IMG/VR virus record: IMGVR_UViG_3300049919_000103 | Span: 1 to 38,475 of that record | Length of the DNA: 38,475 bases | Strand: one strand, 5' to 3' | DNA from: a virus | Shown: positions 1 through 38,475 of the stretch, piece after piece | Layout of the letters: each line of letters begins with the position of its first letter | Position numbering within the stretch: position 1 is the stretch's first letter | Notes under the pieces: generated by a model | Databases searched by the model: none | The model's input: only the letters and a program-made list of their open reading frames with translations | What the model was told of the DNA's origin: nothing | Made by a program: the position numbers and the translations under genes

Positions 1-127
1 ACATTTGCTTTTTATCGTATCGTCCTAGTACTATCAAAGAGATCTCTTTATATGTCTTACCTTTCAGACGCATAGCCCTCGCCTTCTTCTGGTCTTCTAG
101 ACGTGGCTGTCTGCCTTGTGGTCGCTT
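1..127. repeat. Terminal direct repeat, left copy (circular overlap)
   Basis: Identical base for base to 38349-38475. A 127-bp exact end overlap is what a de Bruijn assembler leaves when it closes a circular or circularly permuted molecule, so it is probably not a biological terminal repeat. It lies inside a coding gene that continues across the join. Confidence 0.95.
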
Positions 128-424
128 CTTTTCCTTCTTTTCCTGCATTAACTCATTGTAATGTTTTTGCCTACCGTTGTCACGTAAAACACGCTGGACA
201 AAGCTTTTCATTCCGTGGCGTATTACCCAAAACTTATGCCAATTCTCAGCTAACTCCTCTTTACCGTCAATGATTTTACCAACAAAGTGTACCGATCCAT
301 CTTCTATAGATCGGACATATAACCACTGTTCAGTTGTACTTCTGCTATACGCAGAAAAAGCGTGGTGAGCAAGTTGCAAGTGAGTCTTTCCATATAAGTG
401 ATGATTTTTTTCTTGTTGGATCAT
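1..424 (-). CDS. HTH-type DNA-binding protein, N-terminal part (gene crosses the contig join)
   Basis: The gene starts at 424 and reads off the left edge, then continues at 38348 to a stop at 38287-38289. This gives 161 residues in one frame. The first ~85 residues (beginning MIQQEKNHHLYG) match no family I recognise. A Lys/Arg-rich linker follows, then a C-terminal helix-turn-helix typical of homeodomain-like or resolvase-type DNA binders (RLKGKTYKEISLIVLGRYDK). It stands alone between the late terminator and the early promoter, where a regulator is expected. A 5-6 bp terminator-like hairpin sits only 8 nt upstream of its ATG. The DNA-binding role is inferred from the C-terminal motif; the N-terminus is unknown. 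Confidence 0.8.
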   Translation of the reverse strand, partial: MIQQEKNHHLYGKTHLQLAHHAFSAYSRSTTEQWLYVRSIEDGSVHFVGKIIDGKEELAENWHKFWVIRHGMKSFVQRVLRDNGRQKHYNELMQEKKEKKRPQGRQPRLEDQKKARAMRLKGKTYKEISLIVLGRYDKKQM

Positions 425-431
425 ATAACAC

Positions 432-456
432 AAAACCCGGCTTCTGACAGTCCGGG
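432..456 (-). terminator. Terminator-like hairpin before the join-spanning gene
   Basis: On the minus strand a CCCGG/CCGGG stem (extendable by one G-U pair) with an 11-nt loop is followed by TTTTG. The short U tract makes it a weak terminator or attenuator. It lies 8 nt before the ATG at 424, so read-through would control that gene. Confidence 0.5.
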
Positions 457-463
457 CTTGTGC

Positions 464-496
464 GTAGTCCGAAGACTACATAGTAAGTATACTATG
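464..496 (-). other. Two tandem stable hairpins in a leader
   Basis: 464-469/474-479 form a perfect 6-bp stem whose minus-strand loop is UUCG closed by C-G, the hyperstable tetraloop. Next to it 479-485/490-496 form a perfect 7-bp stem with a 4-nt loop. Both lie in the untranslated leader of the join-spanning gene. The tetraloop identity favours a minus-strand RNA role. Confidence 0.6.
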
Positions 497-572
497 TTTA
501 CAAGACCCTAATCAGAATTATCCCCCTATTTTGTACTTTCGGGGTCGGGCGTTTATTTAGTTGTTAGTTCAG

Positions 573-600
573 ACACTACAACGTATTTCTACATTGTCAA
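573..600 (-). promoter_or_regulatory. Possible minus-strand promoter for the join-spanning gene
   Basis: A consensus TTGACA -35 lies at 600-595, then 16 nt, then a poor -10 (TAGTGT, 578-573). Transcription from here would run through the hairpins at 541-432 into the gene at 424. The weak -10 keeps this tentative. No gene is visible between 425 and 784. Confidence 0.35.
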
Positions 601-760
601 CTTTTTAGAATAACTTACTACTAAAAGGATCTCTCCTTACACATCATCATACTCCCCTTTCTCTAAAGAAAAACTAAAATAACTGTGGATACAATGCGTT
701 CACAAACATTGGCAAACGTCGATGTGTTATATGGCTCAGTTAAGGCGTGTTAAGTGTTAC

Positions 761-780
761 ATGTGAACCATCGTTCACAT
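761..780. repeat. Perfect 8-bp inverted repeat (operator-like)
   Basis: ATGTGAAC, 4 nt, GTTCACAT. A related half-site GTTCACA occurs near 705. It lies just past the late terminator, with no U tract on either side. A protein operator is more likely than a terminator, but no binding protein can be assigned. Confidence 0.45.
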
Positions 781-784
781 ATTT

Positions 785-813
785 AAAAAAGAGTCCTACT
801 GTAGTAGAACTCT
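785..813 (-). terminator. Late operon intrinsic terminator
   Basis: On the minus strand a 9-bp stem with one mismatch (790-794+796-799 with 804-807+809-813) and a 4-nt loop is followed by six T. It sits about 35 nt after the last late gene (847-1032). Two further perfect hairpins (814-830 and 832-850) lie directly upstream and may assist release. Confidence 0.85.
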
Positions 814-846
814 GGTCAACTTATGACCATACTAGGCGTTGTAGGC

Positions 847-1032
847 CTAGGTGAGATGAACACCTTCTTTCTTTTGTTGAATTATTTCTGCAGCTAAAAG
901 CATTGCAGAGAGTTGCGACTTTTCTGATAGACTTCTAACCATTTCCTCTTGAGAAAGGGTGAACTCGTGCTTGAGCATGAGTAGTTCCAGTTTTTGGTGA
1001 GTTGCTTTTGGCAACTGGTTTTCGGTTTGCAT
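847..1032 (-). CDS. Small protein of unknown function, last late gene
   Basis: A 61-residue, mostly helical, charged protein beginning MQTENQLPKATHQ, with no Cys and no membrane segment. No family recognised. It is one of very few genes here with a full SD, GGAGG 8 nt before its ATG, which strongly supports the start and suggests strong or differently regulated translation. It follows the gene at 1095 by 62 nt and precedes the operon terminator. Confidence 0.6.
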   Translation of the reverse strand: MQTENQLPKATHQKLELLMLKHEFTLSQEEMVRSLSEKSQLSAMLLAAEIIQQKKEGVHLT

Positions 1033-1094
1033 TTGCTAACCTCCGACGTTGGTTGTTTATGTATCGTTGCATTTGTGGATAGTAAGTTTCCATT

Positions 1095-1304
1095 TTAGTG
1101 TTTAGCTAAGAGGTGGAGACAATAGTCCTCGACCGCTTCTGGTAGTGTTCCAAAATATTCATAATCCAAAAAAATCTGGACCATTTGTTTTTTTGTAACG
1201 CGTTCTTCGGCGTAATCGAATGACAGTTTAAACAGCCGTTCTAATGAGACACGACACCTCAACAGAACGTGCTTAATGAGCAGTTTTGATGTTTCGGTTT
1301 TCAT
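1095..1304 (-). CDS. Small protein of unknown function
   Basis: A 69-residue helical protein (MKTETSKLLIKHV...), with hydrophobic heptad-like spacing and an aromatic-acidic stretch (FLDYEYFGTLPEAVEDY). No family recognised. The operator-like repeat array at 1315-1360 ends 11 nt before its start, so transcription of this gene and its partner at 847 is probably controlled there. It lies after the lysis genes, where phages often carry host-modifying accessory genes. Confidence 0.55.
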   Translation of the reverse strand: MKTETSKLLIKHVLLRCRVSLERLFKLSFDYAEERVTKKQMVQIFLDYEYFGTLPEAVEDYCLHLLAKH

Positions 1305-1314
1305 GTGAAAGAGT

Positions 1315-1360
1315 AGATAGGTCTAGAATAGGTCTAATAAAGACAAATCTAGACCTATCT
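1315..1360. promoter_or_regulatory. Operator-like repeat array
   Basis: A perfect 13-bp inverted repeat, AGATAGGTCTAGA at 1315-1327 and its complement at 1348-1360. A third copy of the core ATAGGTCTA lies directly after the first (1328-1336). Three copies of one 9-mer in mixed orientation suggest cooperative protein binding. A hairpin is the alternative, but there is no U tract. Confidence 0.6.
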
Positions 1361-1383
1361 GGTCCTGCCGGTAGCGATTCGGC

Positions 1384-1482
1384 CTAGAAAATTAAGAGAA
1401 AGTCATGACGTGGTAATCCAGGAGCTTGCCAATAAAAGTAAGTACCTAGCACGTCTTCAAAAAGAGTAAGTTGGTGATTCAT
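1384..1482 (-). CDS. Possible 32-residue peptide
   Basis: ATG at 1482 to TAG at 1384, beginning MNHQLTLFEDVLG and ending in hydrophobic residues. It lies between the folded element at 1497-1617 and the operator array. Composition is protein-like, but there is no SD, which is usual here, and no homologue I recognise. It may be chance. Confidence 0.25.
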   Translation of the reverse strand: MNHQLTLFEDVLGTYFYWQAPGLPRHDFLLIF

Positions 1483-1496
1483 ATGTAAAAGATCTG

Positions 1497-1617
1497 ATTA
1501 AGTTCCCAAACCCCATAAAAATTTTATGTGTTTCTTTTTTAGAAAGTGGCACGTTGAATGGTGTGCCTATGGGGTTGTCCCTAGATCATGAATGATTAGG
1601 GGGTTTGGGAACTTAAT
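1497..1617 (-). ncRNA. Multi-hairpin element closed by a perfect 18-bp stem
   Basis: 1497-1514 (ATTAAGTTCCCAAACCCC) and 1600-1617 are exact reverse complements. Enclosed are further hairpins: 1514-1520/1522-1528 (7 bp), 1548-1552/1563-1567 (5 bp) and about 1579-1601 (CCTA+ATCAT/ATGAT+TAGG with a bulge). No ORF fills it. It lies between holin and accessory genes in the transcribed strand. It may be a folded RNA, a DNA cruciform (origin or packaging site) or a short inverted-repeat element. The strand is assumed from the operon. Confidence 0.6.
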
Positions 1618-1665
1618 ATACTCCACACGGCCTCCCTGCCCTCACAGAGAAGCCGTAGCAGTAAA

Positions 1666-1941
1666 CTATCGATCAGTTAGCCTTGCACTCATCGCAACCA
1701 TAATCTTTCGTCCTAGACCGTATAAAAACCGTGCTCCTTCGATGAAAGAAAAGACCGCAGTCACAATCATCACAAGTGAACTTGCTACTTGATCTATTAC
1801 CTCGTTCTCGATCTTGTAGTCAATTCCCTGAAGGACTAGGACTGCTGAAAGAAGTGTACCAATGAGTCGTACTCCACTTGTAATAGTGAGAGATAGAGCT
1901 TGTGGGTTTACTGATGATGATAAAAATCCGTACTTTTTCAT
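1666..1941 (-). CDS. Putative holin
   Basis: A 91-residue protein with two predicted membrane segments (about residues 24-42 and 55-75) and a basic C-terminus (RKIMVAMSARLTDR), the size and topology of a class II holin. It follows the endolysin gene with almost no gap, as holins commonly do. It would form inner-membrane lesions that release the endolysin. Its stop is followed by the 360-nt gene-free stretch with the 1497-1617 fold. The holin call rests on size, topology and position, not on a family match. Confidence 0.65.
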   Translation of the reverse strand: MKKYGFLSSSVNPQALSLTITSGVRLIGTLLSAVLVLQGIDYKIENEVIDQVASSLVMIVTAVFSFIEGARFLYGLGRKIMVAMSARLTDR

Positions 1942-1942
1942 A

Positions 1943-2854
1943 TTATTTTTTTAATTTAAATAATGCTTTGATCTGCTCGCCTATCGCTTGCAACATCACC
2001 TGAATATTTGAAAGTTCTCCCCGATACTCTTTTAAGTACACAAGCAACTTGCCCGGACACTCAGAGGGTGTTGCTCCGTATCGTTTAACTGCGTCTTTAT
2101 GGCCCATGAACTCTTTACCGTCTGTGAGCACGTTTAAAGACTCTAACTGAGCCTCTGTGGGGCGTTCATTGACGAAGTTACCGACAAGACAATAATCTAT
2201 TGATCTAGCTCCTATACGAGTATTTAAAAGATTGTGGTTCCAGTGAACTACTCCGTCTGGAGTGATGAAACATTGATAGAAAGCCCGGCCGTATCTATTG
2301 TTATGATCCGCTAGAATAGCCTTGAGACTTGTAGTATCTCTAGGTGTTCCAGTGTGGTGAACAATTAAAATTATGTTAGGAATGTCGAGCAGTGCTTTTT
2401 CTAATTGATTTCTATCCCAGTGATAGTGAGTCGAGTCTGGTAAGTTCCATTTCTTAAAAATGGCATGGAATAGTTCGTGGACTGCTCCGCTTTCAAAAGC
2501 ATTTACTGAAAATGTTGGATAGTTCCATTGAGTATTTTCCCCAGCCCACAGATAACATACTTGAGATACTCCGATTTGACCGAATGCAAAACCTCCCTGA
2601 TTAAGCATTGCCTCAGAAGGATCTAAAACAAATAGCACAAAGTCATATGATCCAAGATATTTCTTAGTCCATAGCTCTGTAGGAATACGTCTATCAGCAT
2701 CTAATTGGTAGTAAGGGACTAATTCATCGATGTGCTTTAAGGTAATGTCAAAATTTATCTTAGAACTGAAATAAGACTTAATGTGTTTAAGTTTCTTATC
2801 CCATGACTTCCAGTTGGCTGTCTTGTTTCCTACGATTAAAAGTGTTTGTTTCAT
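1943..2854 (-). CDS. Endolysin: zinc metallopeptidase-like domain plus N-acetylmuramoyl-L-alanine amidase
   Basis: 303 residues in two parts. Residues ~1-160 carry an HExxH zinc motif (HELFH, 126-130) followed by HYHWD, which could supply a third ligand, as in zincin peptidases. Residues ~160-285 form an amidase_2/PGRP domain: HH at 166-167, an internal VVHWNHN, GHKD at 251-254 and ECPG at 265-268, matching the zinc-binding His/His/Cys pattern. A helical tail ends the protein. The amidase cleaves the bond between N-acetylmuramic acid and the peptide. The first domain may cut a peptide bond in the wall or a surface protein. Its ATG overlaps the upstream stop (ATGA). Confidence 0.85.
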   Translation of the reverse strand: MKQTLLIVGNKTANWKSWDKKLKHIKSYFSSKINFDITLKHIDELVPYYQLDADRRIPTELWTKKYLGSYDFVLFVLDPSEAMLNQGGFAFGQIGVSQVCYLWAGENTQWNYPTFSVNAFESGAVHELFHAIFKKWNLPDSTHYHWDRNQLEKALLDIPNIILIVHHTGTPRDTTSLKAILADHNNRYGRAFYQCFITPDGVVHWNHNLLNTRIGARSIDYCLVGNFVNERPTEAQLESLNVLTDGKEFMGHKDAVKRYGATPSECPGKLLVYLKEYRGELSNIQVMLQAIGEQIKALFKLKK

Positions 2855-3315
2855 TTTGTCGTATTTACTTCACGATCTGATAAAACTTCTTTGACGCTCT
2901 CACGACTTATATCCTTTATGATAAGTGTGAAGATATAACCACCAGCGATAAGCACCAACCCCCCAATAACGCCTAGAGCTTTGAGTACGCCCATAGAGTA
3001 TGAGTGTCTTTTTTCTTGTGCTTCAAGTCGTGACCAGTGTGCCATCATCATTCCGTCCCATTTAGAGTTTAATTTAGATTGCTCTGCTACAAATCCTTCG
3101 ATCTTTGTTACTCTGCCGTTCTGTATACCTACTTTGTTTGCCACATCTTTTGTCTCGTGTATAAGCGTCTTTAGGTCTTCTTTATTTTCTATATGAATAC
3201 GTCCATGTTCTCGGTTGTAGTCGTCCATTTTATCGTGAATTGCCTTAACATCTCCTTTTAATTCTCCTAGTTCACGGTTCATGCTATTCATTACATTTTT
3301 CTCGTTTTCATTCAT
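2851..3315 (-). CDS. Coiled-coil protein with C-terminal membrane anchor (lysis-associated)
   Basis: About 154 residues. Residues 1-110 are charged with coiled-coil character; a membrane segment follows near residue 112-132 (VLKALGVIGGLVLIAGGYIF), then a short polar tail. The start at 3315 (MNENEKN) was chosen because it comes one base after the upstream stop. A GTG/ATG-type extension to 3336 would overlap that gene. The shape resembles XhlA-like or haemolysin/holin accessory proteins, and the place next to endolysin and holin fits lysis. Function is inferred. Confidence 0.65.
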   Translation of the reverse strand: MNENEKNVMNSMNRELGELKGDVKAIHDKMDDYNREHGRIHIENKEDLKTLIHETKDVANKVGIQNGRVTKIEGFVAEQSKLNSKWDGMMMAHWSRLEAQEKRHSYSMGVLKALGVIGGLVLIAGGYIFTLIIKDISRESVKEVLSDREVNTTK

Positions 3316-3316
3316 G

Positions 3317-3520
3317 TTAGTCTTTGTATTTATCAAATATAAAGTGAAAACAGATGACCAACACAGTTCCTATAAAGATTACTAAGTTCGCCACACTTTG
3401 ATTTATCCATCCTGTTACTTGTTCGCTAATAGAATCGTTGTGAGTCACATACGCAAAAGTGTCAAAAGTAAATATTACTCCGATCGATCCTAATATAAAT
3501 GCGTTGATGGTACGTTTCAT
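3317..3520 (-). CDS. Small protein with two membrane segments (holin-like)
   Basis: 67 residues with membrane segments at about residues 5-25 and 44-62, and a short polar loop between. It lies just upstream of the coiled-coil membrane protein and the endolysin. It could be a second holin or antiholin. No family recognised. The stop of the upstream 52-residue gene and this start are adjacent (TAAAATG), so they are probably translationally coupled. Confidence 0.55.
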   Translation of the reverse strand: MKRTINAFILGSIGVIFTFDTFAYVTHNDSISEQVTGWINQSVANLVIFIGTVLVICFHFIFDKYKD

Positions 3521-3521
3521 T

Positions 3522-3680
3522 TTAGTCTTTCTTGGTTTCTTCTACCTTCTGCTCTTCTTGTAATTTCTGTGCGATTGCTTGGTTCAGTGTCGCAAGATTT
3601 TTTTGGAACTGTTCAATCTGAACAATTGTGTCAAATGCCAATGCTTTTAATTCTGTTGTTGTAAGTTTTGTTATATCCAT
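3522..3680 (-). CDS. Small coiled-coil protein
   Basis: A 52-residue protein, MDITKLTTTELKALAFD..., almost entirely helical with heptad-like Leu/Ile spacing and a Lys/Glu-rich end. Short coiled-coil proteins of this kind are common just after tail-fibre genes in phages, but no function can be given. It has an AT-rich, SD-less leader and abuts the next gene by a TAA-A-ATG junction. Confidence 0.6.
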   Translation of the reverse strand: MDITKLTTTELKALAFDTIVQIEQFQKNLATLNQAIAQKLQEEQKVEETKKD

Positions 3681-3686
3681 AAATTT

Positions 3687-4028
3687 TTATATTACTTTTA
3701 CCTGATCCTCACCAATAATCTTCTCTCCAATTGTTACCGTGCCATCTTCGTTAATGTTGAACTCGTAAGGAGCAGATGGTGGTGTGTAGCTAGGGTCTAG
3801 TTTCATTATGTGAGTGACAACTTCTTGAGCTGTTTGAAAGATAGATACAGCTTGTGAGCCAAGAACATCAAAGAAGTCTTGTGGGTGTACCGAAGTATTC
3901 CAAATCATACTGAAAAGTCTCTGATAATTGTATTTGTAGTTATCAAGAACATCTTGTGATTCCTTACTGAAAACACTAACTGCTTCCTTTGCTAATTCTT
4001 CTTTTGTTTTTTCAATTGTTATAAACAT
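3687..4028 (-). CDS. Conserved-looking phage protein after tail fibre, unknown
   Basis: 113 residues. The first ~85 are helical (MFITIEKTKEELAKEAV...). The last ~30 form a short beta region (YEFNINEDGTVTIGEKI). It follows the fibre gene by 4 nt and may be a fibre assembly or accessory protein. No family recognised with confidence. Confidence 0.6.
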   Translation of the reverse strand: MFITIEKTKEELAKEAVSVFSKESQDVLDNYKYNYQRLFSMIWNTSVHPQDFFDVLGSQAVSIFQTAQEVVTHIMKLDPSYTPPSAPYEFNINEDGTVTIGEKIIGEDQVKVI

Positions 4029-4032
4029 ATAT

Positions 4033-5385
4033 TTAAGCTATTTTTCTTACTACTAATGTTGTACCTGCTTTACAGGTTGTCACTGCTGTCGTTTCCGAAC
4101 GGAAGCGAAGCTGTGCTGTACCTGTGTTACTTGTTGTTATAAGTAACCCGTGAACACGAACTGGGTACGTTGATGTTCCTGGCATACCACTTGATACACC
4201 TACAGAAGCATTATCTGCGATTGAGTGACCACCTGAAAGTGTACCAGTGTTAGCAAGCTGGTGGTCGAACAGTACCCAGATAGATGTGACCGCTGACGAA
4301 AGGTCGAATTGGAATCCACAACCCGTTGTTGCAGCTGTCGGCTGTACAAGTGCCATACACTCAATAAGATACTTTGAATTTGCTTCGTAGGTAAACACTA
4401 AACCTGTGAGTGTTACAGGTGTTGTGTTTGCTTCTGTTCCTTGGTCTCCTGCAAGCGTAGCGACTACTGTGTAGCCAGGTAGGTAATCTGTGATAGGTGT
4501 TGCAATTCCTAAAGTATTTGCCGCTGTTCTCTCAACAAGACCAGTTGAAGCAAGTCCTGTAATAGTGTCTTGCGTGATAGAACCTCCAAGAGATGTAGAA
4601 GTTCCTGCGATTGTAATAGCACTGTTAGCAAGTTTAGCGTTCGATACTGCTCCGTTATCTATAGTCCATGTAGCACCAGAACCAGAAACAGTAATGTCCC
4701 CTTTGTCACCATCTGAGACACCACCACTTGCCAAGTCTGCGATACTTTGAGCTGTGACTTGCTTAAGGTTATTTGAGTCATTTATGTCGGCAATCAAAAC
4801 TAAGTCACCAGATGCAACTGTCGCCGCACTTTTACCTGTAATCAAAGTAGGTTGAGCTGTTAAAGCACCGCTCCCTGTCACATCGCCTGTGTGAGTTGCG
4901 TTTGTTACAAGCCCTGAATAAAGAGAGTTTACAGCGTTATCGCCTGTGTTAGTTCCGCTAGTATTTCCGACTACTGTTTGTTGTGCGTCTGTTACAAACC
5001 TTTTGTTTGATGAGTCGGTAATGTTTGCTGTAGTAGTTGTATCTGCATTTACTACACTCCCAAGCCCTACATCACTTTTTGTAATAGCAAGGTCTGTCTT
5101 TAAAGTTGCAAGAGTCTGTACTTCTGGTACTCCTGTTCCTGCTGTCTTTCTGTAAACCACACTTCCTGTTGCCATGTCTGCTTGTTTAGCAAGCGTTATA
5201 GCTCCATTGTCCACTGTCCACGTTGTACCTCCTCCTGACACTGTTATATCTCCGTAGTCTGCATCTGGCACACCCGCCCCAGCCGAAGGAGTAAATGCCT
5301 CAAAGGCAGTATCACCAGCGTTTCGTCTAACGCTTTGTCCTGCTCCTATTGATACACTTGATGTTATGTCTCCAAAATTTGCCAT
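4033..5385 (-). CDS. Tail fibre protein, second fibre
   Basis: 450 residues, low in charge and rich in Gly, Thr, Ser and Ala. Two internal repeats of the form [20 protein letters not shown] occur near residues 45 and 230, both linked to LAK/NAKLAN segments, a pattern seen in trimeric beta-structured fibre shafts. The C-terminal ~130 residues form a compact beta domain ([15 protein letters not shown]...VVRKIA) likely to contact the host. It lies downstream of the larger fibre. The fibre call is from composition, repeats and position. Confidence 0.75.
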
Positions 5386-5391
5386 ATATTT

Positions 5392-8300
5392 TTATCCAAT
5401 TATTCCAGTAGCTTTCAGATCAGCTATTAAAGTGGCGACCACGTCCGCTAACTCATTTACAGTTGTTGCGTCTGCATCGTATGTTCTATCTGTCGTTCCG
5501 TTGGTTACTGTGTATGTCGATGAGCGAGCAACAGGTGTCACTCCGTAGAGTCCTACAGTTGTTCCATCGTGGTTTAGTGCTCCGTCAAGCTCTACATCAT
5601 CTGAGAACAAGAAGTTAGCCCCTGCACCAACTGCATTAAATGTCACTGCTCCAGCACTTGATACAGTTGTTGAGAAGTAGTTAGAAACATCGTAGTACAG
5701 TCTTAGTTGCTCTGTTGTAGAAAGTACAGATAGCTTTCCTGCTCCACCTGTAAGGCCTACGTTTGTTTGGCCTGCAAATGCAACTTCACCTCCAAGAGAA
5801 CGGATAGCAAAATTTGTGCCACCTTTTGCCATGTCCTCAAGATAGATACCGTATTGAGTAGTGAGAGTTCCAGAACCTGCCATGTTTCGGAGATACAAGC
5901 CGTAGTGAGCGTTTACTGTTGAACCTGTATTGATTGATGAGTAAATATCAATACCTCGTGAGTCGGTAACGTTGCTGTCATACTGCATTACATAGTACAG
6001 AGCTTTTGATTGAGCCAATGTTCCTGAGCCAGAGAGCGTTTCAATTTGTCCTCCGATACCATAAATAGCCTCGTTTGTTCCTGCACCTGATTTTTGCATT
6101 CTTGACCAAATTCCTGACCAAGAGTATGTGTTCATCGCAGAACTGTTTGATATAGCAGTCAAAGACTTAAATGTTGCCGAGTTATCAGAAATAGTTGTCG
6201 GTGCATAGTAAACAGATTGAGCATGGGCAACAGGTGAAGCGGCATTTAGCACGCTTTCTCCCACTGATAAGTAACCATCTTTATCGAAAGCTGACTGAAC
6301 TGTTCCTGCACTTGTTCTGAATGAAAGTTGAGCACCTGTCTGGTCTGATTTTCTTCGTAGCTCAAGCGTAGAGTCTGTTGCTGTTGTTGTGTTTACTACC
6401 GCTAGTCGAGCTGTGTACAATTCTACTAACCCGTCTCCAAGAGCAATACGACCAGAGCCGAACATAGCCATTCTCTGAGTACCAGAGTTTGTGTTGATTG
6501 AAGGTGTTGTGTAGAAAAATAGCCCAGTGAACGCCTGACCTATACTTGAACCTCCTCCGACATAAAGTTCGTTCACTGAACCTGTCGAAGCATAGTGCAT
6601 TATGTTTACAGCGTTTTGAGCGGTGGCATAAGGAGCGCCGTAAAATCTCCCGTATTTGTCTGTGTTGTTTGTTCGAGTGACGTTGTTCAAGTTCGCCCCC
6701 ATAACAATAGAAGCTGGAGAACCACCGAATGAAACGTCAAGGTAAGGTGCAAGGTTAGCGTTTGCCATTCCAGCCAAAGCTCCTGAACCGAAGCCCATCG
6801 CTCCTGTACTAGCAAACCAAAATGCTTTTGTGCCAACACTGCTTAGAATCGCGAGATAGTCGCCTGTTTGAGAAGTGATACCGTTGATTTCAAGTCCTCT
6901 GTTACCTGTAGCCCCCAGAGTTGTTTTTATTTGAACAGTTGAAGACGGGGCAACACCGACACCAAGTCTACCTGCACTATCAAAAGCAGAAAGAAGTGTT
7001 ACTGATGAGTTCTGTAATTCAAATAAGTTCCCCGACTGAGAAGCCATACCCCTAAGAGTAAGAACCTTGTTTGTTGTAGTTGTTTCGTTCCCAATAAATA
7101 TCTTCGATGTATTCGTTGCATGAGCAAAGTTTGAACTAGAAGTCATTGCTGTATTCCCAGAGTTCATGTATGGAATACGATTTGCTCCAAATGACGATGC
7201 ACCTGTTCCTCCGTAAGCTATACCGATAGGGGAACCAGTTGTGAGGGTTCCAGCGTACACCGTATCTGCGTGAATGTTTGTGTTTATCTCTTGTATAGTT
7301 CCATACGCATTTTCAAAGCGTAAGTGTTGCTGTGCAAAATCCCACTTAAATCTAAGGTAGTCATATAATCCGTTATATCCGAACTTGAAAGGGGTAAAGT
7401 CTGAAGCAAAGTAATCACTTGCAGATTGAAACCAAGCAGCTGACCTTGGAACAACTATTGATGTCGGACTTAGCGTTGGAGTTCCACCTGTCCATGATGT
7501 GAAAGGTGTTATTTGATATGCTACGACGTTTCCAACGTCAATATATTGGTTACCGTTTGCATCGTAAATAATATAACCAGTTACTTGAGTAGCTCCACTC
7601 CAGTCTAAATCAATGTTATAATTACTTGAGTCGTTAGGGTCTGTTGCACTTACATAAAGTCCTCCACTATCATACGCTGTTGAAAATCCATCATAGTAAT
7701 ATGAATATATGTAGTATTGGTAAGTTGTTCCGTTAGCAAAGAACCCAGAACCATCTAGTGTGAACGTAATGTTAGCTGATGTTGGAGGTGTTGGGGTAAC
7801 AGTTTCATCTGCTAGGTTGAAATGTTGAACACCTGTCCAAGTGTTTGAGTTGGCGAGGTTAATACCTAGAGTATCTCCTGTTTCAGTAAGGGTTGAATCT
7901 GTAGCTCCTGTTATATAACCTCCAGCGTTATCAAAAGCAACTGTCAGAGTCTCGTTACCACCGTTATTGTTTTCAGTAAATGTTATTCCTGATCCTGCTA
8001 CTAACTTACCGTTTAGATAACCTGCTGTAGTGTCGTTTGCTGATACTTTTGTTTTTTCGTCGGTGTCTGCTACTGGAATAACAGAAATTCGTGTATCACC
8101 TCCTACTTGTTCTAGGCTGATATTTGCCCCTGCGATGAGCTTACTAGTTGGACCTCCGCCTCCTTTCCCTCTCTCACCTACTGCCACTATACGAGCTTCT
8201 AGGGCATCTAATCCCTCTACTCTCTCTCGTTTGATTTGCTTAGAACTAGTATTAACTTTTTCAATGATCATGTCTGGCAAGTCAGTCACCGCTACTTGCA

Positions 8301-8700
8301 CCACCTTCTCAGTAATAATAGGAATTTCTTTTATAATGGTACTTCTCTCAACCACTTTTTCTACTACTGGAACTTCTATTTTTGAAGCAATTTCTGTTTT
8401 GTCTGAGTCAGTTAAAATATAGTTATCCCCATCTTTTCCATCGAAATAATCCTTCCCTTTAATAGGTGTATAGCCATCATCACCAGGCAATCCTTTTACT
8501 TCTGTCTTCTTTGTTTCTTCTGCAATCGAAAGAGCTTTATCTACTTTTAGGGCTAATTCACTAGCTATTTCATCAACTTTTGCATCCACAGCAATAACGC
8601 TCTCATCTAAAGAGTTGATTTCTTCGAGTAAAGCAATGTCTCCCTTATCGGCTACTTTAGCCAGACGAAGCATTTTCTTTTGTTTCTGATCTAGTTGCAT
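5392..8700 (-). CDS. Large tail fibre / receptor-binding protein
   Basis: 1102 residues, the largest protein in the window. An N-terminal coiled coil (~1-75) is followed by a short collagen-like stretch (GLPGDDGYTPIKGKDYFDG), then long Gly/Ser/Thr-rich beta repeats with GNETTTTNK and GSG-type segments typical of fibre shafts. The C-terminus is a short helical tail (ELADVVATLIADLKATG). The N-terminus probably anchors to the tail and the distal repeats carry host contacts. Its upstream flank is the plus-strand island rather than another late gene, so it may need its own promoter. Confidence 0.8.
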   Translation of the reverse strand: MQLDQKQKKMLRLAKVADKGDIALLEEINSLDESVIAVDAKVDEIASELALKVDKALSIAEETKKTEVKGLPGDDGYTPIKGKDYFDGKDGDNYILTDSDKTEIASKIEVPVVEKVVERSTIIKEIPIITEKVVQVAVTDLPDMIIEKVNTSSKQIKRERVEGLDALEARIVAVGERGKGGGGPTSKLIAGANISLEQVGGDTRISVIPVADTDEKTKVSANDTTAGYLNGKLVAGSGITFTENNNGGNETLTVAFDNAGGYITGATDSTLTETGDTLGINLANSNTWTGVQHFNLADETVTPTPPTSANITFTLDGSGFFANGTTYQYYIYSYYYDGFSTAYDSGGLYVSATDPNDSSNYNIDLDWSGATQVTGYIIYDANGNQYIDVGNVVAYQITPFTSWTGGTPTLSPTSIVVPRSAAWFQSASDYFASDFTPFKFGYNGLYDYLRFKWDFAQQHLRFENAYGTIQEINTNIHADTVYAGTLTTGSPIGIAYGGTGASSFGANRIPYMNSGNTAMTSSSNFAHATNTSKIFIGNETTTTNKVLTLRGMASQSGNLFELQNSSVTLLSAFDSAGRLGVGVAPSSTVQIKTTLGATGNRGLEINGITSQTGDYLAILSSVGTKAFWFASTGAMGFGSGALAGMANANLAPYLDVSFGGSPASIVMGANLNNVTRTNNTDKYGRFYGAPYATAQNAVNIMHYASTGSVNELYVGGGSSIGQAFTGLFFYTTPSINTNSGTQRMAMFGSGRIALGDGLVELYTARLAVVNTTTATDSTLELRRKSDQTGAQLSFRTSAGTVQSAFDKDGYLSVGESVLNAASPVAHAQSVYYAPTTISDNSATFKSLTAISNSSAMNTYSWSGIWSRMQKSGAGTNEAIYGIGGQIETLSGSGTLAQSKALYYVMQYDSNVTDSRGIDIYSSINTGSTVNAHYGLYLRNMAGSGTLTTQYGIYLEDMAKGGTNFAIRSLGGEVAFAGQTNVGLTGGAGKLSVLSTTEQLRLYYDVSNYFSTTVSSAGAVTFNAVGAGANFLFSDDVELDGALNHDGTTVGLYGVTPVARSSTYTVTNGTTDRTYDADATTVNELADVVATLIADLKATGIIG

Positions 8701-8723
8701 TTTAATGGATTAGTTTTAATTTA

Positions 8724-8751
8724 TTGCAGAGATATATAGTTGAGGTATAAT
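8724..8751 (+). promoter_or_regulatory. Plus-strand sigma70-type promoter for the tRNA island
   Basis: TTGCAG (8724-8729), 16 nt, TATAAT (8746-8751). The -10 is a perfect match. Predicted start is near 8758, leading into the folded leader and the tRNA. It faces against the surrounding late operon. Confidence 0.65.
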
Positions 8752-8754
8752 GGA

Positions 8755-8865
8755 GTTGCCTGAAAAGGTCATCAACTGTAAGACGGATTAGATTTTCAAA
8801 ACTCTATTCACTAATCGTTTGTTGCTAGATTTTCTATCAACGACGGTTGATGAATGGAGTTTTTT
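8755..8865 (+). promoter_or_regulatory. Attenuator-like folded leader before the tRNA
   Basis: A 13-bp stem with one G-U pair (8798-8810/8851-8863) enclosing nested stems (8816-8829/8833-8845) runs straight into six T (8860-8865), an intrinsic-terminator signature 4 nt before the tRNA. Competing pairings exist: 8783-8791/8811-8818 (ACgGATTAG/CTAATCGT), which traps the terminator 5' arm in its loop, and 8770-8776/8846-8852 (CATCAAC/GTTGATG). This looks like a terminator/antiterminator switch. No T-box sequence is present. Confidence 0.55.
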
Positions 8866-8869
8866 ATAT

Positions 8870-8964
8870 GGAGGGGTGGTAGAGCGGTTTATTGCAACTG
8901 TCTTAAACACAGTCGGACTACCTTGACCAGGTCAGTTCCGTGGGTTCGAATCCCATCCCCTCCG
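8870..8964 (+). tRNA. Class II tRNA, anticodon UAA, with serine-like body
   Basis: All arms fold. The acceptor is GGAGGGG/CCCCTCC. The D stem is GTA/TGC. The anticodon stem is ACTGT/ACAGT with loop CTTAAAC, giving UAA (Leu UUA codon). A long variable arm follows (GACT ACCT/AGGT c AGTT), then the T stem GTGGG/CCCAT with loop TTCGAAT. The discriminator is G (8964) and CCA is not encoded (GCA follows). The G73, the GGAG acceptor and the D-loop AGCGGTTTA resemble bacterial tRNA-Ser rather than tRNA-Leu, which carries A73. Standard tools would label it tRNA-Leu(TAA). Charging identity is uncertain. Confidence 0.85.
8915..8932 (+). repeat. 18-nt inverted repeat, arm 1 (tRNA variable arm)
   Basis: GGACTACCTTGACCAGGT forms most of the tRNA variable arm and is the exact reverse complement of 9031-9048. 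A perfect 18-mer match 98 nt away is not expected by chance. Confidence 0.95.
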
Positions 8965-8971
8965 CATTGAG

Positions 8972-8991
8972 TTATCCACAGTTTATACACT
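8972..8991 (+). promoter_or_regulatory. DnaA box pair (possible origin element)
   Basis: TTATCCACA at 8972-8980 matches the bacterial DnaA box exactly. TTATACACT at 8983-8991 differs at one or two positions. Both lie in non-coding DNA directly after the tRNA. With no phage initiator, polymerase or helicase found, a host DnaA-loaded origin is plausible, but one strong box is thin evidence. Confidence 0.4.
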
Positions 8992-8996
8992 TAATC

Positions 8997-9024
8997 TTGC
9001 TTTCTGCCCTATTCTTGGTATAGT
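8997..9024 (+). promoter_or_regulatory. Extended -10 promoter of the putative sRNA
   Basis: TTGCTT (8997-9002), 16 nt, TATAGT (9019-9024) preceded by TGG, an extended -10. The predicted start, 7 nt downstream, falls at 9031, exactly where complementarity to the tRNA begins. Confidence 0.6.
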
Positions 9025-9030
9025 GTTAAT

Positions 9031-9168
9031 ACCTGGTCAAGGTAGTCCTAATGTTCTAACCAATCTATTGGACAAGAATAAACGGACTAATAACATTTTT
9101 CTTTAAAAGGCCTTCTAGTACAGTTAGAGAAGAATGTTAGCAGAAGCACCCGAAAGGGTGTTTTTTGT
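9031..9168 (+). ncRNA. Putative sRNA antisense to the tRNA variable arm
   Basis: A transcript from the promoter at 8997-9024 to the terminator at 9146-9168 would be ~138 nt with no ORF of useful length. Its first 18 nt (9031-9048) are exactly complementary to 8915-8932 of the upstream tRNA. Internal stems AGTCC/GGACT (9044-9048/9084-9088), AATGTT/AACATT (9050-9055/9092-9097) and CCAA/TTGG would partly fold it. It could bind the tRNA or its precursor. In a read-through transcript the same repeat would form an 18-bp hairpin that unfolds the tRNA. Confidence 0.6.
9146..9168 (+). terminator. Intrinsic terminator of the sRNA/tRNA unit
   Basis: A CACCC stem, GAAA tetraloop and GGGTG, followed by TTTTTTG. 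The stem can extend by a G-U pair. This is a classic plus-strand terminator that separates the RNA genes from the three small ORFs. Confidence 0.9.
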
Positions 9169-9207
9169 TATTTACCCTGAGAATATTCTGTTTTGTTGAT
9201 AACTTAT

Positions 9208-9235
9208 TTGCATTTTTTTAGATGTGTGGTATACC
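9208..9235 (+). promoter_or_regulatory. Plus-strand promoter of the small-membrane-protein cassette
   Basis: TTGCAT (9208-9213), 16 nt, TATACC (9230-9235) with an upstream TGG extended -10. The first ATG (9244) is 8 nt past the -10, so the mRNA would start at or next to the start codon and be leaderless. Confidence 0.6.
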
Positions 9236-9243
9236 TGTTAAAT

Positions 9244-9303
9244 ATGATAGCGATCTTAGGAGTTGTCTTCGCTCTATGTGTCGGATACTTTTTATTTGAT
9301 TAA
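9244..9303 (+). CDS. 19-residue membrane peptide
   Basis: A tiny ORF with sequence MIAILGVVFALCVGYFLFD: one hydrophobic helix with an acidic end. It is too short for family assignment. It is first in a three-gene plus-strand cassette and probably translated from a leaderless mRNA. Small hydrophobic peptides of this kind are used by phages in lysis control, exclusion or toxin roles, but none can be assigned. Confidence 0.5.
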   Translation: MIAILGVVFALCVGYFLFD

Positions 9304-9317
9304 TTAACTTAACTAAC

Positions 9318-9461
9318 ATGATATTTTGGATAATAGTAGTAATAGTATTGTTTATGTTTGCTAACCTTTACTATAAAAAGATTTGGCCTAAACAGAGAGG
9401 AAAGATTTTATTGAGGAAGGCAGAAAAATATTTAGAAGATAGAGATAATAAACTTAAATAA
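9318..9461 (+). CDS. 47-residue membrane protein
   Basis: The N-terminal ~20 residues are a membrane segment (MIFWIIVVIVLFMFANLYY). The rest is a highly charged helix (KKIWPKQRGKILLRKAEKYLEDRD) predicted to lie in the cytoplasm. It follows the 19-residue ORF by 14 nt and precedes the next by 1 nt. No family recognised. The pattern of one anchor and a basic helix resembles small inner-membrane effectors. Confidence 0.6.
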   Translation: MIFWIIVVIVLFMFANLYYKKIWPKQRGKILLRKAEKYLEDRDNKLK

Positions 9462-9462
9462 T

Positions 9463-9543
9463 ATGGGATGGCTAACTGCAATAGTTACAGTTTGGTTTGT
9501 TTTATGGCTTTTAAACCAAATCAAAGTTAAAGACAGATGGTAA
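9463..9543 (+). CDS. 26-residue membrane peptide
   Basis: MGWLTAIVTVWFVLWLLNQI then a basic tail KVKDRW: a Trp-rich single membrane helix with positive-inside signature. Its ATG comes one base after the upstream stop. Its own stop (9541-9543) abuts the stop of the convergent minus-strand gene at 9544 with no gap, so the cassette fits exactly between late genes. Confidence 0.55.
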   Translation: MGWLTAIVTVWFVLWLLNQIKVKDRW

Positions 9544-10902
9544 CTACTTACCTTTATTTTGTATATATCGCTCAGCAGTACCAATTGGATCTTTGATTTT
9601 ATCAATAACAAAGTCAAAAGCTTTTTCTGTTAGCCCCCTTGCTGTTGTAGGAATTTCTAACAAACTATTAGATCTAACGTCTCCTAAGACTTCCATGACA
9701 TACTTAGCTAGTCTTGCGTCCCTTGAAAAATCTTTACCTGTTAACTTTTGCAAACTCTCAAAAAGTTCTTTAGTTCTGGCATCTGATGGGCTAAATAACC
9801 TTTTAACAAATGATCCAGCACCACCTCCTTCTTTACCTACTTTAGCATTCAACTCCTGAACTACCTCCATTAGTTCTGAATACTGTTTGTTATAATTTTT
9901 ATATGCATCACCTCCTATTTCACCTGCCTTTTTATTAAGGTTGGTAAGTATTTGTCGCAGCGGTCCAGTAATTCTATCTGTTATTTCTACCGCGTTACTT
10001 CTGCCAGCTTTATATAGGCTGTCTTGTAGTAAGTCGATAGTTTGATCTACTTCTTTAAGTGTAGGATTATTAGAAATTTTCTTTAGCTCGTCAAAAAAAG
10101 TTTGTACCGCCTTTTTATCTGATGCATCTAACTTTAGTGAGTTAAATGTTTTTTTAGTTTCGAGAAGTGCATCACGTACAATAGTACCTGTTCTTTTAAG
10201 ACCTATCTTTGCTTGATTTAGAAATGCAGATTTCGCCTCACCAATTGATGACGCTCTATCTTTTAATTGTTTGAGACCATCGATAATTTCATCTCCCACC
10301 GACTCTAAAGGTGTTCTTATTCTGTCGTCAGATAATGCGGCTTTACCTTTTTCTACAAATGACTGGAAGACTTCCTTAGGCGTTCTGTCTAAGGCTGTTT
10401 TAGTTTTCTGGTCTAGGTTAACTAACATATCCCCAATCTTGTCTTTTACTTTTATACCTCCTTCAACAACGTCATCACCTAGTTCACTCAATCTTGAGCC
10501 TATACCATCAAAAGATGCCCCAACAATCTTTTTACTTTTCATTGTAGCATCAGCAACAGCGTCTATTTTTCCAGCTGGGTATGCTAATTCAGCAAAAAAC
10601 TCAATTGCTTTTCCCACTTTTTGATTATTATTTGAAGCTGTAAAATCTGCATTTGTTAATGATTTTATTCCTGAAGTCTGTCTGATTTGTTCATATGTTT
10701 TTGTAGGATCTACAGTAGCTAAAACACGTTGACCTAAATTCTGAGTTGATTGAATTGTATCTCCAACACCTTTAGCAAAACCAATCCCTAAGTCTTTTAT
10801 TACAGAGCCGGAATTGTTATTCGTTTTGCTGCTATTGTTTTTTGTTTCTAAAGGTGTCACTTTCCCTCCCTTAGAAAATTCTTCAAATGATACTATTGTC
10901 AT
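9544..10902 (-). CDS. Internal virion / DNA ejection protein (helical)
   Basis: 452 residues, almost entirely helical and charged, with a Ser/Asn/Thr-rich N-terminus and no predicted signal. Its position directly downstream of the transglycosylase-bearing virion protein, with 1 nt between them, matches the ejection-protein pairs of P22-like and T7-like podoviruses. These are packaged in the capsid and injected to build a channel through the cell envelope. Sequence alone gives no family match; the role is inferred from place, size and composition. Confidence 0.6.
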   Translation of the reverse strand: MTIVSFEEFSKGGKVTPLETKNNSSKTNNNSGSVIKDLGIGFAKGVGDTIQSTQNLGQRVLATVDPTKTYEQIRQTSGIKSLTNADFTASNNNQKVGKAIEFFAELAYPAGKIDAVADATMKSKKIVGASFDGIGSRLSELGDDVVEGGIKVKDKIGDMLVNLDQKTKTALDRTPKEVFQSFVEKGKAALSDDRIRTPLESVGDEIIDGLKQLKDRASSIGEAKSAFLNQAKIGLKRTGTIVRDALLETKKTFNSLKLDASDKKAVQTFFDELKKISNNPTLKEVDQTIDLLQDSLYKAGRSNAVEITDRITGPLRQILTNLNKKAGEIGGDAYKNYNKQYSELMEVVQELNAKVGKEGGGAGSFVKRLFSPSDARTKELFESLQKLTGKDFSRDARLAKYVMEVLGDVRSNSLLEIPTTARGLTEKAFDFVIDKIKDPIGTAERYIQNKGK

Positions 10903-10903
10903 A

Positions 10904-12952
10904 TTATGCTTTTAGTGCTTTTAATACTTTGTTTGCGTATGATTCGCTATCATAGGCCACTCCCTTTGCGTTTACGCCTTTTTTAATCATGGGTTTTTCT
11001 GATCCACCAAGAGATGTATTCCAAATAAGTGCCACCTCTTTTGGTGAGTACCCCTGATCTAGTAAACCTTGAATTTTAGTTTCTGCCACCATTCGTTCAT
11101 TTTCTGGTGTTTGAGGGATTACTTTACCGATGGTTTGCTTAGAAATAATGTTCCAAGTAGCAGGCATGAATTGGAAAGCTCCAAACTCACCACTAGCTCC
11201 TTTCACTTGTTTGCCACCACTTTCGACAAAAGAGATCGCATCAGCTACCGATTTGGCGTTTACAGAGACGCTACCCTCAGACTTAAAAGAATCTGGAACA
11301 GAAACAGATCCGTCTGGTAGTACTGTGCCAACTCTCCCGTCAGGAGACTTTACTTTTTGACCCACCGTATATTCTTGGTCTCCTAATTTGACTTTAGAAT
11401 ACCCATATACAGAAAGCCCATAGTTAGCAAGGCCACTATCTAGTTTGTTTTTCATGATGGATGCAAAGTCGTCAATTTTTGAGTTTGAACTTTGTCCAAG
11501 GTAAAAAGCATTAGAAAATCTTCCAGGTAGGTACTCTTTATAGAATGATTGTTCTTCTGCTGTTAGTGCAGCCCCTGATTGCATACGAGCAATTTCATCT
11601 ACTATTGCATTTCTTAGTGTTAAGTATCCATTTTGACTTTCGTCTAAGCCGGTAACTTTTCCTAACACACCGTTTACTAGTCCTTTTCCTCTTTCCGCGT
11701 CTAGTAACTTTAGTTTCTCAGTCATTCTGAAAATGTTGTATAGTGATCCAAAGTCGTCACTCGCCTTTGCGTCAACTTTTGAAGACTTAACTCCTGTATT
11801 TGCGTCTACGACCGCTCCAAATTGTTTTGGAAGTTCTTTTGCCAGTCGAGCAACTTCAGCAAAGCTTGTGTTGGCAGCCTTAAGATCTGCTGGTGACGGT
11901 AGTGTGCCAGACTGGTTGTAAGTATTAGCTAGTGCAACAGCATTCTCATTAACACCACTAGGATTTGTCTCTAGCCCGATCTGTTCCCCATACTTCGCTA
12001 AGTCTTGTTGATATGTCGGAGAGTCAGGATTAAGCCCTGTAAGGCCTCTAAACGCGCTTGTATTGCCATATTCAATAGCTTTGCCAGCTAATTGCTGAGC
12101 AAAGCTAATATTGTCTCTCTTTAAGGTGAAAGCCTGATCTTCTTTTCGTTGAATCGCGTCTAGTCGTTGTCTCTCTTGTGCGGTAGCGTAGTTATAGACA
12201 GTCTCAAGAACTTTTGTTTTATATTGATATTGAGACTGAGCATCTTCCATTCTTAGTTTGAAAAGAGTATCAATGTGAGTCTGAGCTAGTTCTTTATTTG
12301 CTTGAGCGTTAGCAAGAAGAGCTTGTAGAGGTAAAGCTTGAATAGCGGCTTCTTTTGAGATTTGAGCTTGCTGTCCTCCGATGATCGCTTCGGGCACTCC
12401 TCTTCCTTGTCCTGTCAATGACAGTTGATCGGCTTGAGATTTTGCAACAATGGTATTAAGTTGAGCTGTGTAATTATTCACATCAGCTGAGGCTTTTTTT
12501 AAGTCTTTTTGACCAGGGAGGTTATTGTATATAGCTTCTGCACTAGGAGCTTGAGGCAAGTTGTTTAGATATGAATCAAGTAACGTCTTTGCGTTATCTT
12601 GGGGAGCTTCTTTTGGTGGCGTATACACAAACTGTCCTGTCTTTGTATCATAGGTAGTTCCTTGTTCTGTTAAACCAGAAGCTAGGCCTAGGTTGTTAGA
12701 AGTAATGAGACTATTTTGATTTGTTGCTGTTGGAGACTTAGGAAGTTTAATTTCTGGTTGTCCTAGTTTAGAGGCATCGATAGGAGTATTTGTAACTAAG
12801 TTCTCTCGAAGATTTGAAGTATCAACAGAGTTTTCGGTTCCTGCTCCCGACCTATTTGTCCCTGTCTTTACTCGCACTTTAGAACCATCAGAAAGTGTCT
12901 GAATTGATTCTCCAGCGTATCTTGAAGCTGTTGTTGATATTACTGTTGGCAT
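10904..12952 (-). CDS. Internal virion protein with C-terminal lytic transglycosylase domain
   Basis: 682 residues. The first ~540 are low-complexity then helical, Gln/Ala-rich, probably coiled. The last ~120 residues are a lysozyme-like SLT transglycosylase: ISFVESGGK with the catalytic Glu, then GEFGAFQFMPATW, then EVALIWNTSLGG. The enzyme cleaves peptidoglycan glycan strands to form 1,6-anhydro ends. In podoviruses such a domain on an ejected protein opens the wall during DNA entry. The AT-rich leader (AAAATATATG) has no SD. Confidence 0.8.
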   Translation of the reverse strand: MPTVISTTASRYAGESIQTLSDGSKVRVKTGTNRSGAGTENSVDTSNLRENLVTNTPIDASKLGQPEIKLPKSPTATNQNSLITSNNLGLASGLTEQGTTYDTKTGQFVYTPPKEAPQDNAKTLLDSYLNNLPQAPSAEAIYNNLPGQKDLKKASADVNNYTAQLNTIVAKSQADQLSLTGQGRGVPEAIIGGQQAQISKEAAIQALPLQALLANAQANKELAQTHIDTLFKLRMEDAQSQYQYKTKVLETVYNYATAQERQRLDAIQRKEDQAFTLKRDNISFAQQLAGKAIEYGNTSAFRGLTGLNPDSPTYQQDLAKYGEQIGLETNPSGVNENAVALANTYNQSGTLPSPADLKAANTSFAEVARLAKELPKQFGAVVDANTGVKSSKVDAKASDDFGSLYNIFRMTEKLKLLDAERGKGLVNGVLGKVTGLDESQNGYLTLRNAIVDEIARMQSGAALTAEEQSFYKEYLPGRFSNAFYLGQSSNSKIDDFASIMKNKLDSGLANYGLSVYGYSKVKLGDQEYTVGQKVKSPDGRVGTVLPDGSVSVPDSFKSEGSVSVNAKSVADAISFVESGGKQVKGASGEFGAFQFMPATWNIISKQTIGKVIPQTPENERMVAETKIQGLLDQGYSPKEVALIWNTSLGGSEKPMIKKGVNAKGVAYDSESYANKVLKALKA

Positions 12953-12976
12953 ATATTTTAAATTATTATTCGACTT

Positions 12977-13234
12977 TTAACTTTGTGTTCCTGCGACTAC
13001 AAATGTGTTGGCGACCGAGCATATATAAAGTTTTCCTCCTACCTCGATGAGTTCTCCTACTTCCGCTGTACTTGGAGCAACGGCGTAGTGCGGTATCTTT
13101 AAGCGTGTGGTGAAGTTACTTTTTTTATTAAAGTCTTGTTGTGCTGAAAAGTTGTTTTTGTAAAATTCCTGATTCAGAGCATCTAAATCTTTCCGCAACT
13201 GTATTATTTTTTCTAAAAGCTGTTCGTTATTCAT
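12977..13234 (-). CDS. Small tail/virion protein
   Basis: 85 residues. The N-terminal ~45 are coiled coil (MNNEQLLEKIIQLRKDLDAL). The C-terminus is a small beta unit (AEVGELIEVGGKLYICSVANTFVVAG) of a type often seen in head or tail decoration and fibre-tip proteins. It lies between the nozzle-like protein and the ejection proteins, so a virion part is likely. Confidence 0.55.
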   Translation of the reverse strand: MNNEQLLEKIIQLRKDLDALNQEFYKNNFSAQQDFNKKSNFTTRLKIPHYAVAPSTAEVGELIEVGGKLYICSVANTFVVAGTQS

Positions 13235-13235
13235 A

Positions 13236-14993
13236 TTAAATATTACTTAACGGTGTAGCTTCTAAAGTGTAGGAAACAATCTCCGCACCTCCTGTTGAAA
13301 TCAATTGAAATTTAAACTCTCTTCCACTTGGAAAGTTCTCGTCAGTTGCTTCAATATTTACGAAAGTACGTGAAAGACTATCTACCGTTGAGTAGGTTCC
13401 AATCGTTGTCCATGTCAAAGCGTCATCGACTTTTACTTTTGCTGAAATTGCTTGACCTGTTGTTAGTTTTGCAAAAGAAACTTTAAGAGACTCAAGTCGT
13501 TTATCATGCTCAACCTCTTCAAAGTCAAAGATTTGTGTTTCATATATTGACGAGAAAGTGAAAACAGAAGTATCGTCAGTCTTATCAATCGATCCGTCAT
13601 TTGAGTGAGCGACGAAAAAGAAATTTCCAGCAGAACCTATTGCTTGAATCCCGTTTGTGTTTACATTCTCGTCAATGAAATCAAGCGAGAGAGCAAATGG
13701 GTAGTTCGCATTCTTTCGACCAAATGACCAAATCCCTTCGTTGTATTCTGTCCCTGCGGTGTTGGTAAAAATCTTAGCAGACCAAAACAGACGATTGTTT
13801 TTTACTGTTTTTGAAAGTGGGATTGTTTTTCCTGTCAGTTTGGCGGTGAAAACTTCTTTGACTACTTGAGGCGAACCATCTGCATACGTCTGAATTATCA
13901 TTGAACCTTTTCCTGCTCCTGTTGATGAGTTTAGGTAACGGTCAGTTACTCCTACTAGATACCCTTCGATCGTTTCAAGAATACGAAGTTCCCCCTCTCC
14001 CCAGTCAATTACTTCTTGTACGTCTGATGAGTAGAGGTTCCACAAAAAAACTTTCGAGACTCCATTGAAAGTTGAGATAGGAGCACATGCGATTGCTAAA
14101 TACTTACCATAGTTTGTAAGCGACGTGATTTTAAAGTTTGTCGGAAGTTTAAGTGCTTGATCTTGTACTGTTCCTGATGGGTAAACTCTAACGATTGTAT
14201 TGTTGTATGGGAGATATAAGTTGTCATCTAAGGCAATTATTCCTTGAGCTACTGAGGTAATAGTTGCACTTGTGTTTCCTATTGTTGAAACAGTTATCGT
14301 ACAGCCTGAACCACTTCCTGTATTTACCGTAGTAGCTTTTGAACCTGTGGTATACGCTGAACCTCCTTCGATAAGGGTTACACCAGTCACGCCACCCGTT
14401 CCATTTACTGACGTCACAATACATGTAGCGGTGTTTGAACCTCCTGTTAAAGTAAGAATGTTGTTCACTCCGTAGTTGGTTCCTGCGGCGTTGATCGCAA
14501 TTGCCGTTACGGCACTGTAAATTGTCCCCACAGTTCCTGCACTGTTTGTAATACTGGGAGCACCAGAAAGAATCCCCCATTTAAAGACTTGGGTAGTTCC
14601 CTGAAAACCCCAAAGATAATCTTTATACTCAACAAGACAGCCGTTTTGTGCTGCTCCGTTACCTTCTGATGAGGCTGGGAGAGTCCAATTTCCAGTTGTA
14701 GCGTCCGCTTTGTACACAATTTTAGTTAGCCCTGCACCAGTTTGACCTAGACCATAGAGCTTAGAAGATGCTGAGGCGTATAAAAAGTCTCGAACAAAGT
14801 ACTGTTTCATTCCTGTAGCAGTACTTCCATCGTTTGTGTCGGTCTCTAGTGACCTGTAAGGTGTTAGCTTTTGCGGATCAGAGAAGATGTCAAAATGTTT
14901 TGCGACGATAAATTCACTTCCTGATTCTTTTCTAGGATTGTCTGAGATCCCCCCAGAAAATTGGTTGATTTTTATTTGGACGGTTTTAGACAT
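13236..14993 (-). CDS. Tail nozzle / stabilisation-like protein
   Basis: 585 residues, beta-rich. It opens with IKINQFSGGISDNPR, a start seen in tail-hub or stabilisation proteins of podoviruses (P22 gp10-like, T7 gp12-like). The middle (residues ~150-240) is a Gly/Thr-rich insertion with two GTNYGVNN/GSAYTTG-like units. Later segments have propeller-like repeats. It lies downstream of the adaptor, in the expected order adaptor, nozzle, ejection proteins. Its start overlaps the preceding fibre stop by 8 nt. The family call is by pattern and order. Confidence 0.55.
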   Translation of the reverse strand: MSKTVQIKINQFSGGISDNPRKESGSEFIVAKHFDIFSDPQKLTPYRSLETDTNDGSTATGMKQYFVRDFLYASASSKLYGLGQTGAGLTKIVYKADATTGNWTLPASSEGNGAAQNGCLVEYKDYLWGFQGTTQVFKWGILSGAPSITNSAGTVGTIYSAVTAIAINAAGTNYGVNNILTLTGGSNTATCIVTSVNGTGGVTGVTLIEGGSAYTTGSKATTVNTGSGSGCTITVSTIGNTSATITSVAQGIIALDDNLYLPYNNTIVRVYPSGTVQDQALKLPTNFKITSLTNYGKYLAIACAPISTFNGVSKVFLWNLYSSDVQEVIDWGEGELRILETIEGYLVGVTDRYLNSSTGAGKGSMIIQTYADGSPQVVKEVFTAKLTGKTIPLSKTVKNNRLFWSAKIFTNTAGTEYNEGIWSFGRKNANYPFALSLDFIDENVNTNGIQAIGSAGNFFFVAHSNDGSIDKTDDTSVFTFSSIYETQIFDFEEVEHDKRLESLKVSFAKLTTGQAISAKVKVDDALTWTTIGTYSTVDSLSRTFVNIEATDENFPSGREFKFQLISTGGAEIVSYTLEATPLSNI

Positions 14994-15894
14994 AGTATTC
15001 GGTTACAATGACAACTCCGTTTGCTCCGTTTCCTCCAATATCGCTTGAAGAAGATGTATTTTGAGAACCTCCAGAACCTCCAGACCCGTAACCAGTACCA
15101 GCTACACCAGCAATTGGAGCACCTGATACGCTCGCTCCTCCAATTCCCAAGATAGAATTTGCACCAGCTCCAGATGTACGTGTTGCAGAACTGGTATGTC
15201 CTTTACCTCCTGTAATATTAATATCTCCTCCTGTGGCTGTTCCTCCCACACCTCCATCACCATTTCCTCCGTTCCCTGTAATATGGGCACCGAACGAACT
15301 TGCCGTACCGTTTCCGCCAGTTGTTGCTGATCCAGTTCCACCTGTTCCAACTGTTACAGTTTCAGTAGCATCGAGACTACTTGCTGCAATTAACTTTCTC
15401 GCATATCCACCAGAACCTCCACCAGGACCGCCCGCATCTGAAGAACCAGTCACCCCAGAACCTCCTCCCCCAGCTCCTTGAGCTTCAGCAACAATATATT
15501 TAAGATTTGCTGGTTTCGTCCAAGTCGCTCCTGCTGTATAAACTCTTGGTATAGGAGCTAGTGAAATTAGAAAAGTGCCGAGTTTTGTTGGCGTAACGAA
15601 CAACGGAGCACCAGTAGCTCCTGATGCACTTCTACTTGTCATTTCTCCATCCGTAGCTTCTTCAACAAGCCCTCTTTGTATTTCACTGGCGTTCTGATTC
15701 CCTCCAGAGTCTACATAATTTTTAACAGCGAGCTGTGATGGTATCTTTAAATCAGAAGCACTTGCAAAGGTACTGTCAGTTGAAAGTGTGGAAGTTTCAA
15801 TCTTTTCATTATTCAACGCAGAAAAGTTTCCGTTGATTATGGAACGACTATCTGTTATTAAATCTGAAGATTGTATTGTAGTTATACTACTCAT
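14986..15894 (-). CDS. Glycine-rich tail fibre / tip protein
   Basis: 302 residues. The N-terminal ~130 are a fibre-like region (SITTIQSSDLITDSRSIINGN, then LAVKNYVDSGG, a sequence common in tail fibres). The C-terminal ~150 are extremely Gly-rich, with repeated GGxG units ending in VVIVTEYYV, like glycine-rich polyproline-helix tips of phage adhesins. It probably binds the cell surface. It directly follows the HNH endonuclease gene with an 8-nt overlap. Confidence 0.7.
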   Translation of the reverse strand: MSSITTIQSSDLITDSRSIINGNFSALNNEKIETSTLSTDSTFASASDLKIPSQLAVKNYVDSGGNQNASEIQRGLVEEATDGEMTSRSASGATGAPLFVTPTKLGTFLISLAPIPRVYTAGATWTKPANLKYIVAEAQGAGGGGSGVTGSSDAGGPGGGSGGYARKLIAASSLDATETVTVGTGGTGSATTGGNGTASSFGAHITGNGGNGDGGVGGTATGGDINITGGKGHTSSATRTSGAGANSILGIGGASVSGAPIAGVAGTGYGSGGSGGSQNTSSSSDIGGNGANGVVIVTEYYV

Positions 15895-16465
15895 GGTTTT
15901 GTGATAAAAATTCTTCTAATTGTTTTCGATTGTTATTTCTAAATCCGTATTTCTTATGAAATTCTCTATGTGCTTTTACTGATAAAGTGATCCCATTTTC
16001 TATACAAGTTCTTAGTTCTGGAAATTCTGAAAAATTATTTATATGATGTACAACTAATCCTCCTGTCCTAACACCATATTTTTGGCAAGTGAAATTGTCT
16101 CTTTCATAGCAAGCCTTCCTCCATAGTTTCACTTCTAAAGAAGTCCTAATTTTTGTATTCTCTGGTGTAATACCACCTCTCCATAGGTGGCTTTTATCCC
16201 CTGAAATTTGTGGTAATTTTTTGCCCTCATTCCAAGCACTTCTACCTTTTGCCTTTGGTCTCTCTTTAAATTCAAACTTCTTTCCTTTATTTGCACTAAC
16301 TTGCCCAAGATGAGCAAGACTTAATTTTTCTCTATGTTCTTTGCTCATCTTCATACCTTTATTAAAAGGAACAGAGCCTTTTTTAAACTGGGTCTTAATT
16401 GAGGGACTAACTCCTTTCTTGAATTGACCGCTATTTATTCCTTTTTTTGGTATTCCTTTTGGCAT
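15887..16465 (-). CDS. HNH homing endonuclease with NUMOD3-like repeats
   Basis: 192 residues. The N-terminus has several GKGxxFxKGxxxSxEHREKLSLAH-type modules, the NUMOD3 DNA-contact repeats found in homing endonucleases. The C-terminus is an HNH nuclease: FTCQKYG, LVVHHINNF with the HH pair, then NGITLSVKAHREFHKKYG. The usual CxxC zinc knuckle reads CQKY here, so the second Cys is missing and zinc binding may be weak. It sits between structural genes as a free-standing homing gene and is likely selfish rather than structural. Confidence 0.85.
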   Translation of the reverse strand: MPKGIPKKGINSGQFKKGVSPSIKTQFKKGSVPFNKGMKMSKEHREKLSLAHLGQVSANKGKKFEFKERPKAKGRSAWNEGKKLPQISGDKSHLWRGGITPENTKIRTSLEVKLWRKACYERDNFTCQKYGVRTGGLVVHHINNFSEFPELRTCIENGITLSVKAHREFHKKYGFRNNNRKQLEEFLSQNHE

Positions 16466-16467
16466 AT

Positions 16468-16659
16468 CTATACTGGTTTGCTTGTGTTAGTAATGCTTGA
16501 ACTAACTTTTGTTTCGTTATCGATTAGTTGCGAGGCTTCGAGCCATGTTCGATCTTCACTAGCCCAAGTGGTGGCGATAGTAGCCCAAGTTTCTCCAACA
16601 GATGCTTTACTGCTGTTTGAAATTGCTGGTGTAGGTTTTGAAACATTTGTTATAGACAT
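16468..16659 (-). CDS. Small tail-region protein with terminal repeats
   Basis: 63 residues. Nearly the same motif opens and closes it (SITNVSKP and SITNTSKP), around a Trp-rich centre (TWATIATTWASEDRTW). It is probably a small structural or tail completion protein given its place between the adaptor and fibre genes. No family recognised. Confidence 0.5.
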   Translation of the reverse strand: MSITNVSKPTPAISNSSKASVGETWATIATTWASEDRTWLEASQLIDNETKVSSSITNTSKPV

Positions 16660-16662
16660 TAT

Positions 16663-17385
16663 TTAGTTGAAGTTATAAGCCTTGGTTTTACTTCCTAGAG
16701 ACAGTTTTGTATCATTATTCCGATTTAAGAAATATTCTTTCATCAATTCTTCTTCCCGTTGCATTTCGACACTTAATGGTTGTACGTTTGGAAGTCCTAA
16801 AGTAATTGCACCGTCATAAGAGGCAGAAATAACAAAACCACGATGCAGTATTGCTGCAACTCCAGGCTCTTTTGTTGTGTCTGAAGCTGTAAAGTAAGAA
16901 GGAGTACGCTGAAAATAAAATTTTAATCCAGATGTTACCGATGTAAGAGGTTTGGGGTAGAGTCGAACGACATTATCATTGATTTTGTCGTAGTAAAGCG
17001 GTTGTCCGGCGGTAGGGTAAAATTCGTCCAATGCTCCATCAACTTCAAACTGGTCGATAGGTCGCAGTTGAATCCAGTCACCGTTCGAGTCCTTCACATC
17101 AATACGAGTGAGAGTCAAAATTCTATTGCCTTGTTCGTCAGTAAGGAAAGAATAGTCAGATTGATTCGCTACAAGGTTAGTTGTTCCAATTGGAAGCTTA
17201 GTGTGGTTTGTATCATCCCATTGAAAACGACGATCCGCTCCAATTGCGTACCCTGCAACACGATCTAAATAGCTGTTGACTGAGTTTACTATCTTTGCTG
17301 TTGACCATTGAGTGGAATCTACACGCATAAAAGATCGTACTTGTTGCACGATGCCGAGATTTGTTACTGAGTCAGAAAATACCAT
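16663..17385 (-). CDS. Head-tail adaptor (tail tubular A-like)
   Basis: 240 residues. The helical N-terminus (WSTAKIVNSVNSYLDRVAGYAI) and the motif LTRIDVKDSNGDWIQLRPIDQ followed by a YYDKINDNVVRLYPKP segment match the pattern of podovirus adaptor proteins (P22 gp4/T7 gp11-like), which form the ring between portal and nozzle. The C-terminal helix (EMQREEELMKEYFLNRNND) is also typical. It is the first tail gene after the sugar cassette. Confidence 0.65.
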   Translation of the reverse strand: MVFSDSVTNLGIVQQVRSFMRVDSTQWSTAKIVNSVNSYLDRVAGYAIGADRRFQWDDTNHTKLPIGTTNLVANQSDYSFLTDEQGNRILTLTRIDVKDSNGDWIQLRPIDQFEVDGALDEFYPTAGQPLYYDKINDNVVRLYPKPLTSVTSGLKFYFQRTPSYFTASDTTKEPGVAAILHRGFVISASYDGAITLGLPNVQPLSVEMQREEELMKEYFLNRNNDTKLSLGSKTKAYNFN

Positions 17386-17484
17386 ACTCTAAGAATAGAG
17401 ATATGGTATAAACCTGCGTTCTATTTCACACTAGATTGGAAGAAATGGCTTAGATAAAGGATGTTTAGACAGTGGTTTTAACAC

Positions 17485-18606
17485 TTAATTTCCCAAAACT
17501 TCCTCAACTTTTTTAGTAATATTGTCACTGTTATACTGCCATGTATCTTTTACATAGTTGTATGCGTTTTCTCCAAGCCATAATCTCTTCTCTTTGTTTA
17601 GGATCAAATCTTCAAAGGCATTAAACCATTCGTTATCTTTCACTAGTAACCCAGTCACTTCATCTTCTATCATTTCTTTGCCATCTAACTCCATAAAATA
17701 GGGATAGACACGAGAAGCAATGGTAGGTGTTTTAAACATTGAATATTCCATCCACTTAATATGCGATTTTGAACGAGTAAAAGGAGTATTCACAAGTGGA
17801 GCGATACCGACATCCCACGGTTGTTGTGAAAGCCATTCAGGATATTCTTTAAATGTTTCAGTCGCTCCCACTAAATCCATTCTGTCCATAATATCTTTCG
17901 GGATTCCTCTATAGACTTTATTAACGTCTTTTGTTCCAACAACTCCAAGACATTGAAAGCGTACATTTTTATATTTTTGCATAATCTTTACGATCGAAGG
18001 AAGAACCATCGCAATATCATCGTGGTGTGAATTTGAGCCAGAGTACCCAATAATAAAGTCTTTTGTTTTTTCTACTGGTACATGGTTCCAATCTCGTACA
18101 TCGTTGTAGTTTGGAATGACAACAATTGGTTTATCAATGCCATGTACTTCTTTAATATGCCCTTGTAATCTAGCCTTGAGAGGCTCTGTAGTCGTCACTA
18201 CCACGTCTGCAAACGAAAGAATGGTAGATAGAAAGGCGCGGTCTTTCTTAGTTCTTTTGAACTTGTCATACATTAAATTACTCTCAGGAACATCTAAGTA
18301 GTTATCATCACAGTCAATAACGACTTTCTTGCCGTGTTTCTGAGCGTGATAGAAAATAGCTCCTGCTGCTTCGGGGTCAGAGAAGTAGTTAGTCCAATAG
18401 ACATCGTAGTCAGTGAAGACTTTGTTCCACTGTTCTTCTAACGTATTACCAAAAAGCATAATTTCTTTACCAATGACTTTCACGTCATGACCTTTGAGAT
18501 TTTCTGCAATCTTTACAATCCGGTAATAACCTAATCCTCCATACTCATTGAGCTTTTTACGTTTATCGTTGTGGGTGTAATCTGCGTAGTTAAAAAGTAT
18601 CTTCAT
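17485..18606 (-). CDS. Glycosyltransferase, GT4/GT-B-like
   Basis: 373 residues with a two-domain GT-B layout. The N-terminal part has YGGLGYYRIVKIAENL and VVIDCDDNYLDVP. The C-terminal part has FIIGYSGSNSHHDD, DVGIAPLVNTPFTRSKSHIKWMEYS (a GT4-type nucleotide-sugar binding region) and a final ENAYNYVKDTW. It would move a sugar from a nucleotide donor to a glycan or protein. It is last in the six-gene sugar cassette; its start overlaps the upstream stop. Donor and acceptor are unknown. Confidence 0.8.
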   Translation of the reverse strand: MKILFNYADYTHNDKRKKLNEYGGLGYYRIVKIAENLKGHDVKVIGKEIMLFGNTLEEQWNKVFTDYDVYWTNYFSDPEAAGAIFYHAQKHGKKVVIDCDDNYLDVPESNLMYDKFKRTKKDRAFLSTILSFADVVVTTTEPLKARLQGHIKEVHGIDKPIVVIPNYNDVRDWNHVPVEKTKDFIIGYSGSNSHHDDIAMVLPSIVKIMQKYKNVRFQCLGVVGTKDVNKVYRGIPKDIMDRMDLVGATETFKEYPEWLSQQPWDVGIAPLVNTPFTRSKSHIKWMEYSMFKTPTIASRVYPYFMELDGKEMIEDEVTGLLVKDNEWFNAFEDLILNKEKRLWLGENAYNYVKDTWQYNSDNITKKVEEVLGN

Positions 18607-19292
18607 TATATTTTATTAGGGTCGTTAAAGTTCCCTTCGTGGTGTACGTGAGAAAATATCTGAAAAGCATTGTCTCGAATTGCTGATCCGTCTTCCTGGA
18701 CTAAGAAAGGTTCATCGATAATATTGACTCGAAGCCCTACTTTATCTACGGCATACATAAAACTGATCTGATCTCGTCGTGAAAAGCGTGCATATTCAGC
18801 CCACCACGCATTATTAAAGGCTTCTACTTTCTTTGTGTGTCTCCTAATTAAGATATTACATTCAGCCAATCCCATTTCTTTAGGGAAACCTTGGTCTTCG
18901 TAATACTTTGCTTGTTCGATAATAATTTCAGGGTCATCCTGTTTTAGAGTGGCACAGGTCATGGCCTCCTTATATAAACAATCTCGTGTGGGATGTTTAA
19001 AAACAGCAAAATCGTGATGCTTTAAATACCTCTCGATAATTTCTTCTGGTGAGATAAGAAGTTTAATATTGCCATCGATCCAAATAGAATATTCTGTATC
19101 AACATACTTATGGATGAGTATTTTATGAATACGTGAGTTTCTTCGAGGGTCTTTGAAGTTGTTGTAGGCCTTTTCTATCTTCCATGTTTCGGACCAATTT
19201 GTTTCGTCAAGAAAAGCTTTGAATATCCCTTTGCCTTTCTGCTCGATAAGGTGATCTTTGCCACCTGTAATGCTTGTAACAGTTGTTACCAT
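18606..19292 (-). CDS. Glycosyltransferase-like protein, TOD1/MUCI70 (DUF616) type
   Basis: 228 residues. Motifs RNSRIHKILIHKY, YSIWIDGNIKLL (DxN region), FAVFKHPTRDCLYKEA and SRRDQISFMYA match the conserved blocks of the DUF616/TOD1-like family, a GT-A-type fold. It probably adds a sugar to a surface glycan together with its two glycosyltransferase neighbours. It overlaps both flanking genes by 1-7 nt, so it is co-translated. Confidence 0.7.
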   Translation of the reverse strand: MVTTVTSITGGKDHLIEQKGKGIFKAFLDETNWSETWKIEKAYNNFKDPRRNSRIHKILIHKYVDTEYSIWIDGNIKLLISPEEIIERYLKHHDFAVFKHPTRDCLYKEAMTCATLKQDDPEIIIEQAKYYEDQGFPKEMGLAECNILIRRHTKKVEAFNNAWWAEYARFSRRDQISFMYAVDKVGLRVNIIDEPFLVQEDGSAIRDNAFQIFSHVHHEGNFNDPNKI

Positions 19293-20074
19293 ATAATTTT
19301 ATTATCAGTTAGAAACTTTAAGCCCTTTTCTTCTTCAGCTGTATTAGCTCCATGAGTATTCGATATGTAACCCCTTTCTCCCTCGATCACATACCCAGAA
19401 ACACGATAAGCTGGTGAAAGATACCCAACCTTAATATTGTTCTCATTAATAAATCGCATTAATGGATATAAAGTAGCGTTCCAGTCATAGAGTTCGTTTC
19501 GGTCTTCTGATACGGTTGTTTCTCCGACACGGCTTAGAGTTACTTCTGAAAGGTCAAACTTCCCTCCAATCTTTTTAAGGAATGATTGCTTAAAAAACTC
19601 GCATGACCCTCTAATAGTGCCTTGTGGCATACCAGTAGAGTTTGCTAAGACTTCCCATTCATCAAAAGACTCATCAGATATGACATCTTTAAACCAACTT
19701 GTATTTAAAATAAGATTATCGTCGTGTGTAAAAAGAAATAAGTCGTAGTCTTTATAGTTATGTTTCTCTAACCACTGATTTGAGTTCCCCCAGTCGCCGA
19801 TAGTGTTCGGTTCTTCTATGTATTCAAAGCCTAACATTTGTAATTGTTTTACTGTGGCTAGTTCGTGATACAAAATCTTATCTAGCTTTTCTCGTTGAGT
19901 ATTACCGAGAACTTTAGTTTTCTTTTCTTCACAAGCGAACGACGGATCTCGATGAGATATACAAAAATAATCCACTTTCCAACCTTTAGGAACCTTTTGG
20001 CGAGCGATTCTATCGTAGAAATGGAGCGGAAAGTGCCAACCTGAAATAACTACAGCTAGTCTTTTTTGGGACAT
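19286..20074 (-). CDS. Probable glycosyltransferase / glycan-modifying protein
   Basis: 262 residues. It opens with a Rossmann-like strand (RLAVVISGWHFPLHFYDRIA), then YDLFLFTHDDN, a DDx acidic motif like the metal-binding site of GT-A enzymes, and NSTGMPQGTIRGSCEF. The family cannot be named with confidence. The sugar-cassette setting and the DD motif support a transferase. It overlaps the methyltransferase gene by 19 nt. Confidence 0.55.
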   Translation of the reverse strand: MSQKRLAVVISGWHFPLHFYDRIARQKVPKGWKVDYFCISHRDPSFACEEKKTKVLGNTQREKLDKILYHELATVKQLQMLGFEYIEEPNTIGDWGNSNQWLEKHNYKDYDLFLFTHDDNLILNTSWFKDVISDESFDEWEVLANSTGMPQGTIRGSCEFFKQSFLKKIGGKFDLSEVTLSRVGETTVSEDRNELYDWNATLYPLMRFINENNIKVGYLSPAYRVSGYVIEGERGYISNTHGANTAEEEKGLKFLTDNKIIW

Positions 20075-20499
20075 AGTTTAAAGGTCATTTGACGACCGTT
20101 ATGATCTAGTAATTCGATTATAAAAGGTTTGAAGCCATAGTGACGACCGTATTGTTCATAACGTCTATGTCCATGCTCCATGTAGGTAAATGACTGCTCA
20201 GTGAATCTACGCACATCGGCTGGGTCTTGCCACGCACATTCATGTAAAGCATAAGGAACACGAATAAAGATGTTACCCTCAGTCACTCGCCATAGTTCGT
20301 TCATGACAAATATAAAGGTTTTTGAGTCAGCAATTTGAGTTAAAACATTATTAGCAATAACTTCACTGAAATAATTATTCTTATAAGGGATACCGTACTG
20401 CACATCAAAAGTAATGTCTGCATTTACTTCGTCAGAAATATCAGCATTGATATAGCCTTCTCTATAATCTTTTCCACATCCGAGATTTAATTTTGGCAT
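20056..20499 (-). CDS. SAM-dependent methyltransferase (class I)
   Basis: About 147 residues from the start at 20499 (MPKLNLGCGKDYREGYINADI). The LNLGCG motif I and the following acidic DIS are typical of small phage and glycan-cassette methyltransferases, as are IPYKNNYFSEVIANNVL and MNELWRVTEGNIFIRVPYA. The longer frame start at 20556 adds 19 residues lying over the aminotransferase gene and is rejected because motif I would be displaced from the N-terminus. It probably methylates a sugar made or transferred by the cassette. Confidence 0.75.
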   Translation of the reverse strand: MPKLNLGCGKDYREGYINADISDEVNADITFDVQYGIPYKNNYFSEVIANNVLTQIADSKTFIFVMNELWRVTEGNIFIRVPYALHECAWQDPADVRRFTEQSFTYMEHGHRRYEQYGRHYGFKPFIIELLDHNGRQMTFKLCPKKD

Positions 20500-21467
20500 A
20501 TTGCTTCCTTTGCTTGTGTAATAGTTACTCCATGATGGAATGGGAGCAGTCGCCAACCATTCTCAATCTTATCCATGACCGGGCAATCATTTTTAAACTT
20601 CTTAAAGAGAGTGTACTTATCATTTCTAAAATGGTGTTGGTTCCCTTTCTTCCCCCATTGAATACAAAGCCATGCATGACACTCGATTTCAGGCTGTAAA
20701 TTATAGAAGTCTCTTAGTTTTTTTCGTTTAGCAAGAACTTTATCAATACACGCTAGATTTCCTCGGCCAATTGCAGCTGTCACATCGTTCATATGATATT
20801 TATACCCAGCTTCTATGAGATCAGTGTCTCCTTTCCGTTGCTTAAGGTCACGGTCATAACCGAACCACCTAAGCTTTTTAGCCCGTCTATAGTCTTCATT
20901 TCTCTTACAAATAAGAAAGCCTCCATCTCCTGAAGTAAGCGTCTTAATTGCTTGGAGTGAAACACACGTAAATTCAGCATTTCCCCAGTATCCACTTCCC
21001 ACTGCTTGAGCGGCATCTTCAATAATCGTAATACCTCGCTCTCTACCAATTTTGATAATCTCTTTAAGTCCTCGGTTGTTACCCCCGAAATGGACAAAGA
21101 CGATGGCTTTTGTTTTCTTGGTGATTTTCTTTTTGACATCTTCAATATTTATATTAAGGTCGTAGTCTGTGTCAGCGAATACTATTTTTGCTCCTAATCT
21201 AACAAGCGGTATATTGGTCGCTGTACATGTTAAAACAGGAGTTATGACCTCATCGCCTTCTTTGATTCCAGCAAGCTCATAGGCCAATTCTAAGGCACTA
21301 GAGCCACTGTTTAGGGCTACTACGTTCTTTAAATTGAACTTCTTAGCAAACTCTTGTTCAAACTTTTTAACCTCTGGACCTTCCGCCAATTGGTCTGATA
21401 AAAGAACACGGACGACATTAAAGACAGCTCGAAAACTAACATAAGGCTTAAATAGTTTTATAGCCAT
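20487..21467 (-). CDS. DegT/DnrJ/EryC1/StrS-type sugar aminotransferase
   Basis: 326 residues, somewhat shorter than the usual 360-390. PLP-enzyme motifs are present: NSGSSALELAYELAG, DEVITP, IIEDAAQAVGS and SLQAIKTLTSGDGG with the Schiff-base Lys, then GYKYHMNDVTAAIG. It transfers an amino group to a keto-sugar nucleotide, matching the 4-keto product of the dehydratase encoded directly upstream with a 10-nt overlap. The shortened C-terminus may reflect a compact phage version. Confidence 0.85.
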   Translation of the reverse strand: MAIKLFKPYVSFRAVFNVVRVLLSDQLAEGPEVKKFEQEFAKKFNLKNVVALNSGSSALELAYELAGIKEGDEVITPVLTCTATNIPLVRLGAKIVFADTDYDLNINIEDVKKKITKKTKAIVFVHFGGNNRGLKEIIKIGRERGITIIEDAAQAVGSGYWGNAEFTCVSLQAIKTLTSGDGGFLICKRNEDYRRAKKLRWFGYDRDLKQRKGDTDLIEAGYKYHMNDVTAAIGRGNLACIDKVLAKRKKLRDFYNLQPEIECHAWLCIQWGKKGNQHHFRNDKYTLFKKFKNDCPVMDKIENGWRLLPFHHGVTITQAKEAICQN

Positions 21468-22465
21468 AATGGGTTACTTAGTGTCCAGTTAATGTACTTA
21501 GTGAGTGACTCTCTAAAGTCGTATGGTGCAAGCCAACCAGCTTCACGTAGCTTATCTCCGTCTAAGCTGTATCGTCTATCGTGTCCTGGGCGTGTAGCGT
21601 GGAAGTCTACTAGCTCGTATTTCAACTCTTTACCCATGATCTCTGACACCATTTGTGCGAGTTGTAAGTTATCAAGTTCTATGTCACCCACAATGTTAAA
21701 CTTCTCAGGGCGTGTATGGTCTTCGTCATCAAACATTGTTGGGGTAACGTTATTAACAATGAAAAGGAGTGCATCAGCCATGTTGCGAGCGTGGAGATAG
21801 TGCCTTTTTCCAACGTAGTCTTTAGAGCCGTGAACGGTCACTACTTCTCCGTTGTTAATTTTTCGTACCAGTTGGGCTGTGTACTTTTCAGGGTCTTGGA
21901 ACTCACCCACTAAATTCATCGTGTTAGTGATGATGAGCGGAATACCATAAGTCCTCCAATAAGAAATAGTAATTGACTCCTGTGCTGCCTTAGAAGCTGA
22001 ATAGGGGTTACTAGGGAGGATCGTAGCCCACTCTTTGTGATCTACGCCTTCTGGCGCTACGCCGTATACTTCATCAGTAGAGAATTGTAGAAACTTCTTG
22101 CATGGATATTCCCTCGCAAATTCCAACATCGTAAGATTAATATTTACGTTGTTCTGAATAAATGGAACAGGGTCGTCTATACTCCTATCAACGTGAGATT
22201 CACTCGCTACATGGAGAATGTAATCACATACACCAATTCTCTTTTTAGTTCGTTCTGGGAAAGGTGCTGTGAGGTCGTGTGTAATGATCTCTACTCTGTC
22301 TTTATAGCTAGGGTCACGCTTCAAAACTTCTTCTATGCGTTCTGGCGTTCCTTTATGCTTCCACGAAGCCACTCCAATTACCTTCCAGTCTGTATTAACA
22401 AGGATATGCTCGAAAATGTGAGAACCTGCGAACCCTGATATGCCTGTGAGAAGTACTTTTTTCAT
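21458..22465 (-). CDS. NAD-dependent nucleotide-sugar 4,6-dehydratase (RmlB-like)
   Basis: 335 residues, extended SDR family. TGISGFAGSH (7-16) binds NAD. HVASESHVDRSI, FSTDEVYG and YSASKAA (the YxxxK catalytic pair) follow, and RPGHDRRYSLD near the C-terminus is characteristic of RmlB. It converts an NDP-hexose (dTDP-glucose in RmlB) to the 4-keto-6-deoxy form for the neighbouring aminotransferase. No RmlA, C or D is encoded, so the substrate must come from the host. Confidence 0.85.
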   Translation of the reverse strand: MKKVLLTGISGFAGSHIFEHILVNTDWKVIGVASWKHKGTPERIEEVLKRDPSYKDRVEIITHDLTAPFPERTKKRIGVCDYILHVASESHVDRSIDDPVPFIQNNVNINLTMLEFAREYPCKKFLQFSTDEVYGVAPEGVDHKEWATILPSNPYSASKAAQESITISYWRTYGIPLIITNTMNLVGEFQDPEKYTAQLVRKINNGEVVTVHGSKDYVGKRHYLHARNMADALLFIVNNVTPTMFDDEDHTRPEKFNIVGDIELDNLQLAQMVSEIMGKELKYELVDFHATRPGHDRRYSLDGDKLREAGWLAPYDFRESLTKYINWTLSNPLWL

Positions 22466-22755
22466 TATTTATCAAAGAAAAGGTCACGTCCCTCTTCTGT
22501 TTTTACTAGATTTAACACGTGATTAACTTGTGCCATCGCTTCTTCTTTAGACTTATGTCGAGCAGTCATTCCATTCGCTGCAAATGTATAGTTATAGAAC
22601 GGGTCTGGTTCGTCCTTAATCGTTTCAGAAGGTACAGGACATACATCTTTACCTTTATATTTAATGTTAGAAAGTCCAGGATTGTTAGGATTAGGAACAA
22701 TAGATAATTCTGAGTCCAATTGTTTTAGTTCGATTTCAAAATCACTTGTTTTCAT
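22465..22755 (-). CDS. Conserved-looking small phage protein, unknown
   Basis: 96 residues, beta then helical (VCPVPSETIKDEPDPFYNYTFAANGMTARHKSKEEAMAQVNHVL). Its stop shares bases with the dehydratase start, and its start overlaps the previous gene by 14 nt, so it is tightly coupled between capsid and sugar genes. No family recognised. Confidence 0.6.
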   Translation of the reverse strand: MKTSDFEIELKQLDSELSIVPNPNNPGLSNIKYKGKDVCPVPSETIKDEPDPFYNYTFAANGMTARHKSKEEAMAQVNHVLNLVKTEEGRDLFFDK

Positions 22756-22954
22756 TCAGTTTTTTGTGAGTTGCTAAAGCGTTTTCGATAAGCAAGAAAG
22801 TAGCAGTTGTTATATCTTCTACTTTACGAGATTTAACCTTTACTTTAAGGCCATAGGGCTTCCCTTCAAATTCAAAGGTGTAAGCGAGAAAACTATTATT
22901 GTATAAAAGATCAATATCAAAACCTTCAAGAGAAAATGTATTTATTTTGTTCAT
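22742..22954 (-). CDS. Small protein downstream of the capsid gene
   Basis: 70 residues from ATG at 22954 (MNKINTFSLEGFDIDLLYNN). A longer frame from TTG at 23020 would read through the strong hairpin at 22980-23016 and is not preferred. Predicted beta strands are followed by a helix. No family recognised. It could be a capsid decoration or chaperone given its place after the capsid gene. Confidence 0.55.
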   Translation of the reverse strand: MNKINTFSLEGFDIDLLYNNSFLAYTFEFEGKPYGLKVKVKSRKVEDITTATFLLIENALATHKKLNENK

Positions 22955-22979
22955 GAGTATATTAAAGATTGCTGTTTCG

Positions 22980-23016
22980 ATTGTGGGGTAGTTTGTCGAA
23001 ACTGGACTACCCCACA
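22980..23016 (-). other. Strong intercistronic hairpin after the capsid gene
   Basis: A perfect 12-bp GC-rich stem (minus strand TTGTGGGGTAGT/ACTACCCCACAA) with a 13-nt loop. The loop contains GTTTCGA, complementary to TCGAAAC directly 3' of the stem, so an alternative 7-bp pairing exists. There is no U tract. It probably acts in mRNA stability or partial termination that sets capsid protein excess over downstream products. Confidence 0.65.
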
Positions 23017-23066
23017 ACAATCTTATTTAAGATACTACGTCCCCGAAAACTTTAATCAACTAGCGA

Positions 23067-24062
23067 CTAAGCGGCATTAAATCCGTCTGTAGCCCCTGTC
23101 TTTAGGTTGATTACCCAGTTCGTGTTAAGAGTCTTAGCAACGAAAGGCATCTTCCATCCAACTGTTGAGTATTGATCCAGAGGGTTGTCTGTAGAATTTG
23201 ATCCTGGATTCTTCACGTACACTTTTGGCGTAGAAATAGAACCTAGGTTAATAACACCGTAACCGTTCATACCACAGAAGAAGTTTGAGTATACGTTAGC
23301 AACATTAGTCGCAGATGTAGAAAATCCTCCTGATAGTGTGAAGTGTTGGTTGTTAGTTTCTGCAAATTGAACTCCACCTAGTTTACCAACTACACCAGAC
23401 TTGATAGCTTCTGGAGTTGCGTAAATGTTAGCGTTTACCCATTCAGTATTTCCCATAAGGTCCATAGCTGTATCAGGTCCGATGATTGCTCGGTAGTACC
23501 CATCGTCAAATTTCTTTGCTTTGTTTTTCATCAGAGATCGTCGAACTCGTCGTACTTCAAGACCTGTTAGAGTATCTGAAGTGTGAATAGTTGAGATCGC
23601 TGTTGTTGATCCAGTAGACCCTCCAGTTGATGTAGACACCAACATGTTAGTTGCTCCTGAAACAAGTTCAGCTCGGATAAGTTGGTCGATAGATTCACCG
23701 GCGTTTTGACCGTGTACTGAAACGTGTTCTGAAAGACCAGTTTCAATAGATGTCATTGAGTAAAGTGATCCTACTGTTGTGTAAGTACCGTAATCAGCCA
23801 GAGTTGCAGAGATTGTAGAAGCTGTCATATCAACAGCTGTTGGATTAGCTGCTTCTGAAAGAGGTGAAGTAATTACTGCTAGAGGTGTAAACCGTGTGAA
23901 ATACACAGTCTTACCACTGTTCATAGGGATGTTTTTTACTTGTGCTCCGTAGTCGTGTCGAAGTTCGATTTTGGCTCGATCAAGAAAAACTCGATCGTAG
24001 AATATTTGCATAGGCGATGTCAAACCTGGGTTTGAACCTTGTGCAAGGGTAGTTGTACTCAT
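23067..24062 (-). CDS. Major capsid protein, N4-gp56 family-like
   Basis: 331 residues. The layout matches N4-gp56-type HK97-fold capsid proteins: an N-terminal IFYDRVFLDRAKIELRHDYGAQVKNIPMNSGKTVYFTRF segment, then an Ala/Thr/Ser-rich middle (DYGTYTTVGSLYSMTSIE), a VRRVRRSLMKNKAKKFDDGYYRAIIGPDTAMDL block, and VGWKMPFVAKTLNTNWVINLKTG at the end. It forms the procapsid and head shell. It follows the scaffold gene and is followed by a strong hairpin. Leader is AT-rich with no SD. Confidence 0.9.
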   Translation of the reverse strand: MSTTTLAQGSNPGLTSPMQIFYDRVFLDRAKIELRHDYGAQVKNIPMNSGKTVYFTRFTPLAVITSPLSEAANPTAVDMTASTISATLADYGTYTTVGSLYSMTSIETGLSEHVSVHGQNAGESIDQLIRAELVSGATNMLVSTSTGGSTGSTTAISTIHTSDTLTGLEVRRVRRSLMKNKAKKFDDGYYRAIIGPDTAMDLMGNTEWVNANIYATPEAIKSGVVGKLGGVQFAETNNQHFTLSGGFSTSATNVANVYSNFFCGMNGYGVINLGSISTPKVYVKNPGSNSTDNPLDQYSTVGWKMPFVAKTLNTNWVINLKTGATDGFNAA

Positions 24063-24075
24063 GTTAATTTAAATG

Positions 24076-24561
24076 TTATGCGTGTGGCAGAACCTTTAAC
24101 ATTTCTTCTGGAGACATATTGCGAAGTTGCTCTTCACTGTAGGATTTACCTCCTTGTACGACATACCCCTTATTAGAAGTTTGACTCACAGCTTCTTCAG
24201 TACGTCGTTGATCTCGCTTTGCATTAATAGCAACTGAGACAAACGATTCCTTATTTTCTAAAGCTTTGCGTCCGCCGTTAGCTAGGATAAATCTTGTTTC
24301 TTCTTTATCGTAGCCTCCAAGGATTAAATCAGCTACCTCGTCTTCCAAAATATTGTAAGGTTGAGATTCTGTCTTAATAATTTCTTTTACAGTTTTTTTA
24401 GGATTTGCATCGTAAGCTAATGCTTTACGTTTCATCTTATTAAACTGGCTTTTTGGAATAGATACTGTCTCTTCTTGGTCGTCTTCAAAGACAATTTCTT
24501 CCGCCTGTTGTTCTTCCTGTTCTACAACTTCTTCTTGAACATGTTCATTTTCTTGTGCCAT
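24076..24561 (-). CDS. Capsid scaffolding-like protein
   Basis: 161 residues with a very acidic Glu/Gln-rich N-terminus (residues 3-30), then a helical region and a basic C-terminal part ending MSPEEMLKVLPHA. Size, composition and position between portal and major capsid genes fit a scaffold that guides shell assembly and is later lost. Sequence conservation is not visible, as usual for scaffolds. Confidence 0.75.
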   Translation of the reverse strand: MAQENEHVQEEVVEQEEQQAEEIVFEDDQEETVSIPKSQFNKMKRKALAYDANPKKTVKEIIKTESQPYNILEDEVADLILGGYDKEETRFILANGGRKALENKESFVSVAINAKRDQRRTEEAVSQTSNKGYVVQGGKSYSEEQLRNMSPEEMLKVLPHA

Positions 24562-24674
24562 AAATGATAGTGGTTAGTGATTTTCAAAAAATCATAATGT
24601 AAACGTTTTTATAGGTGCGATAACCTTGAGCTGGCTTTTTACGGAGGTTGCCTTGCTCTAATGCCCTCACACTT

Positions 24675-24920
24675 TTACTCAAATGGATCCCGAATGGTCT
24701 TGAGAGGTCTACTTAATACCTTGGTAGAAGTCAGAAATTCCTTTAATGAGTTATATGCAATAGTTCTCCCAATGATTTCAGCTTTCACATGTTCAGCCGG
24801 TTGTTTTAAATCAATCGTGTTCATATCCGTTAAAGGATCGATGAATTTCATAATCATGTCCTCTACTTCTGCCCATCGTGGGTCTTGAAAAAATGTTGAT
24901 TGTAAATCTTGAAGGCTCAT
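24675..24920 (-). CDS. Small protein between portal and scaffold genes
   Basis: 81 residues, helical (MSLQDLQSTFFQDPRWAEVEDMIMKFIDPL). It follows the portal stop by a few bases and precedes a 113-nt gap before the scaffold. Small helical proteins here are common in N4-gp56-type podoviruses; function unknown. Confidence 0.6.
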   Translation of the reverse strand: MSLQDLQSTFFQDPRWAEVEDMIMKFIDPLTDMNTIDLKQPAEHVKAEIIGRTIAYNSLKEFLTSTKVLSRPLKTIRDPFE

Positions 24921-24923
24921 AAT

Positions 24924-26735
24924 TTATTGCATTACAGGCTGTTGTGGAGCCTCAAAGTTACCTTGTAAAGCTTGTTGTAGTTGCTGTTGTCCTTGCATAC
25001 TCTGTTGCATTTCTTGGGCTTGGTCGTCTGCTGCTTCAAGTTCTGCTTGGTTGATTCCAATGCGTTCAGCAAATTTAAAGTACATAAGCTTCAGTCGTGG
25101 ATCTTGTAGAATAGCTGGGTTACTCGCAATATCTGAAATTACTGATTTAAGATTTGCTGCAATTGATTGGACATCATAATTTTCGTTATCAATCACGTAA
25201 TCAAATTCATATTCCACATCTCCATAAAAAGCTTTCTTCATCGCAAGGAATCGACTAGTGCCGAGCTTCCTGTATTCACGAATAGATTTTTGTTTCTCAG
25301 CTTCAACTTCTTCTTGTGTAGGAAATTCCCCATTTAATACCTTAGATTTAATAAAGTTATTTGAATGAAGTTCTGCTGCCATCATGTCGAGTTTCTGGAG
25401 TTCTTGTGTACTGCCTGTAAATCTCATTACGTGTTCAGCAGTTAAGTCTGAAAGGAGTTGTGGCATTACTAATTCATTGAAAAATTCACGGTAAGCAATA
25501 CAAATATTCTCTCGCTTGAAGCCAAAGGTAGATGATGCTTGTGCTGTCACTATTTGAGTTGTTCCTAGTGGAGTTGAAGCTGTTGGATTTTCTCCACGTA
25601 CTGCATCGTAAGCAAACGTTAATTTGTCTGCTTGCTGTAAATAGCTTTGTTCTTCTGAATCGAAGGCAGCAAGGTTGCGTTCTTCGGTAGCAATAGGATT
25701 AATACCTCCTGGAGAGATAATCAAATCTCCACTTTCTAGGTCTGATAGAACATTACGAACAATCTGCTTATCAGGAGTCGTAAACAGGTGCATCGCAGAA
25801 ATCTCCATAGAGATTCGCTTTTGGTTCTTTAGTTCATTGATACGAGCTTGTGTAGAAAACAACATCTCAACAATTCCACGTCCAAGCCATCGCCCTTTGA
25901 CTCGAGTATAGTGAAAATCCTTAAATGGATATTCGGGTTTATTCCATCTAGCACTAAACATAATTAGTCCAGCCTCTCCGATTTCTTTACCTTCTGCGTT
26001 TTTAAGCAGAGAGTCAGCCCCAGCGACAATAAAGACAGCTTTTACCATCTTGTCTGATTTCCCACTGATCCAGTATTCTGGCACTTCTCCGTAGCGTTTA
26101 TAGATTTTGATATACGGTGTTGAAGTCTGTTGATTAGTTCCTCCTGACTTATCTTCATAGGGTTCAGCCGCATTAGTTGAGCCAAATCGTTCAATAGCTT
26201 CCTCTACGTTATTCCAAGAGGTAGCTCTAAGCTCACTCGGCGTCATGTAATGAATCGTCGTGATAAAACGAGAGTCTTTAATCGAATCCACTGAAGGATC
26301 GAGCATTACCCGACGAATATCTACCACTTCTGCCCCTTTCTTTGTCTTTTCAAGTACCACTGATCCGTATATAGGTAGCTCTTCTGCTAACTTATTCAAA
26401 GTTGCAGCGAAGTCAGACATTTTAAGCCATTGCTTTAGTTCTTTTTCCAAAAGGTAGGTAGACCAATACGACTTTGGATTAGTTGCCCAAAGCTTAATGT
26501 TCTTTGTGTCCACGTTGAGCATCTTTGTCGCTACTTCACATGGAGGGTTTACTACGTTAAAAAATTGTTTCTTTCGCCCTAGATATAAACTATCGTCTTC
26601 AAATTTAGAGTCGTTGTATAACGCACACTTCCTAATAGTTGTGTATTGGTTAAAGTCATATCCATTCACAGAAATAGACCCGTTAAAGAAGTCTTCGTTT
26701 TCTAATCGTATTTGAGAAAAGATATTTTCGTTCAT
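24924..26735 (-). CDS. Portal protein
   Basis: About 603 residues from ATG at 26735 (MNENIFSQIRLENEDFF). A GTG at 26783 would add 16 residues, but its only SD-like GAGG lies 3 nt away, so the later start is preferred. Features: WSTYLLEKELKQWLKMSDFAATLNKL, WLGRGIVEMLFSTQARINELKNQ (a portal helical region), a long helical section, and a Gln-rich C-terminal tail. It forms the dodecameric vertex ring for DNA packaging. Placed between terminase and scaffold. Confidence 0.8.
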   Translation of the reverse strand: MNENIFSQIRLENEDFFNGSISVNGYDFNQYTTIRKCALYNDSKFEDDSLYLGRKKQFFNVVNPPCEVATKMLNVDTKNIKLWATNPKSYWSTYLLEKELKQWLKMSDFAATLNKLAEELPIYGSVVLEKTKKGAEVVDIRRVMLDPSVDSIKDSRFITTIHYMTPSELRATSWNNVEEAIERFGSTNAAEPYEDKSGGTNQQTSTPYIKIYKRYGEVPEYWISGKSDKMVKAVFIVAGADSLLKNAEGKEIGEAGLIMFSARWNKPEYPFKDFHYTRVKGRWLGRGIVEMLFSTQARINELKNQKRISMEISAMHLFTTPDKQIVRNVLSDLESGDLIISPGGINPIATEERNLAAFDSEEQSYLQQADKLTFAYDAVRGENPTASTPLGTTQIVTAQASSTFGFKRENICIAYREFFNELVMPQLLSDLTAEHVMRFTGSTQELQKLDMMAAELHSNNFIKSKVLNGEFPTQEEVEAEKQKSIREYRKLGTSRFLAMKKAFYGDVEYEFDYVIDNENYDVQSIAANLKSVISDIASNPAILQDPRLKLMYFKFAERIGINQAELEAADDQAQEMQQSMQGQQQLQQALQGNFEAPQQPVMQ

Positions 26736-26804
26736 TATGTAAATGCTACGTAAAATATCAACTACATGAGCTATATTTAACACTTACCTCGAAAAAACCT
26801 ATAT

Positions 26805-27167
26805 TTATGGCAATGTTTTTACATTTTGTTTAACACTAGATTGAGTGTTTTTCATCAACTCTTTCAGGACAAACCATTCCAGTTCACCGAAGAAGTAGGA
26901 GTTTACAGTTTCGCAACCCTTATCAAGTACTGGTTTTGTTTTTATAAAAACTTTCGTTCTAGTGTTCCAACGTTTCAATGTTTGGTGAGCAATCTTTCGT
27001 TTTGTTTTAACTTCGTAATACTCAGCCATATCCCGAACAGAGTAGCCAAGGACACAATGCCGTCTCCACATTTCTTTCCATGTGCCTAATGAAACTTTAT
27101 ACTCCTTAGAAAAACGAGTATCAGGATCACAGGTAAATAATTCACTTTTAGTAATAAGAATTAACAT
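26805..27167 (-). CDS. Protein of unknown function between terminase and portal
   Basis: 120 residues, basic, with a probable helix-turn-helix-like segment (CVLGYSVRDMAEYYEVKTKRKIAHQTLKRW). It overlaps the terminase stop by 1 nt. It might be a small DNA-binding factor; no family recognised. Confidence 0.6.
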   Translation of the reverse strand: MLILITKSELFTCDPDTRFSKEYKVSLGTWKEMWRRHCVLGYSVRDMAEYYEVKTKRKIAHQTLKRWNTRTKVFIKTKPVLDKGCETVNSYFFGELEWFVLKELMKNTQSSVKQNVKTLP

Positions 27168-28351
27168 TATTCAAAAGCTTTTTTAGTCGCACGATTCTGA
27201 TTAACCCGAGCTTGCATAACATAATCCGGCATACTTGGTTGAAATGACGTCATAGCGTAACGTAGAGCGTCAAGGCAGTGATCTAGCCCTCCTTCTGGTA
27301 CATTTAAAATCTTGCCATCTCGGTCAATGGCCCATAGGTAGTTTCTATACTCTTTTATTAAATTGACTGAACGCTTTGTTATAGAAATCTTTTGATTCTG
27401 AATAAATTGAATCCCTTGATTGATCGAGCCTGGACCTTTTACAGCTGGTTGAATGTTCACGTCATAGCTTTTGATTTCATCAATTGATTTAGGTTCAGCA
27501 CTATCAGCAATCGCCAAAGTTTCAGGCAAAACCTTAATAGTGTCAGCTATTTGTTTATTACTCATTCCTTTTTTGTAACAAACTTCATCAAGGATATATC
27601 CCCCGTTATAGTAGTAAATATCTACAATGGCTGTAGGATCATTTGTATAGCCAAAGTCCACACCACGACGTTCCAGGCGTGCCTCATGGGGAAATTCATC
27701 AAGTATCTGCCAATCTTTATAAATCTTCCCTTCTACTTCTCCGAGCTGTCCTAGTCCATACACTTGCCACCAGCCTTTGCGATTTTTTCGTTGCTCAATT
27801 GAGTTTATAATTTCCTTTGAGAGAGCTTCATTATCTTTGTAAGTCAGTACTATTAATTCAGCATCATCTCGTTTTTGTATAACATCTGTATAAAACCAAA
27901 ACTCGTTAGTCGGGTTCCAGTCTAGGTATACAAATTCTTTTGTACGAACTTCTAATTGATCGAAAGCATCTAAAGGAATGTTGTTTGCTTCGTTAATGAA
28001 TAGCCTGTCACGTCTAGCTCCTCGAAGTTTATCTGGTTGATCAGCACTAAAGAACTCTATTTGTGATTTAGTTTCAAAGGTATAAATAGAATCGGAAGCA
28101 CTCCAACTATCTTCTTTCCAGTAATTATGAGCTTGCATGATGTTCTTAAAGTCACGAATAGCCCCACGTTTTAAGTGTGGGACTGATTCAGATACGATTG
28201 AAGTAAGAGTAGGTTTCGTGTCTCTTTGTGATTTATCTATCAACACCAAAAGAGTTGAAATGGTCTTTGAAGCAGAAGTACCGCCTTGCACACCTCTAAT
28301 CTTCTTAGTTAGACTCTGTACTTTCTTCGTTGATGTTGTTAGTTGGTACAT
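27167..28351 (-). CDS. Terminase large subunit (TerL)
   Basis: 394 residues, an ATPase-nuclease. The Walker A variant is GGTSASKT (23-30) and Walker B with catalytic Glu is LFINEAN (118-123). An RNase H-like nuclease carries acidic residues in DFGYTNDPTA (D232), IADSAEP (D283) and GGLDHCLDALRYA (D357/D361). It cuts concatemeric or circular DNA and pumps it through the portal. The start overlaps the small subunit by 47 nt and is kept because Walker A lies close to the N-terminus as in other TerL proteins. Confidence 0.9.
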   Translation of the reverse strand: MYQLTTSTKKVQSLTKKIRGVQGGTSASKTISTLLVLIDKSQRDTKPTLTSIVSESVPHLKRGAIRDFKNIMQAHNYWKEDSWSASDSIYTFETKSQIEFFSADQPDKLRGARRDRLFINEANNIPLDAFDQLEVRTKEFVYLDWNPTNEFWFYTDVIQKRDDAELIVLTYKDNEALSKEIINSIEQRKNRKGWWQVYGLGQLGEVEGKIYKDWQILDEFPHEARLERRGVDFGYTNDPTAIVDIYYYNGGYILDEVCYKKGMSNKQIADTIKVLPETLAIADSAEPKSIDEIKSYDVNIQPAVKGPGSINQGIQFIQNQKISITKRSVNLIKEYRNYLWAIDRDGKILNVPEGGLDHCLDALRYAMTSFQPSMPDYVMQARVNQNRATKKAFE

Positions 28352-28619
28352 TTCCTAATATTGGTGTGGGTAACGTTACCTCTACTTTAGAATCTTCTGT
28401 GCTGTGCGGATTTCCTTCTGCCATTTTCCAGATTGCTTCTTTAGGCATACCTTCCATAAACTCATCTCGTTCCTCATCAGTCATACGAGAAAGGTACTCT
28501 TTAGCCCACTCCTTCATAGTCTTCCCTTTAGGTCTCCCTAAAATATTTCCGCTTTGCCCTTTTTTCCATAACCAAGGTTTAGGATTACTGTTTTCGATTT
28601 GATTATCAGATTCTGTCAT
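28305..28619 (-). CDS. Terminase small subunit-like protein (DUF5681-type)
   Basis: 104 residues. The motif WKKGQSGNILGRPKGKT (20-36) is the hallmark of the DUF5681 family, encoded directly before TerL in many phages. A helical section and a polar tail follow. It probably recognises packaging DNA for TerL. It lies immediately upstream of and overlaps TerL. Confidence 0.75.
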   Translation of the reverse strand: MTESDNQIENSNPKPWLWKKGQSGNILGRPKGKTMKEWAKEYLSRMTDEERDEFMEGMPKEAIWKMAEGNPHSTEDSKVEVTLPTPILGNVPTNNINEESTESN

Positions 28620-28624
28620 TTTAT

Positions 28625-28822
28625 CTAAAGCGTACGTCCCCGTGTACGTTCGTCAACATATCCCATGCACCAATGACATTTATCTTGTTCACTTCTAGTT
28701 TTTAAATATTTTTCTCCGCATGAACAAATTTTAATATCAAGAGTCATAGTATCTGGTTTAATAGAACGAATATATTTCTTCTGGACTCTACTGAGAATCT
28801 GTAGTGATTTTTCGTAGGTCAT
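28625..28822 (-). CDS. Small zinc-ribbon-like protein
   Basis: 65 residues with CSCGEKYLKTRSEQDKCHWC, a CxC-x14-CxxC layout suited to one zinc. It ends in a basic tail. One of several small Cys-rich proteins in this region; function unknown. Confidence 0.6.
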   Translation of the reverse strand: MTYEKSLQILSRVQKKYIRSIKPDTMTLDIKICSCGEKYLKTRSEQDKCHWCMGYVDERTRGRTL

Positions 28823-28823
28823 T

Positions 28824-29033
28824 TTAATTTTTAGGGTTATTAGACTTAGGAAAATACTTCTCTAATACCGTCCCTTTAATACTTCTATAAAAACTAGGGC
28901 TTTTCTTTTCTCGTAGTCTCCATGATCGTTTGTAGTAAAAGAGGTATGCAGAAAGCATGTTACAACCTCCAGTACAGTACTTTTGATACAACACATCTCT
29001 ACACACTTCGCACTTCTTTGGCTTCTTTTCCAT
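28824..29033 (-). CDS. Small Cys-rich protein
   Basis: 69 residues. CEVC at 8-11 and CTGGC at 20-24 could form a zinc knuckle, followed by an aromatic, basic stretch (LFYYKRSWRLREKK). It starts 1 nt after the next gene's stop region. No family recognised. Confidence 0.6.
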   Translation of the reverse strand: MEKKPKKCEVCRDVLYQKYCTGGCNMLSAYLFYYKRSWRLREKKSPSFYRSIKGTVLEKYFPKSNNPKN

Positions 29034-29064
29034 ATTTAATTTTTAAGGTACTAAAAAGACCGTA

Positions 29065-29328
29065 TTAAACGGCTTTGTTAGAGGTTATTCTGCTGTCTCT
29101 CCAGTCCTTGATTTTTTCAGTCATTAATTCAAAGCACCAGTCATATTTAGATGATCCTGTTTCTGTTTGTATTTTCTCTTTCTCCTCCTCTAACATCTCT
29201 ATGAATTGGGCTTGCTGGTCTTCTAATGTGTCTGCGATGAACTCTTTCATATCTTTAAAACGATAGTATTCTTCAAACTTTTCCTGCCAACTCATTAAAT
29301 CTGGGTCTTTAAAGTGTATGTCTCTCAT
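29065..29328 (-). CDS. Small acidic helical protein, unknown
   Basis: 87 residues, strongly helical and acidic (DTLEDQQAQFIEMLEEEKEKIQ), possibly coiled coil. No family recognised. Lies among small accessory genes upstream of the terminase. Confidence 0.55.
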   Translation of the reverse strand: MRDIHFKDPDLMSWQEKFEEYYRFKDMKEFIADTLEDQQAQFIEMLEEEKEKIQTETGSSKYDWCFELMTEKIKDWRDSRITSNKAV

Positions 29329-29359
29329 TTAAATCATTCCAATTAGCTTATAACGCTCA

Positions 29360-29665
29360 TCAAGATAGACCTATTCTTTTTTTCTCAATCTTTTTTACTT
29401 TAACCTTACCTGTTTTAATTTGATACTTTAACTTTTCCCTTTCTTTAAAGTGCTGTTTGCAAAGTTTTGTAGTAGAGCTTTTATATCTATTATCATCAGT
29501 CAATTCCACTTTACACACATTACACTTGTTATCTTTCCTGTTATTTACCCTAAAGCCTCCATACTTACGGTAGTCTCTTTGATAAGCAATAACCTTTTCT
29601 TTGTTCTTCCAATACCACTCACGAGCTTTTTGAGCGTGATATGCTCTCTTTTCTTCATTTGTCAT
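29360..29665 (-). CDS. Small zinc-binding protein, endonuclease VII-like N-terminus
   Basis: 101 residues. The basic N-terminus (EEKRAYHAQKAREWYWKNKEKVIAYQRDY) resembles the start of endonuclease VII/HNH-type phage proteins. CNVC at 49-52 and a later CKQH could bind zinc. The nuclease HH/N core is not evident, so it may be a truncated or non-nuclease relative. Overlaps the next upstream gene by 11 nt. Confidence 0.5.
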   Translation of the reverse strand: MTNEEKRAYHAQKAREWYWKNKEKVIAYQRDYRKYGGFRVNNRKDNKCNVCKVELTDDNRYKSSTTKLCKQHFKEREKLKYQIKTGKVKVKKIEKKRIGLS

Positions 29666-30056
29666 GTTGATCTCGTAAGATTGTTAATACGTCATCTTTT
29701 GTAAGCTGTCTTTGCCACCTTGCATAATCAGCAGATATTAGATCTATACGATAACCTCTATCTTTGCAGAAATCGTCTAACTCTTCTTTCCAGCCCTTTG
29801 GTGGTTTAGGAAATATGTCTATTGGATAAGGGTCTGGTAACCCCTCCACCGCCTGTATATTCTTTTCTTGGAGTTGGGTGAGGAGAGACTCAATAAAGAT
29901 TTCTATATCTTTGAATGTTTGATCTGGATTGTCTTGATATACTAGTCCTCCTTGATGAGAGGCTATGTGAACTACTCCACTGGAACAAGGAGCTGTTCTC
30001 ATTTTAAATCTGTTGTAGAACTCAAACTTCCAACTCTCATTAGTGTGGTCTGGCAT
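29655..30056 (-). CDS. Phage protein of unknown function
   Basis: 133 residues. No family recognised. It has aromatic-rich N-terminal (SWKFEFYNRFKMRTAPCSSG) and C-terminal (WKEELDDFCKDRGYRIDLISADYARW) parts linked by a helical, Pro-rich middle. Lies among early-middle accessory genes. Confidence 0.55.
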   Translation of the reverse strand: MPDHTNESWKFEFYNRFKMRTAPCSSGVVHIASHQGGLVYQDNPDQTFKDIEIFIESLLTQLQEKNIQAVEGLPDPYPIDIFPKPPKGWKEELDDFCKDRGYRIDLISADYARWQRQLTKDDVLTILRDQHDK

Positions 30057-30080
30057 GATTATTTCTCTTTTATAAATTTG

Positions 30081-30272
30081 TTAATCTAAAATATCTTCAA
30101 TTCCTTCTTTTAACTTCTTTGCAGTTCCTTTCACAATAGAAGAAGCTCCTAATGTAAGGATTGACAGTCCTTGCTCTGCATCTGAGTTTTCGCCTGATAT
30201 ATCATCTACAAGTTCTTTGATCCCATTAAGTGGACTGAGAACTGTTTTTGTTATGCCTTTAAATATATTCAT
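30081..30272 (-). CDS. Small amphipathic helical protein
   Basis: 63 residues (MNIFKGITKTVLSPLNGIKEL...), alternating hydrophobic and charged, with a Ser/Gly/Ala-rich middle. It could associate with membranes or form a coiled coil. No family recognised. Ends 4 nt before the start of the neighbouring gene region. Confidence 0.5.
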   Translation of the reverse strand: MNIFKGITKTVLSPLNGIKELVDDISGENSDAEQGLSILTLGASSIVKGTAKKLKEGIEDILD

Positions 30273-30276
30273 ATAT

Positions 30277-30603
30277 CTATTTATTAAATGCTTCCCACTT
30301 TTTATCTACTTCTTCGACTGCGGAGTTGTGGCCATCTGCAAATGCTTTTGGTTTAGTCTTGTCTTCAACAGGTTCTAAGGTCTTTATGCCGTCCCCCCAA
30401 TCAACCTCTTTAAAGGTGTACTTATCTAGTGACAACCCTTCTCGTGTGATGTTGGCTATTTCTTGGAGTTTAGAAGCCCACCATTCTGTAATGTTCCCTA
30501 CTCCAAAGTTCTTTGTGTATTCGTCTTCTCCTTGCCATACTCCAGCATCTACAAAGGCTTGAAACTCCTCTTTAGCTTTATTTACGTGTTCTGATAGGGG
30601 CAT
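30277..30603 (-). CDS. Small phage protein, unknown
   Basis: 108 residues, soluble, helical, acidic, Trp-rich (WWASKLQEIANITREGLSLDKYTF). No family recognised. It starts 1 nt from the stop of the following Cys-rich gene, indicating an operon. Confidence 0.55.
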   Translation of the reverse strand: MPLSEHVNKAKEEFQAFVDAGVWQGEDEYTKNFGVGNITEWWASKLQEIANITREGLSLDKYTFKEVDWGDGIKTLEPVEDKTKPKAFADGHNSAVEEVDKKWEAFNK

Positions 30604-30604
30604 A

Positions 30605-30784
30605 TTAGTTAATGAAGTACTTAATAAATTTATCTACAACCTCATCTCTTTCAATCGTACTGCCTTGAGGGGCAACATTTTCCGCCCATTCCCTAAACGC
30701 CAAATATTTACAAACTCTACATTTCCCACAATGATTATCAGCAGCACAATAAAAGCTTTTCTTATACCAATTATGTTCTTTCAT
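30605..30784 (-). CDS. Small Cys-rich protein
   Basis: 59 residues (MKEHNWYKKSFYCAADNHCG...). Cys at 13, 19, 22 and 25 with His at 4 and 18 suggest a single metal site. It is the first gene downstream of the folded tRNA-like RNA and abuts the next gene. No family recognised. Confidence 0.6.
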   Translation of the reverse strand: MKEHNWYKKSFYCAADNHCGKCRVCKYLAFREWAENVAPQGSTIERDEVVDKFIKYFIN

Positions 30785-30825
30785 ATCTATTCACTTACCT
30801 GATAAATTTTAGTTATTAATGATCT

Positions 30826-31165
30826 AAAAGGTACTGTTCCCCTCGCATTGAATGGACTTTATAAGGTGTAACTCTTTTGGAATTACTGCATGCCTTATTG
30901 ATTATTCGGCATAATCCTTCAATGTGAGAAGATAACAAAGTTAATCTTGATGGTGGCAGGATTCGAACCTGCGAAGCTTACGCATGACTTGCGTTTCGGT
31001 ACCAACTCCTCCTTATTTAAACGTCATATTCCACCACACCATTTCGATTACTCCCTCTTTCGAGGGGAACAATACCCTTTGAGAAGTGCATAATTCTGGC
31101 GAAAATTAATCCTTAGACTCATCCAAATAAATTGGTAACTTAACCTTTCGGTTCCTAAAGCACTT
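30826..31165 (-). ncRNA. Large folded RNA with tRNA-like core
   Basis: Nested pairings without an ORF. A 20-bp helix, 31080-31061 with 30845-30826, is perfect on the minus-strand RNA if two G-U pairs are allowed; these are A-C mismatches on the plus strand. Inside lie the tRNA-like unit 30948-31043 and a three-helix region at 30842-30930. Beyond the 5' side a 6-bp stem (31160-31165/31084-31089) encloses hairpins AACC-GAAA-GGTT, CCAA/TTGG and a TTAATTT/GAATTA pair. This fills a 435-nt gene-free stretch. It resembles GOLLD/ROOL-type phage RNAs in setting only; it is smaller and I cannot assign it. Confidence 0.6.
30948..31043 (-). tRNA. tRNA-like element, non-canonical (possible pseudo-tRNA)
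   Basis: The T arm is perfect (GCAGG-TTCGAAT-CCTGC) and the acceptor pairs ATGGTG/CACCAT with an A-C at the end pair. TG follows at positions 8-9 and the next bases are GTGGAAT. No normal D or anticodon arm can be folded. Instead ATGAC+GTTT pairs with AAAC+GTCAT (31019-31027 with 30984-30996, 4-nt bulge), leaving a 22-nt loop containing AAGGAGGAG. A competing hairpin ACGCA/TGCGT exists. The shape, acceptor and T arm on a long helix without a D stem, recalls the tRNA-like domain of tmRNA. Confidence 0.5.
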
Positions 31166-31220
31166 AAGCTTTTTTGCCTAATTGTTATTTCAACCAGAGA
31201 TATACACTTCCCTCAAAGAA

Positions 31221-31388
31221 CTACTCGAACTCAGATATAACTGTGATAACCCTTTCTACGTCTTTAATGTCACTAACCTCACTATCTAACTCCTCTATCA
31301 CTTCTAATATTTCGTTCTGTTCATCCATCAGCACTATTGCTGTTGTTTTATTTATTGTTGTTAATACAACTTTTGCTTTTCTTTTCAT
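31221..31388 (-). CDS. Small acidic protein, unknown
   Basis: 55 residues (MKRKAKVVLTTINKTTAIVLMDEQ...), predicted beta hairpin then an acidic helix. It is the last gene before the folded RNA region. No family recognised. SD-less AT-rich start. Confidence 0.5.
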   Translation of the reverse strand: MKRKAKVVLTTINKTTAIVLMDEQNEILEVIEELDSEVSDIKDVERVITVISEFE

Positions 31389-31417
31389 ATATTTACTTTA
31401 ATAACTCTTCAAAGAAA

Positions 31418-31561
31418 CTACTTATCTTTTAATTCTTCCCAAATAACTCCATCAACACGATAAAATGGAAAGAATTTTCTACCATCTTCTAAAACGAACA
31501 CAGGACTATTTTGCTTTTCACTCCACAATATCTCCTTTACTTTTACTAGATGATTTTCCAT
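31418..31561 (-). CDS. Small protein, unknown
   Basis: 47 residues (MENHLVKVKEILWSEKQNSPVFVLEDGRKFFPFYRVDG), beta-rich. From this ATG it overlaps the upstream zinc protein by 44 nt in another frame. A TTG 12 codons later with AAGGAG 3 nt before it is the alternative start. No family recognised. Confidence 0.45.
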   Translation of the reverse strand: MENHLVKVKEILWSEKQNSPVFVLEDGRKFFPFYRVDGVIWEELKDK

Positions 31562-31724
31562 TGTAATTTTTATAAGCTACTGAATTTTTACATCTTTTTA
31601 ATTCCTCAATTGTTCCTGTGGCATGTTTAGTAATCCATTTACCTCCTGTTTTGAGAAAGTACCCTTGTCCTACTTCTACCGTTTCACCACAGACCCAACA
31701 TCGACCTTTGTATTTGTTTCTCAT
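31518..31724 (-). CDS. Small zinc-finger protein
   Basis: 68 residues with CWVCGE near the N-terminus and a single later Cys (RCKNS), rich in Gly and Lys (VGQGYFLKTGGKWITKHATGT). This resembles small phage zinc-ribbon proteins that bind nucleic acid. Function unknown. Confidence 0.6.
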   Translation of the reverse strand: MRNKYKGRCWVCGETVEVGQGYFLKTGGKWITKHATGTIEELKRCKNSVAYKNYNGKSSSKSKGDIVE

Positions 31725-31747
31725 ATATTTTCTTATTATCCCGATTG

Positions 31748-31892
31748 CTGTACTCCTACACTCTCGGCTGGTGATGCGAAACTTTACGAATAGCAGTGCC
31801 GACTTGAGAATGCTGCAATTTGTTTTATAGTCTCCCTTTTAATTTTTCGTACACACCACCATGCGAGAGAATAGCAGTACAGTGTCGAGAGT
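31748..31892. repeat. Interleaved inverted repeats and a direct repeat in a gene-free gap
   Basis: CTGTACT (31748-31754) pairs with AGTACAG (31876-31882). ACTCTCG (31760-31766) pairs with CGAGAGT (31886-31892). The two pairs cross, as in a pseudoknot. GAATAGCAGT occurs twice (31788 and 31869), each after ATGCGA. No ORF longer than a few codons. Possible folded RNA, operator or iteron-like site. Confidence 0.45.
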
Positions 31893-32305
31893 TACTTACT
31901 TTCCTCAGCTTCTTTAATTTCTGCCTTAGCTCGTTCTACTAATTGGTCTTTGAGAGCGAAGAAGTTAATTTCGTTAATAGCGTCTTGTGCCTTTTGAGTT
32001 GGCTCTAAATCTCCGTTAAGGTAGCCTGCTTTCACTAATGCTTGTGTGTTTTCGTCTGTTAGTTTCTTGTAGAAGTTTGATAGTTTTTTCATGATTGGTT
32101 GTTTTTTAATTGGTTTAGGTTCTTTAGATTCATAGAGGGCATCGAACCAGTCTTGGTCAAGTGTAAATCCCCACGTAGACGAATCTGTAAAAGTTAAATA
32201 ATTTCCGTCAATTCTTTTAATTATTCCCACCCAACCCTTATTTACATGCGTAACACCTGTGAGCTGGTTACATCTAACTCTTTCACCCACACTAAATTTA
32301 CTCAT
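31892..32305 (-). CDS. Phage protein with N-terminal SH3-like segment
   Basis: 137 residues. The first ~55 (FSVGERVRCNQLTGVTHVNKGWVGIIKRIDGNYLTF) look like a small beta barrel of KOW/SH3 type. The rest is helical with a Lys-rich linker and an acidic coiled end (VERAKAEIKEAEESK). No named family; nucleic acid or wall binding are both possible. Confidence 0.55.
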   Translation of the reverse strand: MSKFSVGERVRCNQLTGVTHVNKGWVGIIKRIDGNYLTFTDSSTWGFTLDQDWFDALYESKEPKPIKKQPIMKKLSNFYKKLTDENTQALVKAGYLNGDLEPTQKAQDAINEINFFALKDQLVERAKAEIKEAEESK

Positions 32306-32326
32306 AGTGGAAAATTTATCTGATAA

Positions 32327-32737
32327 TTACTTAGCAATGATTGGTAGTCCGGCTTCTGTTGGTACGTACATCACGTTTGCGCCTCCTGCGAGCTTGTCGA
32401 TCCAGAGGTAGTTGAGATAGGCTGTATTGCCTTTGAGTGAGTCTGCAATGATCTTATTTGCTTCGGCGATTCCTTTCGCGCGTACTACTTCTGCTTCAGC
32501 CTCAGCTCCTGCTTGTTTGATTCGTGCTTCCGCGTTAAGTGTGGCTGACTCGTTTTGTGCTCTAGCTTGTTCTATCAAGATCTTCTTCTCCCACTCTTGC
32601 TGCCGTAAGTTTGCCTGACCAGATAGATCTTGCTTGTAGATCCGATACTTAGGCATTCCCCACATTGAGAATGTGATGAGTCCGATAAACAGCACTACTC
32701 CTAGTACAACCCACGGCGTATAGTTTTTATTTTGCAT
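32327..32737 (-). CDS. Stomatin/prohibitin (SPFH)-like membrane protein
   Basis: About 136 residues from ATG at 32737 (MQNKNYTPWVV), with GGAAG 8 nt upstream; an ATG at 32752 would add five residues. One N-terminal membrane segment (~9-28) is followed by a long Ala/Glu/Arg helix (QARAQNESATLNAEARIKQAGAEAEAEVVRAKGIAEANKI) of the kind found in the C-terminal coiled coil of SPFH proteins. Many phages carry such proteins near NinB/NinG. Role at the membrane is unknown. Confidence 0.7.
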   Translation of the reverse strand: MQNKNYTPWVVLGVVLFIGLITFSMWGMPKYRIYKQDLSGQANLRQQEWEKKILIEQARAQNESATLNAEARIKQAGAEAEAEVVRAKGIAEANKIIADSLKGNTAYLNYLWIDKLAGGANVMYVPTEAGLPIIAK

Positions 32738-32742
32738 GTTGG

Positions 32743-32964
32743 TTACTTCCATTTTCTTTTAACGATCACCTCTCCCTTACTCAACTTGATGTCTCGCACT
32801 TCTTGCTCGGTGTAGCAATCTCTGATATTCCATCGGCCTTTACTATCTGCGATCACGTAGACTACTGTTTCTTTTAGGGCGATCTTTGAAAGTTTAAGTG
32901 GTCTGTTTTTTAATGCTTTTGCTATCTGGGCGTTAGTTATTGTTTTCGGCTTTTTTGCTGGCAT
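32743..32964 (-). CDS. Small basic protein, unknown
   Basis: 73 residues (MPAKKPKTITNAQIAKALKNR...), a helical basic N-terminus then a beta region (VVYVIADSKGRWNIRDCY). Possibly nucleic-acid binding. Overlaps NinG by 32 nt. Confidence 0.55.
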   Translation of the reverse strand: MPAKKPKTITNAQIAKALKNRPLKLSKIALKETVVYVIADSKGRWNIRDCYTEQEVRDIKLSKGEVIVKRKWK

Positions 32965-33451
32965 AAAGAACTTTTAATTTTTTTAATTCACTTTGTAATG
33001 CGAGCAGTTCTAGTTTTAGATCTACTTTGTGAGGACTCCTATCCTCCTTTACCCTCTGCCATAGAGCAGTATTGGTTTTTCCTATGTATTTTTTTGCTAA
33101 GTCGTTGTACTCGTCACTAAACTCTGGTTTGTAGTAGATGTGGTGTCTTTGGCAACAACAGACCACCAAGCGACTATCTGAAAAGCTGTTAGCGTTTCCA
33201 CGAGAATGGAGGTGTTCTGCTTGTAGTATCAGTTGCCCATCGTTTCTGTAGCCTCCACAATTCCTGTACTTCGGTGTGATCTCATTCTGAAAGTGTCTTA
33301 GAAAACATCCTCCGTCTCGGAGTATTACTATTTCTCTTAGCACTGCCTGTATATCCTTTTTTAAATCTGCCGTGTCTGACTTTCCTACAACTCTTAGCTT
33401 TGTACGCCTGAGTGGCTTACGTGGCTTTGGTTTAAACCCTGTTCTTTTCAT
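32933..33451 (-). CDS. ninG: NinG/Rap-like recombination endonuclease
   Basis: 172 residues from ATG at 33451, which overlaps the NinB stop as ATGA (33448-33451). The longer frame to 33517 lies over NinB and is rejected. The basic start (MKRTGFKPKPRKPLRRTK) is characteristic of NinG. Then come a Cys-containing region (CFLRHFQNE...CGGYRNDG), an HNH-like core (LQAEHLHSRGN, SRLVVCCCQRHHIYYKPEF) and a coiled tail. It is expected to cut branched recombination intermediates (lambda Rap). Confidence 0.8.
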   Translation of the reverse strand: MKRTGFKPKPRKPLRRTKLRVVGKSDTADLKKDIQAVLREIVILRDGGCFLRHFQNEITPKYRNCGGYRNDGQLILQAEHLHSRGNANSFSDSRLVVCCCQRHHIYYKPEFSDEYNDLAKKYIGKTNTALWQRVKEDRSPHKVDLKLELLALQSELKKLKVLYASKKAENNN

Positions 33452-33855
33452 ACTGAGTAATTTGGTTGAAATCCTGCTAATACTGGATCCGGGATCGGTA
33501 CATTTGTTTCTGCACAAATCTTGTCCAGGTAGTCTCCAAACTCTGCCTTGGTTAGCCCTGTGGTGCTTGCTGGTAGCTTTATCTCCTTACCTAGTACCTT
33601 GGTGAACCTAGGAGGTAAGAACACCCTTTTAAAGTATTCATGGAGGTCTTGAGCATCGTTACCGGTTTCCTTTTCAATCACTCCCAAAAATAACCAATAA
33701 AAGTTGTTCTGCGAAAGACTGCGAACTGTTTTTGGTAGTGTAAGGCGTAAAGTTTTTCCTTCATGTTTTTTAAGAAATTCAGTTAGTCGGGCTTGATTTG
33801 CACTACTTCCAAAATCTAGTTTTCCGTTCTTTGCGGTTGCTAGGAAGGTGGTCAT
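33448..33855 (-). CDS. ninB: NinB-like recombination protein
   Basis: 135 residues. The motif RLTLPKTVRSLSQNNFYWLFLGVIEKETGNDAQDLHEYFKRVFLPP is the recognisable NinB/Orf core. NinB (lambda Orf) binds ssDNA and helps load recombinases in place of RecFOR. It is coupled by ATGA overlaps both to the gene upstream and to NinG. Confidence 0.8.
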   Translation of the reverse strand: MTTFLATAKNGKLDFGSSANQARLTEFLKKHEGKTLRLTLPKTVRSLSQNNFYWLFLGVIEKETGNDAQDLHEYFKRVFLPPRFTKVLGKEIKLPASTTGLTKAEFGDYLDKICAETNVPIPDPVLAGFQPNYSV

Positions 33856-34190
33856 AGTTGCATTTCTTGGGCTATTTGATCTAGACCTTCCACTTGCTTT
33901 CGTTCACCGTACTCTTTTCTCGCTAGCCATGACTGCCACTTAGAAATCTTGTCGGTCAGTTCTGTGTAGAGCTTTGTATCTTTCACCGGGTGATAACGAT
34001 CAAGTGGTGACTTCTTCCAGTTCAAAGCTTGGTTATCGATTAAGTACTTTGTGGTGTCGAATCCAGTCGGAAGTTTGTACTGTATTCTCATTCTTGCGTC
34101 GAAAGCTCGCCAGTCTACTTCGCCAAACGACTCATGAGCAAACGGAGCTGGTTTATCAAACTCTTCTACATCTTTGTCTTTGTAGGCCAT
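33852..34190 (-). CDS. Early phage protein, unknown
   Basis: 112 residues, charged, Trp-containing (FGEVDWRAFDARMRIQYKLPTGFDTTKYLI). It ends in a helical segment. ATGA overlap with NinB indicates translational coupling in the DNA-metabolism operon. No family recognised. Confidence 0.55.
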   Translation of the reverse strand: MAYKDKDVEEFDKPAPFAHESFGEVDWRAFDARMRIQYKLPTGFDTTKYLIDNQALNWKKSPLDRYHPVKDTKLYTELTDKISKWQSWLARKEYGERKQVEGLDQIAQEMQL

Positions 34191-34192
34191 GG

Positions 34193-34990
34193 TTATTTAG
34201 TTAGTTCCTTGTAAACGGTTTCCAATGTCACTTCCCGACCGTACTTGCTCAAAGCCTTGTCAAAAGCTGTAAATACCTTGGCCTTTGGAAAAGCTTGGCA
34301 AATCTTTACTGCATATCGTGAGTGACGAGAAATCGCAGCTTCAACTTCGAGGTCAGTATCAAACTTCAAATTCTTTCTTTGAAAGTAATAACTTATAAGT
34401 TGGATATGATCTTTAGAATCGTCGTCCATCGCCTTTAGGTACTCACTCCAGATTATCGGCTTGGGTTGTCTCTTTTCTTTTTTAACCTTTCCGCGAGCTT
34501 TGCTCGCAAGATTGTTACTATGGGTCTTATTACTATTGGGTCTTATTACTATAGAAGTAAAACCATTTAACCTCTGAAGTAAAACTGTTTTACCACTGGG
34601 ATTAAATACGTTTACTTCACCTGTAGTTAAATCATTTAACATCACATCGAAATCTTTTCTCCAGTTTTTCTTATCAAGCATCCAGTAGCGATTGGTACAA
34701 GTTTTACCTAATTGGACAACATCTATGATCTTCAAGAATTTAAGAAGTTTAAGGCATTGGATGACAGTAGGGTTAGACAGTGCGGTCATATCTGCAAGAG
34801 ATTTTATTGACGGATAACATTTTTGATGTTTGTCAGCGTGCATCAACAAAGCAACGTAAACACCTATTGTATTTGCTCCGATCAACCAGCCATAATCTCT
34901 AATTAGCATGTTGTCAACATGTGTTCTATGTTCCCCTCTTTCATCTCGCACCTGCATTCTCTCTTCTTGAACAATTTCTTGTTCTTGCAT
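34193..34990 (-). CDS. Winged-helix replication initiation-like protein
   Basis: 265 residues. The N-terminal winged helix (~28-95) has GANTIGVYVALLMHADKHQKCYPSIKSLADMTALSNPTVIQCLKLL, a pattern of phage replisome organisers and HTH_36 proteins. A basic linker (KARGKVKKEKRQPKP) and a helical C-terminus follow. It may bind the phage origin and recruit host helicase. No phage helicase is present. The role is inferred from fold and place. Confidence 0.65.
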   Translation of the reverse strand: MQEQEIVQEERMQVRDERGEHRTHVDNMLIRDYGWLIGANTIGVYVALLMHADKHQKCYPSIKSLADMTALSNPTVIQCLKLLKFLKIIDVVQLGKTCTNRYWMLDKKNWRKDFDVMLNDLTTGEVNVFNPSGKTVLLQRLNGFTSIVIRPNSNKTHSNNLASKARGKVKKEKRQPKPIIWSEYLKAMDDDSKDHIQLISYYFQRKNLKFDTDLEVEAAISRHSRYAVKICQAFPKAKVFTAFDKALSKYGREVTLETVYKELTK

Positions 34991-34992
34991 GC

Positions 34993-35268
34993 TTATTTCT
35001 TTACAAGCCGGTAGCTTTTAAATCCGTACTTGTCGACCACTTGACTAGCTTCTATATCAGCTCCTTTTAGTCTCAACTCCTGCTGCAACTCCCATATCCT
35101 TGTATGGTATTGTGAGAACTTCTTTGTGTCGTTGAAGTACCTCCCATTTACCCACTCTGTGTCCCCGGATAACATCGCCTCACATAAAGTGTCATAGATA
35201 ACTTGACACTGTGTAGGCTTCTTCTCGAACGTAGATCTCCTTTTTCGTGTGGAAAGCTTTTGTGCCAT
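34993..35268 (-). CDS. Winged-helix-like small protein
   Basis: 91 residues, basic N-terminus (MAQKLSTRKRRSTFEKK) then a small helical/winged-helix unit (CQVIYDTLCEAML ... YHTRIWELQQELRLKGADIEASQVVDKYGFKSYRLVKK). Such units appear in phage early regions as DNA-binding partners. Function unknown. Confidence 0.6.
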   Translation of the reverse strand: MAQKLSTRKRRSTFEKKPTQCQVIYDTLCEAMLSGDTEWVNGRYFNDTKKFSQYHTRIWELQQELRLKGADIEASQVVDKYGFKSYRLVKK

Positions 35269-35269
35269 A

Positions 35270-35449
35270 TTAGTAGCCGTTATCTGTTAATTCTCTAACG
35301 AGGGATTGAAGATTTTTATTTGCTAACATGAGGGCGTTGTAAGTCTGCTTTTTGGTCTCTGTTGCTTTAGTTAAAACACTAGAAGCATTAATGTTATTCA
35401 TCAATGCTTCTTGGTAATCTGCCAAAGCTTCCTGAAGTTCTTTAGGCAT
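35270..35449 (-). CDS. Small coiled-coil protein
   Basis: 59 residues (MPKELQEALADYQEALMNNINASS...), helical throughout. It lies between the SSB gene and the winged-helix gene, in the early operon. No family recognised. Confidence 0.55.
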   Translation of the reverse strand: MPKELQEALADYQEALMNNINASSVLTKATETKKQTYNALMLANKNLQSLVRELTDNGY

Positions 35450-35473
35450 TTTATTTTTATTTAGTTGTTAGAT

Positions 35474-35899
35474 TTAAAATGGAATATCTTGTGGATTGAT
35501 TTCATCAGCTGGAGCATCTACTCCTTCACTTGTATTAGTTTGTTCTTGTGTGTCCTGAACCTCTGAAATTGACCGCTTAGCGCCGAAAGTTACTTGATCC
35601 GCAACTATCTCTGTTCGGTATCTTTTTTGACCGTCTGGACCGTCCCAAGACCTTGTTTGCATACGTCCTTCGATAAGAACTTGCGACCCTTTCTTAAGAT
35701 ATTGAGCAGAACTTTCCGCTTGTTTTCCGAATACTACGATGTTGTGAAAGTCCACTTCTTCTTTCTTTGCACCTTCTTTATCTTTCCAAACTCTGTTTGT
35801 TGCGACTGAGAATGAAGTGACCGACATTCCAGAAGGTAATGCTTTTAACTCTGGATCTCGTGTGAGGTTTCCTACTACAAATGCTTTGTTTAAATACAT
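35474..35899 (-). CDS. ssb: Single-stranded DNA-binding protein
   Basis: 141 residues. The OB fold is clear: MYLNKAFVVGNLTRDPELKALPSG, VSFSVATNRVWKDKEG, DFHNIVVFGKQAESSAQYLKKGSQVLIEGR. An acidic linker ends in PQDIPF, the conserved tip by which SSB recruits partner proteins. It protects ssDNA during replication and recombination. Lies between YopX-like and small early genes. Confidence 0.93.
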   Translation of the reverse strand: MYLNKAFVVGNLTRDPELKALPSGMSVTSFSVATNRVWKDKEGAKKEEVDFHNIVVFGKQAESSAQYLKKGSQVLIEGRMQTRSWDGPDGQKRYRTEIVADQVTFGAKRSISEVQDTQEQTNTSEGVDAPADEINPQDIPF

Positions 35900-35905
35900 A
35901 ATGTT

Positions 35906-36247
35906 TTATTTAATTAGTTCTGGGTTCTCGTAAATTGAGCCGATGATTTCAAATTCATCATCATTCATTTGGCGTCCATTGATAGCAAACATCGGAGCAG
36001 GATATGTGATAAATTCGACAACATGCTTATATGTATGATTATCGCCCTTCATCAATCTCGCATTTACAATATCCCCCTCATAGATTTCTTTACCGTTCTT
36101 GTCTTTCAGGCCTGTGAATTGCATTGGTTTATATCCCTCATAACCTCCTGATAGGACTGATCCGCAATCGGATCTATATTTGATATATTCCCAATCAACC
36201 ATCTTACTTATACTTTCTACCCATGCTCGGAACTTTATTTCTCTCAT
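35906..36247 (-). CDS. YopX-family phage protein
   Basis: 113 residues from ATG at 36247 (MREIKFRAWVESISKMVDW), the typical YopX start. The frame start at 36292 lies inside the exonuclease gene and is rejected. MQFTGLKDKNGKEIYEGDIV is the diagnostic block, and DDEFEIIGSIYENPEL is the usual C-terminus. Family function is not established. Common in phages near recombination genes. Confidence 0.85.
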   Translation of the reverse strand: MREIKFRAWVESISKMVDWEYIKYRSDCGSVLSGGYEGYKPMQFTGLKDKNGKEIYEGDIVNARLMKGDNHTYKHVVEFITYPAPMFAINGRQMNDDEFEIIGSIYENPELIK

Positions 36248-36249
36248 AC

Positions 36250-36882
36250 TTAGAAAATTAAATCTTGATAAACCCTGTCTACCTCTTCCCATTCTTTTCT
36301 GAATAGTTCGAGTTTCTTTTTAGCGTCCTCAATAGCCTCCTTTGACTCTTCTCTCGTCACCTTAATCACTGTCATTTGATGCTTATATTCTTTGAAACGA
36401 GCATCGAAGATCACTAGCTCTGCCTCCTCTTGCTCTTCGTTCACAATGAAACTTAGAAGCACTTGCCCTTGGTATTTAGATGGTATCTTTCCGTCGATTG
36501 TGTACCCCACCATCGTTGCTGAATCCGGACATTTGATCTCCAGATACTTCTTGCGATTGTTAGTAAATCTATCAGGTGAAAACATAAGCCAGTCATAGGT
36601 ATCATGTTGGCAAATGTCTACGACCTCTAGTTCTACATCGAACCGTTCAGCGTATGCCTCGGCTGCGAACTTCTCCTCGTCAGTGCCTCGTGCCATTTCT
36701 GGTGAAGCATAGTTTTCTTTTTTGTGAGTAGAGTATTTTTCTGCGATAAGATCGAAGATTAAACCTTGTCTAACGTCCTTTTTGCTAGAAATTGCTCGGC
36801 CAAAACGTGTTCCTGATACTTTCTCAAATCGAAAAGCTAACCATTCAGGTGTACCCTGTTTAAGATTGTTGTGTACTTTCAT
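36250..36882 (-). CDS. YqaJ-type recombination exonuclease
   Basis: 210 residues. QGTPEWLAFRFEKVSGTRFG at the N-terminus, LMFSPDRF and LEIKCPDSATM (acidic and E-x-K residues of the PD-(D/E)XK core), and KYQGQVLLSFIV match the lambda Exo/YqaJ family. It resects double-stranded ends 5' to 3' for annealing. It overlaps the upstream conserved gene by 23 nt, and SSB follows; no RecT or Beta homologue is evident. Confidence 0.88.
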   Translation of the reverse strand: MKVHNNLKQGTPEWLAFRFEKVSGTRFGRAISSKKDVRQGLIFDLIAEKYSTHKKENYASPEMARGTDEEKFAAEAYAERFDVELEVVDICQHDTYDWLMFSPDRFTNNRKKYLEIKCPDSATMVGYTIDGKIPSKYQGQVLLSFIVNEEQEEAELVIFDARFKEYKHQMTVIKVTREESKEAIEDAKKKLELFRKEWEEVDRVYQDLIF

Positions 36883-37393
36883 ATTTAGCTTTAAGTTCGT
36901 TGGTAAGCTTTACGACCTCCGCATTGTTTCGTTCTGCTTGGCTCAGTGACAAGAAGATTTCTTTTAGATTTTCTTTAGATGTAGCAGTTCTGATTTTTGC
37001 TAGAGCATCTTTGTTATCTACTGGTGCTTTAGGAATTACGTCTCTAATTCTTAGAGCGTCCTGAACCTTTCCGAAAGCTTTTACCGGTGTTGCAAAGATT
37101 TGTACTTTCTTCCCTACCCAGTCTTCTGGGTGAGTTCCGTAAAGTAATGCGATCGTATTACCGTTCGTGATATTTAAGATCATCTTTGGCACATCTTCTT
37201 TGAAGTAAAGAACCATTTTCATAGTTGCTTTACCGTCAGTTCCTTTGACTTCTTCTTCACCTACAAACTTTTCGATTGTAAGTAGCATTTCTTCTCCTTT
37301 TTCTAAATTGTGACTTCCTAGGTAATCTTTATCTATAAAGTTTTTCCAGTGTCTGTTCGCACCTTTTATTTTTTTGTTTAGTATTTTTGTCAT
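36860..37393 (-). CDS. Conserved phage protein next to YqaJ exonuclease
   Basis: 177 residues. The block EEMLLTIEKFVGEEEVKGTDG...MILNITNGNTIALLYG...DWVGKKVQIFATPVKAFGKVQDALRIR has the look of a beta-barrel (OB-like) domain and recurs in phages directly before YqaJ exonucleases. The C-terminus is helical. It may be an ssDNA-binding or recombination partner. Known widely only as hypothetical; the role is inferred from position. Confidence 0.65.
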   Translation of the reverse strand: MTKILNKKIKGANRHWKNFIDKDYLGSHNLEKGEEMLLTIEKFVGEEEVKGTDGKATMKMVLYFKEDVPKMILNITNGNTIALLYGTHPEDWVGKKVQIFATPVKAFGKVQDALRIRDVIPKAPVDNKDALAKIRTATSKENLKEIFLSLSQAERNNAEVVKLTNELKAKYESTQQS

Positions 37394-37428
37394 ATGTTTT
37401 GTTGATTAGCTCGTTGAGCTAATTCTGG

Positions 37429-37656
37429 TTAAATGTTTTCTTCGTGCTCGTATTCCTTTTCAGGTTTTCTACTTGGTGTGTGGTAATGAGGCTTTTGACA
37501 GTCCTCGTTGAGTTCTCGCATTGGGGTTCTGCAAAGTGGACACATCTCTTTTAAGTCCTCGCTAAATGAGGCTTTAAGTACTGGTTGATCCGTGATCACT
37601 CCTATCCACTGTTCTTTCGTTCGTGGCCTATAGGTTATTGGTTGTTTTATTTCCAT
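37429..37656 (-). CDS. Small Cys/His protein, early operon
   Basis: 75 residues with CPLC at 39-42, a third Cys (EDCQKPHYH) and His residues that could complete a zinc site, and an acidic end. It starts within the stop of the upstream membrane protein gene (TAATG). No family recognised. Confidence 0.6.
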   Translation of the reverse strand: MEIKQPITYRPRTKEQWIGVITDQPVLKASFSEDLKEMCPLCRTPMRELNEDCQKPHYHTPSRKPEKEYEHEENI

Positions 37657-37805
37657 TAGAGATATGGGGTTACAAAGGCTTCTAAATACCAGAAAGCTGT
37701 CACTGCTATCCCGACTCCGACCATTGCTAGGATCTCTACTCGTTCGTAGGTTTCCTTTATCGAAATGTTGTACATTTCAAAATCTACATACTTTGCTCTT
37801 TTCAT
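37656..37805 (-). CDS. 49-residue single-pass membrane protein, first early gene
   Basis: The N-terminal half is charged (MKRAKYVDFEMYNISIKETYERVE), followed by one membrane helix (ILAMVGVGIAVTAFWYLEAF). It is the first gene of the early operon, directly after the folded leader. Its stop overlaps the next start (TAATG). No family recognised. A first-expressed membrane peptide suggests an early host-takeover or exclusion role, as inference. Confidence 0.6.
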   Translation of the reverse strand: MKRAKYVDFEMYNISIKETYERVEILAMVGVGIAVTAFWYLEAFVTPYL

Positions 37806-37824
37806 GATGATGATTTATGCCCTT

Positions 37825-37905
37825 CGTTCACCTTCCCATCATGTGAGATGGAAGGTGGCATTCTTTGGTAGAAGATATACTCCTTCTCTTTCGAGAAGGT
37901 GAACG
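37825..37905 (-). promoter_or_regulatory. Folded early leader with alternative pairings
   Basis: On the minus strand CCTTCTC-GAAA-GAGAAGG (37899-37882) is a perfect 7-bp GNRA hairpin. CACCTTCC-ATC/GAT-GGGAAGGTG (37857-37829) is a second hairpin. An 11-bp perfect pairing joins 37905-37895 with 37835-37825 (CGTTCACCTTC), and this excludes both. It lies 20 nt before the first early gene, so it may switch translation or transcription. Confidence 0.6.
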
Positions 37906-37994
37906 AACACATGATTAAAACTGCTGGGCTGGCAGTTATGAAGTAGCGACAAAATGATAAGTAAAATCACTACCTCGTAACTGACCTAAATAAG

Positions 37995-38022
37995 AAAAAA
38001 CAGCCCTGTTGAGAGCTGTTTT
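37995..38022 (-). terminator. Terminator downstream of the early folded RNA
   Basis: The minus-strand stem AAAACAGC/GCTGTTTT (38022-38015 with 38004-37997) has a 10-nt loop and is followed by six T and TCTT. On the plus strand the U tract is shorter (TTTTG), so minus is the likely direction. It would end a ~250-nt RNA from the promoter at 38283. Confidence 0.75.
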
Positions 38023-38058
38023 GTAGGTTTGTAGGCTTAATTAATTAGCAGTATTGCA

Positions 38059-38193
38059 AGATATATTGTTCGACGTAATCACTTTTTATACATCCCTAGC
38101 CTCGTAAGCTAGGGTCTTGAAAAGTGAGTCGAACGATATATCTGTTACCACGATCTTTTAAAATCTACTAAACAGTCTCTTATTTAGTAACAG
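38059..38193 (-). ncRNA. Structured early RNA, two-domain
   Basis: Domain 1 is a long hairpin. A 16-bp outer stem (38059-38074/38128-38143, one mismatch that is A-C on this strand and G-U on the other), an 8-bp stem (38079-38086/38120-38127) and a 7-bp apical stem CCCTAGC/GCTAGGG with a 7-nt loop are stacked. Domain 2, 5' of it, pairs CTGTTAC/GTAACAG (38187-38193/38142-38148) and ACTAAA/TTTAGT (38167-38172/38183-38188), which overlap slightly. No ORF. It lies between a strong promoter and a terminator, so an sRNA or a put-like antiterminator RNA is possible. Confidence 0.65.
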
Positions 38194-38255
38194 TATTTAG
38201 TTGTCAAAGTTCAGAAATTTGGTAATCGTGTATAACAGGTTTGACTGATAACTGT

Positions 38256-38283
38256 AGTATATACCTTTATGCCTACCTGTCAA
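38256..38283 (-). promoter_or_regulatory. Strong early promoter
   Basis: TTGACA (38283-38278), 16 nt, TATACT (38261-38256) on the minus strand: a perfect -35 and 5 of 6 at -10. It is the best sigma70-type promoter I see in the window. Predicted start is near 38249. It lies just after the join-spanning gene's stop and drives the structured RNA and, if the terminator is passed, the early operon. Confidence 0.75.
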
Positions 38284-38286
38284 ATA

Positions 38287-38475
38287 TTATTCTTGTAAAT
38301 CTGGGGATAACTTTTTGACCTTCTTTTTGATACCAGAAAGCCATCGATACATTTGCTTTTTATCGTATCGTCCTAGTACTATCAAAGAGATCTCTTTATA
38401 TGTCTTACCTTTCAGACGCATAGCCCTCGCCTTCTTCTGGTCTTCTAGACGTGGCTGTCTGCCTTGTGGTCGCTT
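38287..38475 (-). CDS. HTH-type DNA-binding protein, C-terminal part (same gene as 1-424)
   Basis: This is the 3' end of the join-spanning gene. Bases 38349-38475 duplicate 1-127, so only 38287-38348 is new. It encodes the end of the recognition helix and a basic tail (KKKVKKL), then TAA. The early promoter -35 element (38278-38283) begins just beyond this stop codon. An open reading frame across the join supports a circular map. Confidence 0.8.
   Translation of the reverse strand, partial: KRPQGRQPRLEDQKKARAMRLKGKTYKEISLIVLGRYDKKQMYRWLSGIKKKVKKLSPDLQE
38349..38475. repeat. Terminal direct repeat, right copy (circular overlap)
   Basis: Exact copy of bases 1-127. The non-redundant genome is therefore 38,348 bp. 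Trimming this copy restores an uninterrupted minus-strand gene from 424 to 38287. Confidence 0.95.

Follow-up and report, generated by a model that had tools for sequence, protein, structure and literature searches.

Antisense RNAs are established controllers of mRNAs and replication primers. A phage locus in which a tRNA gene is followed, on the same strand, by the exact reverse complement of its own variable arm raises the question of whether a phage might direct such an RNA at its own tRNA. The locus lies in a 38,475-base virus DNA record, the whole of which is here called the window. By capsid protein, the closest named relatives (34% identity) infect Bacillus megaterium and include the phages Pony and Page; 51 nearer uncultured relatives were used for comparison.

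A plus-strand island between two late genes

Nearly all genes of the window are carried by the minus strand, and throughout the window the phage genes are without clear Shine-Dalgarno sequences before their starts. Between two minus-strand late genes sits an 843-bp block in which all recognisable features lie on the plus strand. In one relative (G008), 73 nt separate the homologous genes, and the island thus looks like an insertion. The following features were identified, the promoters, RNA units and terminator by prediction from the sequence:

5392-8700, minus strand, late gene flanking the island
8701-9543, plus strand, inserted island (843 bp)
8724-8751, plus strand, promoter P_A (TTGCAG, 16 nt, TATAAT)
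8758-8866 (strongly folded region 8756-8866), plus strand, RNA A behind P_A, a probable leader
8870-8965, plus strand, tRNA recognised by ARAGORN and Rfam, with a UAA anticodon on a serine-type body
8915-8932, plus strand, part of the variable arm predicted to pair with the RNA B 5' end (18/18)
8997-9024, plus strand, promoter P_B (TTGCTT, 16 nt ending in TTGG, TATAGT; extended -10)
9031-9168, plus strand, RNA B, a predicted antisense small RNA of 138 nt
9031-9048, plus strand, predicted RNA B 5' end, exact complement of the variable arm
9142-9166, plus strand, RNA B intrinsic terminator (stem-loop 9142-9165, then a T-run)
9208-9235, plus strand, promoter P_C (TTGCAT, 16 nt, TATACC)
9244-9303, 9318-9461 and 9463-9543, plus strand, three tiny hydrophobic ORFs behind P_C (19, 47 and 26 aa)
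9544-10902, minus strand, late gene flanking the island

An initial annotation of this locus had described the complementarity and the predicted small RNA; the insertion, the serine body of the tRNA, the terminator-like hairpin upstream of it and the likeness of the three promoters are additions of the present analysis. Among the ORFs behind P_C, the 19-aa ORF at 9244 would be nearly leaderless, and a search for relatives of the 47-aa ORF found none.

Predicted promoters and RNA units

The initial annotation had placed an extended -10 promoter upstream of the complement, with a start at the complement's first base. Its elements are indeed present (TTGCTT at 8997-9002, a 16-nt spacer ending in TTGG and TATAGT at 9019-9024) and put the predicted +1 of P_B at about 9031. 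The -35 element is weak, matching the consensus at three of six positions, which is why a generic promoter scan does not list P_B. The same layout recurs in the island. TTGC-N16-GGTATA occurs four times on the two strands of the window, three of these on the plus strand of the island (8724, 8997 and 9208). The expectation for the window as a whole is 0.09 occurrences, a figure that does not amount to a clean test since the motif was defined after the sites had been seen. As a sequence pattern, three like promoters within one block provide strong support for predicted transcription units in the island.

RNA B is bracketed by the predicted promoter at 8997-9024 and the terminator at 9142-9166. 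The latter was the sole terminator returned by a scan of 8600-9700 and coincides with the intrinsic terminator that had been claimed for the end of the unit. The predicted fold of RNA B (-46.4 kcal/mol, z -5.6) was equalled in stability by 0 of 200 shuffles. The small RNA of about 138 nt that had been proposed thus stands as a predicted unit, for which the threefold promoter layout, the fold, the plus-strand terminator and a match length above chance (described below) all speak, and on sequence grounds there is good support for a free-standing small RNA that would begin with the complement's first base. Since the tRNA and RNA B are encoded on the same strand, RNA B would need a start of its own and could not arise by simple antisense transcription.

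RNA A is likewise predicted to be structured (fold z -5.0). A long hairpin at 8798-8863 with a T6 run is terminator-like and ends 4 nt before the tRNA, and an alternative pairing (8769-8779 with 8843-8853) competes with it in an attenuator-like manner. This arrangement suggests that the tRNA probably arises from transcription reading through the RNA A hairpin and that its expression may be attenuated there.

Assignment of these RNAs to a known RNA family, a T-box or a riboswitch was rejected, as the Rfam gathering score was passed by the tRNA and by neither RNA A nor RNA B. Searches by DNA, by protein, by a covariance model (unvalidated on a second true member) and by exact pieces returned no homologue of RNA A, RNA B or the island. 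A search for covariation between the two 18-mers found no relative with either the tRNA or the small RNA.

Complementarity to the tRNA variable arm

Positions 9031-9048 are the exact reverse complement of 8915-8932 (18/18). As had been claimed, the latter belong to the tRNA variable arm, falling inside the 26-nt variable region (8914-8939). With mismatches permitted, the match grows to 22/24 (8909-8932 with 9031-9054), and the 18-mer duplex has a predicted energy of -34.9 kcal/mol.

We compared this match with the surroundings of 126 other tRNAs, mostly from phages, where antisense matches up to 500 nt away from the tRNA reach no more than 6-10 nt. The same range of 6-10 nt was obtained in 300 dinucleotide shuffles of both 500-nt flanks of the present tRNA, against 18 nt in the real sequence. 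With 10 nt as the maximum in both comparisons, a chance origin of the 18-nt match is excluded for practical purposes. Complementarity beyond chance, such as would be expected between a dedicated antisense small RNA and its target, is thus observed here.

The whole window contains one other perfect inverted repeat of at least 18 nt within 300 nt (1497/1600). It is part of a 27-nt repeat (1497-1523 / 1591-1617, 89%) in a non-coding stretch.

A serine-type body with a UAA anticodon

ARAGORN labels the tRNA Leu(UAA), and its sequence has an evident serine ancestry. Over its first 27 nt it matches a tRNA-Ser(UGA) in locus L131 at every position, the T arm and acceptor are nearly identical between the two, and the differences fall in the anticodon arm and the variable arm. 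Among the serine determinants given in PMC9976931, those present in the phage tRNA include the discriminator G73 (at 8964; CCA is absent from the gene), G1-C72, G2-C71 and the long variable arm. The bacterial serine determinant C11-G24 is absent, the phage tRNA having U11-G24, as does the L131 tRNA-Ser(UGA). The leucine tRNA feature A73 is absent as well, G73 being in its place.

Serine identity rests mainly on the variable arm and not on the anticodon, and the LeuRS of E. coli discriminates against G73 (PMC9976931). Taken with the serine-type body and G73, this identity rule suggests that the phage tRNA probably accepts serine while decoding the leucine codon UUA. The antisense match falls on the variable arm, the chief determinant of serine identity.

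The phage has 216 UUA codons. In relatives, the corresponding positions are 47% Leu and 2% Ser, as for other Leu codons. UUA thus aligns with leucine, the phage code is standard and a code change to UUA = serine was rejected. UUA is avoided in the capsid gene (23067-24062; 0/22), and we considered whether this might be a sign of mistranslation; this was rejected, since most of the relatives without the tRNA (L004-L054) avoid UUA there as well.

An antisense model for RNA B

The reading that we tentatively prefer, while putting its chances somewhat short of even, is that RNA B would be an antisense RNA dedicated to inactivating the unusual phage tRNA or the precursor of this tRNA. Were transcription to start at 9031, the 5' end of RNA B would be the exact complement of the variable arm. 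The variable arm and the RNA B 18-mer form like small hairpins in prediction, whose 5-nt loops, UGACC on the tRNA side and GGUCA on that of RNA B, complement each other, and binding would thus be expected to begin with a loop-loop contact and to spread from there into the 18-bp duplex. Such a duplex would mask the variable arm and break the tRNA fold, which would leave the tRNA or precursor uncharged or cleaved by a double-strand RNase.

Modelling of the RNAs is consistent with this mechanism. The predicted joint fold of the tRNA and RNA B opens the tRNA, and binding of RNA B to the tRNA or precursor is predicted to be thermodynamically favoured. Among six pairs of island RNAs, tRNA-B alone departs from shuffles (z -3.1), and the A-tRNA, A-B, B-C, A-C and tRNA-C pairs gave nothing above shuffles. 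Several points count against the antisense reading: it is based on one genome, with no homologue of RNA A, RNA B or the island returned by the searches; P_B has a weak -35 element and escapes the generic scan; RNA B would need its own start on the strand of the tRNA; and the variable arm is structured in the folded tRNA, which slows pairing.

A serine-type tRNA left unchecked would be expected to insert serine at UUA in both host and phage genes. As an excess of such a tRNA would presumably be harmful, RNA B could plausibly limit its activity or time it. In its fullest form this would be an RNA-only restraint circuit, in which a mistranslating serine-charged tRNA is held off by masking of the variable arm, which its synthetase recognises, and freed at a set time or on decay of the antisense RNA. 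We regard this full circuit as improbable.

Other explanations of the inverted copy

Four other explanations were considered. In descending order of likelihood they are a relic of template switching, a hairpin acting in cis, a sponge role and a DNA segment that inverts. Template switching during replication is a recognised source of short inverted copies, and an 18-24 nt copy could have been made in this way and have come to lie by accident inside an unrelated structured small RNA. The imperfect 22/24 extension suits a longer copy in decay, and conservation of the match cannot be demonstrated from one genome. Such an accident would, however, have had to produce a copy that starts at the predicted promoter +1 and covers exactly the variable arm, and the 18 nt are intact though no protein constraint preserves them. 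We consider a mutational relic unlikely, while giving it appreciable weight.

A second explanation dispenses with RNA B as a separate transcript. P_B would perhaps be weak or absent, and in RNA read through from P_A the tRNA would pair with 9031-9048 into a misfolded, non-tRNA form. That read-through RNA would form a hairpin disrupting the tRNA had already been suggested by the initial annotation, and folding of 8870-9168 does predict this hairpin; the terminator-like hairpin 5' of the tRNA also hints at regulated read-through. A complete tRNA can, however, fold and be excised before the complement is transcribed, and P_B together with the strong RNA B fold points to a separate unit. A switch in cis seems to us a poor prospect.

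Sponge RNAs derived from tRNA transcripts exist, for example 3'ETS-leuZ in E. coli. By analogy, RNA B might have its main target elsewhere in the host or phage and be titrated by the tRNA or its precursor. Host targets of RNA B are conceivable. On the other side, a search of IMG/VR returned no second exact copy of the 18-mer, 1.3 Mb of loci contain no copy with up to 3 mismatches except in the window itself, and none of the other pairs of island RNAs rises above shuffles. We judge this role very unlikely.

Least credible of all is a DNA inverton, with a recombinase flipping the 98-bp, P_B-bearing segment (8933-9030) that lies between the two inverted repeats of 18-24 nt. The repeat and spacer sizes are within the range of invertible promoters, but flipping would destroy the tRNA, and the window proteins covered by searches included no recognised recombinase.

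Comparison with known systems

The antisense model has its closest mechanistic parallels in CopA/CopT of plasmid R1 and RNAI/RNAII of ColE1, where antisense control proceeds through loop-loop contact. Like these, RNA B as predicted would be a short RNA transcribed from a promoter of its own to a terminator of its own, with a hairpin loop complementary to the loop of a nearby RNA. The phage system differs in that its target would be a tRNA and in that its genes are on the same strand, whereas those of the plasmid systems overlap on opposite strands. Two small stable RNAs of the T4 tRNA cluster, C and D, resemble RNA B in being non-tRNA small RNAs that adjoin a phage tRNA gene. To our knowledge, RNAs C and D have no complementarity to a tRNA, whereas RNA B complements its tRNA at 18/18. 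CreTA is likewise an RNA-only pair centred on a tRNA, with a toxin RNA that sequesters a tRNA and an antitoxin RNA that guides a CRISPR effector (PMC8501985). The present locus differs from CreTA in that the tRNA itself would be the controlled partner and in that no Cas gene was recognised.

A search of open-access papers on phage antisense RNAs against tRNA returned nothing fitting, and we found no report in this literature of an antisense RNA against a phage's own tRNA, notably against its identity-setting arm. If the model is true, RNA B would be an RNA that governs tRNA identity or supply during infection. It would also raise the question of why a phage should keep a tRNA of serine type that reads a leucine codon, for which mistranslation, a decoy for tRNA-cutting defences and codon supply are conceivable answers.

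The tRNA resembles allo-tRNAs and tRNA-Ser(UAA) genes, which likewise place the anticodon of a different amino acid in a tRNA bearing serine identity elements. Bacterial genomes, mostly MAGs, contain a handful of tRNA-Ser(UAA) genes; the present gene differs from them in being phage-borne, in its replaced 26-nt variable region and in the adjacent predicted antisense RNA. Downstream of the bacterial genes, no antisense neighbour longer than 9 nt was found. A strict pattern for such tRNAs recovered no other complete example from IMG/VR, together with two truncated relics, and the same pattern recovered about seven tRNAs from 84,980 species genomes. The truncated relics, of tRNA-Ser with anticodon UAA, lie inside phage tRNA clusters (L089 2889-2926 and L090 4416-4453). 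Rare serine-bodied UAA tRNAs are present in the bacterial genomes L092, L098, L100, L101 and L102, and some of the bacterial examples adjoin genes that, judged by eye, are transposase- or recombinase-like.

What the first reader, a model, noticed from the sequence alone, without database searches (positions are those of the whole stretch)
30826..31165. Large folded RNA enclosing a tRNA-like core
Seen: a 435-nt gene-free stretch in which a 20-bp helix closes if two G-U pairs form on the minus-strand RNA; these positions are A-C on the other strand, which argues for RNA-level selection and fixes the strand. Inside are a perfect T arm and acceptor, a multi-stem 3' part, and outside a three-hairpin junction closed by AAGTGC/GCACTT. 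Known: phages carry large ornate RNAs (GOLLD, ROOL) beside tRNAs. This is smaller and may be a new class.
Basis: partly seen in the sequence, partly recalled or inferred. Interest (0 to 1): 0.8.

Follow-up and report, generated by a model that had tools for sequence, protein, structure and literature searches.

The report
Five-armed tRNA-like phage RNA
A phage carries a folded RNA whose core imitates a transfer RNA but has an extra arm and no normal decoding loop, and the same core turns up in an otherwise unrelated phage, so it is a real and apparently undescribed RNA whose job is still unknown.

Summary
The fold is real. No Rfam family reaches its threshold; tRNA comes closest (25.2 bits, cut-off 29).

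The new result is the core, 31043-30949. A 95-nt homologue lies in a phage contig without detectable protein similarity (L250, a relative of Flavobacterium phage immuto). Internal positions 8-71 agree at 57 of 64. The acceptor was largely rewritten, yet six of 21 pairs changed on both sides and stayed paired. The core is tRNA-like with five arms: acceptor, extra hairpin, D-like loop, an Asp-like anticodon arm lacking U33, and a perfect T arm. In L250 it stands alone, without the enclosing helix, so the core is the conserved unit and the large fold is this genome's setting.

Relatives carry other tRNA-like RNAs in long helices. Function is inferred: a trans-acting tRNA mimic. A conserved UAAGGAGG, a full complement of the 16S tail, suggests ribosome binding in hosts that hardly use it. 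Two sequences only; no RNA data.

The parts
30826..31212 (-). whole folded RNA, two abutting domains, between the stop of ORF 31221-31388 and the start of ORF 30605-30784
   Evidence: folding z -7.3 for 30785-31220 minus; helices and probabilities
31081..31212 (-). 5' domain: 12-bp helix GGGAAGUGUAUA/UAUGCACUUCUC (31212-31201/31092-31081), 6-bp helix, inner junction with three small hairpins
   Evidence: pair probabilities 0.96 and 0.97 for the two closing helices; no homologue found
31061..31080 (-). 20-bp closing helix, 5' strand AAAGGGUAUUGUUCCCCUCG
30826..30845 (-). 20-bp closing helix, 3' strand CGAGGGGAACAGUACCUUUU
30949..31043 (-). tRNA-like core of 95 nt, the conserved unit
   Evidence: Rfam tRNA 25.2 bits, E 9.2e-5 for this genome; homologue in L250
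31037..31043 (-). acceptor, 5' strand AAUGGUG (first base mismatched)
   Evidence: 4 of 7 pairs changed on both sides against L250 and kept
30949..30955 (-). acceptor, 3' strand CACCAUC; no CCA encoded
31021..31034 (-). extra hairpin GUG-GAAUAUGA-CGU, like a class II D arm without the GG of its loop
   Evidence: U-G against C-G
31008..31015 (-). UAAGGAGG, full complement of the 16S rRNA 3' tail, identical in L250
30998..31012 (-). D-like element GG-AGGAGUUGGUA-CC; AGUUGGUA resembles a canonical D loop
30980..30994 (-). anticodon-like arm ACGC-AAGUCAU-GCGU (GUC, but A at position 33); stem A-U becomes U-A in L250
30956..30972 (-). T arm GCAGG-UUCGAAU-CCUGC; G-C becomes A-U in L250
30846..30924 (-). 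3' stems: 7+5 bp helix abutting the 20-bp helix, with two hairpins
   Evidence: pair probabilities 0.87-1.00

Best explanation
It is a phage-encoded, tRNA-derived RNA that works in trans as a tRNA mimic. Shown: a 95-nt core with tRNA-like ends, perfect T arm, an Asp-like anticodon arm and one extra 5' arm is under RNA-level selection in two otherwise unrelated phages. Inferred: the minus-strand transcript folds, the long leader-trailer helix closes, and host tRNA and double-strand nucleases trim it to a core that is not used for decoding (no U33, unlike acceptors in the two phages). It instead occupies a tRNA-binding part of the host translation or tRNA machinery (ribosome, tRNA nuclease, RNase P or a synthetase). 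Which target is unknown.
For: Homologue L250 without protein similarity to the window. 77 of 95 positions are identical; internal 8-71 agree at 57 of 64, acceptor strands at 3 of 7 and 2 of 7. 97.6% of cells paired and 6 of 21 pairs changed on both sides, 0-1 in slid controls; an unconstrained consensus fold finds the acceptor, extra hairpin, anticodon-like and T arms and 6 such pairs. Model R1 over 82 sources: 121.7 and 119.9 bits for the two members it was built from, next 29.8 for an ordinary tRNA. ARAGORN does not call the window core. L250 holds it alone in a gap between groEL and the next gene. Related phages carry other tRNA-like RNAs in long helices, one family with covariation.
Against: Only two members, and R1's top scores are by construction. 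No expression, processing or binding data. L250's core passes Rfam's tRNA cut-off (29.8 against 29), so a functional tRNA with an insert is not excluded. No host target was found. The enclosing helix is not shared.
Confidence: 0.42

Rival explanations
1. Large ornate RNA: the whole 387-nt fold is the functional molecule, as proposed for GOLLD or ROOL, and the tRNA-like core is a captured domain or cargo.
For: Whole-gap z -7.3 and abutting helices. L080 has a comparable layout: an outer 34-nt helix around hairpins and a tRNA-like core. Some GOLLD RNAs carry tRNAs in their linker (PMC12286853, passages).
Against: The core exists alone in L250. No sequence homologue of the enclosing parts in 80 loci or 42 whole records. 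No Rfam match.
Confidence: 0.2
2. Ribosome decoy through the anti-Shine-Dalgarno: UAAGGAGG in a tRNA-like scaffold captures the 16S tail in hosts whose messages lack such sites.
For: UAAGGAGG is identical in both members; duplex energy -12.2 kcal/mol. SD-like sites lie upstream of 1 of 54 window genes and 1 of 13 L250 genes that I picked from the ORF lists. Nearest isolates of both phages infect Flavobacterium. In F. johnsoniae the tail is sequestered and translation by bS21-depleted ribosomes needs an extended SD (PMC9976891, abstract and passages).
Against: The octamer occurs twice in the window, chance expects 1.2. AAGGAG is not enriched in the relatives' gaps, 9 against 8.2. Unpaired probability of the site is only 0.3-0.9 in the window and 0.15-0.99 in L250. 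The sequence lies in a stretch that is conserved anyway. None of 7 records searched encodes bS21.
Confidence: 0.13
3. A working tRNA (Asp-like, anticodon GUC) with an insert near position 9.
For: The 3' half aligns with tRNA-Asp of Cronobacter phage CR3. L250 passes the Rfam tRNA cut-off.
Against: A instead of U33; a 2-bp D stem. The base after the acceptor is A in both members, while Asp needs G73 (recalled). The acceptor was rewritten between the two. ARAGORN does not call the window core.
Confidence: 0.12
4. A decaying tRNA gene inside a structured operon leader.
For: Below the tRNA cut-off in the window; defective D and anticodon parts.
Against: 57 of 64 internal positions and all helices except the outermost acceptor pair kept in an unrelated phage.
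Confidence: 0.06
5. Cis-acting processing or antitermination element of the operon, the tRNA-like part acting as an RNase P or RNase III cutting signal.
For: A TTCTTTGA stretch at the 5' end resembles boxA (consensus recalled); this motif sits by 3 of 14 long non-coding helices against 1.1% of background windows. rRNA operons combine boxA with leader-trailer helices (PMC10250234, abstract and passages).
Against: Two of those three are homologues. The core in L250 has no such setting.
Confidence: 0.07

Closest known systems
Transfer RNA (RF00005), tRNA-Asp in particular
   Same: Acceptor stem, perfect T arm with UUCGAAU, anticodon-like arm with GUC, D-loop-like AGUUGGUA
   Different: An extra hairpin of about 24 nt between acceptor and D arm; A33; D stem of 2 bp; below the cut-off in the window; not called by ARAGORN
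GOLLD and ROOL RNAs
   Same: Large structured phage RNA; GOLLD can carry tRNAs in its linker (PMC12286853, passages)
   Different: No Rfam match; smaller; conserved part here is the tRNA-like core
tmRNA
   Same: tRNA-like ends and T arm without a normal anticodon loop
   Different: No Rfam or ARAGORN call; no tag reading frame; 95 nt
Tenacibaculum phage Gundel_1, annotated tRNA-Tyr at 68787-68896
   Same: A cultured Bacteroidota phage with a five-armed tRNA-like RNA, here with a second T arm
   Different: No sequence kinship beyond tRNA parts (R1 22.1 bits); plain folding does not give two separate T arms

Membership tests
canonical tRNA | 7-bp acceptor and 5-bp T arm with T loop | tested here: met
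   6 of 7 acceptor pairs and 5 of 5 T pairs in the window, 7 and 5 in L250
canonical tRNA | 7-nt anticodon loop with U33 on a 5-bp stem | tested here: not met
   Loop AAGUCAU has A at 33; 4 pairs plus A-A or G-G
canonical tRNA | Score above the Rfam RF00005 cut-off; ARAGORN call | tested here: inconclusive
   Window 25.2 of 29 and no ARAGORN call; L250 29.8
canonical tRNA | Aminoacylation and decoding | not testable with these tools
   Needs biochemistry
GOLLD / ROOL | Match to the Rfam covariance model | tested here: not met
   No match at cut-off nor up to E 10 for 30600-31400
GOLLD / ROOL | RNA-only multimer | not testable with these tools
   Needs cryo-EM or sizing
tmRNA | Rfam or ARAGORN tmRNA call | tested here: not met
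tmRNA | Tag reading frame conserved as protein | tested here: not met
   By eye on alignment A2: in the frame after GGAGG, reading through the T arm, codon differences between window and L250 change the residue and track base pairing
RNase P RNA | Rfam match | tested here: not met

The most novel reading that the evidence does not exclude
A tRNA mimic of Bacteroidota phages carries a full Shine-Dalgarno complement to seize the sequestered 16S tail of host ribosomes, either freezing host initiation or marking ribosomes that lack bS21, in hosts and phages whose own messages avoid that signal.
Probability: 0.12. Interest if true: 0.88.

Novelty: new variant of a known kind. Interest (0 to 1): 0.6.

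Why it matters
Tools call tRNA genes by a fixed cloverleaf, so derived forms with extra arms are missed or mislabelled. A family kept by compensatory change in unrelated phages shows that such forms are selected, and it gives a concrete RNA of 95 nt to test against ribosomes, tRNA nucleases and processing enzymes. The wider phage group seems rich in such RNAs, among them a second family with a helix inserted in the T loop.

Tried and rejected
Sequence relatives of the whole RNA: blastn and nhmmer over 80 terminase-related loci (of 351 relatives) gave no relative of the RNA; 42 whole records gave 11 short matches of 14-32 nt, the best being a T arm; the phage collection gave tRNA T arms and short chance matches. 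Pattern GGGGCATGN{2,10}CAATACGGA found the L005/L037 RNA again and nothing new of that kind among 16 stretches.

Model R1 in cellular genomes: 0 of 395 and 0 of 299 genomes in two phyla at E 1e-6; the tool warns that an empty answer shows nothing without a positive control. Also no match in 4 of 5 named phages; the fifth (Gundel_1) gave four weak matches of 16.7-24.8 bits.

Pattern AGGTGACTATACGAGNATA in genome contigs: both hits lie inside protein genes. Of 28 stretches with GTGGYGGAATATGACG only L250 has acceptor and T arm (score 16 of 16, next 13).

Shine-Dalgarno enrichment as a class feature: rejected. BoxA as a class feature: weak. Coding in the core: rejected, no sign of codon-level conservation. 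Group I intron or tmRNA: no Rfam match. One search used a wrong register for the T stem and was replaced. In one search the extended-acceptor elements were chosen by eye for their long helices, so that contrast is biased; the window core itself scores only 11 there against a median of 7 for 31 ARAGORN tRNAs.

Full report
Setting. The window is a 38,475-bp virus record. Nearly all its larger ORFs are on the minus strand. It holds a terminase (27167-28351), a major head protein and a replication initiator. The gap 30785-31220 lies between two small minus-strand ORFs. The nearest isolates of its terminase are Flavobacterium phages at 44% identity.

The fold. The minus strand of the whole gap folds at -133.7 kcal/mol against a shuffled mean of -94.5 (z -7.3, 0 of 100 shuffles). 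Pair probabilities give a 5' domain closed by 12 and 6 bp, then, with no base between, the 20-bp helix. That helix holds two arms: one running through 9 bp and a small internal loop into the tRNA-like core, and a 12-bp helix that abuts the 20-bp helix and carries two hairpins. The 20-bp helix beats the best helix of every one of 1000 shuffles. Rfam gives nothing over its cut-off in the gap; the best sub-threshold match is tRNA (25.2 bits), which for this genome alone is E 9.2e-5.

Relatives by gene. Of 351 terminase relatives 80 were kept. None carries a sequence homologue of the RNA. But in 142 gap-and-strand folds over these loci and the window, with 15 shuffles each, some of the strongest scores lie just upstream of terminase on the gene strand. 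Several loci hold tRNA-like pieces inside long helices: L005, L029, L059, L080. A pattern from L059 and L192 found 5 stretches, 4 distinct RNAs (L205 and L207 alike), each with a class II D arm, an acceptor stem that runs on into a longer helix, and an insert within the T loop. Over these four, the first ten acceptor-side pairs form in 4 of 4, and 8 of the ten have more than one pair type. That is covariation for a sister family, not for the window's RNA.

The homologue. A pattern from the window's unusual 5' part found 28 viral stretches. One, L250, has a full acceptor and T arm around the same core. The two cores align over 95 columns without a gap; 77 are identical, 57 of 64 between the acceptor strands. 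Of 18 differences 12 fall in six pairs that changed on both sides and stayed paired. One keeps its pair as U-G against C-G. One, in the outermost acceptor pair, is a mismatch in the window and a pair in L250. Four lie in unpaired positions. Sliding the partner by 1-3 columns drops paired cells from 97.6% to 31-43%. With two sequences, shuffles have little power (5 of 500 reach the observed value). An unconstrained consensus fold gives the acceptor, extra hairpin, anticodon-like and T arms again, but pairs GG/CC at columns 35-36/45-46, whereas I set 32-33/45-46, so the D-like stem is uncertain. The flanks show no similarity, nor do the proteins (best E 0.12). L250 belongs to a phage near Flavobacterium phage immuto (polymerase 56%, GroEL 53%), and its core sits alone between groEL and the next ORF.

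What the core is. From the 5' end: acceptor; an extra hairpin; a spacer with UAAGGAGG; a D-like loop with GG; an arm that aligns with the anticodon arm of phage tRNA-Asp but has A at position 33; a six-base link; a perfect T arm. It therefore resembles a tRNA with one arm too many. L192 may hold a further case with a doubled D region (29.1 bits), and Gundel_1 one with a doubled T arm, both read by eye.

Mechanism. Shown: structure, minus-strand sense, conservation of the core. Inferred: trimming from a longer transcript and action in trans as a tRNA mimic. I give this 0.42, because a decoding role is unlikely but the target is open. The Shine-Dalgarno idea is the boldest reading; the facts against it keep it low.

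Known or not. Searches for GOLLD with tRNA-like and bacteriophage, phage tRNA-like RNA with odd arms, structured RNA with phage tRNA clusters, the Gundel phage with tRNA and tRNA-like with anti-Shine-Dalgarno listed no paper whose title or shown abstract describes this RNA. The library lacks most subscription journals. Papers used were seen as abstracts or passages only: PMC12286853, PMC10250234, PMC2864571, PMC9976891.

Noticed in passing
L192 (minus), L204 (minus), L205/L207 (minus), L059 8380-8559: A second RNA family: class II tRNA-like with the acceptor continued into a longer helix and an insert within the T loop (GGU-GACUAUACGAG...CUCG-UCAAAUCC); the acceptor helix covaries in 4 of 4.
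   Followed up: partly
L080 305-520 and 8112-8334, L067 2996-3237, L195 minus near 8086-7893: RNAs sharing the outer helix TTGTTCTTTTAAA...CTTACA but with different inserts, one of them a nested tRNA-like core with encoded ACCA.
   Followed up: partly
L005 600-1215 and L037 540-985: A shared large RNA with motifs GGGGCATG..CAATACGGA and GGAAAACGGCTTGTG, found only in these two.
   Followed up: partly
window 8870-8965 and 9031-9054: Ordinary tRNA-Leu(UAA) gene whose variable arm has a 24-base inverted repeat downstream (22 of 24), in a strongly folded gap on the strand opposite to the genes.
   Followed up: no
window 31748-31882, 37657-38286, 1305-1591, 434-846: Further gene-free stretches with strong folds (window 31748-31882 minus: 31-bp interrupted rod); the window has more long non-coding helices than its relatives.
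   Followed up: no
Tenacibaculum phage Gundel_1 68787-68896: Annotated tRNA-Tyr of 110 nt appears to have two T arms and a short anticodon-like loop; found only in this phage's two records.
   Followed up: partly
L006 8888-9241: Gap with repeated and inverted GGGGCTAGGTG units, z -9.3.
   Followed up: no

Follow-up and report, generated by a model that had tools for sequence, protein, structure and literature searches.

A promoter, a folded RNA and a terminator ahead of the early genes of an uncultured tailed phage: a possible terminated early leader

What might a strong promoter, a stably folded RNA and a terminator, with no gene between them, do when they stand at the entrance to a phage's early operon? 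This question is raised by one locus of the virus record IMGVR_UViG_3300049919_000103. The window analyzed here is the entire record of 38,475 bases; it opens and closes with the same 127 bases, and the genome is thus circular or circularly permuted as assembled, with the 127-base terminal repeat perhaps being an assembler overlap. All of the identified genes are on the minus strand, and those predicted to encode capsid, portal, terminase, amidase, SSB, DnaD-like, NinB-like and exonuclease proteins mark this uncultured phage as a tailed one. Searching 50,697 phage records with 25 kb plus 676 bp of the window gave no DNA match, and a terminase search of genome contigs for the host returned only two MAG contigs. 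Elsewhere in the genome, a conserved 104-aa ORF (28305–28619, minus strand) overlaps, in another frame, the beginning of a large terminase gene (27167–28351, minus strand) that is short, at 394 aa, and could be the small terminase or a sign of a split or frameshifted terminase. Beside the capsid gene lies a sugar cassette (17485–22465, minus strand) of glycosyltransferases, an aminotransferase and a nucleotide-sugar epimerase, which suggests glycosylated virions; of the 51 capsid-linked records, up to 32 contain relatives. A 27-nt inverted repeat (1497–1523 and 1591–1617, 89% complementary, 67 nt apart) is found in the late-end noncoding region, and a 13-nt perfect inverted repeat at 1315–1327 and 1348–1360.

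The unit sits at the junction of the late and early genes, just ahead of the early operon. On its upstream side, a helix-turn-helix (HTH)-like gene begins at 424 and spans the circular end of the record (C-terminal part at 38287–38475, minus strand; joined translation 161 aa), with its stop codon 4 bp ahead of the promoter. Its product has a weak Myb/HTH-like Pfam match under the cut-off, and used as an anchor it found no relatives, with none in the 34 capsid-linked records in a search run without a positive control. Upstream of this gene, a palindrome around TATACTTA is followed by two hairpins (620–425, minus strand), a layout similar to that at 7250–6740 (minus strand) of record G009. On the downstream side, the first early gene (37805–37656, minus strand) encodes a 49-aa small protein of membrane type, as judged by eye, and proteins of similar size occupy the same place in two other loci, L003 and L131. 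The third early gene (37393–36860, minus strand) encodes a 177-aa protein of phrog_21613, of which the function is not known, and served as the anchor for relatives.

The presence of a promoter, a folded RNA and a terminator at this junction is confirmed. The promoter, TTGACA-16-TATACT (38283–38256, minus strand), agrees with the consensus at 11 of 12 bases. It directly precedes genes for recombination and replication that share its strand, and is the sole match of its kind in the window, compared with zero expected from 100 shuffles. It also has the highest score genome-wide on both strands (12.6, followed by 10.95) under a sigma70-type matrix. Judged from the −10 box, the predicted noncoding RNA would begin at 38249 and run for ~253 nt to 37997 (minus strand), where it ends in an intrinsic terminator (38022–37997) of 11 pairs and −12.2 kcal/mol with the tail TTCTTATTT. 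The fold of the 253-nt RNA has a z-score of −6.85, none of 200 shuffles being equally stable, and its core is a rod hairpin (38143–38061, minus strand; −32.2 kcal/mol, z −7.44) with stems of ~15–16 bp including one C·A mismatch, 8 bp and 9 bp. The preliminary description of this locus had reported a near-consensus promoter, an intrinsic terminator and no ORF, all of which were borne out. On the minus strand of the unit there are only a 21-aa GTG frame and a 28-aa TTG frame, the latter beginning inside the promoter. The stem lengths of 16, 8 and 7 bp given there were nearly right, and the second domain is indeed predicted, as a 5′ domain closed by a long-range stem (38238–38142, minus strand), though a weaker one, with a z-score of −2.07 and 5 of 200 shuffles equally stable. 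In the predicted fold, the 5′ domain and the rod, of ~97 and ~83 nt respectively, are adjacent, with no unpaired base between them.

The stretch from the terminator to the first early gene carries further features. Two stable hairpins that had escaped the preliminary description are located here, one of 16 bp with one mismatch (37984–37934, minus strand; z −5.17), and the other branched (37909–37820, minus strand; z −4.6), with a 13-nt perfect inverted repeat that permits alternative pairing. The earlier statement that no other good early promoter is visible downstream holds for the most part: nothing comparable was found, but a weak promoter-like site, TTCATA-17-TTTAAT (37942–37914, minus strand; 9 of 12 consensus bases), is the best between the terminator and the first gene, its score being matched by 9% of leader shuffles and 46% of whole-junction shuffles.

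The RNA itself matches no Rfam family. An Rfam scan of the window gave no family at threshold except tRNA, and up to E 10 the best match in the unit was mir-9449, on the opposite strand and far under threshold; 6S RNA was rejected, no Rfam 6S covariance model being among the matches of the unit up to that E-value. Against the phage's own transcripts, the longest antisense complementarity was 11–12 nt, compared with 10–13 nt for shuffled RNA. Two short matches, an 11-mer ACAACTAAATA common to the folded RNA and positions 564–554, and a 10-nt pairing of RNA positions 63–72 with 37995–37986, are near chance. Sequence relatives of the RNA were absent from the phage records in a distant-mode search and from the viral_contigs collection with a 22-base exact pattern and a gapped stem pattern; none was significant in the fetched loci or in 34 records found via the capsid protein, where the best match had an E-value of 0.016 over 16 nt. 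The fold is accordingly a prediction from a single sequence, unsupported by covariation.

We then compared the layout of the junction across related phages, for which the 177-aa gene gave 15 loci and the capsid gene 51. The junctions of six relatives were selected by visual inspection, G027 being added to loci with a relative of the 177-aa gene; the pool was those 15 loci and the capsid-linked records, excluding loci in which the 177-aa gene is inside a longer operon (e.g. L004–L007, L130, L134, L137 and L138). L131 has, after an amidase-like gene, a promoter, ~100 nt of hairpins, a terminator, a gene for a 50-aa hydrophobic protein and the SSB gene; in L003 there are, in order, a promoter, a long hairpin, a terminator, genes for ~47-aa and 76-aa proteins, and the relative of the 177-aa gene; and in G027, a promoter, a long hairpin, a terminator and another large hairpin precede early genes, this unit being inside the early region and not at the late/early boundary. 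L132, L135 and L136 have no same-strand RNA unit at the corresponding place. The RNAs of the different phages have no common sequence, and what they share is the layout.

The distance from the best promoter of the junction to the first early gene differed between the two sets: 450 nt in the window, 447 nt in L131 and 478 nt in G027, all with the unit, versus 43 nt in L132, 30 nt in L135 and 26 nt in L136 (where the first gene start is a guess), all without it. L003 departs from this pattern, having an RNA unit and yet its best promoter 50 nt from the first gene. These distances suggest the role of early promoter for the promoter of the RNA, and a gating role for the terminator at the entry to the early operon. 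Control of early gene entry, as the preliminary description proposed, thereby gains some comparative support, as in three of the four phages with the unit the promoter of the RNA is the best of the whole junction, 447–478 nt before the first early gene. Compared with shuffles of its own junction, the promoter stands out clearly in the window (0.01) and G027 (0.04) and not in L131 (0.21); among the phages without the RNA unit, only that of L135 clearly beats its shuffles.

Units of this kind were also counted in gaps between genes, using a simple ORF-based gap caller and an E. coli-like promoter matrix. A set of 98 records with 364 gaps gave 41 promoter–RNA–terminator units compared with 4 in one shuffled set, approximately a tenfold excess, where the 41 include one unit of the window twice and near-identical contigs (L036/L038), and the counts refer to records, not independent phages. 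A further 51 records yielded 17 units in 200 gaps versus 3, 3 and 2 in shuffled sets, approximately sixfold. The unit of G017/L003 was recognized by eye; the scans missed it. The strongest unit folds were L078 9134–9222, L131 1703–1802, G027 21107–20997 and G033 10654–10548. Promoter–RNA–terminator units are thus non-random and common in this phage group, with no shared sequence.

One further unit in the window lies opposite to the genes and beside a tRNA. This tRNA (8870–8965, plus strand; anticodon TAA, i.e. UAA) has a long variable arm, and after it a promoter–RNA–terminator unit (9024–9163, plus strand) has a 5′ hairpin that is reverse complementary to the arm over 18 nt without a mismatch. 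A promoter TTGCAG-16-TATAAT and a large T-tailed hairpin (8724–8866, plus strand) closely precede the tRNA. In G009 (L103), a different long-arm tRNA (13995–14086, plus strand; anticodon CCA) stands beside the homolog of the tail gene that neighbors the tRNA of the window, and a unit there (14183–14360, plus strand) carries 12 nt complementary to the variable arm of G009's own tRNA. The two unit sequences differ, while the complementarity to the adjacent arm is kept. Among 29 tRNAs in 149 records (25 and 4 from two record sets, some in near-identical contigs), downstream complementarity reached these 18 and 12 nt in the window and G009 and at most 9 nt in the others. The predicted pairing gain was −8.2 and −6.5 kcal/mol for the cognate pairs versus −0.8 and −0.1 kcal/mol when swapped; the whole-duplex energy in G009, −41.5 compared with a shuffle mean of −45.8, is not beyond shuffles. 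Both tRNA bodies (anticodons UAA and CCA) have a long arm and G73, which we take to be serine-like features, and it is conceivable, as a speculation from two genomes only, that the RNA masks the arm read by seryl-tRNA synthetase.

Two known systems offer a comparison. To our knowledge, antitermination by RNA alone is known from few phages. In HK022, the put RNA forms two stem-loops near an early promoter and suppresses termination through the β′ zinc-binding domain of polymerase; put elements resemble one another in sequence. PMC9378689 describes put RNAs as folded, ~70 nt long, and located behind an early promoter with terminators beyond, and the folded RNA studied here resembles putL/putR in standing behind a presumed early promoter and before a terminator. 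When putL was located in the HK022 genome from features given in PMC9378689 and used as a query, it recovered putR at E 7e-5 as a positive control and found no match in the unit. The AGACG/CGUCU pairing characteristic of put is, at the spacing it has there, absent from the whole window. As putL finds putR and nothing in the unit, membership of the put family was rejected, in line with the length of ~180–250 nt, approximately three times that of put. The nearest logic in the literature consulted for comparison is that of lambdoid PR′–tR′, in which, as described in PMC6606751 and PMC4604602, a strong promoter, a short noncoding leader and an intrinsic terminator precede an operon, and Q opens the way. 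The unit likewise has a strong promoter, an intrinsic terminator within a few hundred nt and a same-strand operon, but precedes the early and not the late operon, and its leader is far more folded than shuffles. The lambdoid Q site has a direct repeat between −35 and −10; in the promoter spacer region here, AGGTA was noted twice by eye, which may be a coincidence.

Our preferred reading, to which we assign a probability of about 0.43, is that the unit is a terminated early leader with a logic like that of lambda PR′–tR′. The promoter at 38283–38256 would be active early, most polymerases would halt at 37997, yielding a stable ~250-nt RNA, and those passing the terminator would transcribe the early operon from 37805, so that early mRNA would arise by read-through; the gate might open through simple leakiness, through a factor from the host or the phage, or by action of the RNA. 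The best promoter of the genome directly before same-strand early genes, with none comparable from the terminator to the first gene, suggests this, as do the best-promoter distance that tracks the RNA unit in the relatives and the excess of units over shuffles. Against it stand the best promoter of L003 near its gene, the L131 promoter that is not above shuffles, the G027 unit inside the early region, RNAs that share no sequence between phages, and a fold more elaborate than a leader gate needs. Moreover, no Q-like or other antiterminator protein was recognized among 50 protein pieces compared with PHROGs at E 0.001 and at E 0.1, and like units occur where gating is impossible, such as the opposite-strand 9024–9163. 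Since the phage has at least one other unit of this build, on the opposite strand, with no gene to gate, a stand-alone small-RNA gene is nearly as likely: the ~250-nt RNA would act in trans, its targets being RNA or protein of the host or the phage, and the early operon would use its own weak or factor-dependent promoter near 37942–37914. The unit is complete and gene-like, having, as phage small RNAs generally do, its own promoter, stable fold and terminator with no ORF, though it matches no Rfam family at threshold; the second such unit of the phage, on the opposite strand, has no downstream gene there, the site TTCATA-17-TTTAAT is available in the leader, and L003 combines an RNA unit with a separate promoter beside its first gene. 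The shuffled-level complementarity to phage transcripts and the weakness of the leader promoter weigh against this reading.

The earlier alternative of an abundant small RNA or a put-like antiterminator fares unevenly: its first half fits the strong promoter, stable fold, terminator and missing ORF, while put family membership is unsupported by similarity to putL or by length. Action in the manner of put, in which the nascent RNA would bind polymerase and carry it past 37997 and later terminators without a phage protein, is unlikely; the RNA is in the right place after a presumed early promoter with a terminator directly downstream, is predicted to fold into two abutting domains, and would act at a stage of infection when freshly synthesized phage factors are presumably not yet at hand to open a gate, but the lack of putL similarity despite the recovery of putR, the absent put pairing, the excess over the ~70 nt of put (PMC9378689) and the weak 5′ domain all argue against it. 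We also consider it unlikely that in each phage of this uncultured group polymerase gets past the terminator ahead of the early operon by means of a folded leader RNA peculiar to that phage and unrelated to the others, a protein-free early gate that would mean that put-like control arose many times or evolves too fast to be recognized by sequence. Least probable is a DNA-level element, such as operators or a replication or packaging site, whose palindromes merely resemble RNA hairpins: several palindromes do cluster in 37820–38143 at the late/early gene junction, yet a promoter and a terminator are correctly ordered on one strand around the hairpin, and similarly ordered units in relatives exceed shuffles.

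The unit is small enough for a reporter or in vitro study. As a stand-alone small RNA, it would be a candidate for a strongly expressed phage RNA; and if these fast-changing leaders control early entry, folded RNA would underlie the control of early genes across a large group of uncultured phages.
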